This document shows, in pieces, positions 1 through 64,000 of a DNA stretch of 64,000 nt. The notes under the pieces are model-generated. The model saw only the letters and a program-made list of their open reading frames with translations. It had not been told where the DNA came from and searched no databases. Source of the stretch: Anaerolineaceae bacterium (lineage in GTDB: Bacteria; Chloroflexota; Anaerolineae; Anaerolineales; Anaerolineaceae); contig JAFPZX010000086.1 in NCBI GenBank assembly GCA_017417055.1, forward strand, positions 44,801 through 108,800. The letters are read 5' to 3'. Each line of letters opens with the position of its first letter. Position 1 is the first letter of the stretch. The translations under genes and the position numbers were made by a program.

Positions 1-2
1 CA

Positions 3-197
3 GAATCGATACGCGGTCTGGCCATGAATGCACGGGAACGGGGTGGTGTTTGGCGGATACTGCGCGAACGGGAAGAAGAATACGGCAGATCTCAGGGCAG
101 TTCAGACGTGGATATTCCTGAAGAATTGCCGAAGGATTTATTATTTTTACTGGGGAACCTGTCTCTCGCAGGATTAGAGTTGGGATCTGATGGATAA
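3..197 (+). CDS. C-terminal end of an unknown protein (partial)
   Basis: Frame 3 is open from the window edge to TAA at 195-197 and gives the last 64 residues of a protein whose start lies outside. The visible part has a charged stretch (RILREREEEYG, visible residues 18-28) and a leucine-rich tail. No other frame is open here. The stop lies 17 nt before the hydA start, so the two are probably cotranscribed. I do not recognise the family and no function can be assigned. Confidence 0.6.
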   Translation, partial: ESIRGLAMNARERGGVWRILREREEEYGRSQGSSDVDIPEELPKDLLFLLGNLSLAGLELGSDG

Positions 198-214
198 AAC
201 AAAGGAGGATGTCC

Positions 215-1633
215 ATGAAAAAAATCATTAAAGGCGGGACAATCGTAACGGATTCCGCAATGTTTGAAGCTGATATTTTGATTGACGGTGAGAAAATTGC
301 AGCCATTGGACAGAATTTTGACGGGATCGCGGATGCCGAGGTGATCGACGCTTCCGGGATGCTTGTCCTCCCCGGCGGGGTAGACGCCCATGTCCATCTG
401 GATTTGCCGATGCCGAACACAACTTCTTCTGACGACCATTACACGGGAACAAAAGCCGCTGCATTTGGCGGGACAACAACGGTTATTGACTTCGCAAACC
501 ACGACCTGCCCTCGCTGGTCGACAGTTTTCATGTCTGGGAAGAAAACGCTCAGGGGAAAGCAGCTGTTGATTATGGCGTTCACATGAATTACACCCATTT
601 TTCTACGGAATCTCTTGCAGAAATAGCGAAGCTGCCGGATCTGGGTGTCAATTCCATCAAAATGTTTACCGCGTATAACGGACGGATGCGGCTGCAGGAT
701 GGAGAAATCTTTCAGGCAATGCGGAAAGCGGGCGAAGAGGGAATCATTTCCATGTTCCATGTGGAAAACGGAGACTTGATCGATCTTCAGGTTGCGGAAG
801 CATTAGCTGCCGGTCATACGGAGCCGGTCTGGCATGCCCGTACCCGTTCAAAAGATGGGACAGCCGGTGAGCTGCTGAATATTTGCATGCTTTCAAAGAC
901 CGCCGGATATGCTCCGATTTATATCGTTCACATGAATACAGCCGAAGAGATGGATGTGCTCGCCTACGCCAAAAACCTTGGCATCAACGTCTGGGGAGAA
1001 ACCTGTCTGCAGTATATGATGTTTACAGAGGAAGATATGAAAGGCTGGGAGGGCGCTAAATTTGTTTGCTCTCCTCCGATGCGCGGCGCTGAAGACAATG
1101 AAGGTATCTGGCAGGCGCTTGAAGACGGCACGATGGATGTGGTAGCGACCGATCACTGCCCATTCATGTTTGACGGTACAAAAGAGATTTTGTATGAAGG
1201 AAAACCCTTCAAGAGACCCGGTAAGGAGCTTGGCCGGAATGATTTCACAAAAATTCCGAATGGACAGCCCGGTGTCGGTGACCGTCTGCCTGTTATGTGG
1301 ACAGAAGCCGTGGTAAATGGACATATTTCACCGCAGCGTTTTGTTGAACTGATGTGTACAAATCCCGCAAAAATTTACAATATTTATCCACAAAAAGGTG
1401 CGATTCTGCCCGGATCAGACGCTGATCTGGCCATTTGGGATCCGATGAAAAAGGTTACCTACGGTGTCAAAGTCGCACAGCACAGGACAGACTACAACCT
1501 GTACGAAGGCAAAGAACTGACCGGGTTCCCGGTAAAAGTCATGCTGCGCGGTGATGTGATTGTCGATAATGGCGAGTGGAAAGGGAAGCGCGGTGCAGGC
1601 AAATTCCTGCACTGTGAACCACTCAGTGAATAA
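215..1633 (+). CDS. hydA: Dihydropyrimidinase / D-hydantoinase
   Basis: Cyclic amidohydrolase of the dihydropyrimidinase family, which opens dihydrouracil, dihydrothymine or hydantoin rings in the cytoplasm. The binuclear metal site is complete: H59 and H61 (DAHVHLDLP), K149 as the carbamylated lysine (SIKMFTAYNG), H182 (FHVENGD), H239 (VHMNTAEE) and D313 (ATDHCPF). The length, 472 aa, is normal. The ATG at 215 is preferred over an in-frame ATG at 209, because the AAAGGAGG at 201-208 touches 209 but has a normal 6-nt spacer to 215. No other pyrimidine-catabolism gene is visible. The next genes encode membrane proteins, which is an odd context. The family is secure; the exact substrate is not. 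Confidence 0.9.
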   Translation: MKKIIKGGTIVTDSAMFEADILIDGEKIAAIGQNFDGIADAEVIDASGMLVLPGGVDAHVHLDLPMPNTTSSDDHYTGTKAAAFGGTTTVIDFANHDLPSLVDSFHVWEENAQGKAAVDYGVHMNYTHFSTESLAEIAKLPDLGVNSIKMFTAYNGRMRLQDGEIFQAMRKAGEEGIISMFHVENGDLIDLQVAEALAAGHTEPVWHARTRSKDGTAGELLNICMLSKTAGYAPIYIVHMNTAEEMDVLAYAKNLGINVWGETCLQYMMFTEEDMKGWEGAKFVCSPPMRGAEDNEGIWQALEDGTMDVVATDHCPFMFDGTKEILYEGKPFKRPGKELGRNDFTKIPNGQPGVGDRLPVMWTEAVVNGHISPQRFVELMCTNPAKIYNIYPQKGAILPGSDADLAIWDPMKKVTYGVKVAQHRTDYNLYEGKELTGFPVKVMLRGDVIVDNGEWKGKRGAGKFLHCEPLSE

Positions 1634-1638
1634 ATAAT

Positions 1639-3270
1639 ATGAGCACGATTTGGTCCGTCCCTGTCGGTATTCTGCTTACGGCTGCCTTATTTATTTTTTT
1701 GATCAACCGCAGCCGGCAAAATATCGGAGCTGCCTGGTTTGCCGCGATTTTTGCCGGAATCAGTGTTTGGGGATGGACCGTTTCTCTTTATTTCCGCCCT
1801 GATATACAAATAAAACCGCTTGCGGAATCGGTTCCCGGCTTGTTGGAAGATGCCGGTGTTTTTCTTACATCCGGAGACGGACGCTTCGTATTGGACGGCG
1901 TCTCATATACGTATATGCTGGCAATTTCCGCACTGCTGGCGATATTGTTGTTAACCGCACCTTCGTATATGGAACCGCAGACAGCCCCGCGGATCTGGTT
2001 TTTTTATCTGCTCATTGAAGCCATTGGTTACCTGGCTGTTTCGACAAACAACCTTACATTTGTTATTTACGGCTGGGTAATTTTCGACGCAATTGATCTT
2101 CTCACGCATTATCTGCAGGTCCGTCCCGGACAAATCAGACGCGGATTTGTCACGGCTGTCGGGATCCGCTTTGTCGGTACTTTGATGGCGGCTGCCAGTC
2201 TGGCTTTATCAAATTCAGAACTGGGAACAGCCTCCGGCGCTTTTATCAGTTTGAATGGCGGCGCTTATCTGCTGACCGCGTGTGCCTTGCGTATGGGGAT
2301 CATGCCTGTTTCTCAGCCATATGGACAGATGGACAGTTCGCGCGTCGGTTTGGGGACGATGCTGCGTCTGGTCTCCGTGCTGACAGTGATGCCAATCATG
2401 AGCCGGATTCCCTTGGGAGGACTGCGTCCCGATTTGCGGTTTTTCCTGGGAGTGGCGGCAGTACTCTCCGGACTTACAGGGGCTGTGGGATGGATCCTTT
2501 CCGAAAATTCTTTTATCGGGATTTCCTATGCGGCGTTAGGGATATGCGGTCTGGCTTTTGTCTGTGCGCTCAGCGGTCAGCAGGTTTCTCTTGTTGCATG
2601 GGGCGTTTCGATTGCACTGACTTGTGCTCCGCTTTCTCTTTTCCGGATCCATAACAGGTTTATGAATCTGTTAGGCTTTTTGGTGATCCTTTGTTTTTCA
2701 GGCTTGCCATTTACCCCGAATGCATTCGGATGGGTGGGGTTAGCTGCCACACCTTCCCTTTTTCAGAATATCGTCATTATCTTTATCCCGTTATTGCTCA
2801 TTGCAGGCGCCATTATTCATATTTTACAGACCGAAGGCCGAAAATTTTCTGATTTGGAGCCGTGGATGCGCTCTGTTTATCCGCTTGGCTTCGTGACTTC
2901 AGTCGGGACGCATGTTTTTATCGGAATGACGCAATTCCCGGAAGCATTCAGTTTAGGCGTTATACCGGCTTCCGTAAGCGCGGTGTTGGGCGGAATATTG
3001 CTGGCTGCGGCTGCACTCCGCATGCCGGAAAGAGTTAAAACGCAGAATGCGGCAGCCTGGGGCAGAGCAGCCATGTCCGTATTTTGGCAGGGAATGCAAA
3101 GGCTCATGAATATGGAATGGTTCCTGATTTTCGGAGGCTGGTGCAGCCGGATCATCAAACAGATTTCTTTGGCGGTCAGCTCGGTTTTGGGTGAAAACGG
3201 CGGCCTGGTTTGGGAATTCCTTCTATTGGCACTTCTGATTGCGGTGGCTTTCAGCGGAGAGGTCCTGTGA
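1639..3270 (+). CDS. Complex I/Mrp antiporter-like membrane subunit (NuoL/M/N-like), divergent
   Basis: A protein of 543 aa made almost entirely of hydrophobic segments, about 14 by eye. The middle part (ALRMGIMPVSQPYG and GLGTMLRL, about residues 215-245) and a later LPFTPNAFGWVG resemble the proton-antiporter domain of NuoL/M/N, MrpA/D and hydrogenase-4 subunits. These form transmembrane proton or sodium channels in larger complexes. The start is 6 nt after the hydA stop and has no clear Shine-Dalgarno sequence, so translation is probably coupled. The next gene overlaps it. The match is weak; the remote family is likely, but conserved channel lysines and glutamates cannot be confirmed by eye. 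Confidence 0.65.
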   Translation: MSTIWSVPVGILLTAALFIFLINRSRQNIGAAWFAAIFAGISVWGWTVSLYFRPDIQIKPLAESVPGLLEDAGVFLTSGDGRFVLDGVSYTYMLAISALLAILLLTAPSYMEPQTAPRIWFFYLLIEAIGYLAVSTNNLTFVIYGWVIFDAIDLLTHYLQVRPGQIRRGFVTAVGIRFVGTLMAAASLALSNSELGTASGAFISLNGGAYLLTACALRMGIMPVSQPYGQMDSSRVGLGTMLRLVSVLTVMPIMSRIPLGGLRPDLRFFLGVAAVLSGLTGAVGWILSENSFIGISYAALGICGLAFVCALSGQQVSLVAWGVSIALTCAPLSLFRIHNRFMNLLGFLVILCFSGLPFTPNAFGWVGLAATPSLFQNIVIIFIPLLLIAGAIIHILQTEGRKFSDLEPWMRSVYPLGFVTSVGTHVFIGMTQFPEAFSLGVIPASVSAVLGGILLAAAALRMPERVKTQNAAAWGRAAMSVFWQGMQRLMNMEWFLIFGGWCSRIIKQISLAVSSVLGENGGLVWEFLLLALLIAVAFSGEVL

Positions 3271-3881
3271 ACAGTCTGACTTTGATTTCATATGCAGGTT
3301 TTTTGATGAGTATCACCGGAATCGTGTTTCTAAATGCGATGATCCGGCCGCCGATACTGAAATTGACAGGCCTGGCATTGTTTTATCTGGGCGGAAGTAT
3401 TTTGCTGCTGAATGTCTGTTCCTTTCAAATGTGTGCAGCATTGTTAGTGTGCGGGATCGGTGTGACCGTTTTGTTTGGAACAGCGGACAGAGAGCATTTC
3501 ATCCATCCGGAGCCGATTGAGGATGCCCGGATCATGAATATTTTCCGATTAATTTTGACGGTAATGATCGGCATTTTGTCATATACCATTACAGATTTGT
3601 TTCAATATTGGATACCGGTCAGGCGTTCTTTCTTGTTTGTCTGTGTTATGGCAGGGCTGATGGGATTGATCAGTTTGTCTCTTGACGAAGATTTGATCTT
3701 CCGCTGTATGCATTTGCAGTCACTCTGCCTTGCTTTTACGATCTGTTATGTAATCATGGAAAATTCTGTTTTGGTTTTCTCATTTTTCGTGGCAATAAAC
3801 CTGTTGATGGCATTTGGCGGTACAGTTATGGTGATGGGAACCGTTCAGAAGGTTGAATCCAATACGGAGGAAGTCTCGTGA
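3267..3881 (+). CDS. Small multi-pass membrane protein between two antiporter-like subunits
   Basis: A protein of 204 aa with about seven hydrophobic segments and a short polar tail. The GTG at 3267 is chosen because GAGAGG lies just upstream and it overlaps the previous stop as GTGA. A longer reading from 3210 would overlap the upstream gene by 60 nt. Its place between two NuoL/M/N-like genes matches that of small subunits such as NuoK or HyfE in related complexes, but I see no diagnostic NuoK motif. It is most likely a structural subunit of the same membrane complex; the name stays open. Confidence 0.6.
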   Translation: MNSLTLISYAGFLMSITGIVFLNAMIRPPILKLTGLALFYLGGSILLLNVCSFQMCAALLVCGIGVTVLFGTADREHFIHPEPIEDARIMNIFRLILTVMIGILSYTITDLFQYWIPVRRSFLFVCVMAGLMGLISLSLDEDLIFRCMHLQSLCLAFTICYVIMENSVLVFSFFVAINLLMAFGGTVMVMGTVQKVESNTEEVS

Positions 3882-5299
3882 GCGCTGCTCTGTTGTGGAT
3901 TTATTTTCCGTTTGGGGTGGGATTGTTCCTTATGCTGTTCCCCGACAATAAAAAGTTCACCCGTATTTTCGGACTTGTTGTGACCGCTTTGCTTTCTTTG
4001 ATAGCTTTACGAATCCCGGTAAATTCAATGATCGTGATCAACCGTTCCTCGCTGATTTTTACTGCCACTTCAAGAATTATGGGACGAACGATCACGATTA
4101 CCCGCGCGGATCAGACAATTGTTGCCTTTTTTTACGCGTTCACGTTCCTGTGGATATTTGGCAGTATGTTTGCCTGGATCTACCGCTATTTCATCCCGAT
4201 CTCATTAATGTGTACCGCGCTGATGGTCGCTGTTATCAGCGTTCAGCCCTTTATCTACGGGATTTTTCTCGTAATGATCAGCTGTTTGCTTTTGGTGCCG
4301 ATGCTGCGGAATATTCAGCGCCAAAACGAAAATGTTATCCTTCGGTTTTTGCTTTACCAGCTTTTGGGAATGGTTTGTCTTGCCATCAGCGGCCAGCTGA
4401 CCGGAACGCTGGATATTAACCCTCAAGATTCATATCTGCTGAAGCGGACAGTGATCCTGATTTTCATTGGACTGTCCTTGTGGCTGGCGGTTTTTCCGTT
4501 TTTCAGCTGGATCGCGCTGCTCATGGAAAAGAGCTGTCCTTTTGTCAGCGGATTCGCGGTGAGCCTGCTGCAATTTTCTTCCCTGTTCATCCTGCTCCAG
4601 TTCCTGAATGATCACATCTGGCTGCGGACTTATCAGCCGTTTTTTTACGCGCTTCGTCTGGCCGGGATCATGATGCTCGTTACCGGCGCTGTACTGGCTG
4701 TTTTTCAAACGGATTTGCAGCGTATGATGGCTTTTATTATTACTTCGGAAAATGGGGCATCGATCCTTTTGATCGGATTGAACTCACACGAAAGCATTAA
4801 TACCTTCCTGACCGGATTATTTATTCATGCGCTGGTGTGGCTGATCTGGGCGACTTCGGTAAAATTTATCGGATCGGATTATGAGCTCTCTCTGGAAAGT
4901 CTCCGCGGGCTTGCTTATAAACATCCCGTCGTCTGTACTGCTTTGCTCCTGTCTCATTTTACTGTTTCCGGAATGCCGCTGCTGGCGGGATTTGAGCTGC
5001 GGATGTCTCTGTTTTCATCCTGTTTTGCTCGGTCGGGCGTGCTGGGCTGGATAGCCTGTACCGCGTCGGCTGTTTTGATTTTCAGCGGACTGCGGCTGAT
5101 GTTTATTTTTCTTTCCCCGGCACAGACAGGCGCAGCAGCTCCGGATTTTGCGGATGAACGGACCAGATATGACATCTATATGCGCAGAGCGCTTTTGACC
5201 GTTTTGATGATCCTGCTCGTTTTGATCAGCATCTTCCCTTCCATGATGGAGGTATTTATCAGCGGGATCCGCTCGCAGTACGCATTGATTTTTGGCTAA
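3878..5299 (+). CDS. Second complex I/Mrp antiporter-like membrane subunit, divergent
   Basis: A membrane protein of 473 aa. The stretch FPFFSWIALLMEKSCP (about residues 205-220) aligns with the PFHxWLPDAHxxAP signature of NuoL/M/N and Mrp subunits, but the His and most acidic residues are lost. TDLQRMMAFIITSENG (about residue 277) matches the usual DLKRLLAYSSISQ segment. It starts at a GTG that overlaps the previous stop (GTGA) and has CGGAGG 7 nt upstream, so it is coupled to that gene. With the gene at 1639 it looks like a pair of antiporter folds without a visible redox module. A palindromic repeat follows the stop directly. Confidence 0.65.
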   Translation: MSAALLWIYFPFGVGLFLMLFPDNKKFTRIFGLVVTALLSLIALRIPVNSMIVINRSSLIFTATSRIMGRTITITRADQTIVAFFYAFTFLWIFGSMFAWIYRYFIPISLMCTALMVAVISVQPFIYGIFLVMISCLLLVPMLRNIQRQNENVILRFLLYQLLGMVCLAISGQLTGTLDINPQDSYLLKRTVILIFIGLSLWLAVFPFFSWIALLMEKSCPFVSGFAVSLLQFSSLFILLQFLNDHIWLRTYQPFFYALRLAGIMMLVTGAVLAVFQTDLQRMMAFIITSENGASILLIGLNSHESINTFLTGLFIHALVWLIWATSVKFIGSDYELSLESLRGLAYKHPVVCTALLLSHFTVSGMPLLAGFELRMSLFSSCFARSGVLGWIACTASAVLIFSGLRLMFIFLSPAQTGAAAPDFADERTRYDIYMRRALLTVLMILLVLISIFPSMMEVFISGIRSQYALIFG

Positions 5300-5306
5300 A
5301 CCTAAT

Positions 5307-5375
5307 AATTGCGTTTCGGGAACGGTTTTGCGCGAAGCGCGGAACTGTCCTCACGCCTAATCAGCGTATTCATAA
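5307..5375. repeat. Family E palindromic repeat, copy 1
   Basis: The core TTTTGCGCGAAGCGC is flanked by AACGG on the left and GGAACTGTCC on the right. A reverse-oriented copy with the same core and the same TAATCAGCG end lies at about 53380-53460. It starts 8 nt after the stop of the membrane gene. Confidence 0.7.
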
Positions 5376-5390
5376 AGAAATCATATGTCT

Positions 5391-5448
5391 GGTAACAATG
5401 TTTTGAGTCAACGAAAACAGGCCGCTTTGACTCATTCCAAAACTTAAC
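5391..5448. repeat. Family B repeat (GAGTCAA/TTGACTC), copy 1
   Basis: Contains GAGTCAACGAAAACAGG and, inverted, TTGACTCATT. Related copies lie near 8786, 29076, 57959 and 59836. It abuts the ribosome binding site of the patatin gene. Confidence 0.7.
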
Positions 5449-5459
5449 GAGGAAATAAT

Positions 5460-6671
5460 ATGCATCGTAACATTGTTTTGAATAAATTCTTGAAAAATGA
5501 ACAGACAAATAAACCTGCCGCGAAATGGGGACTTGTGCTGTCCGGCGGCGGAACAAAGGGCGCTTATGAAATCGGAGCCTGGAAAGCCATCCGCGAGCTG
5601 CGTATTCCGATCCGGGGCATTACCGGGACCTCCATCGGCGCATTAAACGCAGCAATGTTTTTGTGCTGTGATTTAAAAAAGATCGAAAATATTTATCGGA
5701 ACATCAGGCTTTCGGACGTCCTTCCGGTTGAGGGAAAAATTGATCCGAATAAAAACATTTTTGACCCGGTGAATCTTTTATCCCTGGCGCGTGAATATTT
5801 ATTGCAAAAAGGACTGGATAACCGTCCTCTGCGCAATATGCTGAACACCCATCTGGATATTGACAAAATATATGCTTCCGACCTGGATCTGGGAATCGTG
5901 ACCTATAACATCAGATCACGGGAGGCTTTTGCGCTCTTTAAAGAAGATATTGAACGGGACAAGCTGACAGATTATCTTTTAGCTTCAGCCAATTTTCCCA
6001 TTTATAAAGCGCAGATTGTAAACAACAGGCAGTTTATGGATGGCGGTCTTTATGACAATATGCCCTTCAATCCGTTGATCGAACGGCGGTACACACATCT
6101 GATCGTCATAGATATCAATGGCATCGGGATGACCAGAAAGCTGGAAAATTCCGATAAAGTTTACCTGAAAATGGTGAGCTGTTCCGAAGATTTAGGCGGA
6201 ACGTTTGAGTTTAATAAAGACCGTATCGAACGGAATATGAAGCTTGGTTATCTTGACACGATGAAAGCCTTCCATAGACTGTTCGGCAGTTATTACTTTT
6301 TCCGCCGCGCGGCATTCAATGATTTGCTGGTGAAATTTGACCTTGACACCATTTGGGGCCTGGAAACAGCAGCGAAAATTTATAATATCGACCGGTACAG
6401 GATCTACAAAGCCGATGAGTTCCTTGCTGAAATTGAAAAACGCCATGCGGAAGCTGAACAGAAATATTTTCTAAGCTCTGCTGCCGCACTGCGCGGTGTG
6501 GACCGCAGCGATCTGCGCCGTTCATTTGCCGCGGATGTGAGTGTTCCCTCTCTGGTCCAGTCATTTACGGATCAGCCGTCCCTCCGCGGAGGTCCGCTTG
6601 CCAAAGCATTCCCCGATTTGGCGAATGCAGCCATGGCGATTATCGCGCTCAGAAACTATCGAAAATTATAG
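5460..6671 (+). CDS. Patatin-like phospholipase
   Basis: A serine lipid acyl hydrolase of the patatin/RssA type. The oxyanion-hole loop LSGGGTKGAYEIG (residues 28-40), the nucleophile elbow GTSIG with S58, and the dyad aspartate in FMDGGLYDN (D194) are all present. No signal peptide is visible, so it is probably cytoplasmic. The protein is 403 aa; the C-terminal 120 residues beyond the patatin domain match nothing I know. GAGG lies 6-10 nt upstream of the ATG. It seems to be a single-gene unit between two repeat-filled gaps. The substrate is unknown; such enzymes usually act on phospholipids. Confidence 0.87.
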   Translation: MHRNIVLNKFLKNEQTNKPAAKWGLVLSGGGTKGAYEIGAWKAIRELRIPIRGITGTSIGALNAAMFLCCDLKKIENIYRNIRLSDVLPVEGKIDPNKNIFDPVNLLSLAREYLLQKGLDNRPLRNMLNTHLDIDKIYASDLDLGIVTYNIRSREAFALFKEDIERDKLTDYLLASANFPIYKAQIVNNRQFMDGGLYDNMPFNPLIERRYTHLIVIDINGIGMTRKLENSDKVYLKMVSCSEDLGGTFEFNKDRIERNMKLGYLDTMKAFHRLFGSYYFFRRAAFNDLLVKFDLDTIWGLETAAKIYNIDRYRIYKADEFLAEIEKRHAEAEQKYFLSSAAALRGVDRSDLRRSFAADVSVPSLVQSFTDQPSLRGGPLAKAFPDLANAAMAIIALRNYRKL

Positions 6672-6951
6672 CATTATATTACGAATAAAGCTGCCGGGAA
6701 CTGGACCCAAAGGGGCCTGTATCCGTGGAGGACCGTCAACACCGCAAGCTGTACTCGCTGTTCCGGTTCCGGTGTCCAAGCCATGTGCGTCTTTCAAGCA
6801 TTGTACAGTTATTTTTTTTCATTGTTTATTTGGCTGCGTTATAATAAAATAATAACTGTTCGGGACTTGATCTGCGCATCTTCGGTCTCCGCTCTGTGAG
6901 CCTCTTATATAATCTTTTCTATAATATTACGATAGAGAACCGGAAAAAAAG
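6672..6951. other. Gene-free gap with a possible structured RNA and AT-rich promoter region
   Basis: About 6700-6800 is GC-rich with several short complementary segments (for example ACACCG with CGGTGT), then a run of eight T near 6811. The rest is AT-rich, with TATAAT words at 6908 and 6920 that could be the -10 of the downstream gene. I see no tRNA, SRP or 6S signature. Confidence 0.35.
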
Positions 6952-8781
6952 ATGAAAAAATTTGCCTCAGACATTCTGATGATATTTCCGATAATAGGCG
7001 GAATTTGTGCGGTGGCTGTGATCCTGGCTGCTCCATCGGAACAAAAGAATGCGCTGCTGTTTGGATTGTCCGGTTTTCGTCTGTGCATGGTAATGTTTAC
7101 CATTGGATTCACTGTATTTGCCTTCCTGGTCTATCGGAAGGGGCGGAAAATGAAGACTTTCCTTTATTATTTCTGCGCTCTCAGCGGTGTGACCGCGGCG
7201 GAAATCTTGTTGTTCTCCCGTTTTCCCACGGATGACTCACGCAACCTGATTCCCATCATTGCGGATCGTGCCGGGCCGCTGCTGTGGTGTGTATTATTGA
7301 GCTCCCTTTTTTGGTATCTTTCTCTTCGTCTGTCCGGTACGAATTCTCCCCGGTATTTTGGTTTCACCATGGCGTTTGCCGCGATTCTTATTTATTGGCT
7401 GATTTCCGAACACATGGCAAAGATTTGTTGGAATGTCCGATTGGATGGCAACACAACAATTTGCGTGCTGGTCATGATCTCGCTTGTCCTGTGGCAGCTG
7501 GCCTTAGACAGCTCTATACACAGAGGATGGAAAACCGCGGCCGGTTGTTTGTTTTTCGTGCTGTTGGGTTTTGGCGTTACACGGATCACCGGCATGTGGA
7601 TGGGACGTGTCGAAACCCCGCCGAAAGCCTATTGGAATGAACTGGCTGAATCTTTCCTGAACGGCAGGCTGGACCTGATGCATCCCACCGTGTTCCATGA
7701 TCTGACGCAATACAAAGGGAAATGGTATGTTCCCAACCCGCCGCTCCCCGGAATTCTGCTGATACCATGGGTGGCAATCCTCGAATCCGCGGAGGCGGTC
7801 AATACCTGTGTGTACAGCGCGGTTATCGCGGGACTCAATGCCGGATTGTTTTACCTGATGATCCTGCTTGCCTTTACACGGGAAGGCTCCCCATTTTACA
7901 GCCCTGTTTCCGATGAGGCATCTTTTCCCCCGAACAGTCTGAATATCGCAGCCTGGGTAACGATTCTTTTCGTCTTTGGTACAGACCATTTATGGCTTGG
8001 AACCACGGGACAGATGTGGTTCATCAGCCAGCTGCTGGTGGTAACCTTTACGCTTTTTGCAGTAATCTGTGTGTTATGCGGCTTCTCACCGGTTTGTGCG
8101 GGTATTTCATTGGCTTTTGGAATGTTGTGCCGCCCGAATATTTTCCCAATATGGCTGTGTCTGCTGGGACTCTGGCTTTATCAGGAACGCCCATTCCCGA
8201 GTGTCAACCGGAGAAAAACCATCCGCTGGTGCCTGCTGAGCGGAATTCCTGTGGTTATTTCCGTCCTTCTCCAGCTGCTTTATAATAAACTCAGGTTTGA
8301 TTCCTGGCTGGATTTTGGCTATGTTACGATCAATGGTGCGGACTGGATCCTTGAAGCGGTTCAGAAATACGGCATGTTCCATCCGCATTTTATCAGGATC
8401 AATGCGGATGTTATGCTGTTCGGACTGCCGGAGCTTGACTTTTCAGGCACAAGGTTTTTCTTTCAGCCGCATGTCGCCGGATACTCGATATTTCTCATGA
8501 CGCCGCCGATCATATTTATCTTCCGTGCCTTTCGGAAAAACTGGTTTTCGATTGGCGCATGGGCATCGGTACTGCTGAGTATAGCCCTGCTGCTGCTTTA
8601 CCACAACACCGGAGCCGAACAAATCGGGTATCGCTATCTGTTGGATTTCTCTGCCCCGCTGTCTTTATTGATCGTGGATGGTGTACGCGGGAAAACGGAG
8701 CTTTTGTTCAAAATTCTGACGATTTTCGCAATCGTTTTGTCGTTTACAGCAATTTACTGGTGGTATTTGGGCAGAGTCTAA
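6952..8781 (+). CDS. Large multi-pass membrane protein, GT-C-type glycosyltransferase-like
   Basis: A protein of 609 aa with about 12-13 hydrophobic segments. A polar loop near residues 222-255 (FLNGRLDLMHP, then KGKWYVPNPPLPG) resembles the loop in GT-C mannosyl/arabinosyl-transferase-like proteins of Chloroflexota and Actinobacteria, which transfer sugars from polyprenyl-phosphate donors outside the membrane. No classical DxD was identified with confidence. The start has only a weak ribosome binding site (GAGA). A family B repeat follows the stop. A GT-C fold is an inference from topology and the one loop; a transporter cannot be excluded. Confidence 0.55.
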   Translation: MKKFASDILMIFPIIGGICAVAVILAAPSEQKNALLFGLSGFRLCMVMFTIGFTVFAFLVYRKGRKMKTFLYYFCALSGVTAAEILLFSRFPTDDSRNLIPIIADRAGPLLWCVLLSSLFWYLSLRLSGTNSPRYFGFTMAFAAILIYWLISEHMAKICWNVRLDGNTTICVLVMISLVLWQLALDSSIHRGWKTAAGCLFFVLLGFGVTRITGMWMGRVETPPKAYWNELAESFLNGRLDLMHPTVFHDLTQYKGKWYVPNPPLPGILLIPWVAILESAEAVNTCVYSAVIAGLNAGLFYLMILLAFTREGSPFYSPVSDEASFPPNSLNIAAWVTILFVFGTDHLWLGTTGQMWFISQLLVVTFTLFAVICVLCGFSPVCAGISLAFGMLCRPNIFPIWLCLLGLWLYQERPFPSVNRRKTIRWCLLSGIPVVISVLLQLLYNKLRFDSWLDFGYVTINGADWILEAVQKYGMFHPHFIRINADVMLFGLPELDFSGTRFFFQPHVAGYSIFLMTPPIIFIFRAFRKNWFSIGAWASVLLSIALLLLYHNTGAEQIGYRYLLDFSAPLSLLIVDGVRGKTELLFKILTIFAIVLSFTAIYWWYLGRV

Positions 8782-8785
8782 CGAA

Positions 8786-8850
8786 GCACTGGCTAATTCA
8801 TCTGAGTCAACGAAAACAGGCTGCATTGACTCATTTCTTAAACTGTATAG
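8786..8850. repeat. Family B repeat, copy 2
   Basis: Contains GAGTCAACGAAAACAGG and TTGACTCATT, nearly identical to copy 1. It lies between two large membrane-protein genes. Confidence 0.75.
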
Positions 8851-8902
8851 CATAAGGCATTTTCTGCCTAATGAAAGAATGATATGGAAAGGGCACGAAA
8901 AC

Positions 8903-11263
8903 ATGCATAAGAAAAAAAATATCCTTTTGATAATAGCGGCAGTCATCGTTGTCGGCTGTCTGCTTTATATTCCGAATATGCAGAATCTCGGACTGTATCG
9001 GGATGACTGGAACAACCTGTACAGCGCCACGATTTACGGACCGGATCAGCTGCTCGAACATTACCGCGCGGACCGGCCTGCGGACGGCTATCTGCTGTCG
9101 ATGCTCTACCGCCTGTTCCGGGTAAATCTCAACGCGTACCGCATCTGGAACCTCTGCTGCCGAATTCTCGGATCGGTTTTCTTTGCGCTGACGCTCCTGA
9201 AAATCTGGCCGCGTACGCCGAAAATGGCAGGACTTGCCGGTGTTCTGGCAGTTGCTTTTCCCGGATTTCTGCGGCAGGTTGATGGCATTTCCTATATCCC
9301 GCACCAGACAGCGATGATGCTTTTTATGTTATCCATGTGGTTGACCGCCCTGGCTTGTGAACCTGGACAAAAAAAATGGAATGTGCTTTATACTTTTCTT
9401 TCCCTGCTGTGTTCCTTCGCTTATATGATGCTGATGGAATATTATGTCGGGATGGAGATCTTTCGCCTCGGAATGATTTACCTGATGAACCGCGAACAGG
9501 CAGGTGACGGGAAGTTCAAGTCCTCCTTCAAATGCCTGCTGTCCTATATCCCCTACCTGATTCCTGTGTGCGGATTTGTCGCATGGCGGGTGTTTTTCTT
9601 TGATGCAGACCGTTCCGGGGCAGATTTACTCACCGATCAGATCAAACCGCTGCTGACCGCTCCCCGTGATGAAGGCTTCCGGCTGCTTGTCCGGATCATC
9701 AAAAGTATCTGGAAACTGTTCGCTGGGGTTTGGACCGTTCCGGCATATAACGCGATTAACCCGTTGGATAAAAAGGCTTTCCTTTACGCGCTGATTCCTT
9801 CGCTGATCATTTTGGCGGCAAGCCAGCTGTTTCTCTTCCTGGTCCATCGAAAAAAAACGGATGAATCCATCGCGGACGCGAGCAACGAATCCGCACAATG
9901 GTTATGGTATGGCCTCATCTGCGGTTCGGTCTCCATCCTGCCGCTGGTCATTGCCGGACGGGATATCAACTTTTCGACCAGTCTTGACCGCTTCGCCTGG
10001 CCGGGCATGATCGGTTCGATCCTGTTCCTGATCGGCCTGTTGGGTTCCCTGCGAAACCGTGTGCTGCGGAATCTTCTGACCATGGCAGCGATCCTGTTGT
10101 CCGTATTTGTGCAGTGGCAGAACGTTCAGGACTATGCCGGGTATTGGGCTTTTGAAAAGGATTTTATGCAGCAGCTGCTGTGGCGCGCGCCCATGCTGGA
10201 AAAGGGAACCACCATTCTGGAAGGCAGTGATCTGCTGGCGGAAGAAGATTATGACATTTTTTCCCCGGTCGCGATGGCCTATTTCCCTGTGAATCAACAT
10301 TGGGGACCGGAAGATGTTGGCTTCCCGGAAGATGTGGATGTGACCGCCATGCATTGGACACCGATCGGTGCTGAGGTGCTGAATTACAAAACAGTCCGGG
10401 ACGTGATTTTGGAAACTCGTGTGCAGCGGGAGACACGGAAAATCTTTGTCGACAAAAACTATAACAGCCTTCTGGCCATTTCCAAACCAAGTGAATCTGC
10501 CTGTCTGCGGGTGATCGATGGGGAGAATCCGGTTTACTCCTCCACTGACTGGACATTGATCCCGAAGGTTGGTGACCGCTCAAAGCTTTCCCAGATCATC
10601 GCTGATCCCGAGCAGCCAGCCGCTTTGCCTTTTTATCTTGGGCAGGAACAGGAGCATACCTGGTGTTATTATTATGAGAAAATGGAGCTGGCTCTGCAGC
10701 AAAATAATGTGGAAGGTGCCGCGAAACTGGCTGATGAAGCTTTGGAAAAAGGCTTTACTGCCGGGGACGCGGTTGAATGGATCCCGGTGATCCGCGCTTA
10801 TGCTCAAACAGGACGCATGGATGACGCGCTTACCGCGGCCCAAACGCTGGAAGATACAGATGAAGTTATGGGCCGAAATGCCTGTTCGTATTTCCTTTCC
10901 GCTGATCCGGACGGCACTTATGCCGCGGTTATTGATGAACTTTGTGACTGGATGGACAGCTCAGCTCTGCCCGCCGCTGTTGAAACGGTGGAGGAAAATG
11001 AATTAATCGATGAGACCGGAACCGACAGGACCGATGAAGCGCTTTCGGAATTGACTGAAGATCCCACGAACGACAGCCTCTCTATGTCTGATACAGCAGT
11101 TATATTCAATGAGAGTAAATCCGATTCCGAACAGAATGTGACACCTGAACCTGAATCAGATAGGGAACAATCTTCTGAACCGACAACAATGCCCGAATCT
11201 GAACCAACAGCAGAACCGGAGACTGAAGAAACTGCTGAGAAGGAGTTAACCAATGTGCAGTGA
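8903..11263 (+). CDS. Large membrane protein with soluble repeat domain and acidic tail
   Basis: A protein of 786 aa from the ATG at 8903. An ATG at 8879 would add 8 residues; neither has a strong ribosome binding site. About ten hydrophobic segments fill residues 1-430, with YRDDW after the first one, as in GT-C-like membrane glycosyltransferases. A soluble region follows; around residues 590-680 helical pairs (for example AAKLADEALEKGF, AYAQTGRMDDALTAAQ) look TPR-like. The last 90 residues are Glu/Ser/Pro/Thr-rich and of low complexity. Its end overlaps tgt by 11 nt, so the two are cotranscribed. Function unknown; a role in glycan or surface polymer assembly is inference. Confidence 0.6.
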   Translation: MHKKKNILLIIAAVIVVGCLLYIPNMQNLGLYRDDWNNLYSATIYGPDQLLEHYRADRPADGYLLSMLYRLFRVNLNAYRIWNLCCRILGSVFFALTLLKIWPRTPKMAGLAGVLAVAFPGFLRQVDGISYIPHQTAMMLFMLSMWLTALACEPGQKKWNVLYTFLSLLCSFAYMMLMEYYVGMEIFRLGMIYLMNREQAGDGKFKSSFKCLLSYIPYLIPVCGFVAWRVFFFDADRSGADLLTDQIKPLLTAPRDEGFRLLVRIIKSIWKLFAGVWTVPAYNAINPLDKKAFLYALIPSLIILAASQLFLFLVHRKKTDESIADASNESAQWLWYGLICGSVSILPLVIAGRDINFSTSLDRFAWPGMIGSILFLIGLLGSLRNRVLRNLLTMAAILLSVFVQWQNVQDYAGYWAFEKDFMQQLLWRAPMLEKGTTILEGSDLLAEEDYDIFSPVAMAYFPVNQHWGPEDVGFPEDVDVTAMHWTPIGAEVLNYKTVRDVILETRVQRETRKIFVDKNYNSLLAISKPSESACLRVIDGENPVYSSTDWTLIPKVGDRSKLSQIIADPEQPAALPFYLGQEQEHTWCYYYEKMELALQQNNVEGAAKLADEALEKGFTAGDAVEWIPVIRAYAQTGRMDDALTAAQTLEDTDEVMGRNACSYFLSADPDGTYAAVIDELCDWMDSSALPAAVETVEENELIDETGTDRTDEALSELTEDPTNDSLSMSDTAVIFNESKSDSEQNVTPEPESDREQSSEPTTMPESEPTAEPETEETAEKELTNVQ

Positions 11264-12362
11264 ACCTTCCTTTACATTTGAGCTTCAGGCAGCTGATGGA
11301 GCTGCCCGCGCGGGTGTGTTCCATACACCGCATGGACCGATTCCCACACCGATTTTTGCCCCTGTGGGTACGCAAGCCACCGTTAAAGCGATGACGCCGG
11401 CTCAGCTTTCGGAGCTCGGCTGCTCGCTGGTGCTGGCCAACACCTATCACCTCTTCCTTCGTCCCGGAGAAGATCTTGTGGCGGAGATGGGCGGCCTGCA
11501 CGAATTCATGCAATGGCATGGGCCGATGCTGACGGATTCCGGCGGGTTTCAGGTGTTTTCCCTCGGACCGCTGCGCAAAATCGACGAGGATGGCGTTACC
11601 TTCAAAAGTTATATTGACGGCTCCATGCATCGTCTCACACCGGAGAGTTCCATCGGGGTTCAGGAAAAACTGGGTGCCGACATCATTATGGCTTTTGATG
11701 AATGTGCCGACCCTTTCGACAAAGCCTACAATGAACGGGCGATGGCACGTACGCACCGCTGGCTGGAACGCTGTATCAAAGCCAAACAGCGTCCCGATCA
11801 GGCTTTGTTTGGGATCGTCCAGGGCGGGATCTTTGCGGACCTGCGTGAGGAATCTGCGAAATTTGTCTCCTCTTTCGATCTGCCCGGTTTTGCTATCGGC
11901 GGTCTTTCGGTCGGGGAATCCAAGGAAGACATGAACAAAATGATGGAAGTGGTCACGCCCATCCTGCCGCAGAACAAGCCGCGCTACCTGATGGGAGTCG
12001 GCTCTCCGGAAGACCTGGTCAACGGGATCTGGCGCGGGATCGATTTCTTTGACTGCGTCCTCCCCACCCGACTGGCACGGCATGGCGCCGCGATGACTTT
12101 CAATGGTCGGCTGAACATGGTCAATCAGAAATATACCCATGACCCGAAGCCGATCGTAGAAGGCTGCACCTGCTACACCTGTCAGCATTTTTCCCGGGCA
12201 TACATCCGTCATCTGCTCCAGAACAAGGAGATGCTGGCTGCCACACTCCTTTCCATCCACAACATCCATACACTGGAAGAGCTCGTCCGTCAGGCACGCG
12301 CGGCCATTTTCGCCGGAACCTATGATGCCTTCGCGGAAAATTTCCTTGCCAATTACCATTAA
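11253..12362 (+). CDS. tgt: tRNA-guanine transglycosylase
   Basis: Exchanges guanine-34 in tRNAs with GUN anticodons for preQ1, a central step of queuosine synthesis. D95 (LTDSGGFQVF), the predicted nucleophile D267 (FDCVLPTRLARHG), GGLSVGE near 216-222 and the zinc ligands C305, C307, C310 with a downstream His (H336) are all present. The length, 369 aa, is typical. AAGGAG lies 10 nt upstream of the ATG, inside the previous gene, which it overlaps by 11 nt. queG, a later queuosine step, lies at 61.8 kb; the preQ1 synthesis genes are not in the window. Confidence 0.97.
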   Translation: MCSEPSFTFELQAADGAARAGVFHTPHGPIPTPIFAPVGTQATVKAMTPAQLSELGCSLVLANTYHLFLRPGEDLVAEMGGLHEFMQWHGPMLTDSGGFQVFSLGPLRKIDEDGVTFKSYIDGSMHRLTPESSIGVQEKLGADIIMAFDECADPFDKAYNERAMARTHRWLERCIKAKQRPDQALFGIVQGGIFADLREESAKFVSSFDLPGFAIGGLSVGESKEDMNKMMEVVTPILPQNKPRYLMGVGSPEDLVNGIWRGIDFFDCVLPTRLARHGAAMTFNGRLNMVNQKYTHDPKPIVEGCTCYTCQHFSRAYIRHLLQNKEMLAATLLSIHNIHTLEELVRQARAAIFAGTYDAFAENFLANYH

Positions 12363-12365
12363 TCA

Positions 12366-12431
12366 AAGCACACCGAGGTCTGCCCTGCTGTTGTGGCGAA
12401 GCCCATACAGCAGGACTGCACTTGGTGTGCG
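12366..12431. repeat. Family A palindromic repeat, copy 1
   Basis: AGCACACCGAGGTCTGCC on the left and GGACTGCACTTGGTGTGCG on the right form a long imperfect hairpin that starts 4 nt after the tgt stop. Other copies lie near 14963, 18325, 20782, 45193 and 46665. Confidence 0.75.
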
Positions 12432-12559
12432 ATTCGGAACTACGAGGACCTGTCCCGTTTTTTTCATAGTTGGAACTTTTATTGCAAGGATTCGTTTAGG
12501 ACAATAACGAATCCCATCCCGGCCTTCATCCGGATGCGGGTCCGATGCAAGGAGGTATT

Positions 12560-13444
12560 ATGAAAAAGACAATCCTGCCGCTGCTGCTGTCAGCATTGGC
12601 AATTTTGACCGGGATCGTTTCGGCACAGACACCGGAGCCGACGCAGACGCCCTATATCATCTATGTTGTTGTGACGGCAACACCCACTCCCGAACCAACC
12701 GGACAGAGTGAAACCATAGAACTGGTACAGGATGACACCATCCCTGTAATCACCCGCCCGGGATCATCGGACGGGATCTCCCTGGTGAATGGCGGAACAG
12801 ATTCCGGTTCCACCGCTGAGAGCGGAACGATCACCATCGCCAACCAAACAGGTGGCTCATCCTATGCGACCTCGGTAGATGACTTGATCCAGCTGGTCGT
12901 TGCAACCGTCACAGCGGGGAACAGCACAGCCGCGGGCGGAACGGAAAATGCCGGGAGCACAGGCGGTGCTTTGGTCCGACAGTCAGATGGATCGACCTGT
13001 ACAATGAATTTCCAACTGGTTAGTGAACCAACCTATCCTGCCGGATCCATCATCCCCCGCGGGGAGGTTTTTTGGAAGGAATGGGTGCTCCTGAATACAG
13101 GCAGCTGCACCTGGACACCCGATTGGGAATTCGTTTTCGACAGCGGCTGGCAGATCGGCAACACCCGCTTTCATATGAACCGGACAACGGCTCCGGGACA
13201 AACCCTCACCGTCCGTCTGGCGATGGTCCCGGATCAAAAACAGGACGGCAACTACTACAGCACCTATGCCTTTGAAGCACCGGACGGCACCCGTTATGGC
13301 ACGATCACTTCCTCCTATACGGTAAAAGCGCCGTCTTACTTTGTGAAACCGACAGAAAAAGTCTGCGACCGCTGCAAACCGCAGCATGGACGTCCCGCCG
13401 GTCCTGAATGCCGCCCATACTGTCCGCCCCCCTGGTGGTGGTAA
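12560..13444 (+). CDS. Secreted protein with NBR1-type Ig-like domain and Cys/Pro-rich tail
   Basis: A protein of 294 aa. It has a signal peptide with the AQ cleavage area near residues 22-24, a Thr/Ser/Gly-rich linker up to about residue 140, then one NBR1-like Ig domain (WVLLNTGSCTWTPDWEF and GTRYGTITSSYTV). The tail has a Cys/Pro pattern (CDRC, CRPYCPPPWWW). The ATG at 12560 is set by AAGGAGG at 12549-12555. In eukaryotes this Ig domain mediates protein contacts; in bacteria it is an extracellular domain of unknown partner. Three relatives lie at 60.3-63.8 kb. It is probably exported to the cell surface; function unknown. Confidence 0.78.
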   Translation: MKKTILPLLLSALAILTGIVSAQTPEPTQTPYIIYVVVTATPTPEPTGQSETIELVQDDTIPVITRPGSSDGISLVNGGTDSGSTAESGTITIANQTGGSSYATSVDDLIQLVVATVTAGNSTAAGGTENAGSTGGALVRQSDGSTCTMNFQLVSEPTYPAGSIIPRGEVFWKEWVLLNTGSCTWTPDWEFVFDSGWQIGNTRFHMNRTTAPGQTLTVRLAMVPDQKQDGNYYSTYAFEAPDGTRYGTITSSYTVKAPSYFVKPTEKVCDRCKPQHGRPAGPECRPYCPPPWWW

Positions 13445-13465
13445 TTTTATGAGGTATACTCGAAT

Positions 13466-13490
13466 GGGACGGTTACTCCGGAACCGTCCC
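13466..13490. repeat. Family C palindrome (GGGACGGTT/AACCGTCCC)
   Basis: Perfect 9-bp arms with a 7-nt loop, 21 nt after the stop of the secreted protein. A larger related palindrome (GGGGACGG ... CCGTCCCC, with GCGCGAGCGC in the loop) lies at about 13599-13643. Confidence 0.7.
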
Positions 13491-13657
13491 GGAATGAATA
13501 AGCCTCTATTGAAAAAATGGTAGATTCCGAAATGATTGGTCAAAAATCATCGATGAATCGAAATAAACAGAACGTTTCCGGAATACACATCTTTGCCGGG
13601 GACGGCTCCATTTAGCGCGAGCGCCTCATGAGAACCGTCCCCACCACAACCAAAGAC

Positions 13658-13681
13658 AGCCGAAATCAACCGATTTCGGCT
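13658..13681. terminator. Hairpin between convergent genes
   Basis: AGCCGAAATC-AACC-GATTTCGGCT is a perfect 10-bp stem with a 4-nt loop, 16 nt after the stop of the minus-strand gene. The U-tract is weak in both directions, so it may act as a poor terminator or only as a processing site. Confidence 0.55.
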
Positions 13682-13697
13682 CACTAAAACCTGAAAC

Positions 13698-14801
13698 CTA
13701 TTTCCGCTTCTTCCTCTTTTCTCTCAGGCTCTTCCGCTTCTCTTCTGATGGACCGTCAAGTCTCAAATTTCGTAATTCCTTTCGGGCCTCTTCGTTCCGC
13801 CGCAGCCATCGTTGCTGGAACGTTTTGGAGTCTTCCAGCGGGATCTCCATGACTGCTTTCTGGTCCCCCCGTTTCATCGCCTCATCCATCAGCTTTTTTC
13901 TCGCTTCAGCTTCGGTAATCGTTCCGGGCGGCAGCTGCGTTATATCATGCCGGGCAGGTGCTTTGGGATCATCATCCTCATAAAACGCCACCTTCGGAAC
14001 CGGATAAGGTTTGATGATTTTTCCTCCGGCCAATGCTGAATTTTGCAGTTTGCGTTCCAGCCGTTCATATTCCTTTTGCTGTTTTGCCAAAACTTTTTCT
14101 TTTCGCAGCATTTCACGCGCCATCGAACCGTTGATCGGCAGTGCTCTGTCGTTCGGCAGAAGATTGGGGGACATCCCGGTTTTGAATCCATCATTTGTCC
14201 GCGGAGCACCGCGGAAATTTTCATCCCGCTCTAACAGATCTTCAGCATCCAGCTTCCCATCCCTAATTTTTAGGATCTTGACTTCTGTCGCCTGCAGACG
14301 GCTGATGAGCGCGTCCCAGCGGAATTCCTGTTTCAAGTAGCTCATTCCCAACAGATTGTTATCTTTATAGATTCCTTCCAAGGCCGCGTGAGCTTTGCGC
14401 AGATGGTAAGAGACCATGCGGACCAGCTCTTCAACGCCCAACTCTTCGAGGCTTTTGAATTCCAGACCTTTTTGTTCCAGTGCTGCTTTGGTAATGCAGA
14501 TACTGCCCATCTGCCGGATACTTTTTTCCAGTTCTTGCGAATATTTCAGATAATTTTCGGAAAAGCGGTTAGCCTTACAGGCATGATAATACAGCTTTTG
14601 GGTATCATCCCACAATATGCGGGAACGTTCTTCAAATTCGGCAGGAGCGTTGCTGAACACATTGACCGGTTCATCAGGCAGTTCTGCAGCTTTGATCTGC
14701 GTCAAAATCCCGCGGTTTTCTTTCCCACCGGACGCGCCGTACTTCAACAGCTGCTGTAATTGTTTATCTGATTGCATAAATCCAGCCGTCATCGTGTCCA
14801 T
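13698..14801 (-). CDS. Unknown basic, helical cytoplasmic protein
   Basis: A protein of 367 aa without signal peptide or membrane segment. It looks mostly helical, with a coiled-coil-like stretch near residues 225-260 (EKVLAKQQKEYERLERKLQ) and a very basic C-terminus (SLREKRKKRK). The ATG at 14801 is chosen over a GTG at 14807 because AGGAGG at 14808-14813 touches the GTG but has a 6-nt spacer to the ATG. It stands alone, convergent with the secreted protein gene. The strong ribosome binding site and full-length frame support a real gene. The basic tail could bind nucleic acid, but that is a guess. Confidence 0.7.
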   Translation of the reverse strand: MDTMTAGFMQSDKQLQQLLKYGASGGKENRGILTQIKAAELPDEPVNVFSNAPAEFEERSRILWDDTQKLYYHACKANRFSENYLKYSQELEKSIRQMGSICITKAALEQKGLEFKSLEELGVEELVRMVSYHLRKAHAALEGIYKDNNLLGMSYLKQEFRWDALISRLQATEVKILKIRDGKLDAEDLLERDENFRGAPRTNDGFKTGMSPNLLPNDRALPINGSMAREMLRKEKVLAKQQKEYERLERKLQNSALAGGKIIKPYPVPKVAFYEDDDPKAPARHDITQLPPGTITEAEARKKLMDEAMKRGDQKAVMEIPLEDSKTFQQRWLRRNEEARKELRNLRLDGPSEEKRKSLREKRKKRK

Positions 14802-14962
14802 CTTCACTCCTCCTTTCTATAATTTTATAATATTTTTATTCTATTGATATTGATTATATATAACTTTTTTAAATTGTCAAGGAATTTAATAAATTAGTTA
14901 TAAAATTCTAATTAATTGTATTGTTTTATGCTGATCAACAAATTTCTTCTCTAATTCAGCAA

Positions 14963-15085
14963 AGCGCACCAGGGTCTGCCTTTTTGTTGTCGCACAGCCG
15001 ACACAAAAAGACTGCACTTTGTGTGCGAGCTCTTAAATTCATTTATCATAGCGCCTGTTATGGCATATTTGATTAATCAGCGGTT
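14963..15085. repeat. Family A repeat, copy 2 (long form)
   Basis: A hairpin built from GTCTGCCTTTTTGTTGTCG and CGACACAAAAAGACTGCAC, followed by the longer right part that ends in TTGATTAATCAGCG. The copies at 18325 and 46665 have the same two-part structure. Confidence 0.8.
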
Positions 15086-15236
15086 CCTTAAATTATACAT
15101 CGAATCAAGAACAAAAGATAATGTTTTACCTATGCAGATTTCAGACTAATTTTCAGCAGTTTCGTGAATAAAATCCAATAACATATAATTACCAAAAAAG
15201 TTGTCCGATTTTTGGGGCAGCACTTTTTAAACCTTA

Positions 15237-15245
15237 TGATATAAT
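15237..15245 (+). promoter_or_regulatory. Extended -10 promoter of the GGDEF gene
   Basis: TGATATAAT is a consensus extended -10 located 38 nt before the start codon. No good -35 is visible, as is common for extended -10 promoters. Confidence 0.5.
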
Positions 15246-15282
15246 CGTAATAACCGCATCCGACTAAGGAGGAAAAAATCAG

Positions 15283-16419
15283 ATGGCAACCGCAATCCAT
15301 ATTGAAATTGATGCTCTGTTTCTGCTGATTTTATGTGTCATTGCCTGGCAGATCACACACAGTGTCAGCCAACAGATGAACCGCATTCTCTTCCGCTACG
15401 TCGTATTCGGCAACATGACCATCCTGACGCTGGACATTTTATGGATGCTGGTCGAAGGGCAGACTTTTCCCGGCGCACGAACGCTGAACAACATCATCAA
15501 TGCCGTCTATCTGGGCAATGTGGTCATCATGGGCGGCATCTGGTATCTGTATGTTCTGGAAAGCCTCGGTTACAAGATTACCACCAAATTAGTAACCATT
15601 GTGCTTTTCCCCGGTGCTGTTTTTATGGTTCTCAACCTCATTTCCATGAAAACCGGCTGGATCTTTTATATCAGTGAGGACAATCACTACACCAGAGGTC
15701 CGCTGTTTTTCCTTCAGTCGACTGTCGCGCTTTTGAGTCTGTTCATCTCGCTGATCCATCTGATCATTTTCTATTTTAAACCAAACACAAAAATTCCCAA
15801 AACAAATATCCGCAAACTACTGACCTTTTATATCGTTCCTTTTGTCGGGAGCATCCTTACGCTGCCCTTCTCCGGTATGCCCGGGACCTGGACCTGCGCG
15901 GCGGTCTCCATTATCCTAATGTACATGGACGACCAGGATAACGCGATTTCACGCGACAGTCTCACCGGGCTCAACAACCGCAAGACACTGGAACCCACCT
16001 TCGCATCTTACATAAAACAGGTCACAGAGGTCAAAAACCTTTTTCTGTTCATGATCGACTTGAACGATTTCAAAAAGATCAACGATACCTATGGGCATCC
16101 GATCGGCGACAAAGCGCTGGTGGAAACTGCCAACATCATAACCAACTCCCTCAACGGTATGCAGGGCATTGTCGTCCGCTACGGCGGTGATGAATTTATC
16201 GTTATGGGGTTCCTTTACGGCAAAACGAACGCTGTCTCTTATGAAAAACAGGTCAAAGCGGATTTTGAACAATGGAACAAAGACCACAACAACCCATATA
16301 CGCTTTCCATCTGTATCGGATGGAGCCGCTACCATGAAGGAGAATCGCTGAAGGATCTGATGGCAAAGGCCGACGAAAAGCTGTATCAAGAAAAAAAGAT
16401 CCGGAATGTCGGCCGGTAA
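15283..16419 (+). CDS. Membrane-bound diguanylate cyclase (GGDEF)
   Basis: A protein of 378 aa. The first 210 residues hold about seven hydrophobic segments, a likely membrane sensor. The GGDEF domain follows, starting at RDSLTGLNNRKTLEP and carrying the intact active site RYGGDEF (about residues 303-309). GGDEF enzymes make cyclic di-GMP from two GTP. The RxxD inhibitory site usually found a few residues before GGDEF is absent (LNGMQGIVV), so product inhibition may be lacking. The ribosome binding site is AGGAGG at 15268-15273. Downstream, the lipid kinase gene starts 26 nt after the stop, so cotranscription is likely. The sensed signal is unknown. Confidence 0.92.
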   Translation: MATAIHIEIDALFLLILCVIAWQITHSVSQQMNRILFRYVVFGNMTILTLDILWMLVEGQTFPGARTLNNIINAVYLGNVVIMGGIWYLYVLESLGYKITTKLVTIVLFPGAVFMVLNLISMKTGWIFYISEDNHYTRGPLFFLQSTVALLSLFISLIHLIIFYFKPNTKIPKTNIRKLLTFYIVPFVGSILTLPFSGMPGTWTCAAVSIILMYMDDQDNAISRDSLTGLNNRKTLEPTFASYIKQVTEVKNLFLFMIDLNDFKKINDTYGHPIGDKALVETANIITNSLNGMQGIVVRYGGDEFIVMGFLYGKTNAVSYEKQVKADFEQWNKDHNNPYTLSICIGWSRYHEGESLKDLMAKADEKLYQEKKIRNVGR

Positions 16420-16445
16420 CAATGTATTGAGGACAGCGTAAAGTC

Positions 16446-17375
16446 ATGTTCGGAAAAAGAAAAAAGGCGCTTATATTATTGAACACCTCCTCCGGAACCG
16501 GCAGGGCGGCATCTATGACGCTGGAAATAATCAAACGACTCGCCCAAAGAGGGTATGAGCCGATTCTTTATCCGATTATTCCCAAAAGCGACCTGGTGTC
16601 CGAAAAGATCCTGCCGGAATATGAAGATCAGCTGGATATGGTCGTATGCAGCGGCGGTGACGGGACGCTGAACCATGTAGTCCAAAGCATCATGCAAATG
16701 AAAAACCGCCCGCTGCTTTCCTACATCCCAACCGGAAGCACGAATGACTTCGCCAAAGGACTTTCCATCCCGGTGGATTTCGATAAAGCGCTGGATATGA
16801 TCTTCAACGGGAACCGGTTCCAATATGATATCGGGAAATTCAACGGCAGCTACTTCAATTATGTTGCCGCATTCGGGGCTTTTTCCGCCGTCAGTTATGC
16901 AACGGACCAGCAGCTGAAGAACCTGCTCGGCCATGCGGCCTATATTCTCAGTGCTATCGGCGATTTTCCGGAACATCTGAGCTACACCTGTCACATGCGC
17001 ATTGAAACGGATAACGAAGTAACGGAAGGTGATTATATCTTCGGCGCCATCTGCAGCGCGGTCTCCGTGGGCGGTTTTCCCATTTTCAAGGACGCGAACG
17101 TAAAATTGAACGATGGCAAAATGGAACTGCTGCTCATCAGAGCACCGAAAACGCCTGTTGATTTACAGGAAACACTCAACGCGATTCTGAAAGGCACCAT
17201 GGACCATCCCAGCATTACTTTCCGTCAGATATCAAAAGTCTCCCTGCATGCGGAAAACAGCGTGGCCTGGTCGCTTGACGGTGAGTACGGCGGATCCTAC
17301 AAAGACGTCACCGTGGAAGTACAACAGCAGGCTGTAACGATCATGTCCGGAATCAAGGGACAAGGGGGAAATTGA
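16446..17375 (+). CDS. Diacylglycerol kinase family lipid kinase (DagK/YegS-type)
   Basis: A cytoplasmic or membrane-associated lipid kinase of 309 aa. The nucleotide-binding motif CSGGDGTLNHV (about residues 69-79) and PTGSTNDFAKGL (about residues 97-108) are diagnostic of the DAGK catalytic domain. The N-terminal ALILLNTSSGTG is the usual first strand and loop. Members phosphorylate diacylglycerol or related lipids. A GAGGA lies about 12 nt before the ATG. It sits between the GGDEF gene and a SorC-type regulator whose ATG is 5 nt after its stop; the three may form an operon. The exact lipid substrate cannot be told. Confidence 0.9.
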   Translation: MFGKRKKALILLNTSSGTGRAASMTLEIIKRLAQRGYEPILYPIIPKSDLVSEKILPEYEDQLDMVVCSGGDGTLNHVVQSIMQMKNRPLLSYIPTGSTNDFAKGLSIPVDFDKALDMIFNGNRFQYDIGKFNGSYFNYVAAFGAFSAVSYATDQQLKNLLGHAAYILSAIGDFPEHLSYTCHMRIETDNEVTEGDYIFGAICSAVSVGGFPIFKDANVKLNDGKMELLLIRAPKTPVDLQETLNAILKGTMDHPSITFRQISKVSLHAENSVAWSLDGEYGGSYKDVTVEVQQQAVTIMSGIKGQGGN

Positions 17376-17380
17376 TTACA

Positions 17381-18316
17381 ATGGAAAACGAGAATAAACG
17401 CGCAATATACGAAAAAGATTTGATGACAAAGATTGCCTGCTATTACTATATCGACAACCTCACACAGCAGAAAATCGCCGAAAGAATCGGTATTCCGCGT
17501 CTGCGTGTGATTAAACTGCTCGAAAAAGCCCGGCAAAGCGGAATTATTCAATTTAAAATTGCAGGCAATAGGCCTTATATATCCACAGAAAATGACATTG
17601 TAAAACGTTTCGGGCTGAAAGATGTTTTCATTGTTCCCACTGCCTCTTCCATAGAAAACCGGAATGATGTGCTTGCTCAGGGTGCAGCTGCATATATCGC
17701 TAACCGACTTCCGGAAAACGCCTTCATTAATATCGGATATGGAAACACTACCAGCCGGGTTCTGAACCACCTGGCCTACAACAGCGATACACAGATCTCC
17801 TTTGTCTCGCTCACAGGCGGCGTGAATTACTATCTTCCCAACATCTTTTCAGGTGTTTTTAACGCAAAACTTTACCTCATGCCTGCCCCGTTCATCCTTA
17901 CCAATAAGGAAATGGCTGAAGCAGTCAAAGCAGAACCTGCTGTCCGTGAAATCGCGGAAATGGTACCGCTTTCCACAATGACGATCATCGGGATCGGCGG
18001 TATGGATAAAAATGCCACCATCGTCAACAATGGAATGATTTCACAGAAAGACCTGCTGTATCTTTCCATGAAAGGAGCTGTCGGAGACGTTCTTTGTCAT
18101 TTTTTGGATATAAACGGGAACCAGGTGGAATCACCCATCGACGGGCGTCTGATCACGACATCGCTGGAAACACTGGCCAAACAGAACAATGTAATCGGCG
18201 TCGCTGCCGGGGAAAACAAAGTGAACGCCATCATCGGTGCGCTCAACGGGAATTTTCTGGATGTCTTGATCACTGATCAGGAAACCGCGGAATTGATAAT
18301 AAAAAGAACTTCGTAG
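17381..18316 (+). CDS. SorC/DeoR-family sugar-binding transcriptional regulator
   Basis: A protein of 311 aa. It has an N-terminal helix-turn-helix (LTQQKIAERIGIPRLRVIKL, about residues 27-46) and a SorC-type phosphosugar-binding domain with the GYGNT and SLTGG loops and a late AAGENKVNAI segment. Such proteins repress or activate carbohydrate genes when a sugar phosphate binds. The ATG at 17381 is preferred over an in-frame TTG at 17372, which would sit 3 nt from the GGGGG. It follows the lipid kinase with a 5-nt gap. No sugar operon is adjacent, so the target genes are unknown. A family A hairpin follows the stop. Confidence 0.88.
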   Translation: MENENKRAIYEKDLMTKIACYYYIDNLTQQKIAERIGIPRLRVIKLLEKARQSGIIQFKIAGNRPYISTENDIVKRFGLKDVFIVPTASSIENRNDVLAQGAAAYIANRLPENAFINIGYGNTTSRVLNHLAYNSDTQISFVSLTGGVNYYLPNIFSGVFNAKLYLMPAPFILTNKEMAEAVKAEPAVREIAEMVPLSTMTIIGIGGMDKNATIVNNGMISQKDLLYLSMKGAVGDVLCHFLDINGNQVESPIDGRLITTSLETLAKQNNVIGVAAGENKVNAIIGALNGNFLDVLITDQETAELIIKRTS

Positions 18317-18324
18317 TTTATTTC

Positions 18325-18447
18325 CGCACGCCAAGGTCTGCCTTTTTGCTGTCGCGCAGCCGACACAAAAAGACTGCACTTTGTGTGCGGGCTCCGAAAT
18401 TCATTTGTCGTGGCGACTGTGTTGGCATGTTGGATTAATCAGTGCTT
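18325..18447. repeat. Family A repeat, copy 3 (long form)
   Basis: Same two-part structure as the copy at 14963: GTCTGCCTTTTTG hairpin, then CATTTGTCG and a GGATTAATCAGTG end. It fills the gap between the convergent SorC and GT51 genes. Confidence 0.8.
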
Positions 18448-18460
18448 TATTAAAATTTTT

Positions 18461-19255
18461 TTACCGTTCCGGACAAAACGATCTGGGATCAGACCCGGAT
18501 TCCAGCGGGATGCAGCCCTCCCGGTTTAGAGCACGATCAAAGATGCGCAGGACTTCGCGCTGTCGGCGGGCACCGGCTTCCGGGTCATTCCCATAATAAT
18601 TCGGAGCCTGTGGCAGTCCTGCCAGAAATGCCGCCTCCGTCAAATCCAGCTCGGACGCGTGCTTTCCAAAATAGATTTCTGCGGCTTTTTCAACACCGGT
18701 GGCATTTTTCCCGTAATATATTTCATTCAAATACAAACCAAGGAGCGTTTCCTTGTCATAACAGAAAGTCACCGCCGCGGAAAGATAAATCTCCAACGCC
18801 TTCCGGGAAAAACTGCGCTCAAACCGCACCGATTCAGGAAAAAGTATATTCCGCACGATCTGCTGTGTTATCGTCGAAGCGCCGGAATAGGTTTGGCGCA
18901 GATGCAGATTCTGCAGCACCGCGCGGAAAATCGCTGCCGGTGAAAAGCCTGGATTGCTGAAAAAACTGTTGTCTTCGGTGGTGATCGTCAGTGCGATCAT
19001 TTCATCGGAAACATCAGAGAGCGGAACCTGGATTTTTTCCCCATACTGTGGAGAGTGATAGACAAAAAACACCTGCCCCAATAAATTTTTGATCGGAACA
19101 TCAGCCGTTCCATTGGAAATATCTTTCAGCGCGGAAATATCCGGCAGGGTCCGGAGTGCAATGCAGAAAAACAAAACAAAAAAAACCGCAAACGCGGCTC
19201 CGCACCACAATAAAGGCGCATTGATCTTGTTCTTCCCGGATTTCTTTCTGCTCAT
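18461..19255 (-). CDS. Peptidoglycan glycosyltransferase (GT51) without transpeptidase domain
   Basis: A protein of 264 aa: a short basic N-terminus, one membrane anchor (about residues 13-35), then a GT51 domain. It shows the catalytic E94 in TEDNSFFSNPG, GASTITQQIVRN and RKALEIYL with E155, then LYLNEIYYG. GT51 enzymes polymerise lipid II into glycan strands outside the membrane. The usual EDxxFxxHxG has Asn for His. The protein stops soon after the GT domain, so it is either a true monofunctional enzyme or a class A PBP whose transpeptidase part was lost. A family A repeat lies 14 nt beyond the stop, which suits truncation, but no transpeptidase remnant is visible. Confidence 0.85.
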   Translation of the reverse strand: MSRKKSGKNKINAPLLWCGAAFAVFFVLFFCIALRTLPDISALKDISNGTADVPIKNLLGQVFFVYHSPQYGEKIQVPLSDVSDEMIALTITTEDNSFFSNPGFSPAAIFRAVLQNLHLRQTYSGASTITQQIVRNILFPESVRFERSFSRKALEIYLSAAVTFCYDKETLLGLYLNEIYYGKNATGVEKAAEIYFGKHASELDLTEAAFLAGLPQAPNYYGNDPEAGARRQREVLRIFDRALNREGCIPLESGSDPRSFCPER

Positions 19256-19440
19256 ATTCCCTTTTTAGACGCAAGACATATGACGCATGACGTAAGATGT
19301 CATCCTTCACATCTAATCCGACATACATTTAACATCTAACGTCTACCATCTAACATCTATCATCATACGTCTTACGTCATAAGTCGTTCTTCATTCGCCA
19401 CTCTTCAAACTACTTCTTACTTCTTATTCCTTACTACTTA
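19256..19440. repeat. Family D low-complexity repeat, copy 1
   Basis: Minus-strand reading is a chain of AAGTAAG, GACGTAAGACG and GATGATAGATG words. It starts at the AAG-TAA that ends trmO (minus strand, 19443-19438) and runs to the start of the GT51 gene. Confidence 0.75.
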
Positions 19441-20133
19441 CTTTCTTTCTTCCACTCCGCACACCGTCAAAACACCGTCTCCGACTCGAAAACGAATGTT
19501 GAAATCCGCGTAATACAAACCGTAAACACGGTCGCCGTCCTGTCGGTAAGATGGACGCGGATCCTGCGCAAGTGTCCGAATCAGCGGCTGATGATATTTT
19601 TCGGGAATTTGACACAGCAGTGCAGCAGGAAACTCCACCATCAGTGTCTTATCAGGAGCAGGGGCAAAACCGGCCTTTGCATCCGGATGAGCATCCGTAT
19701 AAGGGACATAAGGTTTGATGTCGTAAATCGGAGTCCCGTCCATCAGGTCCGCTCCGGAGACCACCAGCACCAGACCATATTCCGGATCATTTTCAACCCT
19801 TTCCAGTTTCACAGAAGAGAGTCCGATCGGGTTTGGACGAAAAGGAGAACGGGTGGCGAACACCCCCAGCCGCGCGTTTCCTCCCAGTCGGGGCGGGCGC
19901 ACCGTCGGCGACCAGCTTTCCCGCTGGTTTTCGGAAAATTCCCAAATCAACCAGAGATACTCGAAACCCTCAATCCCACGCAGCGATTCCGCATTGCGAA
20001 ACTCCTCCTCAAAGACGATCCGGGAGATCGCTTCAGGCACCAGACCGCTTTGCCGTGGGATGCCGAATTTCTCCGGAAAATCACTGTGAATCCGGGCGAT
20101 GACCTTAATGGAAGGGTGCGCTTCAGCGGACAT
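19438..20133 (-). CDS. trmO: tRNA (N6-threonylcarbamoyl-A37) N6-methyltransferase, TrmO/TsaA family
   Basis: TrmO methylates the t6A base at position 37 of some tRNAs, using S-adenosylmethionine. Diagnostic parts are the N-terminal VIARIHSDFPEKFGIPRQ, IEGFEYLWLIWEF, GVFATRSPFRPNPIGLS (about residues 90-106) and MDGTPIYDIKPYVPYTD (about residues 129-145). The length, 231 aa, suits the family. The start overlaps the end of the upstream acetyltransferase by 11 nt, with GAGGAA 10 nt upstream. Its stop TAA is the first triplet of a family D repeat, and the last residues (VEERK) may partly derive from it. Confidence 0.9.
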   Translation of the reverse strand: MSAEAHPSIKVIARIHSDFPEKFGIPRQSGLVPEAISRIVFEEEFRNAESLRGIEGFEYLWLIWEFSENQRESWSPTVRPPRLGGNARLGVFATRSPFRPNPIGLSSVKLERVENDPEYGLVLVVSGADLMDGTPIYDIKPYVPYTDAHPDAKAGFAPAPDKTLMVEFPAALLCQIPEKYHQPLIRTLAQDPRPSYRQDGDRVYGLYYADFNIRFRVGDGVLTVCGVEERK

Positions 20134-20686
20134 TATTGATATATTCCTCGGTCGCGTCCGGACGATCCGTTATGATTTTCGCTGGATTACCGATAACGAT
20201 GCTGTTGGATGGAACATCCATGTTCACATAGGCATTAGGAGCGATCAGCACATTGTCGCCAATCATGATCTTACCGACCAGAACGGCATTTGTCCCAACC
20301 CAAACCCGACTGCCAAGCGTCGGCGCACCAATTCGTTCACCGCGATTTTCCGCACCGATGGTCGCACCTTTGTTCAGGTTGCAGTTGTCCCCGATCACCG
20401 CGTATTCACTGACTGTGATATTATAGGGATGTCCCAAATACAGCCCCTTTCCGATAGAAAAGCTGTCAAGTTCCAATCCATATTTTTGCCGCAGGATCCT
20501 TTTGTGCAGGCGGTATAGCTTCAGCGGATCCTTTCCCTGCTGCATCTGCCTGTAAGCCCTCAGGTAGCGCAGCGCATGGTTCGTCAGCAAATGCAGAATT
20601 TTGCGGTGCAGCTTTTCCCGCTTCCACTCCCTTCCAAGCATGCGGAAATAATCATCTGCGAATTGAGGTGTTTGTTTCGTTTCCAT
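20123..20686 (-). CDS. Serine O-acetyltransferase-like hexapeptide acetyltransferase
   Basis: A protein of 187 aa. A helical N-terminal 70 residues precede a left-handed beta-helix built from hexapeptide repeats (IGKGLYLGH, AVIGDNCNLNKGATIG, SRVWVGTNAVLVGKIMIGDN, NSIVIGNPAKII). Its order matches CysE-type serine acetyltransferases, including a His after IGKGLYL. It is shorter than classical CysE and resembles the versions found in polysaccharide loci, so the acceptor may be a sugar instead of serine. It overlaps trmO downstream. Upstream lie only repeats, so its promoter should be in 20690-20760. Confidence 0.78.
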   Translation of the reverse strand: METKQTPQFADDYFRMLGREWKREKLHRKILHLLTNHALRYLRAYRQMQQGKDPLKLYRLHKRILRQKYGLELDSFSIGKGLYLGHPYNITVSEYAVIGDNCNLNKGATIGAENRGERIGAPTLGSRVWVGTNAVLVGKIMIGDNVLIAPNAYVNMDVPSNSIVIGNPAKIITDRPDATEEYINNVR

Positions 20687-20721
20687 GAATTAATTATAAT
20701 AGTGTTTTATCTTTCACCACC

Positions 20722-20750
20722 GGGGACTGTCCCATAAAGGGACTGTCCCC
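20722..20750. repeat. Family C repeat (GGGACTGTCCC tandem)
   Basis: Two GGGACTGTCCC units separated by ATAAA. The copy at 40709-40736 has the same layout with GGACTGTCC and GGGACTTTCC. Confidence 0.7.
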
Positions 20751-20781
20751 AATTATGGGAGTGTTTACAAAATGCAGCTGC

Positions 20782-20848
20782 GCAGCACACAGTGCAGTCT
20801 TTTTGAGTCGGCTTCGCGACAGCAAAAAGGCAGACCTGGAGTGCTTAT
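20782..20848. repeat. Family A repeat, copy 4 (inverted orientation)
   Basis: The reverse complement reads AAGCACTCCAGGTCTGCC ... GACTGCACTGTGTGCTGCG, the same hairpin as the other family A copies. Confidence 0.75.
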
Positions 20849-20871
20849 TCCTGACAATTACTCAAAATAAA

Positions 20872-20932
20872 AATGTCAGCGATCAAGGACATTTCAAGAG
20901 AGGGGGTCCCCCGAAAGCCTGCCGCTGACATT
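20872..20932. other. Long stem-loop, unknown RNA or element
   Basis: AATGTCAGCG (20872-20881) and CGCTGACATT (20923-20932) form a perfect 10-bp closing stem around 41 nt. The interior contains GGGGGTCCCCC (20902-20912). On the minus strand T-rich sequence follows the stem. No known riboswitch was recognised. Confidence 0.5.
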
Positions 20933-21048
20933 ATTATTAAACTCCAATCTGTCCGATTCGTCAAGGTGACTTTTGACAAGTTTTTATTACCAGAATGGTT
21001 TTTCTGAATTGTGAAGATATAATAATATCGTATCAAATCAGAATAGAG

Positions 21049-21107
21049 CACATGGGGTCTGGCACCTTGTGCCGCGCAGACGACACAAGTGTGCCTGTCC
21101 CCATGTG
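21049..21107. repeat. Long palindrome upstream of xth
   Basis: CACATGGGG (21049-21057) and CCCCATGTG (21099-21107) are perfect arms; the interior holds GGCACCTTGTGCC and ACACAAGTGTGCCTGT. It belongs loosely to the GGGAC/GTCCC repeat group. Confidence 0.6.
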
Positions 21108-21157
21108 CGTCACTGAAGTTCTGAACAGATACAAAATATAAGACAAAAGAGGTCAGG

Positions 21158-21913
21158 ATGAAATTTATCTCATGGAACGTGAACGGACTGCGTGCCTGCA
21201 TGGGGAAGGGCTTTATGAACTATTTCCAATCCGCCGACGCGGATTTTTTCTGCCTGCAGGAAACCAAAATGCAGCCGGACCAATTAAATCTGGATCTGCC
21301 CGGCTACCGGCAATACTGGTACAGCGCCGAAAAGAAAGGCTACTCCGGCACAGCTGTTTTCAGCAAACACGAACCGCTTTCTGTCTGTTACGGACTCCCG
21401 CAGGACATTCACAACCACGAAGGACGGGCAATCACGCTGGAATTTGACAAATTCTATCTGGTCAATATCTACACGCCCAATGCCCAGGACGGACTGGCCC
21501 GCATCGACTACCGCATGCAATGGGAGGATGACTTCCGCGCATACGTCAAAGAACTTGACAAAACCAAACCGGTTATCATGTGCGGCGATATGAATGTAGC
21601 TCATAATGAAATCGACCTCAAAAATCCCGGACCAAACCGGGGCAACGCAGGCTTCTCCGATGAGGAACGGTCGCAGATCTCAGCCATGCTTGACTCCGGC
21701 TTCGTGGACACATTCCGGCACTTTTATCCGGACAAAGAAGGCGAATACAGCTGGTGGTCCTACCGCATGAAAGCACGGGAACGGAACGCGGGCTGGCGCA
21801 TCGACTATTTTCTGATCTCCGAGCGGCTCATCCCCGCCCTGAAGAGTGCTTCGATCCATCAGGAAATCTTCGGGTCCGACCACTGTCCTGTTGAAATCAT
21901 CATGGAATTTTAA
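21158..21913 (+). CDS. xth: Exodeoxyribonuclease III (AP endonuclease)
   Basis: A DNA repair enzyme that cuts at abasic sites and removes 3' blocking groups. The 251-aa protein has all motifs of the ExoIII/APE1 family: FISWNVNGLRAC, CLQETKMQPD with the metal-binding Glu, YSGTAVFSK, IMCGDMNVAHNEIDL with the Asp/Asn pair, and SDHCPVEI with the catalytic Asp-His near the C-terminus. GAGG lies 7-11 nt before the ATG. The DUF2461 gene starts 6 nt after its stop, so they are cotranscribed. It is of normal length and complete. Confidence 0.95.
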   Translation: MKFISWNVNGLRACMGKGFMNYFQSADADFFCLQETKMQPDQLNLDLPGYRQYWYSAEKKGYSGTAVFSKHEPLSVCYGLPQDIHNHEGRAITLEFDKFYLVNIYTPNAQDGLARIDYRMQWEDDFRAYVKELDKTKPVIMCGDMNVAHNEIDLKNPGPNRGNAGFSDEERSQISAMLDSGFVDTFRHFYPDKEGEYSWWSYRMKARERNAGWRIDYFLISERLIPALKSASIHQEIFGSDHCPVEIIMEF

Positions 21914-21919
21914 TAAGTT

Positions 21920-22594
21920 ATGCCATTTTCAGCTGAATCACAGGATTTTCTATTTGAAGTTTGGTCCCGCAATGACCGCGCCTGGTATCATGAGAACAAA
22001 GAATTTGGAAAAAAAGTTCTCATGGAACCCTTCGCGCAATTCGTCCGGGAGCTCCAGCCGACCATGCTCACCATTGACCCGGGCATGGACTGCTCGGAAA
22101 AACGTATCGCCCGCGTCTATCGGGATGCACGGGTGATCGGGAACGGTCCTTTTTTCCGTGACCACATCTGGTGCACCATGGGACGAGGAAAAGATGCCAT
22201 GTATGGATATCATTCCTACTTTTTTGAACTTTCCAGCGATAGATTTCGTTATGGGATGGGATATTACATCCCCGCAAAAGAAACGCTGGAGAGGATCCGG
22301 GAGATGATCCTCATGGAAGACAAAACCTTCCGCAAGGCTTTCAGCACACACAAGAAGCAGAAAGTCTACACGCTGGTGGGCGAAAGCTATAAACGCAATC
22401 ATTTTCCGGACGCTCCGGAGAAATATTGGGACTGGCTCAACCGCAAAACTTTTTGCTGGATCCGCGAAAGCAGCGACACCTCGCTGCTGTACAGTGAAAC
22501 CCTGTCGGAAAAGATCGCTGCGGATTTCCTGCTGATTGCCCCAATCTACCAATTCTTCCTCAAAGCGGAGGAGGAAGCGAGAAGCGAGAAGTAA
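21920..22594 (+). CDS. DUF2461-family protein
   Basis: A 224-aa cytoplasmic protein of the DUF2461 family, whose function is not established. Typical features are FEVWSRNDRAWYHENK near the N-terminus, KRIARVYRDARVIGNGPFFRD (about residues 62-82, typical Arg-rich core) and GYYIPAKETLERIREMI. It follows xth by 6 nt. The stop TAA (22592-22594) lies in an AAGTAAG word that opens a family D repeat, and the last residues (EEEARSEK) are encoded by repeat-like sequence (GCGAGAAGCGAGAAG). The C-terminus may therefore have been remodelled. Confidence 0.85.
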   Translation: MPFSAESQDFLFEVWSRNDRAWYHENKEFGKKVLMEPFAQFVRELQPTMLTIDPGMDCSEKRIARVYRDARVIGNGPFFRDHIWCTMGRGKDAMYGYHSYFFELSSDRFRYGMGYYIPAKETLERIREMILMEDKTFRKAFSTHKKQKVYTLVGESYKRNHFPDAPEKYWDWLNRKTFCWIRESSDTSLLYSETLSEKIAADFLLIAPIYQFFLKAEEEARSEK

Positions 22595-22690
22595 GAATGA
22601 CGTAAGACGTAAGACGTATTACGGATGATAGATGAAGATTGAAGATTGATGTATGATGTATAAAGGATGACGTATGATGAATGGACTATG
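22585..22690. repeat. Family D low-complexity repeat, copy 2
   Basis: GACGTAAGACGTAAGACG, GATGATAGATGAAG and GATGTATGATG words. It begins at the AAG-TAA end of the DUF2461 gene and resembles copy 1 at 19256-19440 read on the minus strand. Confidence 0.7.
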
Positions 22691-22728
22691 TGCGCCATTC
22701 CTAATGAATAATAAAGGAGAAAGAAATT

Positions 22729-23418
22729 ATGAAAAGAATCGTTTATTTCATGCTTATTGCAACGCTGCTTTGCACAGCTGCGGCGGTATGTGCCGCACCG
22801 GAAATTGACAGTCAAATCGAGCTGATCGCCCAAAACAAAGACCTGTGGAAACAGGACATTGAATTCGGTACCTGGGGCTATACGATCACCGATCTGGACC
22901 ATAACGGCAGACTGGAAATCATTTCCGCTTCGGTGCAGGGAACCGGGTTCTATACCTACATCTTCGCCTATGAAGTCAATGAAGAAGGGAACGGCCTGAC
23001 AGAATTATACGATCCGGAGAAATCGAATTACGACTCCGCTCCGGATATTATGGTCAGCACAATCCCGGTTTTTCATGATGAAAAAGAGAACCGTTATTAT
23101 TACATCTTTGACGACATGGTCCGCAGCGGTATGGCGGAATATTATGAAAACAAACGTGCTGTTTCCATCGTCGATGGAACCTGGCAGGAAACCCCTTTGG
23201 CATATAAAACCACCATCTATACCGACGCAGAACATTACAGCATCAGCTGTACCGATGCCAATCAAAACCCCATCAGCGAAGCCCAATTCAGCTCCATTGC
23301 GGAAAGTGTTTTCAGCAACCTGGAAAAGGATGAAGTCCAATTCAATTGGATCATGACCGACAGTGAATCATTCAACGCGCTTACACCCGGCCAGATAGCC
23401 GAAAGCCTGAAGAAGTAA
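22729..23418 (+). CDS. Secreted protein of unknown function
   Basis: A protein of 229 aa with a clear signal peptide (cleavage near AVCAA, residues 19-23). AAAGGAG lies 8 nt before the ATG. DLDHNGRLEIISAS (about residues 63-76) looks like a calcium-binding or FG-GAP-type loop, as in proteins with the DxDxNG pattern. The rest has no family I recognise. It is isolated between two family D repeats, and its stop TAA (23416-23418) is the start of the second one (AAGAAGTAAGGAG). An extracellular location is likely. Confidence 0.75.
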   Translation: MKRIVYFMLIATLLCTAAAVCAAPEIDSQIELIAQNKDLWKQDIEFGTWGYTITDLDHNGRLEIISASVQGTGFYTYIFAYEVNEEGNGLTELYDPEKSNYDSAPDIMVSTIPVFHDEKENRYYYIFDDMVRSGMAEYYENKRAVSIVDGTWQETPLAYKTTIYTDAEHYSISCTDANQNPISEAQFSSIAESVFSNLEKDEVQFNWIMTDSESFNALTPGQIAESLKK

Positions 23419-23640
23419 GGAGTTAGGAGGGTGAAGAGTGAAGTTAAGATCGAGAAGTAAGGAGAAAAAGTAAGGAGTATGGAATGCGCAGTGTGAAGTG
23501 TGAAGCTAAGTAAGGAGTAAGAAGTAAGGAGTGCGAATTAAGATATTTACCTGCACACTGCACTCTGCACTCTTCACTCTTCACACTGCATTCTGCACAC
23601 TTCACACTATCTACTGACAACTGGCCACTGACAACTAATA
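23413..23640. repeat. Family D repeat, copy 3 (composite)
   Basis: First block: GGAGT, AAGTAAGGAG and GTGTGAAG words. Then come CACTGCACTCTGCAC and CTTCACAC words forming inverted arms. Last comes CTACTGACAACTGGCCACTG. The block order is the reverse complement of the copy inside queG. It starts at the AAG-TAA end of the upstream gene. Confidence 0.8.
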
Positions 23641-23649
23641 TGTTATAAT
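23641..23649 (+). promoter_or_regulatory. Extended -10 promoter of the polysaccharide cassette
   Basis: TGTTATAAT matches the extended -10 consensus 20 nt before the start codon. It directly abuts the family D repeat, so the sequence upstream of the -10 is repeat-derived. Confidence 0.5.
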
Positions 23650-23669
23650 CACAACAAAAGGGGACAAAC

Positions 23670-25877
23670 ATGAAGCAGCTATTTCAAAACATGAAAAACG
23701 GTGAGACCAAAATCAAAGACCTGCCCATTCCGCATCCGGGAAAAGGCAGCGCACTGATCCGGACAGCCTATTCCCTGGTTTCAGCCGGAACAGAACGGAC
23801 ACTGGTCGAGTTTTCAGAAAAAAATCTGGCTGCCAAAGCTGCTTCCCGTCCGGACCTGGTCCGTCAGGTTATCGACAAAGCCAAACGGGAAGGCGTACTC
23901 AGCACCGTCCAGGCCGCGTTCAACCGACTTGACCAGCCGATGTTCCCCGGTTATTCCTCCGCCGGGACGATCGTCGCCCTCGGAGAAGGGATGCAGGGCT
24001 TCAAAGTGGGCGACAGAGTTGCCTGCGGCGGCGGAGATCATGCGGTTCATGCTGAATATGAGGTCGTTCCCCGCAATCTGCTGGTAAAGATTCCGGATAA
24101 CGTGAGCTTTGAAGAAGCTGCTTTCGCCACACTCGGCTCTGTCGCGATTCACGGGTTCCGCCTGGCAGCCCCGCAATTGAACGATACAGTATTGGTAATC
24201 GGGCTCGGACTGCTGGGATTGATGGAAGTACAAATCGCCAAAGCGGCCGGCTGCCGCGTGATGGGAATCGACATTTCCAAATCGAGGATCAAACTGGCCC
24301 GGGAGTTCGGCGTGGAAGCTTGTCCCCGCGGCGACATTGACCAACGAATGCCGCTGTTTACCAAAGGACGCGGCTTTGATCACGTCCTGATCTGCGCGGG
24401 CAGCAAAGACAACGACTCCATCCAGTTGGCAGGCGAAATGTGCCGCGACCGCGGACAGGTGATTGCCATCGGCGCGGTCGGGCTGGAGATTCCCCGCAAA
24501 ATTTATTACGAAAAAGAGCTTAGCGTGATGGTTTCCCGCTCCTACGGTCCGGGACGCTATGATGCGAATTATGAAGAAAAAGGTCAGGATTACCCCATCG
24601 GTTACGTCCGCTGGACGGAAGGACGGAATATGGAAAGCTTTATCGACCTTATCTCCGACGGGAAGATGAACGTCAATGCCCTGATCACTCATCGGATCCC
24701 AATCGAACAGGGTGAAGATGCCTACAGCCTTATCACAGGAAAGAAAAACGAACCGTTCCTCGGCGTCCTGCTGCAATATCCGCAAAAAGAGGCCGCACTC
24801 AACCGGGCTGTTCCGGTCAACAAGGTTCAGCTCAAGCCGGATCCGACCGACAGCAAACCGAACATCGGAGTCTTAGGCGCCGGTAACTATGCGAATGCAA
24901 CCTTCCTGCCGGTGATGAAAGAGAGCAAAGAGCGCTGCGTATTGAAATCAATCGCATCCGGCAGCGGCGGCAAAGCCCGCTACAGTGCGGAAAAATTCGG
25001 ATTTGAAAAAGTTGAAACCGACGGCACCGCTATCCTGACCGATCCGGAAATCGCGGATGTCGTGCTGCTCACGCCCCATGCCATCCACGCGGCACAGACC
25101 ACCACCGCACTGGAAAACGGCAAAAACGTCTACTGCGAAAAACCGGCCGCACTGACGCCTGAATCGCTGGCAAAGGTGAGGCAGTGTGTCCTGGCCCATC
25201 CGAACCAACTGTATATGGTTGGATACAACCGGCGGTTTGCCCCGCTGGCAGTGGAGCTCAAACAGCACTTCGCTGACTGCGTGGAACCGTTAGCCATGCA
25301 CTACACGGTCAATGCCGGGTTTATCCCAACCACCCACTGGACACAGGATCCGGAAATCGGCGGCGGACGCATCCTCGGCGAAGGCTGTCACTTCATCGAT
25401 TTTTTGATCTGGATGTGCGGATCGCTTCCCGTGAAGGTCAACACCTTCTGCCTGCCGGATTCCGGACGCTACAACGAAGATAACGTCAGCATACAGCTGA
25501 TGTTTGAAAACGGATCGGTCGGCACCATCAGCTACCTTGCGAACGGCGACAAATCCTATGCGAAAGAACGTGTAGAAGTCTTCGGCGGCGGACGGATCGG
25601 GATCCTTTCCGATTACCGTTCACTGGAAACCTGGAAAGATGGCGAACACAAAAAAGACAGTTCCGCGCTGCGCATGGACAAAGGTCATTCCGGCTCCTGG
25701 AATGCTTTTCTGGATGCGGCACATGGCGGGAAACCGGCACCAATCAGCCCGGATGAAATTTTCAGCGGCATGCTGGCCTGTTTCGGCGCCATCGAATCTA
25801 TCCGTCAGCAGGATCTAATCAGCATCCCGCCACTTTCCTCCCTGGATGAACTGCTCGCGGGAGAAAAAGAAGCATGA
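23670..25877 (+). CDS. Two-domain dehydrogenase: MDR alcohol dehydrogenase-like plus Gfo/Idh/MocA oxidoreductase
   Basis: A fusion of 735 aa. Residues 1-360 are a medium-chain dehydrogenase (SLVSAGTERTLV, FPGYSSAGTIVALGEG, VGDRVACGGG and the nucleotide loop VIGLGLLGLMEVQ). From about residue 393 (NIGVLGAGNYANATFLPV) a Gfo/Idh/MocA domain follows, with YCEKPAALT as its catalytic motif. Such fusions occur in exopolysaccharide loci next to heparinase-like and GT4 genes, exactly as here, and probably make or modify a sugar nucleotide. The next gene overlaps it by 4 nt (ATGA). Substrate unknown. Confidence 0.88.
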   Translation: MKQLFQNMKNGETKIKDLPIPHPGKGSALIRTAYSLVSAGTERTLVEFSEKNLAAKAASRPDLVRQVIDKAKREGVLSTVQAAFNRLDQPMFPGYSSAGTIVALGEGMQGFKVGDRVACGGGDHAVHAEYEVVPRNLLVKIPDNVSFEEAAFATLGSVAIHGFRLAAPQLNDTVLVIGLGLLGLMEVQIAKAAGCRVMGIDISKSRIKLAREFGVEACPRGDIDQRMPLFTKGRGFDHVLICAGSKDNDSIQLAGEMCRDRGQVIAIGAVGLEIPRKIYYEKELSVMVSRSYGPGRYDANYEEKGQDYPIGYVRWTEGRNMESFIDLISDGKMNVNALITHRIPIEQGEDAYSLITGKKNEPFLGVLLQYPQKEAALNRAVPVNKVQLKPDPTDSKPNIGVLGAGNYANATFLPVMKESKERCVLKSIASGSGGKARYSAEKFGFEKVETDGTAILTDPEIADVVLLTPHAIHAAQTTTALENGKNVYCEKPAALTPESLAKVRQCVLAHPNQLYMVGYNRRFAPLAVELKQHFADCVEPLAMHYTVNAGFIPTTHWTQDPEIGGGRILGEGCHFIDFLIWMCGSLPVKVNTFCLPDSGRYNEDNVSIQLMFENGSVGTISYLANGDKSYAKERVEVFGGGRIGILSDYRSLETWKDGEHKKDSSALRMDKGHSGSWNAFLDAAHGGKPAPISPDEIFSGMLACFGAIESIRQQDLISIPPLSSLDELLAGEKEA

Positions 25878-27841
25878 ACACGCTGAAGCTGGCAGCCCAA
25901 TCGGTACGGGATCTGGGATTCGTGCCCGTTTTGCGCAACGGATGTTACCGCTTTCTGCTGAAAAGCGGGATCTACCGTGCCGTCATGCCGCACCGGCCGC
26001 TGCGTTCAGAAATTCTTCATGGTGATTTCAAACCGCTGCCCATCCCGGATGAAGAAAAACTGCGTCCTTTTTTGACCGCAGATACCGAAAGAGTTCTCAA
26101 AGACAAAGATACGATCAGCAGCGGCGAATTTCACTCCTTCGGCAGCAAAAAGAGCTTTCCCCTGGACCTGAATCCCGTCAACGGGAGCCGCCACTGGGCA
26201 ACCGACCACAAAGTCCCGGTGCAGGATCTGAAATTGATCTGGGAAGGCGCACGCTTCTGCTGGGTCGACGCGTTGATGCGCAATGAAGTGCTGACACACA
26301 GCGGGCTGGCGGAAGTTTGTTTTTGGGAAAAACTGGACGAATTCAATCAGAAAAACCCTGTCAATCTTGGTGAAAACTGGGAATCTGCGCAGGAAGTGGG
26401 ACTGCGGCTGATCAATATCGCATTCGCGGCAAGTCTGTTTTTGCAGATGCCGAAAAGTGACAATGTCTACTTGACCTCTGTCAAACACAGCGAACTGGTC
26501 CAGGAACGCGCAGACCTCACCGCCCAAACGATCCAGGCCCACGCCAAACGGATCAGCAAAACCATGATTTATGCCAAATCTCAGCGGAACAATCACCTGC
26601 TGAGTGAAGCCGCCGCCCTGATGACCGCCGCGGCAGTGCTTCCCCATGCGCAGGATTCCGAACACTGGTGGAAAACCGGAAAAAAGAATTTTTTCAGCGG
26701 GTTGAATGACCAGATCGCGCCAAACGGCTGTTACATTCAGCACAGCTCCAATTATCACCGGCTGATGCTTCAGCTCGTGATCTGGGTTGACCGGCTGCTG
26801 CGGCTCAAAAACGAAGACTGGCCGCGGAAACTGATACCCAAACTGCGCAATACAGTGCGCTATCTGTATGCCTTTTGCGACCCGCAGAATGGGAAATGCT
26901 CCAATGTCGGACACAATGACGGCAGTCTGCTGTTTTCCTTCGGCAGTGATTACGACGACTACAGTCCGACCATTCAGGCTGCCGGACAGATTTTTCTCGG
27001 ACGCAAATTGTTTCCGAAAGGTCCGCGAGATGAATTAAGCCTGTGGCTGGATGTGCAGAAACGCGTGCTTTTCCAGTCAGAACGCGACACAGACACCGCT
27101 TACGAGGGACCGCTGAGCGTCGGGAAAGGACGGATCAAAGCGCTGCTGCTCTCGGAACCATTCCGGGGACGCCCCGCACACGACGACCGGCTGCATCTGG
27201 AAGTGTGGATCAACGGCGTCAACGAACTCATGGACGCGGGAACCTACCGCTATTCCGGCATCGAAGGCTGGGATAACCGTCTCAAATACGCGGTCTCGCA
27301 CAACGTGATGACGGTTGACCGCAAGGAACCAATGACAGATGCCGGAAAATTCCTGTGGCTGGACCCCGATGAAACCAAAATCGTTTCCCGCAATGAGGCC
27401 TACATCAGCGCTGAACACAATGCCTTCAGCAGTTTGAACCTCAAGCACCGCCGCACCGTCCGTCCAATCGAAAACGGATTTTCGGTCACGGATGATGTGA
27501 TCCCTATTGGAGAAAACAAGGGAGAGGAGCATCTCTACCGCTTCCACTGGCTGCTGCCGAATCAATCTTTCAAGTACAAAAAGGGGATCCTGGTTCTGGA
27601 CCGTATCCGCATGGGGTTCAGCAGTGACACACCCTTTACGCTGCGCATCGTACGCGGAGGATATTCTATTTTTGACGACAGCGAAAAAACTGAAAAGCAG
27701 GACTATCTGGAGGACCGCTGGTGCGGCTGGTACTCACCCACCTATAATGAAAAGGAACCGGCGCTTTCGATTATCGTCACCTGCCGTGGAACCGCACCAT
27801 TCCATTTTGATACATTGATCACCACACTGGGAGCCGGGTAA
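25874..27841 (+). CDS. Heparinase II/III family protein
   Basis: A protein of 655 aa. The N-terminal two thirds is an alpha/alpha-toroid (RNNHLLSEAAALMTAAAVL, NGCYIQHSSNYHRLMLQ at about residues 287-303, VGHNDGSLLF). A beta-sandwich part follows, with HDDRLHLEVWINGVNELMD and AGTYRYSG. The family includes polysaccharide lyases that cut uronic-acid glycans. Within glycan synthesis loci the homologues may instead trim or epimerise the nascent polymer. No signal peptide is evident. It is coupled to the dehydrogenase (ATGA overlap) and is followed by the GT4 gene 8 nt later. Substrate unknown. Confidence 0.88.
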   Translation: MNTLKLAAQSVRDLGFVPVLRNGCYRFLLKSGIYRAVMPHRPLRSEILHGDFKPLPIPDEEKLRPFLTADTERVLKDKDTISSGEFHSFGSKKSFPLDLNPVNGSRHWATDHKVPVQDLKLIWEGARFCWVDALMRNEVLTHSGLAEVCFWEKLDEFNQKNPVNLGENWESAQEVGLRLINIAFAASLFLQMPKSDNVYLTSVKHSELVQERADLTAQTIQAHAKRISKTMIYAKSQRNNHLLSEAAALMTAAAVLPHAQDSEHWWKTGKKNFFSGLNDQIAPNGCYIQHSSNYHRLMLQLVIWVDRLLRLKNEDWPRKLIPKLRNTVRYLYAFCDPQNGKCSNVGHNDGSLLFSFGSDYDDYSPTIQAAGQIFLGRKLFPKGPRDELSLWLDVQKRVLFQSERDTDTAYEGPLSVGKGRIKALLLSEPFRGRPAHDDRLHLEVWINGVNELMDAGTYRYSGIEGWDNRLKYAVSHNVMTVDRKEPMTDAGKFLWLDPDETKIVSRNEAYISAEHNAFSSLNLKHRRTVRPIENGFSVTDDVIPIGENKGEEHLYRFHWLLPNQSFKYKKGILVLDRIRMGFSSDTPFTLRIVRGGYSIFDDSEKTEKQDYLEDRWCGWYSPTYNEKEPALSIIVTCRGTAPFHFDTLITTLGAG

Positions 27842-27849
27842 ATCAAACC

Positions 27850-29085
27850 ATGCATATTTTACTGATCCATCAGGCATTTGTCACCACAGGAGAAGCCGGC
27901 GGGACCCGGCATATTGAATTTGCACGGCGGCTGGCGGACCGCGGACACCGCATCACCATCATCACAAGTCCGGTGAGTTATTTAAGCGGTGAAAGCAATC
28001 TGAGCGGACATTTTCTTTGGAAAAAAGAACAATGGGCAAAAAACATCGAAATCCGTTACTGCTGGACCAGTGCGGGAATGCATAAGGGATTCGTTCCCCG
28101 CGTTCTGGCCTTCTTCTCCTTCATGTTTTCTTCTTTCCTATGCGCATTGAACGTAAAGGATGTGGATCTCGTCTGGGGAACCTCGCCGAACCTTTTCCAG
28201 GGCTGGACCGCATGGCTCAGCGCCCGCTGCAAACGGAAGCCCTTGGTGCTGGAAATCCGTGACCTCTGGCCGGAATTCGCCATTGCCATGGGTGCTCTGC
28301 AAAACCCGACATTGATCCGCATGTCGCAATGGCTGGAAAAATTCCTTTACAACCACGCGGACCGCATCATCGTCAATTCTCCTGGCTTTATTCCCTACAT
28401 CCGGAATATCTGCGGCAAAACCCCTGATTTGGTTCCGAACGGCGCAGATATTGAGATGTTCAGCAATGCGGACGGCAAGTCTTTCCGTGATCAACACGGT
28501 CTGGGTGACGATTTTATCGTGATGTACAGCGGCGCCCACGGACCGGCCAATGACCTGGAAACAGCACTGAATGCGGCTGAGCTGCTGCGCCATCATGAGC
28601 ATATCCGCTTTGTTTTTGTCGGCGACGGAAAGGACAAACCGCGGCTGGAACAAATCTGTTCGAAAAAGAAGCTGAAGAACGTTCTGTTCGTCCCGCCGGT
28701 GCCCAAGGATCACATCGCTTCCGTGATGGCTGCTGAGAACGCCGGTCTGGCAATCCTGAAAAAGCTGGATATGTTCAAGACGACTTATCCCAACAAAGTG
28801 TTCGACATCATGGCCTGCGGGGATCCGGTGATCTGCCAGATCGACGGCGTGATCCGCGAGGTCGTGGAAGAGAATCAAGCCGGTGTTTTTGCCGAGCCCG
28901 GCAATCCGCAGTCGCTGGCGGATGCTGTCCTGAAGCTGGCCGGTGATCCGGAAAGATGCCGGGAAATGGGAGAAAACGGACGCACCGCGATCCGGGAAAA
29001 ATTCAACCGTGACACAGCGGCGCTTTCTCTGGAAAGTATATTTATTGATACAATTAGCAGGAAAACACAACAAGAACCAAAGTGA
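27850..29085 (+). CDS. GT4-family glycosyltransferase (WbuB-like)
   Basis: A protein of 411 aa with the GT-B fold. The N-terminal domain shows GGTRHIEFARRLADRGH and ITIITSPVSYL; the C-terminal donor domain shows VMYSGAHGPANDLET, FVFVGDGKDKPRLE and the E-x7-E-like region of NKVFDIMACGDPVIC. Closest in style to the WbuB branch, which adds amino sugars to lipid-linked oligosaccharides. It acts on the cytoplasmic membrane face. It is the third gene of the cassette. Its last codon and stop (AAG TGA, 29080-29085) lie in a family B repeat (CCAAAGTGACCTG also occurs in the intergenic copy at 57.97 kb), so the repeat seems to have set the C-terminus. Confidence 0.88.
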   Translation: MHILLIHQAFVTTGEAGGTRHIEFARRLADRGHRITIITSPVSYLSGESNLSGHFLWKKEQWAKNIEIRYCWTSAGMHKGFVPRVLAFFSFMFSSFLCALNVKDVDLVWGTSPNLFQGWTAWLSARCKRKPLVLEIRDLWPEFAIAMGALQNPTLIRMSQWLEKFLYNHADRIIVNSPGFIPYIRNICGKTPDLVPNGADIEMFSNADGKSFRDQHGLGDDFIVMYSGAHGPANDLETALNAAELLRHHEHIRFVFVGDGKDKPRLEQICSKKKLKNVLFVPPVPKDHIASVMAAENAGLAILKKLDMFKTTYPNKVFDIMACGDPVICQIDGVIREVVEENQAGVFAEPGNPQSLADAVLKLAGDPERCREMGENGRTAIREKFNRDTAALSLESIFIDTISRKTQQEPK

Positions 29086-29153
29086 CCTGTTTTCGTTGAC
29101 TCAGAATTGAGTCAGCAGAACAGGCTGTAATGACTCGGTACTGAACAGATACA
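29076..29153. repeat. Family B repeat, copy 3
   Basis: CAAAGTGACCTGTTTTCG, GTTGACTC, GAGTCAGCAGAACAGG and TGACTCGGTACTGAACAG. It overlaps the last codon and the stop of the GT4 gene and ends just before the ribosome binding site of the next gene. Confidence 0.8.
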
Positions 29154-29169
29154 AGTAAGGAGTGAGATA

Positions 29170-29961
29170 ATGTTTGATTACGACAAAGCCATCACCCGTC
29201 CGCCCTGTGGAACTTTTGCCAACGGATTGACCCATGGGCTGCTGGGGAAACCGGACATCGATCTGGCTGTCCGTCAGCATCAGCAGTATGTGAACACCCT
29301 GCGCCGCTGCGGCGTGGAAGTGGTCGTGCTGCGTCCGGATAACGACTATCCCGACTCCTGTTTCACGGAAGACGAAGCCATCGTCACCGACCGCATGGCT
29401 GTCATTCCTTCGTTCTGCCGTCCATCCCGTCAGGGAGAAGAAGTGAGACTGCGTCCAATTATCGAGGTGTTCTACAACGGACAGATCGAGGAGATCAAAG
29501 CGCCCGGGACGCTCGAAGGCGGCGACATCTGCCGCGCTGAAAATCACTTTTTTATCGGTATTTCTTCCCGAACCAATGAGGAAGGTGCCCGTCAGTTTGC
29601 TGACATCGCGAGTAAGTACGGCTTCACTTCCGACTTTTGCGATATCCGCGGCATCGAGATCCTTCACCTCACCACCGGTATGTGCTATATCGGGAATAAC
29701 ACGGTCGTGTGTTGTCCGGCATTCAAAAAACTGAAGGCGCTTTCATCTTATAAAGTTATCGTAACCTCTCAGGAAGAAGCCTATGCGGCCAATTGTGTCC
29801 GCATCAAGGACAAAGTCATCATGCCGGAAGGCTTCCCAAAACTGCAGCGGAAACTGACCAAAGCAGGCTTCGACGTCGTCACCACTCCAATGTCAGAAAT
29901 CGAAAAGCAGGACGGCGGACTGAGCTGCCTCTCCATCCGCATGCCCAAACGAAAAATTTAA
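29170..29961 (+). CDS. Dimethylarginine dimethylaminohydrolase-like amidinotransferase-fold enzyme
   Basis: A hydrolase of the DDAH/arginine deiminase superfamily, 263 aa. It has PDSCFTEDEA (residues 61-70, guanidine-binding acids), LEGGDI (115-120), the catalytic His H166 in EILHLTTG and the nucleophile C253 in GGLSCLSIR. DDAH splits methylated arginines into citrulline and methylamines; bacterial members may use arginine or related guanidines. GTAAGGAG lies 6 nt before the ATG. It has its own position behind a family B repeat and is convergent with the toxin-antitoxin pair. The exact substrate is not determinable from sequence. Confidence 0.88.
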   Translation: MFDYDKAITRPPCGTFANGLTHGLLGKPDIDLAVRQHQQYVNTLRRCGVEVVVLRPDNDYPDSCFTEDEAIVTDRMAVIPSFCRPSRQGEEVRLRPIIEVFYNGQIEEIKAPGTLEGGDICRAENHFFIGISSRTNEEGARQFADIASKYGFTSDFCDIRGIEILHLTTGMCYIGNNTVVCCPAFKKLKALSSYKVIVTSQEEAYAANCVRIKDKVIMPEGFPKLQRKLTKAGFDVVTTPMSEIEKQDGGLSCLSIRMPKRKI

Positions 29962-30009
29962 AAATTGATTCTGTATAAATGTTGCTCTGGTACCACTGAT
30001 GATAAATAC

Positions 30010-30411
30010 TTACAGAAGGAATCTTTTACAGAAATCAACGGCTGTAATGATTTCAATACCTTCATATTTTTCAAGTACCAGTAAATCTTTATCACCGCTC
30101 ACTATGTAATAGGACTTTGAATCGATAGCACATCCAATAAATTTATCATCATCGGGATCACGAGATACTTCAACAGAAGTAACAGGTTCCACAAGGTGCA
30201 GATTATGAACAAACTGTGTCAATACAGCAATGGTCAAATGGCCCTGTTTTCGGTCAATCATTTCACGCACAATTTCTGAATATTCATCAACGATTTCCGC
30301 TGTGGCATATGCGCTCAGTTTCTTATCAACCACAGCCTCAAGCACCTTGCGCGGGAATCCGCCAAAGAACGTACCGGAAATCACTACATTTGTATCTATA
30401 ACAATGTTCAT
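30010..30411 (-). CDS. PIN-domain toxin of a VapC-like toxin-antitoxin pair
   Basis: A PIN-fold ribonuclease of 133 aa. The acidic active site is visible: D6 (MNIVIDTNVVIS), E39 in TAEIVDEYSEI, then SRDPDDDKFIG and SGDKDLLVL. It matches the branch annotated as 'putative toxin component, PIN family'. The start overlaps the antitoxin stop by 4 nt (ATGA). In this family the toxin cleaves RNA and is held inactive by the antitoxin. Complete, with no lost catalytic residue seen. Confidence 0.87.
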   Translation of the reverse strand: MNIVIDTNVVISGTFFGGFPRKVLEAVVDKKLSAYATAEIVDEYSEIVREMIDRKQGHLTIAVLTQFVHNLHLVEPVTSVEVSRDPDDDKFIGCAIDSKSYYIVSGDKDLLVLEKYEGIEIITAVDFCKRFLL

Positions 30412-30674
30412 TTGCGTCTTTTCGCTCTGACAGATTTGATGATATCATTCACGTCATCTTCTTTATAGCCCACTGAAGCAGCCCAAGACTGTGCCTCATC
30501 CAGTTTTGCTTTGAAATCATCAGATGTGGGAAGGCGAAGCACCTTCAGCATAATAAAGTCATCCGATGCATACGCAGCCAGTTTAGTACCTGAATCAATA
30601 GAGAGGCTCTTGCGCATGGACGCGGGCAGTACCAGCTGCCCCTTTGAGGAAACAGTAAGAACATCAACAGACAT
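30408..30674 (-). CDS. AbrB/SpoVT-type antitoxin
   Basis: A protein of 88 aa. The swapped-hairpin AbrB domain is at the N-terminus (LTVSSKGQLVLPASMRKSL, residues 6-24), followed by an acidic toxin-binding tail (SDDFKAKLDEAQSWAAS) and a short basic end. AAAAGGAGG lies 7 nt before the ATG. The gene is coupled to the PIN toxin by a 4-nt overlap. Upstream lies a perfect 7-bp inverted repeat that is a good candidate for its own operator, in line with the autoregulation usual for such antitoxins. Confidence 0.87.
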   Translation of the reverse strand: MSVDVLTVSSKGQLVLPASMRKSLSIDSGTKLAAYASDDFIMLKVLRLPTSDDFKAKLDEAQSWAASVGYKEDDVNDIIKSVRAKRRK

Positions 30675-30688
30675 ATAAACCTCCTTTT

Positions 30689-30707
30689 ATGTAAGCATTC
30701 CTTACAT
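30689..30707 (-). promoter_or_regulatory. Operator-like inverted repeat of the toxin-antitoxin pair
   Basis: ATGTAAG-CATTC-CTTACAT: perfect 7-bp arms with a 5-nt centre, between the -10 box and the ribosome binding site of the antitoxin gene. Confidence 0.65.
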
Positions 30708-30709
30708 TT

Positions 30710-30715
30710 ATTATA
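30710..30715 (-). promoter_or_regulatory. -10 box of the toxin-antitoxin promoter
   Basis: TATAAT on the minus strand, 3 nt upstream of the operator. The region 17 nt further upstream (TGCACG on the plus strand) is a poor -35. Confidence 0.5.
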
Positions 30716-30809
30716 CTCTATTTTGTCTGTTCTGCACGCAACAATACATCATTGCACGAAATCTATAAAACGTCTGAAAATTTAATTCATCTAATTCCCA
30801 AATTACATC

Positions 30810-30837
30810 TTGCTAAATTCTCTAAAATTATTATAAT
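30810..30837 (+). promoter_or_regulatory. Promoter of the dcw operon (mraZ promoter)
   Basis: TTGCTA (30810-30815), 16-nt spacer, TATAAT (30832-30837). The predicted start near 30844 lies directly before the MraZ-type operator. Confidence 0.65.
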
Positions 30838-30847
30838 TAGGGATAAA

Positions 30848-30883
30848 GTGGTATAAATTCCCATTTTTTCCCATTTATACCAC
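30848..30883 (+). promoter_or_regulatory. MraZ-type operator in the mraZ leader
   Basis: On the minus strand two TGGGA boxes are separated by exactly 5 nt (plus strand TCCCA at 30859-30863 and 30869-30873). This is the spacing of known MraZ boxes. They are enclosed by an 11-bp perfect inverted repeat GTGGTATAAAT / ATTTATACCAC. Confidence 0.65.
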
Positions 30884-30899
30884 AGACCTGAGGAGAGAG

Positions 30900-31349
30900 A
30901 TGTTTACCGGGATCTACGAACATACCATCGACAAAAAAGGCAGAACCTCTATGCCGGCCCGTTTTCGCGCGGAGCTGGGAGGAGAGGCTTACCTTTCCGT
31001 TGGTATCGACAAAAACCTGGTGATTTATTCCACGGCTCATTTCAAAGCTATGGCAGACGAAATCAGCAAACTTAGCCTTGCCGACCCAACCGCACGGATT
31101 TACCGCCGCAGAATGTTCAACAAAGCTGAATTTATTGAAATCGATGCCAACGGGCGCTTCCTGATTCCTCCCTACCTACGGGAAGAACTCTCACCGGAAG
31201 CGTTTGAAAAAGTGGTCTTTGCCGGTTCCAATGATTACATTGAAATCTGGACTTCCGAAGGTTGGAAGAAAGCGGAAGCAGAAGCATTTCATGATGCAGC
31301 AATGACCGTAAATTTCGCAAAGCTGATGAATGCGCCGGTGGAGAGGTAA
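30900..31349 (+). CDS. mraZ: Transcriptional regulator MraZ
   Basis: First gene of the dcw cluster, a DNA-binding regulator that represses its own operon. Two SpoVT/AbrB-like halves are seen: DKKGRTSMPARFRAEL (residues 12-27) and EIDANGRFLIPPYLREEL (about residues 80-97), each with the MraZ-type Arg-containing loop. The length, 149 aa, is normal. GAGGAG lies just before the ATG. The rsmH start overlaps its stop (TAATG). The TGGGA boxes at 30859-30873 are its likely binding site. Confidence 0.95.
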   Translation: MFTGIYEHTIDKKGRTSMPARFRAELGGEAYLSVGIDKNLVIYSTAHFKAMADEISKLSLADPTARIYRRRMFNKAEFIEIDANGRFLIPPYLREELSPEAFEKVVFAGSNDYIEIWTSEGWKKAEAEAFHDAAMTVNFAKLMNAPVER

Positions 31350-32284
31350 TGATTGACACGTCCCTTTACAGCTCTCACATTCCGGTCATGCTTGAGCAAT
31401 GCATGGCGCTGATGGACCCGCAGCCCGGCGGTTCCTATGCCGACGGTACGCTTGGAGCCGGCGGCCACAGTGAAGCCATTTTGAAGGCAAGCGAGCCTGA
31501 CGGTAAGCTCCTGGCTTTCGACCTGGATCCGACAGCCATTGCCATTGCCACAGAACGGCTGAAATCCTACGGTGACAGAGTGAGGATCATTCATGATTCT
31601 TACGTCAATCTGGGGAACTATACCGAAGAAAACAGTCTGGACGGTTTCATCGTGGACCTGGGTGTTTCTTCCATGCAGCTGGACCGGCAGGAACGGGGAT
31701 TTTCCTTTCTGCAGGACGGTCCGCTGGATATGCGTTTTTCACCGGAACAGACACTGACCGCGGCCGATATCGTGAATGAATGGCCGGAAGAAGATCTCGC
31801 TGAGATTCTTTGGAAATATGGGGAAGAACGGAAGAGCCGTCAAATCGCAGCGATGATTTGCGCTGAAAGAAAGAATACACGTATTAATACCACCGGGCAG
31901 CTGGAGGCTGTCATCCGGGATGCCGTTGGTTCCGGACGGGAAAAGATCCATCCGGCGACAAGATCTTTCCAGGCGATCCGTATCGCAGTCAATGGTGAAC
32001 TGGACGCGGTGGAAGCAGTCCTCCCGGCAGCGGTGAAGTCATTGAAACCCGGCGGCAGACTGTTAGTGATCTCCTTCCATTCATTGGAAGACAGAATTGT
32101 AAAGAACTTTTTGAAAAAAGAATCAAAGGACTGCCTGTGCCCGCCCGAACAGCTCATCTGTACCTGTGGACATAAAGCAAGCCTGAAAGAACTGACACGG
32201 CATCCGATCACCGCGGATGAAGATGAAATTCGGTGCAACACCCGATCCCGAAGTGCCAAACTTCGGGCAGCGGTCAAACGCTGA
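31349..32284 (+). CDS. rsmH: 16S rRNA (cytosine1402-N4)-methyltransferase
   Basis: Methylates N4 of C1402 in the ribosomal decoding centre. It has the SAM-binding start YADGTLGAGGHSEAIL (residues 30-45), DGFIVDLGVSSMQLD, ERGFSF, the RQIAAMI helix region and ISFHSLEDRIVKNF. The length, 311 aa, is normal. The start overlaps the mraZ stop by 1 nt. Position between mraZ and ftsL is standard for dcw clusters. Confidence 0.96.
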   Translation: MIDTSLYSSHIPVMLEQCMALMDPQPGGSYADGTLGAGGHSEAILKASEPDGKLLAFDLDPTAIAIATERLKSYGDRVRIIHDSYVNLGNYTEENSLDGFIVDLGVSSMQLDRQERGFSFLQDGPLDMRFSPEQTLTAADIVNEWPEEDLAEILWKYGEERKSRQIAAMICAERKNTRINTTGQLEAVIRDAVGSGREKIHPATRSFQAIRIAVNGELDAVEAVLPAAVKSLKPGGRLLVISFHSLEDRIVKNFLKKESKDCLCPPEQLICTCGHKASLKELTRHPITADEDEIRCNTRSRSAKLRAAVKR

Positions 32285-32296
32285 AACAGAGGAAAA

Positions 32297-32779
32297 ATGA
32301 AAGCGAACAACCCTTCAGCCTACCGCATTGCGCCATGGCGCAAACAAATGCAGAGGATCATCACGATCCTTCTCCTTACCTTTGCCGCTGCCTGTGTTAC
32401 GTTGGTTTACCTTTCCATTTCCGAGAGAATGACGGATATTAATATGCAAATTCAGGCGCTGCAGGAAGAACGAGCTGAATATTCACGAAACATTGCGGCC
32501 CTGACAACAGACGAAGGAATCCTGACCTCATACAAAACCATGCAGGAAAGAGCAGCCCGGGCAGGGTTCACCGAAATCGATTTTGACGACGAAGATCAAT
32601 ACACTTATGTGATTATTGACGGATATACAGGAACCGGTATCAACACAGAAGAACACGTTCAGGAAACCTCCATGACAGAAGTTGTCTCACTCATCAAGCC
32701 GGAATATACCCAATCGCTTCAAGATTGGCTGTACAACAGAATTTCGACAGGAATTGAAAGTTATGAAGTCACAAATTGA
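32297..32779 (+). CDS. ftsL: Cell division protein FtsL-like
   Basis: A small bitopic protein of 160 aa. It has a basic cytoplasmic N-terminus (YRIAPWRKQMQR), one membrane segment (about residues 22-40), then a periplasmic or extracellular coiled coil (ISERMTDINMQIQALQEERAE). FtsL-type proteins join FtsQ and FtsB in the divisome core. Sequence conservation is always low, so the call rests on topology and position between rsmH and ftsI. The tail beyond residue 100 is longer than in most FtsL. GAGGA lies 6 nt before the ATG, and the ftsI start lies 17 nt inside its end. Confidence 0.8.
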   Translation: MKANNPSAYRIAPWRKQMQRIITILLLTFAAACVTLVYLSISERMTDINMQIQALQEERAEYSRNIAALTTDEGILTSYKTMQERAARAGFTEIDFDDEDQYTYVIIDGYTGTGINTEEHVQETSMTEVVSLIKPEYTQSLQDWLYNRISTGIESYEVTN

Positions 32780-34601
32780 ACCTCGTTTTCGTTTTCTGGT
32801 GATAGCGTTCAGTGTCCTGTCGTTCGTCATGATAGCACGTATCTGTATGCTGATGCTGGACGAAGCCGCGATTCAAATGAAGGCGGAAACTGAGGAAGAT
32901 TATGAGTATATGACCGTAGAAGTCAGCTCCGAAAGAGGAAATATTTATGACCGGCAGGGTTATTTGCTTGCCGGGAATACAGTTACTTATACAATCGCCC
33001 TGAATCTGCAGGCATCCAACGGACATGCCCAGTTTATCGCAGACAATATCTCCAACATTTTCGGTCTGGACCCGGAAACCGTAAAAAAGGCAGCCGACTA
33101 TCCCTTTGTACCGGGACTGAACGTGGAATATACACTGATGAATGACGCGACCAAAGACCAGCTCGCTGCTTTTCAGGAAAAAAAGAACAGCCTGCCGAGA
33201 GAATATCTGAACAAAAACGACCGTCCGGAAGATTTGGACGCGGTCATCGCCTATCCGAACATCCACCGCTACTACCCCAATGACAACCTCGCTTATAATA
33301 TTATCGGATTTTTCCCTTACAGGAACCCCGCCAACGGAGCCGCGTATGGAATTGAGCAGTATTATGATGATATTCTGTCGGCAAAAACGATTTCGCACCG
33401 CTTTTCGCTGGATCCAAACGTTCCCGACCGGATTCCCGACCTCCCCAACGGCGCATCCGTAGTCCTGACAATTGACAGAAAAATACAAGAGATTTGTGAA
33501 GACCACATAAGACAGACTCTGGAAAGTACAGAGGCAAAAAGTGTTACTGTCATTGTAGAAAATCCCAAAACCGGTGAAATTCTCGCCATGGCATCCAGTC
33601 CGAGCATTGACCTCAACAAATACTGGGAATCCGGCGAAGTTTACACGAGAGACAACAAGTTCAACCCGGCTGTAATGCAGCCATATGAACCGGGTTCTGT
33701 GTTTAAAGTTCTGACAATGGCAATTGCGATTGATGCAGGCGTTGTGAAACCATCGACTATTTATAACGATACCGGTGTTTATACCGTCATGGGAACAGAC
33801 ATTATGAACTGGAATAAAAGCGCCTGGGGGCCTCAAACCATGGTCGGGTGCATGCAGCACTCACTGAACACGTGTATGGCTTATATTACAGATCTGGTAG
33901 GGGCCGAGAAGTTTTATGAATATCTCGATAAATTCAGAATTGGGAAGCCAACCAATATTGAACTGGCAGGAGAAGATTATTATCCATTAATCAAACCGGG
34001 CAGCTCCTTATGGACGCAAATCAGTCTCTCAACGAATTCTTTTGGTCAAGGGCTGATGGCAACGCCGATCCAGATGATCAGTGCTATATCAGCTATAGCG
34101 AATAACGGTGTGATCATGCAGCCGCATATTGTCCGGGAAATCCGCTATAACGGGCAGGTACAAAAAATCGTTCCGACAGAAATCGGCAGACCTGTCAGTG
34201 CTGAGACTGCCCGAACAGTAACAGATATGCTTGCGACCTCAATTTCAATTGAAGTTGAAGACCTACTCACGGAAGAATTACTTGAGAAAATAAAGTTTGC
34301 CGGGAAAACCGGAACCGGTGAAATCGCTATCGAAGGTTTAGGGTATGTTTCAGAAACGGCAAATGCATCTTTTGTAGGATGGGGACCGGTAGATAATCCT
34401 CAATTTATCGCCTATGTATGGGTACAGGAACCAAGAAAAGGCAGTATTTGGGGATCTCAGGTTTCAGCACCGCTTTTTTCTGATATTATTCTGGATATTT
34501 ATCCTTACTTACGTCTTCCGGATGACCGAACACGGCAATGTTTATACACAAATGTCTGCCCGACGGAAGAACCGGAAGATGACTATTATTATTACTGGTA
34601 A
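32763..34601 (+). CDS. ftsI: Division-specific transpeptidase FtsI (PBP3-like)
   Basis: A class B penicillin-binding protein of 612 aa that cross-links septal peptidoglycan outside the membrane. One membrane anchor (residues 10-30), the pedestal motif SSERGNIYDRQGYLLAGN, and the catalytic motifs S312-V-F-K315, S367-L-N369 and K515-T-G517 are present. There is no PASTA domain. The ATG at 32763 is chosen over upstream in-frame starts because it opens with the usual short cytoplasmic peptide and overlaps ftsL by only 17 nt. The tail is acidic and Tyr-rich (EEPEDDYYYYW). It is followed by murF; murE is missing here. Confidence 0.93.
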   Translation: MKSQIEPRFRFLVIAFSVLSFVMIARICMLMLDEAAIQMKAETEEDYEYMTVEVSSERGNIYDRQGYLLAGNTVTYTIALNLQASNGHAQFIADNISNIFGLDPETVKKAADYPFVPGLNVEYTLMNDATKDQLAAFQEKKNSLPREYLNKNDRPEDLDAVIAYPNIHRYYPNDNLAYNIIGFFPYRNPANGAAYGIEQYYDDILSAKTISHRFSLDPNVPDRIPDLPNGASVVLTIDRKIQEICEDHIRQTLESTEAKSVTVIVENPKTGEILAMASSPSIDLNKYWESGEVYTRDNKFNPAVMQPYEPGSVFKVLTMAIAIDAGVVKPSTIYNDTGVYTVMGTDIMNWNKSAWGPQTMVGCMQHSLNTCMAYITDLVGAEKFYEYLDKFRIGKPTNIELAGEDYYPLIKPGSSLWTQISLSTNSFGQGLMATPIQMISAISAIANNGVIMQPHIVREIRYNGQVQKIVPTEIGRPVSAETARTVTDMLATSISIEVEDLLTEELLEKIKFAGKTGTGEIAIEGLGYVSETANASFVGWGPVDNPQFIAYVWVQEPRKGSIWGSQVSAPLFSDIILDIYPYLRLPDDRTRQCLYTNVCPTEEPEDDYYYYW

Positions 34602-34622
34602 ACGTGCCGGAAAGGAAATCAA

Positions 34623-36056
34623 ATGTTCACACTAAACGAAATCACCCGGGCATTTACCGGAAAAAATCTCTTTGAATCAGATCAGCTCTTCACAGAAGCT
34701 GTGGTCGATTCCCGTCTCTCTGCTGCCGGCACGCTTTTCATCGCCATACCGGGAGAGAATACAGACGGCCATAAATTTGTTTCATCCGCGTTTGCAAACG
34801 GAGCCCGTGCAGCGCTGATTCAGGAAGAGATAGAGGGAGACTATATTTTTGTTGATCTGCGGGAAGGACCCGCGGCGGATACAATCAAATCCGGCACAAC
34901 AAACGTTGAAAAGCCTGTCTGCATCCGTGTAGAAAACACAATCGCAGCCCTGCAAAAGATTGCCGCTTTCCATCGTACGCAGCTGCCAAAGATGGAAGTG
35001 ACCGGAATTACAGGATCTGTCGGGAAAACGACGACAAAAGAACTGATGTACGATGTTATTTCCGATCATTACCGAACCCTGAAAACCCTTGGCAACAAAA
35101 ACAATGAAATCGGACTCCCGATGACGCTGCTCCGCGCCGACGAAAACACGGAACAGGCAATTCTGGAAATGGGGTTTTATGTTCCCGGAGAAATTGATCA
35201 GCTATGCCAAATCGCGAAACCGTCCGTCGGCATTATCACCAACGTCGGCATGGTTCATGCCTCCAGGGCCGGCTCCATGGAAGTAATCGCTCAGGGAAAA
35301 AGCGAACTGATCCGGGCATTACCGGATGACGGAACAGCTATATTGAATTATGACGACCCGTATGTCCGTCCCATGGCTGATCTGACAAAAGCGAACATAT
35401 TTTATTATGGAACAGACCCGGCTGCTGATCTTTACGCCATCGACATCAACAGCAAAGGACTGGAAGGCATTGACTTCACGCTCATTCACAAAGGGCAAAA
35501 ACACCCCATCCATCTGCCATGGATCGGCCGCCAGTCAGTGATGACCGCTTTACGCGGAACAGCCTTCGGGCTGGTAAAAGGCCTTTCCTGGGACGAGATC
35601 ACAGAACGTCTCCGCGGCAGTCACAATCAACTTCGTCTGCGCCTTACACGGACATTTTCCGGAAGTATGCTGATCGACGATTCCTACAATGCCTCACCAG
35701 AATCAACTGCCGCGGCACTAAGCCTTTTGAGTGAAGTAAACGGCAGGAAAACCGCAGTTCTCGGGGACATGAAAGAATTGGGACAATATGAACAAAAAGG
35801 CCACCGTATGATCGGCGAAAAGGCAGCTCAGATTTGCGACAAACTGATTGCGGTTGGTCCGGCCATGAAAATAACAGTTGACACGGCGATAGAAAATGGT
35901 ATGAATCCCGAATCGATCCAATGGTTTGCCACATCAGCCGAAGCCGCTGACTACCTGATAAACCATCCCTCGTCAAAAGATGAAGTATTGTTGGTGAAAG
36001 GTTCACTCAGTATGAATATGGCCCATGTTGTCAGCAAACTGGAGGAAAAGAAATGA
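34623..36056 (+). CDS. murF: UDP-MurNAc-tripeptide:D-Ala-D-Ala ligase
   Basis: Adds D-Ala-D-Ala to the UDP-MurNAc-peptide in the cytoplasm. The Mur ligase P-loop GITGSVGKTTT is at residues 128-138. The MurF-type NKNNEIGLPMTLL, IDDSYNASPES, VLGDMKELG and the terminal LVKGSLSMNM distinguish it from MurE. The length is 477 aa. The end overlaps mraY by 4 nt. As this is clearly MurF and no second ligase lies between ftsI and it, murE must be elsewhere in the genome or replaced. Confidence 0.95.
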   Translation: MFTLNEITRAFTGKNLFESDQLFTEAVVDSRLSAAGTLFIAIPGENTDGHKFVSSAFANGARAALIQEEIEGDYIFVDLREGPAADTIKSGTTNVEKPVCIRVENTIAALQKIAAFHRTQLPKMEVTGITGSVGKTTTKELMYDVISDHYRTLKTLGNKNNEIGLPMTLLRADENTEQAILEMGFYVPGEIDQLCQIAKPSVGIITNVGMVHASRAGSMEVIAQGKSELIRALPDDGTAILNYDDPYVRPMADLTKANIFYYGTDPAADLYAIDINSKGLEGIDFTLIHKGQKHPIHLPWIGRQSVMTALRGTAFGLVKGLSWDEITERLRGSHNQLRLRLTRTFSGSMLIDDSYNASPESTAAALSLLSEVNGRKTAVLGDMKELGQYEQKGHRMIGEKAAQICDKLIAVGPAMKITVDTAIENGMNPESIQWFATSAEAADYLINHPSSKDEVLLVKGSLSMNMAHVVSKLEEKK

Positions 36057-37045
36057 ACGGGACTACCACAACACTCGCAATAGCCGGTCTCAGTTTTTTG
36101 CTGACACTCATTTGGGGCCAGCCCTTCCTTTATCTGCTGCGCAGGCTCAAAATCGGGAAACTCATCCGCGCGGAAGGGCCCGCGGTACAGTTTACGAAAA
36201 TGGGAACCCCGACGATGGGTGGGTTCCTGTTTATCTTTCCCACCGTCCTTATCAACCTGCTGCTCAACGCGGCAAACATGTTTGGGGTTGTCCTGATCGG
36301 ACAGTCCTATATTATCCCGATGATGGCGCTGGTGTTATTTTCCATTGTCGGTGCCATTGATGACTGGGAAGGAATCCGCGGAGCCAGACGGGGAATCGGC
36401 ATGAGCGCAAAGATGAAAATGCTGCTGCAGATTATCCTGAGCGTGTTTTTTGCCTATGTGATCAAAAACTATCTGCACATCTCGGAATTGATATGGCCCA
36501 TGTCCGACATTCCGATCGATGTTGGTTTCATGTTTTATCCCATCGCGATTTTCCTGATCGTGGCAACCTCCAACGCAGTCAACCTGACCGACGGAATGGA
36601 CGGTTTGGCAGGGCTGATTTGTGCAACCGCATTTGCAGCCTATGGGATTATCGCTTTAGCAGAAGGTCAGATTTATCTGAGCCGATTCTGCTTTATTCTG
36701 GTTGGGTCTCTGTTTGGTTTTCTGTGGTTTAACGTCAATCCCGCGATGATGTTCATGGGCGATGCAGGCTCCTTGTCATTAGGCGCGACACTGGCTGTTG
36801 TTGCATTGATCTCACGCCATTGGCTGGTTCTTCCGCTGATTGCCATCATCCCATTGAGTGAAACAATTTCCGTGATCCTGCAGGTAGGGTATTTCAAATT
36901 AACACACGGCAAACGCCTGTTCAAAGTAGCGCCGATCCATCATCATTTTCAGGAAATCGGCTGGTCTGAAATGCAGGTAGTTCAGCGATTCTGGCTGATC
37001 AGCCTGCTGTTTGCCATGCTTGGTGTCGGATTAGCGAATTTGTAG
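36053..37045 (+). CDS. mraY: Phospho-N-acetylmuramoyl-pentapeptide transferase
   Basis: Makes lipid I by moving phospho-MurNAc-pentapeptide to undecaprenyl phosphate. It is an integral membrane enzyme with about ten membrane segments in 330 aa. Diagnostic loops are GTPTMGGFLF (residues 52-61), DDWEGIRGARRGIGM, NLTDGMDGLAGL, FMGDAGSLSLG and VAPIHHHFQEIG. The ATG at 36053 overlaps the murF stop (ATGA). A short gap of 13 nt leads to murD. Confidence 0.96.
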   Translation: MNGTTTTLAIAGLSFLLTLIWGQPFLYLLRRLKIGKLIRAEGPAVQFTKMGTPTMGGFLFIFPTVLINLLLNAANMFGVVLIGQSYIIPMMALVLFSIVGAIDDWEGIRGARRGIGMSAKMKMLLQIILSVFFAYVIKNYLHISELIWPMSDIPIDVGFMFYPIAIFLIVATSNAVNLTDGMDGLAGLICATAFAAYGIIALAEGQIYLSRFCFILVGSLFGFLWFNVNPAMMFMGDAGSLSLGATLAVVALISRHWLVLPLIAIIPLSETISVILQVGYFKLTHGKRLFKVAPIHHHFQEIGWSEMQVVQRFWLISLLFAMLGVGLANL

Positions 37046-37058
37046 GAGAGCAGCCATT

Positions 37059-38441
37059 ATGATTGATTTCGAAAACAAAACAGCCGTTGTACTCGGTGCC
37101 GCCCGGCAGGGTCTGGCATTAGCCAAATATGCCGCACATCACGGAGCAAAAGTGATCATAACCGACAAACGGCCTTTTGACCAATTAGCCGCAGCAAGAG
37201 AATCCGCCGCAGATATTTCTCCTGAATGGGTCTGCGGAGACCATCCGCTTTCCCTGCTGGACCGGGCAGATGTCCTGCTGGTGACTGCCGGTGCAGATCT
37301 GCGCATACCTTTCCTGCAGGAGGCGATGAAACGGAACATTCCAATCTGGAACGACGCGGCAATTTTCCTGCATGAGGTAAAGAATCCGATCATCGCCATC
37401 ACCGGTTCCTCCGGAAAAACGACCACGACCACACTCGTCGGACGTATGGCAGAAGCGGCAGCAAAACCCGGACAGAAAGTATGGGTTGGCGGTAATATCG
37501 GCTTTGCCCTGATGTCATTTATCGATGACATTCAGCCGGATGATATTGTTGTTCTGGAACTCTCCAGTTTCCAGCTCGAACTGGTGAAAAACAGCCCGCA
37601 CGTGGGGGCAATTCTCAACATTACACCGAACCATCTCGACCGGCATGAGACGATGGAAAATTACACAGCAGCCAAGGTGAATATTCTCCGCTATCAGGGA
37701 GCACAGGATACAGCCGTTTTATTCCGCGAAAATGAACTGGCCTGGGAACAGCGCCATTTGATCCGCGGTGATCTTGTCAGCTTCGGATTTGAGGAACCTG
37801 ACAAAGCAGAAGAAAGAGCCGTATATTTGAAAGATGACCGAATCATTTACCGGGAACATGGCAAAGACCAGGAGATCATGAACACGAGTCTGATCCGTCT
37901 GCGCGGAAGGCATAACGTGTGCAACGTGATGGCAGCCTGTGCCATTGCCGCGGCAGCCGGTTTTCCGGTTGAGGCTCAACGGGCAGGCGTTGACGGATTC
38001 AACGGTGTACCGCACCGTCTTCAATGGGTTCGAACCTATCACGGAGCGAATTGGTACAATGACTCAATTGCCACCGCACCGGAACGAACCATGGCCGCGC
38101 TGCACAGCTTTCATGAGCCAATGGTTCTGCTGCTGGGCGGCAGAGACAAAAAACTGCCCTGGGAAGACCTTGCCGCGGAACTGCAGAAAAAAGCACATTG
38201 TGTTGTGCTGTTCGGAGAAGCAGCCGGATTAATTGAATCCGCACTGGAAAAAGCCAAAACACCGGATGGTCCGGAGGTGATCCGCTGCGATTTACTGGAA
38301 GACGCAGTCAAAGCCGCCGCTGAAAAATGCAGAGAAGGGGATGTCGTTCTCCTTTCTCCAGGCGGTACCAGCTATGACGCGTTTGTTAATTTTGAAGAAA
38401 GGGGCGACAGGTTTACAGAATGGGTGAAAGCACTGGAATAA
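37059..38441 (+). CDS. murD: UDP-MurNAc-L-alanine:D-glutamate ligase
   Basis: Adds D-glutamate to UDP-MurNAc-L-alanine. It has an N-terminal Rossmann part (VVLGAARQGLALAKYAA), the P-loop TGSSGKTTT (115-123), LELSSFQLE, NITPNHLDRH, the region WYNDSIATAPERTMAAL and a C-terminal LLLGGRDK. The length is 460 aa. AGGAG lies upstream of the ATG. The ftsW gene starts within or just after its end. Confidence 0.95.
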   Translation: MIDFENKTAVVLGAARQGLALAKYAAHHGAKVIITDKRPFDQLAAARESAADISPEWVCGDHPLSLLDRADVLLVTAGADLRIPFLQEAMKRNIPIWNDAAIFLHEVKNPIIAITGSSGKTTTTTLVGRMAEAAAKPGQKVWVGGNIGFALMSFIDDIQPDDIVVLELSSFQLELVKNSPHVGAILNITPNHLDRHETMENYTAAKVNILRYQGAQDTAVLFRENELAWEQRHLIRGDLVSFGFEEPDKAEERAVYLKDDRIIYREHGKDQEIMNTSLIRLRGRHNVCNVMAACAIAAAAGFPVEAQRAGVDGFNGVPHRLQWVRTYHGANWYNDSIATAPERTMAALHSFHEPMVLLLGGRDKKLPWEDLAAELQKKAHCVVLFGEAAGLIESALEKAKTPDGPEVIRCDLLEDAVKAAAEKCREGDVVLLSPGGTSYDAFVNFEERGDRFTEWVKALE

Positions 38442-38452
38442 TCGGAAAAAGA

Positions 38453-39673
38453 ATGAAAGGCGTCCGCGTTTCGACGCAGCTGCTGATCGATGTTCCGCTC
38501 GTGATCTCCATCGTCTTGCTGCTGGTGTTTGGATTGCTGATGCTTTATTCCGCAAGCTGGAAATATTCACTGGAAGCATATGACTCAGGAACATATATCC
38601 TGTTCCGTCAGATGCGCTGGGTACTGCTCGGTATTGTGGTATTGACCGCAGCTGCTATGCTTGATTATCACAAGCTGCAATACATCACACAATGGATCAT
38701 GCTGGCGACCCTCGGAATTCTGGTAATCCTGCTTGTAGATGTGAGGAACATCGGATCTCAAACCGGTTACACCCGAACGCTGACAAATACCGGTTCCATT
38801 CAGCCTTCGGAAGTCGCGAAAGTGGCGGTTATTTTATATCTGGCCTCTTTTTTGAGCAGTCACCGGGAAAACCTGAATTCATTCGCCAAAGGTACCTTTC
38901 CCGCCTTGATTGTCATCGGTCTGCCGACACTTCTGGTTTTTATGCAGCCAGACATCAGTGCGGCGCTGACGATTGCGGTCCTGGGCGGCGTTATGCTGTT
39001 CATCTCCGGCGGTAACATGAAACACATCGGCATTATCATTTTCCTGCTGCTCATTTTCGCAGCCGGCGGTTATTTATTTTTCGATAAAGTCGGTACCCGT
39101 CTGGAAGAGTATTTCGCGGGTCTGGTCAACCCGACCGGCGCATCTTATCACATCCGCAGAGCATATAATGCCATTATCAACGGCGGCATTTTCGGTGTCG
39201 GAATCGGGAAAGGCAAATCGAAGCTGACCGGACTTCCCTTTGCCTGGACTGACAGTATTTTTGCGGTCATTCTGGAAGAAACAGGCCTGGTTGGCGGAAT
39301 TTTTGTGATTGGCCTATATACCTGCATTTTATGGCGCGGGTATGAAATTTTCAAAAAAGCGCCGGACATTTTCGGAAAAACACTTTCCGCCGGGATCACA
39401 TTATGGGTCTTTATGGAAGCGGCGCTGAACATCTGCGTTATGCTCAACATCATGCCTTTCGCGGGAAACGCCCTGCCGCTCATCAGTCTGGGCGGAACCA
39501 GCATGCTCTGTACCATGGGATGTCTTGGCATTCTGCTGAATATTTCCCGGGTTTCGGCTATTGAAAATGCAAAGAAAGGGAGGAACGAACCTGATGCGAT
39601 TATTAATATGCGCGGGGGGAACTGGGGGTGGCGTGTATCCCGCTCTGGCAGTTCTTCAGGCAGAAACGAATAA
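38453..39673 (+). CDS. ftsW: Lipid II polymerase / division protein FtsW
   Basis: A SEDS-family septal glycosyltransferase. Ten membrane segments are expected and seen. Conserved pieces are LLMLYSASW, FRQMRWVLLG, NTGSIQPSEVAKVA, LVFMQPDISAAL, GVGIGKGKSKLTGLPFAWTD and ISLGGTSML. The ATG at 38453 (406 aa) is just after the murD stop; an ATG at 38420 would add 11 residues and overlap murD by 22 nt, and neither has a strong ribosome binding site. The last 26 codons overlap murG, giving a Gly/Arg/Ser-rich tail in a second frame (GGNWGWRVSRSGSSSGRNE), an unusually long overlap. Confidence 0.93.
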   Translation: MKGVRVSTQLLIDVPLVISIVLLLVFGLLMLYSASWKYSLEAYDSGTYILFRQMRWVLLGIVVLTAAAMLDYHKLQYITQWIMLATLGILVILLVDVRNIGSQTGYTRTLTNTGSIQPSEVAKVAVILYLASFLSSHRENLNSFAKGTFPALIVIGLPTLLVFMQPDISAALTIAVLGGVMLFISGGNMKHIGIIIFLLLIFAAGGYLFFDKVGTRLEEYFAGLVNPTGASYHIRRAYNAIINGGIFGVGIGKGKSKLTGLPFAWTDSIFAVILEETGLVGGIFVIGLYTCILWRGYEIFKKAPDIFGKTLSAGITLWVFMEAALNICVMLNIMPFAGNALPLISLGGTSMLCTMGCLGILLNISRVSAIENAKKGRNEPDAIINMRGGNWGWRVSRSGSSSGRNE

Positions 39674-40679
39674 CGATATTGAAGTGCTCTGGGTCGGTTC
39701 CGATGACGGGATTGAAGCAGATCTGGTAAAACGCGCGGGGATCAAATACCGCGGAATTTCCGCTGCCGGTCTGCACGGCGTCAACGTGCTCACCCTCCCG
39801 AAACGAATCGCTAAGCTTGCCAAAGGGTATTTTTCCGCCAAAGCAATCATCCGGGAATTTGCTCCGGACGTGATGTTCTTTACCGGAGGCTATGTCGGTT
39901 TTCCGGTGGCAATGGCAGGAAAGAATATACCATCTGTTTTGTTTGTCCCGGATATTGAACCGGGTATGGCACTGGAACAGCTCAGTAAAAACGCGGATAT
40001 CATTACCGTGGTATGTGAAGATTCTGTTAAGAATTTCAAAGACAAAGGTAAAATCAGGATCACGGGATATCCCACCCGCAAAGACATACAGCGATGGGAC
40101 AGGACTGAGGCACTGAAGGTTTTCGGACTGAATGAAAATGAACCGGTATTGTTTGTCTTTGGCGGTTCAAAAGGCGCCCGCTCCATCAATCAGGCGCTGC
40201 AAAAAAACCTTTCCGAAATGCTCAGACGCTGTCAGATCATTCATATCACCGGGAGTACTGACTGGGAAGATATGAACGCATTTTATAAAGCTCTTCCGGA
40301 AGAAGATAAGAAAAAATATAAGATTTTTCCATATCTCCATGAGGAAATGGGAGCCGCTTTTTCAGCAGCGGATCTGATTATCTCCCGTGCGGGTGCTTCG
40401 ACATTAGGAGAATTTCCGCTCTTCGGCGTACCGGCGATTCTCGTCCCTTATCCTTATGCCTGGCGGTATCAAAAGACTAACGCGGATTATCTGGTATCCC
40501 AGAATGCCGCGCTGATGGTAAAAGATGAAGATTTGCCGACACAGATGGTTCCTGTTGTCACAGACCTTCTGGACCATCCGGAAAAACTGGCTTCGATGAA
40601 AGCCGCGATGAAAAGTCTGGCAAAACCGGATGCGGCAAAACAAATTCTGGAAATAATTCAAACAGCGGCGATAAAATAA
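39594..40679 (+). CDS. murG: UDP-GlcNAc:lipid I N-acetylglucosaminyltransferase
   Basis: Converts lipid I to lipid II on the inner membrane face. It is a GT-B fold of 361 aa. The N-terminal glycine-rich loop reads GGTGGGVYPALAV; most MurG proteins have His at the place of G13. The second loop VFGGSKGARSINQ, HITG and the donor-binding ISRAGASTLGE are intact. The ATG at 39594 is chosen because GGGAGG lies 11-17 nt upstream and the protein begins with the expected beta strand. It therefore overlaps ftsW by 80 nt. Confidence 0.93.
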   Translation: MRLLICAGGTGGGVYPALAVLQAETNNDIEVLWVGSDDGIEADLVKRAGIKYRGISAAGLHGVNVLTLPKRIAKLAKGYFSAKAIIREFAPDVMFFTGGYVGFPVAMAGKNIPSVLFVPDIEPGMALEQLSKNADIITVVCEDSVKNFKDKGKIRITGYPTRKDIQRWDRTEALKVFGLNENEPVLFVFGGSKGARSINQALQKNLSEMLRRCQIIHITGSTDWEDMNAFYKALPEEDKKKYKIFPYLHEEMGAAFSAADLIISRAGASTLGEFPLFGVPAILVPYPYAWRYQKTNADYLVSQNAALMVKDEDLPTQMVPVVTDLLDHPEKLASMKAAMKSLAKPDAAKQILEIIQTAAIK

Positions 40680-40708
40680 ATATTGAGGCCTTCATCAAGG
40701 GAATTTCC

Positions 40709-40736
40709 GGGGACTGTCCTTTATGGGACTTTCCCC
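40709..40736. repeat. Family C repeat between murG and murC
   Basis: GGGGACTGTCC and GGGACTTTCCCC separated by TTTAT, the same layout as at 20722. It is the only sizeable gap inside the mur part of the dcw cluster. Confidence 0.65.
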
Positions 40737-40784
40737 ATTCCTGCAGACTAAAATCAGATTAGATGGGAAATATTGGGGTTACGG

Positions 40785-42152
40785 ATGAAACAACTGAGTG
40801 AAATGAAAATACACATTATCGGAATCGGCGGAACCGGAATGGCTCCGATTGCTGTTGTTCTCAAAGAGATGGGAGCATCAGTCAGCGGTTCCGATCGCTC
40901 CGCTTCTGTCTATACGCAATATCTGACGAAACGCGGGATCTCAGTGATGATTCCGCAATCCGCAGAGAACATAAAAGACCCGGACCTCGTGTTTTATTCT
41001 TCTGCGATCCATGACGGCAATCCGGAACTTACAGAAGCACGGAAACGCAATATTCCAACACTCAAACGAAGGGAATTCCTCAGCCATATGCTGGAAGGCA
41101 AACGGACAATTGCCATTGCCGGCTCTCACGGGAAAAGCACCACCACATCCATGGTGACGCTGGTGTTGACAGAACTCGGTCAGGAACCGGGATTTATCGT
41201 GGGATCCAGCCTGAAGGACCTGGGAAAAATTGCTTCAGCCGGGAAAAGCGACCGGTTTGTAATTGAAGCAGATGAATATGACAACATGTTTCTCGGACTT
41301 TCTCCGTATGCCGCCTGTCTGACGAAAGTGGAATATGACCATCCGGACTGTTTCCCGACAATGGATATTTATCTGGAGGCTTTTCAGAATTTTCTGAGCC
41401 GCACCACCTCTGATGGATTTATCCTTTTAAATGCAGATGACCCGAACCAGAAATTACTCCGACTGCCGGAAGGCCGGAAAGTTTTCCGTTATGGGATTGA
41501 TTCCGAATGTGATTTCACTGCCAAAAATCTGAGTATCCAATCTAACGGCTGCTATTCATTTACATTTTGCGGGGGAACAAATGAAGTATCCGTTTCGCTG
41601 AACATTCCCGGGAAACATAATGTGTCAAACGCACTGCTGGTGCTGAGCTTGTGCGCAGTCAACGGACTTGATTTGGAAGCTGCCGCAAAGGCACTCGGTA
41701 CATTTCACGGCATCAGCCGCCGATTTGAACAGGTGGATGAATGGAATGATATCAGGATCATTGACGACTACGCCCATCACCCGACAGAAATCCGCGCCAC
41801 ACTGAAAGCTGCCCGGGAATATTTTCCGAACCGCACCATTCGCGCCATCTGGCAGCCGCATACTTACAGCCGCACAAAATCTCTGTTGGATGAGTTCGCT
41901 GCATCCTTTTCCGACGCGGACGATTTGATCATCACAGATATTTACGCGGCACGGGAAAGCTTTAGCGATTTCGGTATTGAAGATGTCATGCGAGCCGTTC
42001 AACACCCTTCCGTACATCATTTGTCCGGGAATGAAGATGTGGCCGATTATCTGGTGGAACATTTGAAAAAAGGTGATGTAGTGGTAACGCTATCTGCAGG
42101 AGACGCCAACAAAGCCGCACCAATGGCACTGGAGAGACTGAAACATGCGTAA
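40785..42152 (+). CDS. murC: UDP-N-acetylmuramate:L-alanine ligase
   Basis: Adds L-alanine to UDP-MurNAc. It has the N-terminal IIGIGGTGMAPIA, the ATP-binding AGSHGKSTTTSMV, EADEYDNMFL, NADDPN and the DYAHHPTEIRATL motif, followed by WQPHTYSRTKSL. Length 455 aa. The ATG at 40785 is preferred over an in-frame TTG at 40773, with GGGG 6 nt upstream. Its end overlaps murB by 8 nt. Confidence 0.95.
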   Translation: MKQLSEMKIHIIGIGGTGMAPIAVVLKEMGASVSGSDRSASVYTQYLTKRGISVMIPQSAENIKDPDLVFYSSAIHDGNPELTEARKRNIPTLKRREFLSHMLEGKRTIAIAGSHGKSTTTSMVTLVLTELGQEPGFIVGSSLKDLGKIASAGKSDRFVIEADEYDNMFLGLSPYAACLTKVEYDHPDCFPTMDIYLEAFQNFLSRTTSDGFILLNADDPNQKLLRLPEGRKVFRYGIDSECDFTAKNLSIQSNGCYSFTFCGGTNEVSVSLNIPGKHNVSNALLVLSLCAVNGLDLEAAAKALGTFHGISRRFEQVDEWNDIRIIDDYAHHPTEIRATLKAAREYFPNRTIRAIWQPHTYSRTKSLLDEFAASFSDADDLIITDIYAARESFSDFGIEDVMRAVQHPSVHHLSGNEDVADYLVEHLKKGDVVVTLSAGDANKAAPMALERLKHA

Positions 42153-43071
42153 TTTGAAACCGTCTCTGTTTTCACCATATGAAAATGCATTCTCTCCCGC
42201 GGAACCGCTCAGTGGGTACGCTTTTTCACTTTGCGGTGGACCCTGTGCAGGACTGTTCCGCATTGAAGATGGTGAAATGCTGAAAAACCTGGTGCAATGC
42301 TGCATACGGGAGTCTGTTCCTTATAAAGTACTGGGAGGGATGACGAACATCCTCATCAGTGATGAGGGTTTTGACAGTATTGTTTTCCTGAACAGAAAAG
42401 GATCTATATCGCATACCATACAAAACGATGGCAGCATTCTTTTGGAAGCAGACTCAGGAGCATCCATGGCCGGAGCAGTGAGATACTGCATTGAAAATGG
42501 AATCAGCGGTCTGGAATGGGCAGCTGGGCTTCCCGGAACCATCGGCGGAGCTGTCTGTGGTAACGCCGGGGCTTTTGGCGCGGAAATCTCGCAAATATTT
42601 TCATCCGGAACGGTGATCGATGAAAATGGGTCGGTCAGAACCATTGACAATGCTGATATGAATTTTGCTTACCGTTCCAGCGCCATGAAGCATCAGTCCA
42701 ATAAAAATATTTTGCTGAAAGCTGTTTTTCACCTTGAAAAAGGACTGAAAGAACAGATTTCAGCCAAAGGAGAAACATACAAAGAAACGCGGCGGAACAC
42801 GCAGCCCATTGATCAGCACAGTCTGGGGTCTGTATTTAAAAATCCGGAAGGTGAATCTGCCGGGAAACTGATCCAGGCAGCCGGACTGAAAGGATTCACA
42901 ATCGGCAAGGCACAGGTCAGCATGAAACACGCCAATTTTATCACCACTGAGAAAGGGGTGACAAGTACGGACTATCATCGTCTGGTGGTTCATGTGCAGA
43001 AAACCGTTTTTGAACAGTTTCGGGTTCTGCTGGAACCTGAAATTGAGATGCTGGGATTTGAATTGAAATGA
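42145..43071 (+). CDS. murB: UDP-N-acetylenolpyruvoylglucosamine reductase
   Basis: An FAD enzyme that reduces UDP-GlcNAc-enolpyruvate to UDP-MurNAc. It has the FAD-binding stretch KVLGGMTNILISDEGF, GLEWAAGLPGTIGGAVCGNAGAFG, FAYRSSAMKH with the catalytic Arg region, and SLGSVFKNPEG with the catalytic Ser. Length 308 aa, type II-like. It overlaps murC upstream by 8 nt and ftsQ downstream by 4 nt. Position between murC and ftsQ is standard. Confidence 0.94.
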   Translation: MRNLKPSLFSPYENAFSPAEPLSGYAFSLCGGPCAGLFRIEDGEMLKNLVQCCIRESVPYKVLGGMTNILISDEGFDSIVFLNRKGSISHTIQNDGSILLEADSGASMAGAVRYCIENGISGLEWAAGLPGTIGGAVCGNAGAFGAEISQIFSSGTVIDENGSVRTIDNADMNFAYRSSAMKHQSNKNILLKAVFHLEKGLKEQISAKGETYKETRRNTQPIDQHSLGSVFKNPEGESAGKLIQAAGLKGFTIGKAQVSMKHANFITTEKGVTSTDYHRLVVHVQKTVFEQFRVLLEPEIEMLGFELK

Positions 43072-43952
43072 GCGAAAAAAAAGACAGCAAGGTAAATGAG
43101 AAACTCGTACAGCGAATGCGTGCCCGAAGAGAGGAACAGGAAGCCTCTAAAAATCCAATACCGGTTACGCTGCAGTCTATCAATACCTACAACCGCAAAA
43201 CGGAAGCTTATCTTGAAGAAAGTCAAAAAGCCAGAAAAGAAAGCAATGGCCGCTGGTTTTCTGGTATTTTCAGTCTGATTTTTGGCTTAATGGCAGCGGG
43301 ATACGCCTTTTTGCCTCAATTTCGGTTTTCCGACATCCACATCACCGGCATGAACAATGTCAACAAAGATGAAATCATTTATTTCACCGGGGCAAAAGGG
43401 AAACCGGTGTTCGCCGTAAACCCGAATAATGTCCGGAACACCCTTTTGCGGCACTACCAGGAAATCTATGACGCGGAAGTTACTATCGATTTTCCCGCTG
43501 AAATGACAATATCCCTTACCGAGCGTATTCCCATAGTTGAATGGGATTTCGGTGGAAGTAAATTCTGGATCGACAAAGACGGATTGGTTTTGACAGAAAG
43601 TATTTCCCGTGAAGAAACAATCCACGTATATGCGGATTCTTATCCAGGCGCACCCAGTCAGCAGGATCGGGACCTTCCGCTTTATTTCAGTCAGGATGTA
43701 TTGAAAACAATCATGACGATGGGGAAATACGTACCGGAAGGGAAACCGTTGATTTACACATTCAAAAATGGTTTTGGCTGGGATACAGATGAAGAATGGC
43801 GGGTATTCTTTGGAAAAAATGACAACGATATGGAGGAAAAACTGAGAATGCAGGAAAGTTTAACCGAATATTTTCATAAAAATGAGATCCAGCCGGTTAT
43901 GGTGAGCCTGGAATTCAAGGACGCTCCTTATTACCGTTTTTTGGAGAATTAA
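43068..43952 (+). CDS. ftsQ: Cell division protein FtsQ/DivIB
   Basis: A bitopic divisome protein of 294 aa. The charged cytoplasmic N-terminus is about 60 residues, followed by one membrane segment (about residues 63-84). The POTRA domain begins at FRFSDIHITGMNNVNKDEII, followed by ISLTERIPIVEW, typical of FtsQ. It starts at the murB stop (ATGA) and ends 2 nt before ftsA. The call rests on the POTRA domain and position. Confidence 0.9.
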   Translation: MSEKKDSKVNEKLVQRMRARREEQEASKNPIPVTLQSINTYNRKTEAYLEESQKARKESNGRWFSGIFSLIFGLMAAGYAFLPQFRFSDIHITGMNNVNKDEIIYFTGAKGKPVFAVNPNNVRNTLLRHYQEIYDAEVTIDFPAEMTISLTERIPIVEWDFGGSKFWIDKDGLVLTESISREETIHVYADSYPGAPSQQDRDLPLYFSQDVLKTIMTMGKYVPEGKPLIYTFKNGFGWDTDEEWRVFFGKNDNDMEEKLRMQESLTEYFHKNEIQPVMVSLEFKDAPYYRFLEN

Positions 43953-43954
43953 GT

Positions 43955-45184
43955 ATGGAAAAAGATGCGATTATTACTGCTATTGACGTTGGCACAACAA
44001 AAATTTGTACTTTGACAGCACAAGTCGAGGATGAAAATAACGTACGGATTTTAGGTGTAGGGATCGAACCGACACAGGGAATCAGGAAAGGAATGGTGAT
44101 CGATATTCCTCTGGCAGCCAATTCTATCGCACTGTCCATAAAAAAGGCTGAACGGGCATCAGGAATGCAAATCGATAATGCTATCGTCAGCATTGCCGGT
44201 TCACATATTTCTTCCATCAATAACAAAGCGACGGTCGGTATTGTCGGTAAAGTGATCAGCAAAGAAGATGTCACTCGTGTTCTGGAATCAGTAAAAGCGA
44301 TTTCAATTCCAAATGACCGGATGATCCTCCATACCGTTCAGAGAACTTTCAGTGTGGATGGCATTGAAGGGATCCGTAACCCAAAAGGAATGTATGCCAA
44401 CCGGCTTGATGTTGAAGCTCATATTATTACAGGCGATGAACTGTCGATCGAAAACCTTAGACAGTGTATTATGACAGCGGAGGTTGATGTGAGCCAGTTT
44501 GTGCTCAATTCACTCGCTGATGCATCGGTATTATTAACAGATATTGAAAAACAAATGGGCGTTATTATTTGTGATATAGGAGGTGGAACAACAGATTTAG
44601 CACTGTTTATCAATAATGACATCTGGCATACCAATGTCATTGCCGTTGGAGGGAATCACATTACCACAGATATCGCGCAGGCTTTTCATCTTCCGTTTGC
44701 ACAGGCAGAAGAAGTGAAAAGGATGCATGGAAGCGCGCTGCCTCAATATGTGGATTCGGATGAGTATTTCTATTGCAGAACCTTTGGCAAAGATGAAGCA
44801 GCGAAATTCAGCCGAAAAGAGCTTGCCAACGTAATCAATATGCGGACGGAGGAACTGTTCCAGCTGATCATGCAGGAAATCAAACGCTCCGGGTATGATA
44901 ATCTGCTGCCGGCAGGGATGGTTCTGACAGGCGGAACCGCACTGCTCCCGGGTATTGATAAATTGGGATCGGATGTTCTCGGCATGCCTGTCAGAATCGC
45001 CAAACCGGAGAAAATGACCGGAATGATCGACCAGTTGAACAGCCCGGCTTATTCTACTGCTGTCGGTCTTTTGTATTGGAGCATGCTGGTACAGGAAAGC
45101 TCACCGGAAGAAACTGCAAAAGGCAAAACAATTGTGACAACAGGAGAAAAAATCAAGCGGTTTCTGCGTATGCTGCTGCCCTGA
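43955..45184 (+). CDS. ftsA: Cell division protein FtsA
   Basis: An actin-like protein of 409 aa that tethers FtsZ to the membrane. It has phosphate 1 ITAIDVGTTKICTL (residues 7-20), the FtsA-specific domain with GSHISSINNKA, phosphate 2 VIICDIGGGTTDLALF and the adenosine loop LTGGTALLPGI. The C-terminal EKIKRFLRMLLP is a good amphipathic membrane-targeting helix. The stop is followed by a family A repeat and by the ftsZ promoter, so FtsZ levels are partly uncoupled from the upstream operon. Confidence 0.96.
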   Translation: MEKDAIITAIDVGTTKICTLTAQVEDENNVRILGVGIEPTQGIRKGMVIDIPLAANSIALSIKKAERASGMQIDNAIVSIAGSHISSINNKATVGIVGKVISKEDVTRVLESVKAISIPNDRMILHTVQRTFSVDGIEGIRNPKGMYANRLDVEAHIITGDELSIENLRQCIMTAEVDVSQFVLNSLADASVLLTDIEKQMGVIICDIGGGTTDLALFINNDIWHTNVIAVGGNHITTDIAQAFHLPFAQAEEVKRMHGSALPQYVDSDEYFYCRTFGKDEAAKFSRKELANVINMRTEELFQLIMQEIKRSGYDNLLPAGMVLTGGTALLPGIDKLGSDVLGMPVRIAKPEKMTGMIDQLNSPAYSTAVGLLYWSMLVQESSPEETAKGKTIVTTGEKIKRFLRMLLP

Positions 45185-45192
45185 TGCTGCCG

Positions 45193-45260
45193 TGTATAGT
45201 ACAACGAGGTCTGCTCTGATGCTGCTGCTAAGCCGGCACATCAGGACTGCACGCCTCAAT
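45193..45260. repeat. Family A repeat, copy 5 (diverged)
   Basis: ACGAGGTCTGCTCTGATG with AGCCGGCACATCAGGACTGCACG forms the same hairpin with a changed stem. It lies between ftsA and the ftsZ promoter, 8 nt after the ftsA stop. Confidence 0.65.
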
Positions 45261-45313
45261 GGCTTAAATGAATTTTTAAGATACAATCAGAAGGTTTTAT
45301 GAGAAACATTATC

Positions 45314-45327
45314 CTTAAAAATTTAAG
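45314..45327. promoter_or_regulatory. Near-palindrome upstream of ftsZ promoter
   Basis: CTTAAAAATTTAAG has the same half-sites as the perfect palindrome at 45359-45372, with centres 45 bp apart. Confidence 0.4.
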
Positions 45328-45350
45328 CTATAACAAAAAGAGTAAAATAA

Positions 45351-45379
45351 TTGCGAAACTTAAATATTTAAGGTAAAAT
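45351..45379 (+). promoter_or_regulatory. ftsZ promoter with palindromic spacer
   Basis: TTGCGA (45351-45356), 17-nt spacer, TAAAAT (45374-45379). The spacer contains the perfect 14-bp palindrome CTTAAATATTTAAG (45359-45372). Confidence 0.6.
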
Positions 45380-45410
45380 AAGTCTATTGGTTAGAACTTA
45401 GGAGAGAGAT

Positions 45411-46586
45411 ATGGAAAACTTTGGAGAGAGTGGTGCCCGTATCAAAGTCATTGGAGTCGGCGGCGCCGGCTGCAATGCTGTCAATCGTATGATAGATGAA
45501 GGCATGCAAGGCCTTGAATTTATTGCTGTAAACACAGACTCCCAGGCTTTGATTGCCTCAAAAGCCGGTACACGCGTAAGGATCGGAGAGAAATCCACAC
45601 GCGGTCTTGGTGCCGGTGGGAATCCTGAAGTTGGCCGCACCGCGGCTGAAGAATCCCGTGATGAACTGCGCGAATCCCTGATGGGTGCGGATATGGTGTT
45701 CATCACTGCCGGTATGGGCGGCGGTACCGGGACCGGTGCTGCTCCGATCGTTGCGGAAATCTGCCGTGAAGTCGGCGCCCTCACCATCGGCGTTGTCACC
45801 AAGCCTTTCAGCTTTGAAGGTCCGAAACGCATGAAAGCGGCTCTTTCAGGTATCGACAATCTCAAGAAAAATGCCGATACACTGATTGTTATCCCGAATG
45901 ACCGTCTGTTGCAGATCGTGGACAAAAAAGTCACCATGAAATCTGCCTTCAGTCAGGCCGATGATGTCCTGCGTCAGGGTATTCAGGGTATTTCCGAATT
46001 GATCACCATCCCGGGTCTCATCAACCTGGACTTTGCGGATGTCCGTTCCATCATGTCTGAAGGCGGCGCTGCGCTTATGGCGATTGGTGTCGGTGAAGGT
46101 GATGACCGTGCCCGCAAGGCTGCTGAAAAGGCCATCAACAATGACCTGCTGGATGTTGCGATCACCGGTGCCCGCGGTATTCTGTTCAACGTCACCGGCG
46201 GTGAAGATATGACCCTGTATGAAGTCAATGAAGCCGCTGCCATCATCCGTGAATCTGCTGACAAAGACGTCAACCTCATCTTTGGTGCTGTCGTTGACCC
46301 GTCCCTGCAGGATCAAATCCGCATCACCGTGGTTGCCACAGGTTATCCGGATGCGGAAGATGTTATGCGGATCCCGCAGCAGGACAAAACCATGCCCCTA
46401 AACCGCCCGGTTGTCAATACCCAGCCGCGTCAGGTTTATCGTGATCCCGTTCCGGAACCGACCTATGCCAGTCCGATGAAGGAACCGGAAGAAAAAACAA
46501 ATACATCAACAAACCTCTTTGGCGGTCGCTCAAAGAAAGAAAAGCTGGATATTCCGCCGTTTCTGAAAATGAAGTCAAGAGACTGA
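45411..46586 (+). CDS. ftsZ: Cell division protein FtsZ
   Basis: The tubulin-like GTPase of the division ring, 391 aa. It has [17 protein letters not shown], the signature GGGTGTG (103-109), [14 protein letters not shown] and the T7 loop [11 protein letters not shown] with its catalytic Asp. A Pro-rich linker of about 50 residues follows, then the C-terminal peptide DIPPFLK that binds FtsA. TTAGGAG lies 9 nt before the ATG. Last gene of the dcw cluster, closed by a strong terminator. Confidence 0.98.
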
Positions 46587-46626
46587 TTTTTCCAGGCGAA
46601 AATTCCAAAAACTCTCTATAATACAT

Positions 46627-46661
46627 CTGCCGTGGACATCAAAATCCACGGCAGTTTATTA
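46627..46661 (+). terminator. Rho-independent terminator after ftsZ
   Basis: CTGCCGTGGA and TCCACGGCAG form a perfect 10-bp stem with an 8-nt loop, followed by TTTATTATTT. Confidence 0.85.
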
Positions 46662-46664
46662 TTT

Positions 46665-46794
46665 AAAGCACACCAAGGTCTGCCTTTTTGTTGCCGCGCA
46701 GCCGACACAAAAAGACTGCACTATGTGTGCAAGTTTCTAAATCCATTTATCACGATGTATTGGAGGCATGCTGGATTATTCAGTGTTTCTAAAG
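46665..46794. repeat. Family A repeat, copy 6 (long form)
   Basis: GGTCTGCCTTTTTG hairpin, ACTATGTGTGCAAG, then CATTTATCACG and the end GGATTATTCAGTG. The right end reaches the stop codon of the minus-strand ATPase gene. Confidence 0.8.
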
Positions 46795-48021
46795 GTTACA
46801 ATCCCCAAGAAGCCAGTCAACAGCATTTTCAACAACAATGCCATCATAATTTCCGGACGTTAACCGGTCCAACGTCAGAATCGTTTTAGGATAATTATCC
46901 CTGACGGCCAATAAGGAAGCCATTTCCCGGTCGAATGTGCTTTTTTCGGTCATAGAAGCAGTAACCTGAAAATAATTCAAAACAGATTTCTTCTGAGCAA
47001 TAAAATCTATTTCCAGTTCCCCGATTTTTCCGATATTTACCTGATACCCGCGTCGTCTTAGCTCAAGAAAAACAATATTTTCCAAAACAAAACCCAGATC
47101 ATAACCGGATCGAGGTACAATGTGATTGCGCAGGCCGGGATCAGCGATATATAGTTTTCGGTTGCTCTTTAGCAGCTGTTTTCCAATCACATCAAACCGG
47201 TCCGCCGGATAAAAAACATAAGGCTCAATTAATGCGTCAATATAATCACTTACTGTATTTTGAGAGATTTTTCTGCCTGTTGAAATAATAAAATCAGAAG
47301 CTTTCTTGTCTGATATTGGATTTCCTATTGAATTGGCAAGGAATTTCGCTATGTTTTTTAACAATGGAATGTCATTGATTTTCCGCTTATTCGGATCTGT
47401 TTCACGCTTTTTTTGACGAAGCTCAATATCTTTTACAAGGATCGTATTATAAATACCTTCAAGATAATCCTCTGCTAATTTTTCCGGCTGTTCGGATAAG
47501 ACAAGAAAAGGGAATCCACCCCAACGCATATATTCAGTAAAAGCTTCGTCTTTCGCCTGATTTGAATACCTATGATAATAGTCAGCAAAAGACAATGGAA
47601 GCATATTGATTTCAATATAGCGTCCGGATAATAATGTCGCAAGCTCACCCGAAAGAAGCCATGCATTTGAACCTGTAATATAAAGATCTACATTATTTTG
47701 GATATAGAGGCTGTCTACAGCTTTTTGAAAATCAGGTACAAGTTGTATTTCATCAAGGAATATATAGGTCATTTGATTTTGATCAAGACCGGAATAGAGA
47801 TATCGATACAGTTTCCGATAATCTAACAAATCCTCATTTTTCAGATCTTCAAAATTCAAAGAAATAATTCGTTTTTTTTCAACTCCCTCCTGAATTAACT
47901 GCTGTTGAAACAATTCCAACAGGGTTGATTTTCCGCAGCGTCGAATTCCGGTAATGACTTTGATCACATGCTGATCCTGCCATGTTTTTAATTTTTCCAG
48001 GTAATTTGTTTGTGGGAACAT
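46789..48021 (-). CDS. AAA-type ATPase with C-terminal DUF4143 domain
   Basis: A protein of 410 aa. It has Walker A TGIRRCGKSTLL (about residues 24-35), Walker B YIFLDEIQLVPDF and sensor-like YITGSNAWLLSGEL, then a DUF4143 nuclease-like domain (IGELEIDFIAQKKSVLNYFQV). Such single-gene ATPases are common in bacteria and archaea and often move between genomes; no function is established. A -10-like TATAAT on the minus strand and a 19-bp inverted repeat lie upstream. It differs in operon context from the translation genes before it and is probably separately transcribed. Its last codons touch a family A repeat. Confidence 0.88.
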   Translation of the reverse strand: MFPQTNYLEKLKTWQDQHVIKVITGIRRCGKSTLLELFQQQLIQEGVEKKRIISLNFEDLKNEDLLDYRKLYRYLYSGLDQNQMTYIFLDEIQLVPDFQKAVDSLYIQNNVDLYITGSNAWLLSGELATLLSGRYIEINMLPLSFADYYHRYSNQAKDEAFTEYMRWGGFPFLVLSEQPEKLAEDYLEGIYNTILVKDIELRQKKRETDPNKRKINDIPLLKNIAKFLANSIGNPISDKKASDFIISTGRKISQNTVSDYIDALIEPYVFYPADRFDVIGKQLLKSNRKLYIADPGLRNHIVPRSGYDLGFVLENIVFLELRRRGYQVNIGKIGELEIDFIAQKKSVLNYFQVTASMTEKSTFDREMASLLAVRDNYPKTILTLDRLTSGNYDGIVVENAVDWLLGDCNL

Positions 48022-48081
48022 ATAACTCCAATAAAAAAAGTATCGATTTACTCTGTTGTTTTCATTTGAGAATTATAAAAT

Positions 48082-48142
48082 AATATTCCGATTTCGGCAA
48101 GTATTTTTTTATACAGGGTTTTTTTGCCGAAATCGGAATATT
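48082..48142 (-). terminator. 19-bp perfect inverted repeat between ribF and the ATPase gene
   Basis: AATATTCCGATTTCGGCAA (48082-48100) and its complement (48124-48142) enclose a 23-nt AT-rich loop. On the minus strand it is followed by TATTATTTTATAATT, so it can end the ribF operon. It may equally act as an operator of the ATPase gene. Confidence 0.6.
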
Positions 48143-48167
48143 TAATTAGATTAATTTAAACGAACTA

Positions 48168-49094
48168 TCAAGACAGGATTTGCTCAGCTCGCTGGATATC
48201 TTTCCTGATTTGAGCGCCTAATGCTTCCGCTGACTCAAAACGAATTTCGGGGCGCAGCAATTCAATAAACTCCAGACGGGCTGTATCCCCATAAAAATTA
48301 CCGGACATGTTCAGCAGATAGGACTCAACGAACACTCCCTTGTCATCCAGTCCGAAAGTCGGACGGACACCGATGTTCGTCACGGAAGCATACTTCATAC
48401 CGTTGATATAATTATAAACTGCATAAACGCCGTTCGGTAATGTCAGTTTTCCTTCCGGAATCTTCACATTCAGCGTGGGGAATCCCAGTTTTCTCCCCCT
48501 TGCGTCGCCATGAATAACCTCCCCGGAAAAAAAGAAGGGATACCCGAGGAGTCTGTCTGCCTCCCGGAGCTTTCCCTCACGAAGCAGTCCGCGGATACGG
48601 GTGGAAGAGATCACATCTCCATCCAGGATATCTTTATCAATGATCTCTGTCGTAAACCCTCTCTCTTTTCCCATCTTGGATAACACAGCAGCGTTCCCGG
48701 CCCGGTTTTTCCCGAGGGAAAAATCAGCACCCATAAACAAACGCCTGCAATGCAAGAGCTGCTGCATGGAATCAAGAAACGCTTCGGGAGAAAGGTCCGC
48801 AAGAAGGCGCGAAAACGGAAGGATAATCACGCGTTCAATACCCAAATCATGCAGGCGCTGTTCCTGTTCATCCCGCAGAAGGATCCGGTCATTTGGACCT
48901 AATCTTCCGAAAAACTGGGAAGGCAGCGGATCAAACAGGATGGCTGCGGCAGTCAATCCATGGTTCCGGGCATAATCCACGGTATTTTTCAAAATATGAC
49001 AATGTCCCAAATGCAAGCCGTCAAAGGCGCCGATAGAAACAGCAGAACCGGTCAATATTTCCGGTCCCAACAGATTTATGAGCATATTGTTCAT
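48168..49094 (-). CDS. ribF: Bifunctional riboflavin kinase / FMN adenylyltransferase
   Basis: Makes FMN and FAD from riboflavin. The N-terminal FAD synthetase part has SIGAFDGLHLGHCHIL and SSTRIRGLLREGKL; the riboflavin kinase part has GRKLGFPTLNV, NGVYAVYN and VTNIGVRPTFG followed by VESYLLN. 308 aa from the ATG at 49094, which overlaps the truB stop (ATGA); an ATG at 49121 would add 9 residues. Last gene of the nusA operon, followed by a large inverted repeat. Confidence 0.94.
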   Translation of the reverse strand: MNNMLINLLGPEILTGSAVSIGAFDGLHLGHCHILKNTVDYARNHGLTAAAILFDPLPSQFFGRLGPNDRILLRDEQEQRLHDLGIERVIILPFSRLLADLSPEAFLDSMQQLLHCRRLFMGADFSLGKNRAGNAAVLSKMGKERGFTTEIIDKDILDGDVISSTRIRGLLREGKLREADRLLGYPFFFSGEVIHGDARGRKLGFPTLNVKIPEGKLTLPNGVYAVYNYINGMKYASVTNIGVRPTFGLDDKGVFVESYLLNMSGNFYGDTARLEFIELLRPEIRFESAEALGAQIRKDIQRAEQILS

Positions 49095-50008
49095 TGATAA
49101 AATACTTTTTTCGGTTTCCATTCAAAAGTTTCCGGAACAAATTCGAGCAAAGCGATCAATTCACCCTGTTCTGAAACAGCCTTTCCAAGCGGCAGATGTT
49201 CGCCCGGGTCCGCGGTGATTCTGCGTCCATGAAGGATATCTGCCTCAGTTTCCCTGCTCAGCATGATCTCCTCGCAGTCACCCAGCGCATCCGCTGCCGG
49301 GATCAGGTATTGGTACCAGGTTCCTTCCTCAAAAGCCTTCTGCAAGTCTGAAAGCGGGACAGCATCACGCAGGGAAAATCTGCCGCTCATAGTCCGCTTC
49401 AACCCGGAAAGGTAAGCACCGCAGCCTAATTTCTGACCCAAATCATGCGCGATGGAACGAACATAGGTACCGGATGAACAAATAATATCAGCAGTCAATT
49501 CGGGCGGATTGTATTCGATAAAATCAAACGAATATATATGAATATGACGCTCCGGAAGCTTGACATCTTTCCCTTTACGTGCCAGATCATAAGCCTTTTG
49601 ACCGTTGATTTTAATGGCGCTGTAAGCAGGGGGAACCTGAACGATATCTCCGGTAAATGTCTCCATCGCTTCCATAATCACTTCTTCATCGGACGGTATC
49701 TCACAGCCTGTCTGGGTAACGCTGCCATCCCCGTCATAAGTATCGGAAACGGACCCAAAACGTATCGTGGCCTCATAACCTTTTTTATCACAGACCAGAT
49801 ATTCGCTCAGACGCACAGCCGGGCCGATCAGGACCACAAGAACACCGGAAGCACGGGGGTCAAGCGTCCCCGTATGCCCGATCCGACGGAACCCGGTGCC
49901 CTTCCTGATGACCGCTACAACATCATGTGACGTCATCCCTGTCGGCTTATCCACCACAAGGATGCCGGAAATAGCGCTTTTCAATTTTCGGCTGTCTTCA
50001 TCTCTCAT
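49091..50008 (-). CDS. truB: tRNA pseudouridine(55) synthase
   Basis: Makes pseudouridine-55 in the T-loop of tRNAs. It has ILVVDKPTGMTSHDVV, the catalytic D50 in GHTGTLDPRASGVL, YEATIRFGSVSDTYDGDG, VPPAYSAIKINGQKAYDLAR and CSSGTYVRSIAHDLG. 305 aa. Overlaps by 4 nt with nrnA upstream and ribF downstream (ATGA both times), so translation is coupled. Complete. Confidence 0.96.
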   Translation of the reverse strand: MRDEDSRKLKSAISGILVVDKPTGMTSHDVVAVIRKGTGFRRIGHTGTLDPRASGVLVVLIGPAVRLSEYLVCDKKGYEATIRFGSVSDTYDGDGSVTQTGCEIPSDEEVIMEAMETFTGDIVQVPPAYSAIKINGQKAYDLARKGKDVKLPERHIHIYSFDFIEYNPPELTADIICSSGTYVRSIAHDLGQKLGCGAYLSGLKRTMSGRFSLRDAVPLSDLQKAFEEGTWYQYLIPAADALGDCEEIMLSRETEADILHGRRITADPGEHLPLGKAVSEQGELIALLEFVPETFEWKPKKVFYQ

Positions 50009-50994
50009 AATTGTCCGGAACTCCGAAAGATCATTGCATTGGTCTTATCAAGTACAACAGGGATCAATTCATCCATCCGGGGACCATGAACGGTTGCACC
50101 GGAAGCAGCCTTATGACCGCCGCCATCGAATTCAAGGGCAACCTCAGCCACATTATATCCCGGCAGCCCGCGCCACGAAATTTTCGTAATCCGTTCATCC
50201 AATTCAATAAACAGAACAGAAACTTTAATTCCCGTTGTATTGCCCATATAACTGACAAATCCGGAATCATCACTATTGAAAATACCTCGTGCTTCCCGTT
50301 CCGCTTTTGAGACCTTACTCCAGGCTAATCCGTTTTCCATTTTCAGGTTGGACATGCCGATCCGCCAAAAATCCATTTCCTGTATCGTATGTTCTTCATA
50401 CGCAATATGAGAAATCTTGAAAATATCTGCACCATTATCGATAAGATCAGCGGCAGCCCGCAGGGATCCGGCATACACGTTGGAGTTTGTAAAGGAATTT
50501 GTATCCGTAATGATCCCGCAAAGCAAAGCACTGCTGATGCGCTGTGTAAAAGAAAAACCAAGCTCCGGCAGAATATTTTTCAAAACTTCACAGGCAGCAG
50601 GGCTTTCCGGAACGATCCAGTTCAATTTTCCAACGCCCTCATTGGAAATATGATGATCAATGCAGATATCAACTGAAAACTCCGGATGGTCCAGGAAAAA
50701 GGAACCTGCCCGATCCACTGAACTGATATCGGGCGTCACAAAGCAATCCGCTCCTACAGGCTCGGAAACAAACGGATTTTTTCCATCCTTACAATACTCG
50801 AACAGGAAGTGAAAATGTTCCGGGATAGGATCCTGAGAGATGTACTGCACTGTTTTTCCTGCATCTTCCAATGCCCATCCTAACGCGAGTACAGAGCCGA
50901 CCGAATCGCCATCCGGCATTACATGAGCAAAAACAGCAATATTTTTTGCTTTTTCCAGACGTTTTCGAATCAATTGAAGATCGTCCCGCAGCAT
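50005..50994 (-). CDS. nrnA: DHH-family nanoRNase / pAp phosphatase
   Basis: Degrades very short RNAs and may dephosphorylate 3'-phosphoadenosine 5'-phosphate. It has the DHH-domain metal motifs AHVMPDGDSVGS (residues 22-33), CIDHHISN and the DHHA1 part with FDGGGHKAASGATV. 329 aa. GGAGG lies 5 nt before the ATG, and the start overlaps the rbfA stop (TAATG). Standard place between rbfA and truB. Confidence 0.93.
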   Translation of the reverse strand: MLRDDLQLIRKRLEKAKNIAVFAHVMPDGDSVGSVLALGWALEDAGKTVQYISQDPIPEHFHFLFEYCKDGKNPFVSEPVGADCFVTPDISSVDRAGSFFLDHPEFSVDICIDHHISNEGVGKLNWIVPESPAACEVLKNILPELGFSFTQRISSALLCGIITDTNSFTNSNVYAGSLRAAADLIDNGADIFKISHIAYEEHTIQEMDFWRIGMSNLKMENGLAWSKVSKAEREARGIFNSDDSGFVSYMGNTTGIKVSVLFIELDERITKISWRGLPGYNVAEVALEFDGGGHKAASGATVHGPRMDELIPVVLDKTNAMIFRSSGQL

Positions 50995-51422
50995 TATTCC
51001 TCCCCTTTGTTTTCCTCAGATGCTGTTTTGGTCTCATCTTGTACCGCAGTACCGGCTGCAGCAGCCTTCGCTGCTTCTTCCTCATGCAGCTGCTTGAGCA
51101 GGAATTCTATGCGGTCGGCATTTTCCGGGGTGGGGTCCCAATAGAAACGCAGCCGGGGAAAGGTTCTGAGTTCGATGGTCTGGGCAAGTTGGGAACGCAG
51201 AAAACCCGATGCGCTTTCAAGCCCGGCAAGAACTTCCTTGCTGCGTTCTTTTCCTTCCAATGCGGAAACATAGATATTGGCATAATACAATTCCCGGTCA
51301 ACATTCACATCCGTGACCATCACACCGGACAGACGGGGATCTTCCACTTCATAGATCAGCAGTTCAGACAGGTCTTCTTTAATACGGTTTGCAATTTTTT
51401 TCAATCTGATTGGTGAAGGCAT
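50994..51422 (-). CDS. rbfA: Ribosome-binding factor A
   Basis: A KH-fold factor for 30S subunit maturation. It has an N-terminal RLKKIANRIKEDLSELL, DPRLSGVMVTDVNVDREL and YYANIYVSAL, then FLRSQLAQTIELRTFPRLRF with the usual PRLRF end. 142 aa, with a low-complexity Ala/Glu-rich tail of about 30 residues beyond the domain. GGGAG lies 7 nt before the ATG. Next gene upstream is infB, 101 nt away. Confidence 0.94.
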   Translation of the reverse strand: MPSPIRLKKIANRIKEDLSELLIYEVEDPRLSGVMVTDVNVDRELYYANIYVSALEGKERSKEVLAGLESASGFLRSQLAQTIELRTFPRLRFYWDPTPENADRIEFLLKQLHEEEAAKAAAAGTAVQDETKTASEENKGEE

Positions 51423-51523
51423 ATGTTTCTCCCGAGCGATAAAGCTCTATTTTGATAACGGAAGCCGCAGATGCGGCTTCCATTCTGATTTTAATAAAAT
51501 GTGGAAAGACGCTTTGGCATCGA

Positions 51524-53305
51524 TCAGGATCCAAACCGCTCGACAGTGAATGTTTCCAGGATATCTCCAACCTCGAAGGTTTCAAATCCCTTGACCGCGA
51601 TACCGCATTCGAGTCCGGTCTTGACTTCCTTGACATCGTCTTTTTCATGACGCAGGGAAGAGATTTCGCTCTTGTGTATTTCCTCACCATTGCGGATCAC
51701 CTTCACGCGGCTGCCCTTCTTGATCTCACCTTCCAGCACACGGCTTCCGGCAATAACACCAAGCTTGGAGATCTTGAACATCGCTTTGACTTCCGCTTTG
51801 CCGGTACTGATTTCCTGATATTCCGGTTCCAGCATACCTTTGAGCGCTTTTTCAATATCTTCCTTCAAACGGTAAATGATGTTATAGCAGCGGATAGAAA
51901 CGCCCTCATCCTCAGCTTTTTTCCGGGCAACCGGATCCGGCTGAACGTTGAAGCCAATCACGATACCACGGGAAGCAGCTGCCAGCATCACATCGTTTTC
52001 ACTGATGGCGCCGGCTTCAGACAGTAAGATCTTGACTTTGATCTCACCTTCTTTGCTAAGGTCCTGCAGTTCGTTGACAATCGGCTCAATAGAACCGGTA
52101 ACGTCAGTCTTCAGAACCAGACAAAGTTCCTTCACTTCCCCTTCCTGCGCACGTTTGAACAGGTCTTCCAGTGTGAACTTTTCTTTTGTCTTGTTCGCGG
52201 CAGCTTCCGCCTTGCGGGTTTCGACAATCGTCCGGGCTTCCTTTTCCGAAGCACAAACCGTGAAAATATCACCGGCGGAAGGAACTTCAGTCAAACCCAT
52301 GATCTGCACCGGGGTGGATGGGCCGGCTTTGTGAATTTTCTTTCCTTTAAAATCAAACATGGCACGGATCTTCCCGTGTGCATTTCCGGCAAGAACCACG
52401 TTGCCCATTTCCAATGTACCATTCTGTACCAAAAGCGTGGCAAGAACACCCTTGGATCGGTCAACTTTTGCCTCAATGACAGAACCGAAAACTTTACCTT
52501 TGGGATTGGCTTCGATTTTCATGGAATCCGCGGTCAGGAGTACCGCTTCCATCAGGTCTTCAATACCCTGACGCTGTTTGGCGGAAACGGGAACAACCAT
52601 AGTATCGCCTTCCCATTCATCCGGGATCAAGCCGTATTCAGAAAGCTGTTTTTTAACCAGATCGGGATTCGCATCGGATCGGTCAATCTTGTTCATCGCC
52701 ACAACAATCGGAACCCGGGCAGCCTTCGCGTGAGCAATCGCTTCCTTGGTCTGCGGCATAACGCCATCATTGGCTGCGACAACCAGAATCACAATATCCG
52801 CACCCTGCGCACCGCGGGCACGCATCGCACTGAAGGCAGCATGACCCGGTGTGTCCAGGAACGTGATGGTCTTCCCTTTATGCTCTACCTGATAAGCACC
52901 GATATGCTGGGTAATTCCCCCCGCTTCACCGGCGGTCACATTTGTGTTGCGGATAGCGTCCAGCAAAGATGTTTTCCCATGGTCAACATGTCCGAGGATG
53001 GTAACGACAGGAGGACGCATGGTCAGGCTGCGCGGGTCTTCCTTGTCAATGATCTGCCGCCAAAGAGGCACATCTCCACTATCCTTTTCGATTTCCTCCT
53101 CTTCCAGTTTTTCCGGAATTGCTTCAAATCCGATTTCACTGGCGACAATAGCGGCGGTATCAAAGTCGATGGACTGATTGATGTTCGCCATTACGCCATT
53201 CATCATGAGGATTTTAATAACCTGAATACTGGTTGCGCTGAGCAGTTTTGCAAGATCGCGAACCGTTATCGAAACAGGAATTTCTATTTTCTTTGCAGCA
53301 CCCAT
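51524..53305 (-). CDS. infB: Translation initiation factor IF-2 (short form)
   Basis: The GTPase that places initiator tRNA on the ribosome. It has a short N-terminus with the IF2-N domain ([13 protein letters not shown]), G1 GHVDHGKT (105-112), [20 protein letters not shown] and [12 protein letters not shown], then domains II-IV. 593 aa, shorter than E. coli IF-2 because the long N-terminal extension is absent, as in many Gram-positives. AAAGGAG lies 10 nt before the ATG. A 160-nt gap with a family E repeat separates it from rnpM. Confidence 0.97.
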
Positions 53306-53379
53306 GTCGTTTGTCTCCTTTCAAAATTTTATATTGTCAGTGTTCCGGGTTAAAACCCTTGTCTGTAATCTTTTTAGGG

Positions 53380-53460
53380 AAACGCTGATTAATTTCCATA
53401 AAGTCAGGCGGACAGTTCTGCGCTTCGCGCAAAACCATCCCCGAAACACAAATAATCAGT
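53380..53460. repeat. Family E palindromic repeat, copy 2 (inside the nusA operon)
   Basis: GGACAGTTCTGCGCTTCGCGCAAAACC is the inverse of the core at 5307-5375, with CGCTGATTA and GAAACAC at the matching ends. It lies between rnpM and infB, so it is probably transcribed with them. Confidence 0.7.
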
Positions 53461-53465
53461 GCATC

Positions 53466-53756
53466 CTAACTTTCCTGCAGTGAGTCCATATGAGCAGCCA
53501 GGTTTTCTGATTCCTCCGGTGTAAGCTCGGTTTTCAGAGCACGAGCCAGAGCACCACGTTTCAGACCCTTTTCCCAGCATTCTTTTGAATCATGCAGATA
53601 GGCTCCCCGGCCGGGCATACGCCCGGTCGGATCTACGCAGACACCGTCCGGTGTTTTTACGATCCGGACCAGTGTCTTTTTTTCATTTACTTCCCGGCAT
53701 CCGACACAAGTCCGCTGCGGGATATGCTTTTTCGGTTTGTTATCCGCTTTCGACAT
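53466..53756 (-). CDS. rnpM: YlxR/RnpM family RNA-binding protein
   Basis: A small basic protein of 96 aa. It has the DUF448 signature PQRTCVGCREVNEKKTLVRI (residues 13-32), followed by DPTGRMPGRGAYLH. The family lies between nusA and infB in most bacteria; in Bacillus the member was described as a modulator of RNase P. GAGGGG lies 6 nt before the ATG, 24 nt after the nusA stop. Two Cys in CVGC may bind a metal. No ribosomal L7Ae-type gene follows here. Confidence 0.9.
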   Translation of the reverse strand: MSKADNKPKKHIPQRTCVGCREVNEKKTLVRIVKTPDGVCVDPTGRMPGRGAYLHDSKECWEKGLKRGALARALKTELTPEESENLAAHMDSLQES

Positions 53757-53780
53757 AACAACCCCTCAAAAAGGTTCAAA

Positions 53781-55703
53781 TTACCAACCCCAGTCATCAT
53801 CACCGCGTTTGTGCTTGCGGCGGACAGTTGTGGAATCACTGTCGGGATCGTATTCGATTTCGACACCCTTCTTCTTTTTCTTCTTCTTTGAAGGCTTACT
53901 GTAACCGATATCCATCCGGCTGTCGTCATCGTCTTCATAATCGGACATTTTCATCAGACCATTAGAGACTGAATTGAAAATATCTTCCATGGAAAGTTCC
54001 TGTTCCTCAACTTCCGGCTCTGCTTCAGCAACGGGTTCCGGTTCTGTCACAGGTTCTTCAACGACTTCGGCAACAGGTTCCGGCTCAGCCACCGGTTCTG
54101 TCACTTCAACTTCAGCTTCCGGTTCTTCAATTTCCGGTTCGGATTCCACAACCGGTTCCGGTTCCGCGGCAGCCTTATGCTTTGAAACAAAGGTAACGAT
54201 GCGGGTAAGATCGTTCATGTCGTCAGCAGTTACGCCGCGGAGTTTGAACATAACATCCGGATCGTTCTTCATCACATTATAGATATCATCAAAAGTCCGG
54301 TAACCGTTATTTTCCAGAATTTCACAAACATGAGCAGGCAGACCGCTGTCCTGAACAGACAGAGCTTCAATTTCTTCCTGCGTCAGGCCCTTCCGTCCGA
54401 TCATCTTCAAAACATCGGCAACAGAGAAGTGGACTTTTGCTGTCTTGCGTTTTTCAACACGATCCACGAAGCCATTGAGGATTTCGATTTCTTCCGGAAG
54501 GATAGCCCGGCCTTCTGCCTTTTTGGCAAGGACCGCGCGGACTTTGTCAATATTTTCTTCTTCATCCGCGAACAGTTCGGCAATCGTGATCCTGATTTCT
54601 TCACCGGAGGTTTCATGCGTCAAAACAACATCTTCACCCTGTTCATAGGTATGAATCAGTTCAGAAGCAGCTTCGATAACGCTCTTGATGTCGATGCGCC
54701 AACCGGTCAGACGGGCAGCGAGACGGGCATTCTGCCCTTCGCGGCCAATCGCCAGCGAAAGCTGATCTTCGGGAACAATCACAGTTGCGGAGTTGCCTTC
54801 CCCAAGATAAACACCGACTACACGGGCAGGACTGATGGCCTTGGAGATATAAATCACCGGGTCCGGATTCCATTCGATAACATCGATTTTTTCATCGTGC
54901 AGTTCACGAACGATTGCCTGGATGCGGACGCCGCGCAGACCGACACAGGCGCCGACAGGATCGATACCCTGCTGCGTAGCAGAGACCGCAATTTTGGCTC
55001 GTTCACCGGGTTCACGGGTGATAGAACGGATTTCAACGATCCCGTGGAAGATTTCAGGAACTTCATTTTCCAGCAAACGGCGGAGAAAATCTTTATGCGT
55101 ACGGGAAAGGACGATCTGCGGGTTGCGTGGATTATCCTTTACTTCAACCACCAGGGCGCGGACACGGTCATGCATATGAAAGCGTTCCCCGCGAATGATA
55201 TTGTTCTGCTGCAGGATACCTTCCGCTTTTTTGTCCAAACCGATCGTATACCCTTCCCGATTGATCGCCTGAACCACACCGCTGACAATTTCCCCGATCT
55301 GTTTTTCAAAATGGGACATCTGGTCATTCCGCTCCGCGTCCCGGATACGCTGCTGGATCACCTGGCGGGCAGTCTGTGCGGCAACACGTCCGAAATCTTT
55401 CGGCGTTGACTCCACGATCACCATATCACCAAGCTGAGCGTCCGGATCAACCTTGCGGGCTTCTTCCAAAATAACTTCCGTGCGGTTGTCGACGACAGAG
55501 TCAACGACTTCTTTTTCCGCGTAAATGACAAATCTCCCCGTTTCCGGGTCCAATTTTGCCTCGACATGCTGCGCGGCAGAAGCCGTAACAGCCTTACGGT
55601 AGGCGGAAACCATTGCCGATTCCAGCGCTTGAATAATCACATCGCGAGGCAGCTGCTTTTCCTCCAACACTTCGTTGAAGGCCAGGACAAATTCACTCTT
55701 CAT
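53781..55703 (-). CDS. nusA: Transcription termination/antitermination factor NusA with long acidic tail
   Basis: Binds RNA polymerase and nascent RNA. The N-terminal domain opens with [18 protein letters not shown]. The S1 domain is around residues 130-200, then two KH domains ([32 protein letters not shown]). Helix-hairpin-helix-like repeats follow around residues 430-510. Beyond 515 comes a long Glu/Pro/Val-rich tail, then KKKKKKKG and a terminal DDDWGW. 640 aa, longer than typical NusA because of this tail. First gene of the operon; rimP, its usual partner, is absent upstream. A hairpin CCGCGGA/TCCGCGG lies in its leader around 55734-55755. Confidence 0.95.
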
Positions 55704-55817
55704 CCTTTTTCCAATCTCCTGAATAATCTTGTCCGCGGACTCCTTTTTCCGCGGTTTTCAGTGCTCGGCACTGTTGAACTTTATATTATTATAACCGATA
55801 AAGTCTAATAAAAACAA

Positions 55818-55837
55818 GAGTGGGGCCGCCCCCACTC
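55818..55837 (-). terminator. Rho-independent terminator of the membrane-protein gene
   Basis: GAGTGGGG-CCGC-CCCCACTC is a perfect 8-bp stem with a 4-nt loop; on the minus strand it is followed by TTGTTTTTATT (down to about 55805). Confidence 0.75.
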
Positions 55838-55933
55838 CTTCGGTAAACCAAAGCAAGTTGTATCTGTTTGATACGAAAACTATTTTAACACAATTCTGCC
55901 ATATTCACAAAATGGTGTGACAGTTTTCATAGT

Positions 55934-55957
55934 GGGACAGGCATCCGGGCCTGTCCC
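55934..55957. repeat. Family C palindrome (GGGACAGGC/GCCTGTCCC)
   Basis: Perfect 9-bp arms with a 6-nt loop, 26 nt beyond the stop of the membrane-protein gene. A weaker relative (GGGACAG ... CTGTCTC) lies at 60031-60054. Confidence 0.65.
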
Positions 55958-55982
55958 ATGGATACGCCATGAATAGTACCTG

Positions 55983-57917
55983 TCATTTGCGTCTGATATG
56001 AATTTCATCAATAATGATTGTTTCATCCGGGTCATCAGAGAGATTTCTGACAACCGTTTCCATATATTCTGTTTTTTCATCCAAAGTAAAGGTATAACGA
56101 AGTACATCATTATTTTGTGCTTCCGAATGAAGTTCGATCTGTTTCACTCCGCTGTCAGCAGTACAAGAAACCTGTGCATGCATAAGGTTATCACCTGATA
56201 TAATTACTTCATGCGTTCCCGGCCAGAACGTCTGATATGGACCGAACGACACACCGCCTGCATACAATTCCCGATGACCATCAACATCCATGCCGTTTTC
56301 AAGCCAACGGTTGTCTCCGAACGAAAAATCGTAGCCCGGGTAAAGATGATCGATCATGTCATTATAGTTTTCATATCCCAATACCACATAATCCTGGGAT
56401 TGATAAATAATGTTTTCGTCCCCATTATTTTCCGGAAAATTCCATATTGTGTTTCCGTATTCTCCTGCGGTAAACAATAAGAACAGCTTTCCCGCCGGAT
56501 GAGTGGTATCATGACTGACTTTCTGAAGCCAGCGATAGGTCTGGTCAATATCCTTCACCCGTAAAAACGCCTGGTCATTGCTGTCATCAATGATATCCCA
56601 AACATCAATCCTGCCATTGGAAAACTCTGTAACAATATTTGAACGCCAATAGGAAGAATATCCGTTTTCATATCCTTCGGAAACCAAAAAATCGACGATT
56701 TTTCTTAATTCTTCATTCTGATCTACGTTCCAGGATGATTTATAATAAAGTATCCCGCTTACAACAGCAGCCAGCACCAATCCAAGATATAAAGCTGAAC
56801 AAATTATCCGTTTCCAACCCACTTCCTCCAGAAATAACGCTGTCAAAGGGAATGCGAAGATAATAAGCGGCAAATTATAACGATAATGATGGAATGCATC
56901 TGTAAAGATATAAAACAAAATAAATATTAAAAAAAGTGTCAACGTAAACACAGACAGCCGGTATAACCTGCTGCTGACGCGCTGTTTATGTTTCAACACA
57001 TACCATATCGCATAGGCTGTCAGAAAAATCCAAAGAATACCAACAGCATTACCGAGCAGAACCTCAAGGGAAAAGATGTTTTCAGGTGTGTATCCAAATG
57101 AAAACAGAAACCCATTAATAATTTCATCGAACCTTACTGAATCGAAACCAGAAAAAGAAATATTGTTCCATGTCTCATAAGAATAAATCTTTGAAAAAAT
57201 CTGAGCGTTTATCTCATAACCAATAACACTTCCCACTAAGTCCGTGAGCGCAAAAACCAGCCAATTTTTATATTCATCTTTTTTATCAGCAAGAAATATC
57301 AAAAATGCCGCGGCTGCCAAAGGAATATACGTCACAAGCAATTGTCTTGCCCCGCTCAAACCTATCAGAATGGAAAAAATAAAATTAAAAACCAGAAAAA
57401 TCCATTTTTTCTTTCCGCTGAGCCTCAAATAAAATTCAGCGAACGAAACAACCTGAATTGACGTGATGATCGCAGGAAAATAATGAGCACCTTTCAAAAC
57501 GATCTGGTAATAAACATCCGAAATGGGAATAAAAAAAACAGCTGCCGAAAGAAAAAAATATTTCTTAAACCGAAAAGCCCGCCCCATTCCAAAATACGAA
57601 ATTGCCAAAAGGAAATACATACTGATTAGAGAAAGCATGCGGACCCGGTGCCAGCTATCTGTCAGACGAAAAAACAGAGAATAAAAAACGTTGGTTCCCA
57701 ACACTCTGATCTCTGTTGAATAGTACCAGCTTTTCGTCATCAATTTATTTTCGGAAGCTAATATCTCTCCCAAAATCAATGAACAGGAATCATCTGAAGA
57801 TAAAGTATAATTTTTTCTTGCCCGTACATAAAAATATGTTCCAAACAAACAAATCAAAAATATCAGTAAAGAAAAAATTTGGAATAGTTTTGGCTTGAAC
57901 GTTTTACCGATTTGCAT
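55983..57917 (-). CDS. Large membrane protein with C-terminal soluble domain, glycosyltransferase-like
   Basis: A protein of 644 aa. About 11 hydrophobic segments lie in residues 1-425, with SSDDSCSLILGEIL in the first outer loop, the place where GT-C enzymes carry acidic catalytic residues. A soluble domain of about 220 residues follows. It ends in a beta-rich part (VSCTADSGVKQIELHS and TIIIDEIHIRRK) that looks like a carbohydrate-binding fold. The ATG at 57917 is preferred; the longer reading begins with TTG at 57956 at the edge of a repeat. It is more AT-rich than its neighbours, which may point to recent transfer. Function not known; sugar transfer is an inference. Confidence 0.6.
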   Translation of the reverse strand: MQIGKTFKPKLFQIFSLLIFLICLFGTYFYVRARKNYTLSSDDSCSLILGEILASENKLMTKSWYYSTEIRVLGTNVFYSLFFRLTDSWHRVRMLSLISMYFLLAISYFGMGRAFRFKKYFFLSAAVFFIPISDVYYQIVLKGAHYFPAIITSIQVVSFAEFYLRLSGKKKWIFLVFNFIFSILIGLSGARQLLVTYIPLAAAAFLIFLADKKDEYKNWLVFALTDLVGSVIGYEINAQIFSKIYSYETWNNISFSGFDSVRFDEIINGFLFSFGYTPENIFSLEVLLGNAVGILWIFLTAYAIWYVLKHKQRVSSRLYRLSVFTLTLFLIFILFYIFTDAFHHYRYNLPLIIFAFPLTALFLEEVGWKRIICSALYLGLVLAAVVSGILYYKSSWNVDQNEELRKIVDFLVSEGYENGYSSYWRSNIVTEFSNGRIDVWDIIDDSNDQAFLRVKDIDQTYRWLQKVSHDTTHPAGKLFLLFTAGEYGNTIWNFPENNGDENIIYQSQDYVVLGYENYNDMIDHLYPGYDFSFGDNRWLENGMDVDGHRELYAGGVSFGPYQTFWPGTHEVIISGDNLMHAQVSCTADSGVKQIELHSEAQNNDVLRYTFTLDEKTEYMETVVRNLSDDPDETIIIDEIHIRRK

Positions 57918-57958
57918 GTTACCCAACCGAAAATATGAATAAAAATTTAGTGACAAGG

Positions 57959-58053
57959 CAACTGTTCAGTACCGAATCAAAGTGACCTGTTTCCATTGAA
58001 TCAGACTTGAGTCAAAAGAACAGGCTGTATTGACTCAATCCGAATAGTTACAT
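57959..58053. repeat. Family B repeat, copy 4 (full length)
   Basis: AACTGTTCAGTACCGAATCA at the left end and GACTCAATCCGAATAGTTAC at the right end are imperfect terminal inverted repeats. Inside are CAAAGTGACCTGTTT and AGAACAGGCTG. About 95 bp. Confidence 0.8.
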
Positions 58054-58105
58054 AACAAGTATATCACACGGAACATAATGACAGTGAAACAAAAATATTT
58101 CCTAT

Positions 58106-59473
58106 TCATCGCATATATGAATATATGTCTTTAAGAAAACTTTGACGTTCGGCATCGGTCATCAGACGCGGACGGCTGTAGTCGGTCAGCAGGGCTGTTA
58201 CAAGCTGGACATTCAGCAGACGGCCGTCATAAAAAATATACCGATCCAGAAATTCCTGCCGCGTCCCCTTTACCGGAACATCCATCTGATCAAAGAATAA
58301 ATTTCCCAACCCATAATGGATGAACCTGTCGGAACCGGGCAGCATAATCTGCGGAAAATGGGACTGGGATCCCGATACAACCACCGCTCCGGCATCGCTG
58401 AGACGCTGAAAATCCCGCTTCTGCATATCGGAAGGTTTGCGGGAATAAAGCTCATAATACTGCAGCGTCACGATCACCTGATACCCTGACTCCGCGTACT
58501 TATGGATTTCTTCTTCCAGCCGATCAAAATCACAGCGGCGAACACCGGGGAGCCGCACGGTTGCGTAAACATGCTCGGGACCGGCACAGTTGCATCCCAG
58601 AAAGACGAATTGATTTCCGTTATGTTCCATAAAAAGCGGTTTGGCAGCCGCCGCTGCATTCCGTCCCGCACCATAATAACGGTAGCCCTTCTCATCCAAC
58701 AGGTCCAGCATTTCTTTGAGCGGCATCCAGTCAAAATCCCGCAGATGGTTGCCGGTCAGTTCGACCACATCAACACCGAGGAAATCGAACACTTCTATGG
58801 CCTCTGGACCGGAACAAAACTGTATGGAAACATTATCCAGCACCGGGTCCGGACACAGGGACCAGATGCTGGATTCATTGGAAATGTGAGTGATATCGGC
58901 AGAATCAAAAACAGAGCGGATCATTTCCGCAGGATAGGTGCTGCCATTCTGCGCCATTTTGTAAGCTACGGTTCGGGCGAGAGCCGTTGTCCCCGTCAAA
59001 AGAACCCTGGATACAAGATTTCTGTCAAAATTACTTTCCTCTGCCGGCACCGCAAGAGAATCAAAATGCGGATCATACACATCATCCCAGGGAAAGCGCG
59101 CATGCTCCAGACGGACAAGCTTCATGGAGGGATCAGCTTCCTTGAGCGGGATCAGCGCACAGGAAACACCATCTTCCATTACGGCAATGCGCGACGCTGC
59201 GTCCAACCATACACCACTTGCCGGGCGGACAGTGAACATCTCTTTCAGGTCATGAAATGCGGAAGAAGACAGCCAGATCTTCTGAATTTCTCCGTTTGTC
59301 CCGTCTTGAGAGTAAACGCTGTTCCACAAGTCACTCATCGTGATCACATCCGTCACTGTCGTGAAGGGACAGGCGATCGTATAATAATGATAATTTTCCT
59401 CTGCCGAAACGGTCCGCAAAAAAACAAGGAACAGAAACTGAAAGATTGCAATTTTTTTCAGCATAACCGGCAT
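58106..59473 (-). CDS. CapA-like (PGA_cap superfamily) exported protein
   Basis: A protein of 455 aa. A hydrophobic N-terminus with a TVSAEE end looks like a signal peptide. The C-terminal two thirds follow the CapA/PgsA pattern: GTTALAR, LGVDVVELTGNHLRDFD (about residues 230-246), RYYGAGRNAAAAAKP, VSGSQSHFPQIM and FIHYGLGNLFFDQ. CapA-like proteins are linked to poly-gamma-glutamate export, but many are of unknown role. The first 150 residues are unlike CapA. The ATG directly follows the stop of the ABM gene (TAA ATG), so it is translationally coupled. Activity uncertain. Confidence 0.78.
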   Translation of the reverse strand: MPVMLKKIAIFQFLFLVFLRTVSAEENYHYYTIACPFTTVTDVITMSDLWNSVYSQDGTNGEIQKIWLSSSAFHDLKEMFTVRPASGVWLDAASRIAVMEDGVSCALIPLKEADPSMKLVRLEHARFPWDDVYDPHFDSLAVPAEESNFDRNLVSRVLLTGTTALARTVAYKMAQNGSTYPAEMIRSVFDSADITHISNESSIWSLCPDPVLDNVSIQFCSGPEAIEVFDFLGVDVVELTGNHLRDFDWMPLKEMLDLLDEKGYRYYGAGRNAAAAAKPLFMEHNGNQFVFLGCNCAGPEHVYATVRLPGVRRCDFDRLEEEIHKYAESGYQVIVTLQYYELYSRKPSDMQKRDFQRLSDAGAVVVSGSQSHFPQIMLPGSDRFIHYGLGNLFFDQMDVPVKGTRQEFLDRYIFYDGRLLNVQLVTALLTDYSRPRLMTDAERQSFLKDIYSYMR

Positions 59474-59806
59474 TTATTTACGCAGGAACCGAACATTCTG
59501 AGACGGCATCCCGTTATCATCGGAAATAAATCTTTCCACGCGCATATGCAGGTCATACTTTTCCCGAAGTTCCGCAATTTTCTGCATCATCGGGGAGGCA
59601 TGATGACGGTCAAGAGCCTCCTGATCTGTCCAGGCGTCGATCAGCAGAATCGTTTCCGGATCGCTGAGCGGAGAGAAATATTCATAGCGCAGGTTTCCCT
59701 TTTCCGCGCGAATTACGTCCGCAGTGCCGGACAGCTCCATTTCCTCTGCAAAGGCTCTCGCATTTCCACTGATTCCGGTGTAATACAAGTTCAAGACAAT
59801 TGCCAT
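59474..59806 (-). CDS. Antibiotic biosynthesis monooxygenase (ABM) domain protein
   Basis: A protein of 110 aa with a ferredoxin-like ABM fold. Evidence is LNLYYTGISGNARAFAEEM, YEYFSPLSDPETILLIDAWTDQEALDRHHAS (two parts of one conserved stretch) and MMQKIAELREKYDL. Small ABM proteins act as quinol monooxygenases or haem-degrading or stress proteins. GGAGG lies 8 nt before the ATG. It is coupled to the CapA-like gene, a pairing without an obvious shared pathway. Confidence 0.82.
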   Translation of the reverse strand: MAIVLNLYYTGISGNARAFAEEMELSGTADVIRAEKGNLRYEYFSPLSDPETILLIDAWTDQEALDRHHASPMMQKIAELREKYDLHMRVERFISDDNGMPSQNVRFLRK

Positions 59807-59835
59807 ACATACCCTCCAATAGAAAAAAAAGGATG

Positions 59836-59928
59836 TAACTGTTCAATACCGAGTCAAAGCAACCTTTTCTGTTGACTCCATTATGAGTCAAAGAAAACTC
59901 GTCACTTTGACTCATTTTGAATAGTTAA
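59836..59928. repeat. Family B repeat, copy 5 (full length)
   Basis: AACTGTTCAATACCGAGTCA left end, TTGACTCATTTTGAATAGTTA right end, with TTGACTCC and GAGTCAAAG inside. It lies directly upstream of the ABM gene. Confidence 0.8.
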
Positions 59929-60171
59929 AACGATAAACCCTTCAAATTATAACATTATCATTTTCAAGACAGAAATCTTTAATTATCCGAAAACACGGTG
60001 ATAATGTGTTGCTCATCACAGCGTATCCATGGGACAGCTACAGAGGCCTGTCTCACTGTGAAGCTATGTGAACTATTTTATAGCAATACTGGCTAATCCG
60101 TAAATAGTTACCATATGATTAACGATAATAAAAAAGAATCGTACAGATTCGGGCAAAAACCGGAAAACATT

Positions 60172-60180
60172 TGGTACAAT
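60172..60180 (+). promoter_or_regulatory. Possible extended -10 upstream of the Ig-like lipoprotein gene
   Basis: TGGTACAAT, 150 nt before the start codon, leaving a long leader made of repeat fragments. The -35 is poor. Confidence 0.3.
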
Positions 60181-60329
60181 AGAAAAGGTAACTGTTCAAA
60201 ACATGTTTCACCAAAGTATTCGGACAATCCCCTCCGGCTCGATACCGAGTCTGCAGAGACAGTCCCGATATGGAATAGATACAAAGAAAGACTTGTTATT
60301 TTGAACCATTGAAAGGCCGAACCAGCAAT

Positions 60330-61094
60330 ATGAAAAAAGCCCACCGGACAATCGCAAAACGAAGCATCCCGATGCTTTTCACCGCGATTCTCCTTTCCGC
60401 CTGCGGAAATGCAGCCACACCGGAACCGACCGTTGACATGAACGTATTTCCGACAACAATCGCACAGACCATGGTGGCAGAATACACCGCCTCAGCTGTT
60501 GTTTTACCCACCGATGCTCCTGTTTCAACCGATATTCCGGCGTCGGGATCTGAAAACAGTACCGGATCAGTTGTCGTATTGCCGATTTCCCCAGCCAACA
60601 GCAGCAGCGATATGATCGTCAATCCTTATACGGATCCCGCTGCCGCAACGGAAGAGCCTGTGATCATCCGAAATAACAATCTGCCTGAGGTTTCATCCAA
60701 TGTGTCGATTACGCTTCCGACCGCTGCCGTTCCCACGGCCGCCAGAACAGGGAACGAACATGGAGACAAAGCCTCGTACGATTCGCAGTCACCATTGGAT
60801 GGCGTCCATGTTGAACGCGGATCTGAATTTGACGTCATCTGGTACCTGAAAAATACCGGTTCCACCACCTGGACAACGGATTACTGTCTGCGGTATTTTA
60901 CGGGAACCGATTTTACAAAACCGGGGAAAACCCGTTACTATCTCAACGAACCGGTTCCACCGGACACGATCGGCAAATGCATTGTGGACGCACTCGCGCC
61001 GGAAGAGCCCGGAACCTATAAAATGTCAGTCGTTCTTGGAAATGAGAATGACGAAAACTTTTTCATTGTCGACATCACAATCGTTGTCGACTGA
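60330..61094 (+). CDS. Lipoprotein with NBR1-type Ig-like domain
   Basis: A protein of 254 aa. It has a basic N-terminus, a hydrophobic core and a lipobox LLSAC with the acylated Cys near residue 25, so it is anchored on the outer face of the membrane. A Thr/Pro/Ser-rich linker of about 110 residues leads to one Ig-like domain (residues about 145-254, NTGSTTWTTDYCLRYF, NENDENFF). The last 110 residues match the secreted protein at 63.2 kb in 75 positions by hand count. The ATG at 60330 is chosen over a TTG at 60309. The next gene follows in 12 nt. Partner and function unknown. Confidence 0.75.
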   Translation: MKKAHRTIAKRSIPMLFTAILLSACGNAATPEPTVDMNVFPTTIAQTMVAEYTASAVVLPTDAPVSTDIPASGSENSTGSVVVLPISPANSSSDMIVNPYTDPAAATEEPVIIRNNNLPEVSSNVSITLPTAAVPTAARTGNEHGDKASYDSQSPLDGVHVERGSEFDVIWYLKNTGSTTWTTDYCLRYFTGTDFTKPGKTRYYLNEPVPPDTIGKCIVDALAPEEPGTYKMSVVLGNENDENFFIVDITIVVD

Positions 61095-61106
61095 TCGGAG
61101 GATTTC

Positions 61107-61703
61107 ATGAAGAAAACTGTTTTGATCTGTACGCTTTTGATCGCTGTCCTTGCCGGCTTTTCCGCCGCACTTGCGGACAACACGCAGGACCTGATCAACA
61201 TGGTCCGAACGGAAGCCGCGGCTACTGTCGTCGCCGAAATTCAGCAGACGCTTGAATCTGAAAACATCGAAATCATTGTCAAAAACCAGAGCACCCCTTC
61301 CCCGCTCATCAGCTCGGGATTCATCTGGGGGTCCTGGAAACCGACACCAACCTACTATTCCTATCAGGCAAAGCTGGTCGGGCAGAACATGAACTACATG
61401 CACTATCCTCACGGTCAGCAGTTCCGCATCAACTGGACCGTTCGCAATACCGGACCGCTTCCCTGGGACACACAGTTTTACTTCCGCTATGTGCAGGGGC
61501 AGGGTTCCCTGGATGGCGACCGGTATATGCTCCCTGCGGTCGTTGAACGAGGCGACACCATCACCTTCTCCCGTGGATTTGAGTGCGCTGAGGAACCGGG
61601 CATCTACAACTCCTACTGGGAACTGGTCGACAATGACGGCGTTGTGATTTTGGACAACATCTGGGTCGGCTGGCAGGTGGATGACTGGCGTGATTTTGAA
61701 TAA
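61107..61703 (+). CDS. Secreted protein with NBR1-type Ig-like domain
   Basis: A protein of 198 aa with signal peptide (cleavage near ALA, residues 21-23). A short helical region precedes an Ig-like domain with NWTVRNTGPLPWDTQFYFRY and EEPGIYNSYWELVDNDG. Aromatic residues are many (GWQVDDW end). GGAGG lies 7 nt before the ATG; it forms an operon with the lipoprotein gene 12 nt upstream. More distant from the two close paralogues at 60.3 and 63.2 kb. Probably extracellular; function unknown. Confidence 0.75.
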   Translation: MKKTVLICTLLIAVLAGFSAALADNTQDLINMVRTEAAATVVAEIQQTLESENIEIIVKNQSTPSPLISSGFIWGSWKPTPTYYSYQAKLVGQNMNYMHYPHGQQFRINWTVRNTGPLPWDTQFYFRYVQGQGSLDGDRYMLPAVVERGDTITFSRGFECAEEPGIYNSYWELVDNDGVVILDNIWVGWQVDDWRDFE

Positions 61704-61769
61704 ATCGCTGTGCGTACGAGGCCGACACTACAGGATTGTGCCCGTGATGCGAAGAAACAGCTCATAACC

Positions 61770-62924
61770 ATGCAGACAAATCAAATAAAGGAATTCATAA
61801 GAGCCGAGTCCAAAAAGCTCGGCTTTTGTGTTTGCGGATTCACGAACGCGGAACCGTGTGCTGACTTTGTGCGCTATCAGCAATGGCTTGAAACCGATTC
61901 CCTCGGCACCATGGCGTACCTGAAACGGGAAGATACGCTCGCTAAACGTGCCGATCCCCGTGCACTGCTGCCGGAAGCACAAAGCATCTGCGTACTGGGG
62001 GTACCGATGGCACTCAGACCTGCTCCCAGCGAACCGGAAGTTGCATCCTATGCCTGGTATGCTGATTACCATGAAACGATCCTTTCCATGGCGGAAAAAC
62101 TGGTTGAAAAGGTTCGTCAGCAGTCAGCAGTCAGTGGACAGTGGCCAGTGGACAGTGACCAGCAGTCAGCAGTCAGCAGTCAGTGCTCAGTAGTCAGTGA
62201 CAAGCTGTCAGCTGTCAGCAGTCAGTGCTCAGTTGTCAGTGACCAGCAGTCAGCGGTCAGCAACCATCATTCTTCACTCCTCACTCCTTACTCCTCACTT
62301 CCAACTCCTCACTCCTCACTCCTCACTCCTAACCAGCTCCCAGACCCAAGCCCCCAACAACCTGTTTTTTCATACCGCATCTGCATCGATTCTTCACCGA
62401 TTCTGGAACGCAGTCTGGCCGTCCGCGCGGGACTGGGCTGGATCGGGAAGAGCTCCATGTTTATCCATCCGAAATATGGATCCCGCTTGTTCCTATGCGA
62501 AATACTACTCAACATTCCGATTGAGCCGGACACACCTTACACGAAAGATGGCTGCGGGAGCTGCCTGCGCTGCACAAATACCTGCCCGAATCACTGCATT
62601 GATCCTGAGAGCCGTACCATCCGTGCCGACCACTGCATTTCCTACCTCACCATTGAACACAAAGGGGAGTTTACGCCGGAACAAAGCAAACTGGTTGGGA
62701 CACATCTTTTCGGATGCGATGAATGTCTGCGTGTCTGCCCTTGGAATTCCCGTGATATCGGCGAATCTCCTCTTCCGCTCGCCGGTGCTGTACCGCAGCT
62801 CAGCGACTATGATCTGACCGACATGGAATTCAAGGAAAAATTCCGCAATTCCCCCGTCCTGCGCACCAAAGCCAAAGGACTGCGCAGAAACATTGAGGCG
62901 GCGGTGAAGAATAGTAACAAGTAA
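61770..62924 (+). CDS. queG: Epoxyqueuosine reductase with in-frame repeat insertion
   Basis: Reduces epoxyqueuosine in tRNA to queuosine, using cobalamin and two [4Fe-4S] clusters. From the ATG at 61770 the protein is 384 aa. The catalytic Asp is D207 (CIDSSPILERSLAVRAG). Cluster ligands are C262, C265, C268, C272 and C316, C319, C323, with a further Cys at 289. Residues about 117-197 are a low-complexity insert (SAVSSQCSVVSD and SSLLTP units) encoded by a family D repeat. It sits in the surface linker between two conserved parts, where homologues have roughly 10-15 residues. The frame is kept, so the enzyme may be active. tgt lies at 11.3 kb. Confidence 0.9.
   Translation: MQTNQIKEFIRAESKKLGFCVCGFTNAEPCADFVRYQQWLETDSLGTMAYLKREDTLAKRADPRALLPEAQSICVLGVPMALRPAPSEPEVASYAWYADYHETILSMAEKLVEKVRQQSAVSGQWPVDSDQQSAVSSQCSVVSDKLSAVSSQCSVVSDQQSAVSNHHSSLLTPYSSLPTPHSSLLTPNQLPDPSPQQPVFSYRICIDSSPILERSLAVRAGLGWIGKSSMFIHPKYGSRLFLCEILLNIPIEPDTPYTKDGCGSCLRCTNTCPNHCIDPESRTIRADHCISYLTIEHKGEFTPEQSKLVGTHLFGCDECLRVCPWNSRDIGESPLPLAGAVPQLSDYDLTDMEFKEKFRNSPVLRTKAKGLRRNIEAAVKNSNK
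62113..62345 (+). repeat. Family D composite repeat inside queG
   Basis: Block 1 (to about 62265): CAGCAGTCAGCAGTCAGTG and CAGTGACCAGCAGTCAG words. Block 2 (to about 62330): CTCCTCACTCCTTACTCC words. Both blocks occur, in reverse order and orientation, in the intergenic copy at 23413-23640. Confidence 0.85.
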
Positions 62925-63068
62925 AAAGTATTCAGTGTGAAGTTGAGATTAAATAATAAGATGTGTGCTATCTTCAGAGTGCAGGTAATGAATAAGAAGT
63001 GAGGAGTTAAAAGTTAGGATTCAAATTAACTTCACACTGCACACTTCACTATACACACTAAAAACTGA
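62919..63068. repeat. Family D repeat, copy 5
   Basis: AAGTAAAAAG at the queG stop, then GTGTGAAGTTGAG, AATAAGAAGTGAGGAG, and the inverted CTTCACACTGCACACTTCAC. Same layout of arms as at 23413-23640. Confidence 0.75.
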
Positions 63069-63110
63069 AACCTTTTCCACATCAAAAACGTTTGATAAAA
63101 ATACCAGCCA

Positions 63111-63139
63111 TTGGAATATGGCGAAACTTATGATAAAAT
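63111..63139 (+). promoter_or_regulatory. Promoter of the Ig-like protein gene
   Basis: TTGGAA (63111-63116), 17-nt spacer, TAAAAT (63134-63139) with a TGA before it (extended -10). It is 34 nt before the start codon. Confidence 0.55.
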
Positions 63140-63173
63140 CTATAATCAGGAAATAAAGAGAAGGAGATTCACA

Positions 63174-63824
63174 ATGAAGAAAATATTGTTTTTGCTGCTT
63201 TTCTGTTGTATAGTGGCAGCGCCGGTGATGGCTCAAACCCAACCTGTGGATGAGTTGTCCGGCCTTTCCAACCAGCAGCTTCTGGCGGTTTATGACGCAG
63301 TTGTCGGCGAGATCCAAAAACGGGGCGTTGACACATCCGCACAGAACGTTCGTGACCAGGCTGTCGTTTTCGGACAGAATGTCCACATTCAAACCGGGCA
63401 GCTTTCCGTCTGCCTGCCGACACCGGTCCCGGCAAACAACACGACTATCCAGCTGCCCATCGCCCCGACAGCCACACCCAATGCACAGTCCGGCGACAAA
63501 GCATCTTATGACTCACAAACCCCGGTGGACGGTACGCATGTGCAGCGCGGACAGATTTTTGATATTACCTGGTACCTGCTGAACACAGGCACAACCACCT
63601 GGACAACAGATTACTGCGTCCGCTTTTTCAGCAACACAAAATTTACAAAACCCGGAAAAGACCGTTACTATCTTGACCAGCCTGTTGCGCCAAACACTGT
63701 CGGAGCATGCAGCATTGACGCAGTTGCTCCATCTACACCCGGTACCTATACCATGGCAGTCGTTCTCAGCAACGAAAATGATGAAAACTTCTATGTGATG
63801 GATGTGACGATCATCGTAGATTAG
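63174..63824 (+). CDS. Secreted protein with NBR1-type Ig-like domain, paralogue of the lipoprotein
   Basis: A protein of 216 aa with signal peptide (cleavage near VMAQ, residues 18-21) and a short helical segment (LSGLSNQQLLAVYDAVVGEI). The C-terminal 110 residues are an Ig-like domain nearly the same as in the lipoprotein at 60.3 kb (YDSQTPVDGTHVQRG, NTGTTTWTTDYC, NENDENFY). The ATG at 63174 is set by AAGGAG 8 nt upstream. It has its own promoter and terminator. Unlike the paralogue it lacks a lipobox and is likely released. Function unknown. Confidence 0.78.
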   Translation: MKKILFLLLFCCIVAAPVMAQTQPVDELSGLSNQQLLAVYDAVVGEIQKRGVDTSAQNVRDQAVVFGQNVHIQTGQLSVCLPTPVPANNTTIQLPIAPTATPNAQSGDKASYDSQTPVDGTHVQRGQIFDITWYLLNTGTTTWTTDYCVRFFSNTKFTKPGKDRYYLDQPVAPNTVGACSIDAVAPSTPGTYTMAVVLSNENDENFYVMDVTIIVD

Positions 63825-63861
63825 CGAAGTAAAATCAATTCAAATATCAAGATAAAAAAGG

Positions 63862-63902
63862 GGCTGTCGCACATCTTTTTTATTTTACGGCAGCCATTTT
63901 TT
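63862..63902 (+). terminator. Rho-independent terminator of the last gene
   Basis: GGCTGTCG and CGGCAGCC form an 8-bp stem with one G-U pair and an 18-nt T-rich loop, followed by ATTTTTTG. Confidence 0.7.
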
Positions 63903-63930
63903 GAACTGCCATCAAGAGCATTTGCTTCGC

Positions 63931-63982
63931 AGTGGTGCGGCGAGCAGCGGGTCTTGCCTGCCTGAGTTCTGCCCGCACCACG
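63931..63982. repeat. Inverted repeat at window end
   Basis: GTGGTGCGG and CCGCACCAC are perfect 9-bp arms about 30 nt apart. The sequence is more GC-rich than its surroundings. It may be part of a further element cut by the window edge. Confidence 0.45.
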
Positions 63983-64000
63983 GAGTTTTAGCCGGGGCCG

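Follow-up and report, generated by a model that had tools for sequence, protein, structure and literature searches.

The queG gene of an Anaerolineaceae bacterium contains an in-frame insert (window positions 62112-62347) that consists of two arrays of degenerate 7-bp units, or heptads; the window is the whole stretch of 64,000 nucleotides that was analyzed. Most probably, a coding copy of a two-armed heptad element forms the insert, which lies at, or has replaced, a permissive loop of QueG and is tolerated there. Such an element, with AG-type units on the 5' side and CT-type units on the 3' side as in many intergenic regions of the species and its nearest relatives, would have grown at or replaced a loop that was already permissive, and only readable, frame-keeping outcomes would survive at that site. 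The insert would be tolerated because its units can be translated on this strand in the reading frame used, because its total length keeps the frame, and because the site falls after the conserved N-terminal region and before the strand with the invariant aspartate. The arrays themselves presumably lengthen by slippage or unequal copying. The features are collected in the table, in which G000 denotes this genome, other G-numbers denote compared genomes, and L-numbers denote loci.

Table. Coordinates of queG, its insert and related features (window positions unless a locus is named).
Feature	Position	Strand	Remarks
queG	61770..62924	+	ORF opens at GTG 61710; stop 62922-62924; frame open through the repeat
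AG-type heptad array, first arm of the insert	62112..62246	+	CAGNNNN units, 42-bp superperiod; read as SAVSSQ/CSVVSD-like peptide
CT-type heptad array, second arm of the insert	62257..62347	+	TCACTCC / ACTCCTC-type units; read as HSSLLTP-like peptide
Double 4Fe-4S domain PF13484	62553..62747	+	Residues 282-346 of the frame from 61710; downstream of the insert, same frame
Degenerate heptad-like intergenic sequence past queG	62920..63060	+	AGT-rich then ACT-rich by eye; detector silent
tgt, tRNA-guanine transglycosylase (queuosine pathway)	11277..12362	+	Same contig; TIGR00430, 510.6 bits, over cut-off
CT-type heptad array	19322..19385	+	ACATCTA-like units, intergenic
AG-type heptad array	22572..22677	+	Overlaps the end of a predicted gene
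Intergenic two-armed heptad element	23409..23609	+	AG-type 23409-23543, CT-type 23545-23609
CAGGTGT-type heptad array in gatA of sister species G005	L112:17994-18047		In frame

The limits of the two arms in queG derive from a lag-7 self-match detector. On the insert, TRF reports a 42-bp period at 62118-62262 (86% matches), a 14-bp period at 62116-62262 (69% matches) and a 7-bp period at 62274-62330 (84% matches), and the period-7 score of the queG linker is reached by none of 1000 codon shuffles. The claim of the first-pass annotation that a repeat lies within queG without breaking the frame is thus confirmed by the sequence, the open frame, TRF and the detector. Counted from ATG 61770, the insert spans approximately residues 115-192, a near recount of the residues 117-197 originally given.

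Heptad arrays form a family across this genome. A strict lag-7 search yields 71 arrays in 407,210 bases, a sample consisting mostly of stretches picked for containing matches. Control lags in the same 407 kb yield no arrays at lags 4, 5, 8-11, 13 and 15, one at lag 6 and three at lag 12, while 39 of the 41 arrays at lag 14 overlap lag-7 arrays. Three shuffles of the window give no arrays at lags 6, 7 and 8. At a looser setting, 100 kb of the genome not chosen by matches contains five lag-7 arrays and one array each at lags 5 and 11. The 71 strict arrays are distributed among intergenic regions (42), gene edges (25) and the interior of called genes (4); both queG arrays are tallied as intergenic because the gene caller missed queG.

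A search of the genome with the queG insert gives 52 matches, one of which is the insert itself. The heptad array most similar to the queG block (83% over 144 nt) is 285 bp long, lies on C187 (L063:369-653) and has superperiods of 42 and 70 bp; it may be the source or a sister copy of the block. The coexisting unit families include CAGTGGT, AAATAAG, AACTACT, ACTCCTC and AAATCAG, the first four of which lead the commonest exact unit pairs in the sample. The published heptamer TAACTGA is absent from the 30 commonest of these pairs, so the queG-type repeat is of that kind but of another sequence family. The element at 23.4-23.6 kb, initially described as the same two blocks in reverse orientation, is indeed related and two-armed; its units are not identical to those of queG, and since a two-armed layout is strand-symmetric, the reverse orientation amounts to the same layout.

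Comparison with relatives relies on the length of the QueG linker, taken as the segment from DYH to ICID. A QueG protein match is present in 56 of the 61 genomes searched, and the linker was compared at 30 loci. It measures 110 amino acids in G000, 64 in G013, 74 in G006, 41 in G012 and 47 in G005, in contrast with 31-38 amino acids, mostly 33, at the 25 other loci (the shortest, 31, is truncated at the end of a contig). At E 0.001, the insert has DNA matches in five of the 14 genus genomes, and these are the same five, G000, G005, G006, G012 and G013; the loop is not enlarged in the seven other genus mates with a measured linker. QueG of the four repeat-bearing relatives is 64-70% identical to that of G000, compared with at most 48% for the others. 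As the four long-linker relatives are the nearest by QueG identity, the repeat-bearing five look like one clade rather than five independent events.

The estimate of about 80 added residues and the short linker ascribed to QueG homologues both hold for the general family; the four nearest relatives, with linkers of 41-74 amino acids, depart from it, and the excess over the nearest of them is 46. Alignment with close relatives, the check proposed in the first pass, reveals that their linkers are enlarged too, with other sequence. The refuting outcome named in the first pass, close relatives with an unrelated and equally long linker, is thereby observed in part, although none of these linkers is equally long. 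The period-7 score is reached by one (G013) and two (G006) of 1000 codon shuffles. No period-7 signal is detected in the G012 and G005 linkers, where 192 and 551 of 1000 codon shuffles reach the score; loop enlargement therefore does not have to originate from heptads. A CAGT-only pattern is found in four of the 14 genus genomes and is absent in G013 (0 matches vs 5 for the backward control, compared with 64 vs 12 in G000 and 13 vs 7 in G006). The CAGT heptad pattern occurs patchily in the order, in 41 of 301 genomes, with the backward pattern at zero throughout.

The proposal that a repeat entered a tolerated loop and is read through is in agreement with the mainly intergenic placement of the family and with the 25 distant loci that lack enlargement. 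The part to be modified is the single jump: all four nearest relatives have enlarged, different linkers, which are better explained by a permissive loop that grew and had its sequence replaced. We infer that the QueG loop was enlarged before the present array arose. The best-supported account is that array DNA arose at this permissive loop and that, of the outcomes, those that were readable and kept the frame alone survived.

In-frame heptad arrays are also present in other conserved proteins. In GatA of the sister species G005, the segment between conserved blocks is 34 amino acids long, in contrast with 22 in all 13 other genus genomes (+12 amino acids), and the native loop residues look replaced rather than interrupted. 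Outside the genus, in-frame arrays with at least 60 residues on each side occur in MutS-, TrpF-, PurL-, PheT-, PurD- and P-type-ATPase-like ORFs that score above curated cut-offs. PDB alignments of GatA, PurD and MutS have the homologue gapped at the array, and the TrpF array fills a native loop, replacing residues with little added length. Eighteen in-frame array ORFs are found among the matches listed, 10 of which were family-searched and 11 mapped on the coding strand. Seven of the 10, GatA among them, pass the NCBIfam cut-off; L152 and L264 fall below it, and L262 has Pfam matches only. The ORFs outside this map are L188, L224, L226 and L239, which seem spurious; L232, whose array is close to the N-terminus; one of the two in L236; and L238, which belongs to a variable family.

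This variable family of paralogs, of approximately 430 amino acids, includes L079:9757-11031 (+), L072:8099-9370 (-), L073:3895-5055 (+) and their relatives. It is represented by 40 matching stretches in G000, and of the 14 genus genomes only the five that bear the repeat match it. Its members share conserved N- and C-terminal parts connected by hypervariable linkers, several of which are built of heptad units; a Pfam search gave no match above the cut-off. As a separate observation, the loci L152, L201, L210, L213, L234, L236, L241, L262, L263 and L264 harbor in-frame arrays in ORFs of conserved proteins, and their hosts comprise Cyanobacteria, a Deltaproteobacterium, a Bacteroidales, an Acidobacteriota-type genome and relatives of G000 at the order level.

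The order of the arms is consistent among the mapped coding-strand ORFs, namely queG, three members of the variable family and the 11 above. The AG-type arm comes first in 15 of 15, and the CT arm is second in all four ORFs that have one (queG, PurL, PurD and L072). In coding ORFs, the AG-first order fits reading-frame filtering because CAGTGGT-type units are stop-free on the coding strand and their complement is not.

Neighboring arrays in general display the same order. Arrays were labeled AG-type or CT-type by dinucleotide, and neighbors within 300 bp were counted. In G000, an AG-type array is followed by a CT-type array in 34 pairs, and the opposite order occurs in two, one involving an 18-nt tail and the other spanning a gene end. 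The labels were set after G000 had been viewed and the loci of relatives were held out; these give 6:0, 4:0 and 5:0, or 15:0 in all, while held-out stretches of G000 and one G012 contig yielded no pairs. In the queG linkers of relatives, GGATTCA-like units followed by ACCACTG-like units are visible by eye in G013, of which the scripted segmenter flags the AG arm only, the CT arm being assigned by eye; in G006 the segmenter flags an 18-nt piece that is uninformative on the rule.

Beyond the genus, 115 loci among the matches listed, fetched by the CAGT-heptad pattern, give 65:7 at up to 300 bp and 59:2 at up to 150 bp. Their titles name Cyanobacteria, Planctomycetes, Acidobacteria, Bacteroidetes, Chloroflexi, Beggiatoa relatives and others; several of the loci share genera (Okeania, Microcystis), and hence not all are independent. 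An order-level set of 30 loci, among them one from G000 and one from G006, was counted in full and gives 9:0; random non-array stretches, used as a control, give 291:336. By gene context, the counts are 35:1 for tandem, 5:0 for divergent and 3:0 for convergent genes, and 6:1 for unclassed sites. Neighbors of the same type also occur, 8 CT-CT and 7 AG-AG in G000, and 22 CT-CT and 10 AG-AG in the outside loci among the matches listed. The queG insert obeys the AG-then-CT rule though it is far from gene ends, and the arms of one element may belong to different unit families.

This strand rule, extending across unit families and phyla, constrains any model for the origin of the arrays, and it may point to units being added where DNA has broken. 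Under such a model, each side of the break would have its 3' end extended by AG-type 7-bp units in a telomere-like manner, and rejoining of the ends would leave the arrangement gene, AG units, junction, CT units, gene. If true, this would explain why the strand rule holds however the genes are oriented, why the arms can belong to unrelated unit families, why a few native residues are replaced in GatA, and why in-frame scars occasionally occur in essential enzymes across phyla. The idea that heptad arrays are scars of broken ends is nonetheless regarded as unlikely. Fold-back copying of one arm into the other was considered and rejected: in 33 pairs of G000 the arms match at 4.58 of 7 positions compared with 4.53, and 218 of 500 shuffles are as good. 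In the outside loci among the matches listed (59 pairs), the match is 4.49 vs 4.20 of 7 and 2 of 500 shuffles are as good; a unit preference shared within a genome could explain this slight likeness.

The two-armed, strand-symmetric layout resembles the inverted ends of a transposon-like palindromic element, such as a Rickettsia-type element or a MITE, inserted in frame. This resemblance does not extend to the sequences, since in G000 the arms are no more alike than random pairs, and in queG they belong to different families. The RNA fold of the queG insert is no better than that of shuffled sequence (z -0.77), and the GatA loop residues look replaced rather than interrupted, which makes such an element quite improbable. 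A hairpin or terminator role was also tried and rejected, as the folds of the 23.4 kb element (z -0.76) and of the 62.9 kb spacer (z -0.86), like that of the insert, do not improve on those of shuffles.

Genome quality bears on a different alternative, in which intergenic repeat reads were misjoined into queG during assembly. The assembly is a draft of 200 contigs, 85% complete and with 5.5% contamination, and its many similar arrays could mislead assemblers. However, the frame and both conserved halves of queG continue exactly through the insert, and the same loop is enlarged in four relatives, in two of them with period 7. The heptad insert in GatA of another genome and the in-frame arrays in enzymes of several phyla, although mostly in drafts too, make an isolated assembly accident unlikely, and overall an artefact is considered very unlikely.

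The product of queG retains the features of its family. Translation likely starts at ATG 61770 rather than at GTG 61710. The protein scores 219 bits against NCBIfam TIGR00276, the family of QueG (epoxyqueuosine reductase, a tRNA-modifying enzyme; cut-off 200), and thus passes despite the insert. The solved QueG structure 5d08_A aligns on both sides, with residues 21-129 and 224-394 (numbered from 61710) corresponding to residues 29-142 and 159-331 of the chain, which places the insert at approximately residues 143-158 of the structure. Aligned with 22 other QueG sequences, this QueG agrees with them in all 44 invariant columns and in all 65 columns that are at least 90% conserved. The conserved columns kept include D207, which we take to be the catalytic aspartate, and C262/265/268/272/289/316/319/323, presumably the Fe-S ligands, so that conserved QueG sequence on both sides and retention of all these residues, both claimed at the outset, are confirmed. 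The halves flanking the insert are 78% and 71% identical to the QueG halves of G013. Of the other queuosine genes, queA is present above its curated cut-off with an open frame, and the sole stop within the tgt match is codon 362, the gene's own end.

A large low-complexity insert might indicate a pseudogene in the course of decay whose frame no stop has yet interrupted. In contrast, the complete set of invariant and near-invariant columns, the score above the family cut-off, the identity of both halves to G013, and open frames with scores over the cut-off in queA and tgt argue against decay, which is as improbable as an assembly error. To judge from the sequence, a working QueG is probably produced that carries an additional segment, rich first in Ser/Gln/Val and then in Pro/Thr/Leu; the enzyme would remain active, with this segment forming a flexible surface loop. 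The genes adjoining queG (window 60309-61703 and 63111-63824) contain similar tandem domains with NTG..TWTTDYC.RFF-like sequences.

The first-pass annotation further suggested that the stop-free state of both blocks may be selected. The stops in the insert number 0, 1 and 4 in the forward frames and 6 to 9 in the reverse frames. Among other G000 arrays, five supply 440 windows of 147 nt, of which 16 are open, and one supplies 110 windows of 231 nt, none of them open; random sequence of the same composition is open in 10 of 200 and 1 of 200 cases, respectively. An open frame of the insert's length is rare for an array and not rarer than for random sequence; arrays are thus not specially stop-free, and the suggestion is not needed. 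If queG is still needed, an unusually open frame is expected, and survival of a gene still in use explains the frame without selection for coding by the repeat itself. The 42-bp superperiod was also discarded as evidence of frame selection, since the intergenic C187 array peaks at 42 and 70 alike (0.84); in the queG array this superperiod is frame-neutral. Degenerate repeat units usually slip less. A phase-variable contingency locus, in which gain or loss of 7-bp units switches QueG by frameshift, would draw on the fact that 7 is not a multiple of 3, so that single-unit slippage would break the frame, but the queG units are degenerate, and this is the least probable alternative of all.

Arrays within conserved enzymes, together with close relatives that lack them, provide before-and-after sites for studying how arrays start. 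They also suggest that conserved proteins may gain new loops from heptad DNA. Heptamer arrays have been known for decades, and we know of no accepted origin for them. Among known systems, the STRR heptamers of heterocystous cyanobacteria are short tandem 7-bp repeats, as are the arrays analyzed here, and have been described as intergenic typing markers. The Rickettsia palindromic elements are a repeat family found in frame in conserved proteins and consist of palindromes of conserved sequence; the arms in queG, unlike these, are degenerate direct repeats with no extra folding. A literature search covering titles and the beginnings of abstracts, with few subscription journals, found no report of heptad arrays inside conserved enzymes. 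Heptamers in ORFs are already known, and what is new is that an element with two arms lies within a conserved enzyme and can be set against close relatives.

The amino-acid tandem repeats of Borgs, found between genes and in ORFs, produce mostly disordered segments and are the nearest case found of repeats that create new disordered regions (PMC9879509). Their ORF repeats are perfect with units divisible by three, whereas the queG units are 7 bp long and degenerate (PMC9879509). The GGGAATC heptads of Xanthomonas form 70 and 75 convergent pairs on plus and minus strands, with rare intragenic copies, and the GGGGA(C/T)T heptads of Nostoc form few pairs; in all three genomes, the G-rich repeats lie nearer the 5' neighboring ORF, whatever its direction (PMC4692102). 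This is the same geometry as the AG-to-CT rule, and the units there are of other sequence and form G-quadruplexes (PMC4692102). New here is a strand rule counted over several other unit families and many phyla and found also within a gene (PMC4692102).

A close counterpart is the TAACTGA heptamer of Beggiatoaceae, Cyanobacteria and Bacteroidetes, which is mostly intergenic and present at many loci (MacGregor 2015, PMC4679880). It was the only paper found in a literature search for five repeat peptides. Copies within ORFs are described mostly from hypothetical proteins or protein ends, with the exception of an RNA polymerase beta-prime-like ORF, and the readable orientation translates to LSVISYQ repeats (PMC4679880). 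The queG repeat shares with TAACTGA a 7-bp tandem unit, a mainly intergenic distribution with some copies in ORFs, and the same class of peptide, SAVSSQ/CSVVSD corresponding to LSVISYQ (PMC4679880). Compared with those ORF copies, the queG array differs in its position within a conserved enzyme, in its two arms of different families, and in the close relatives with which it can be compared (PMC4679880).
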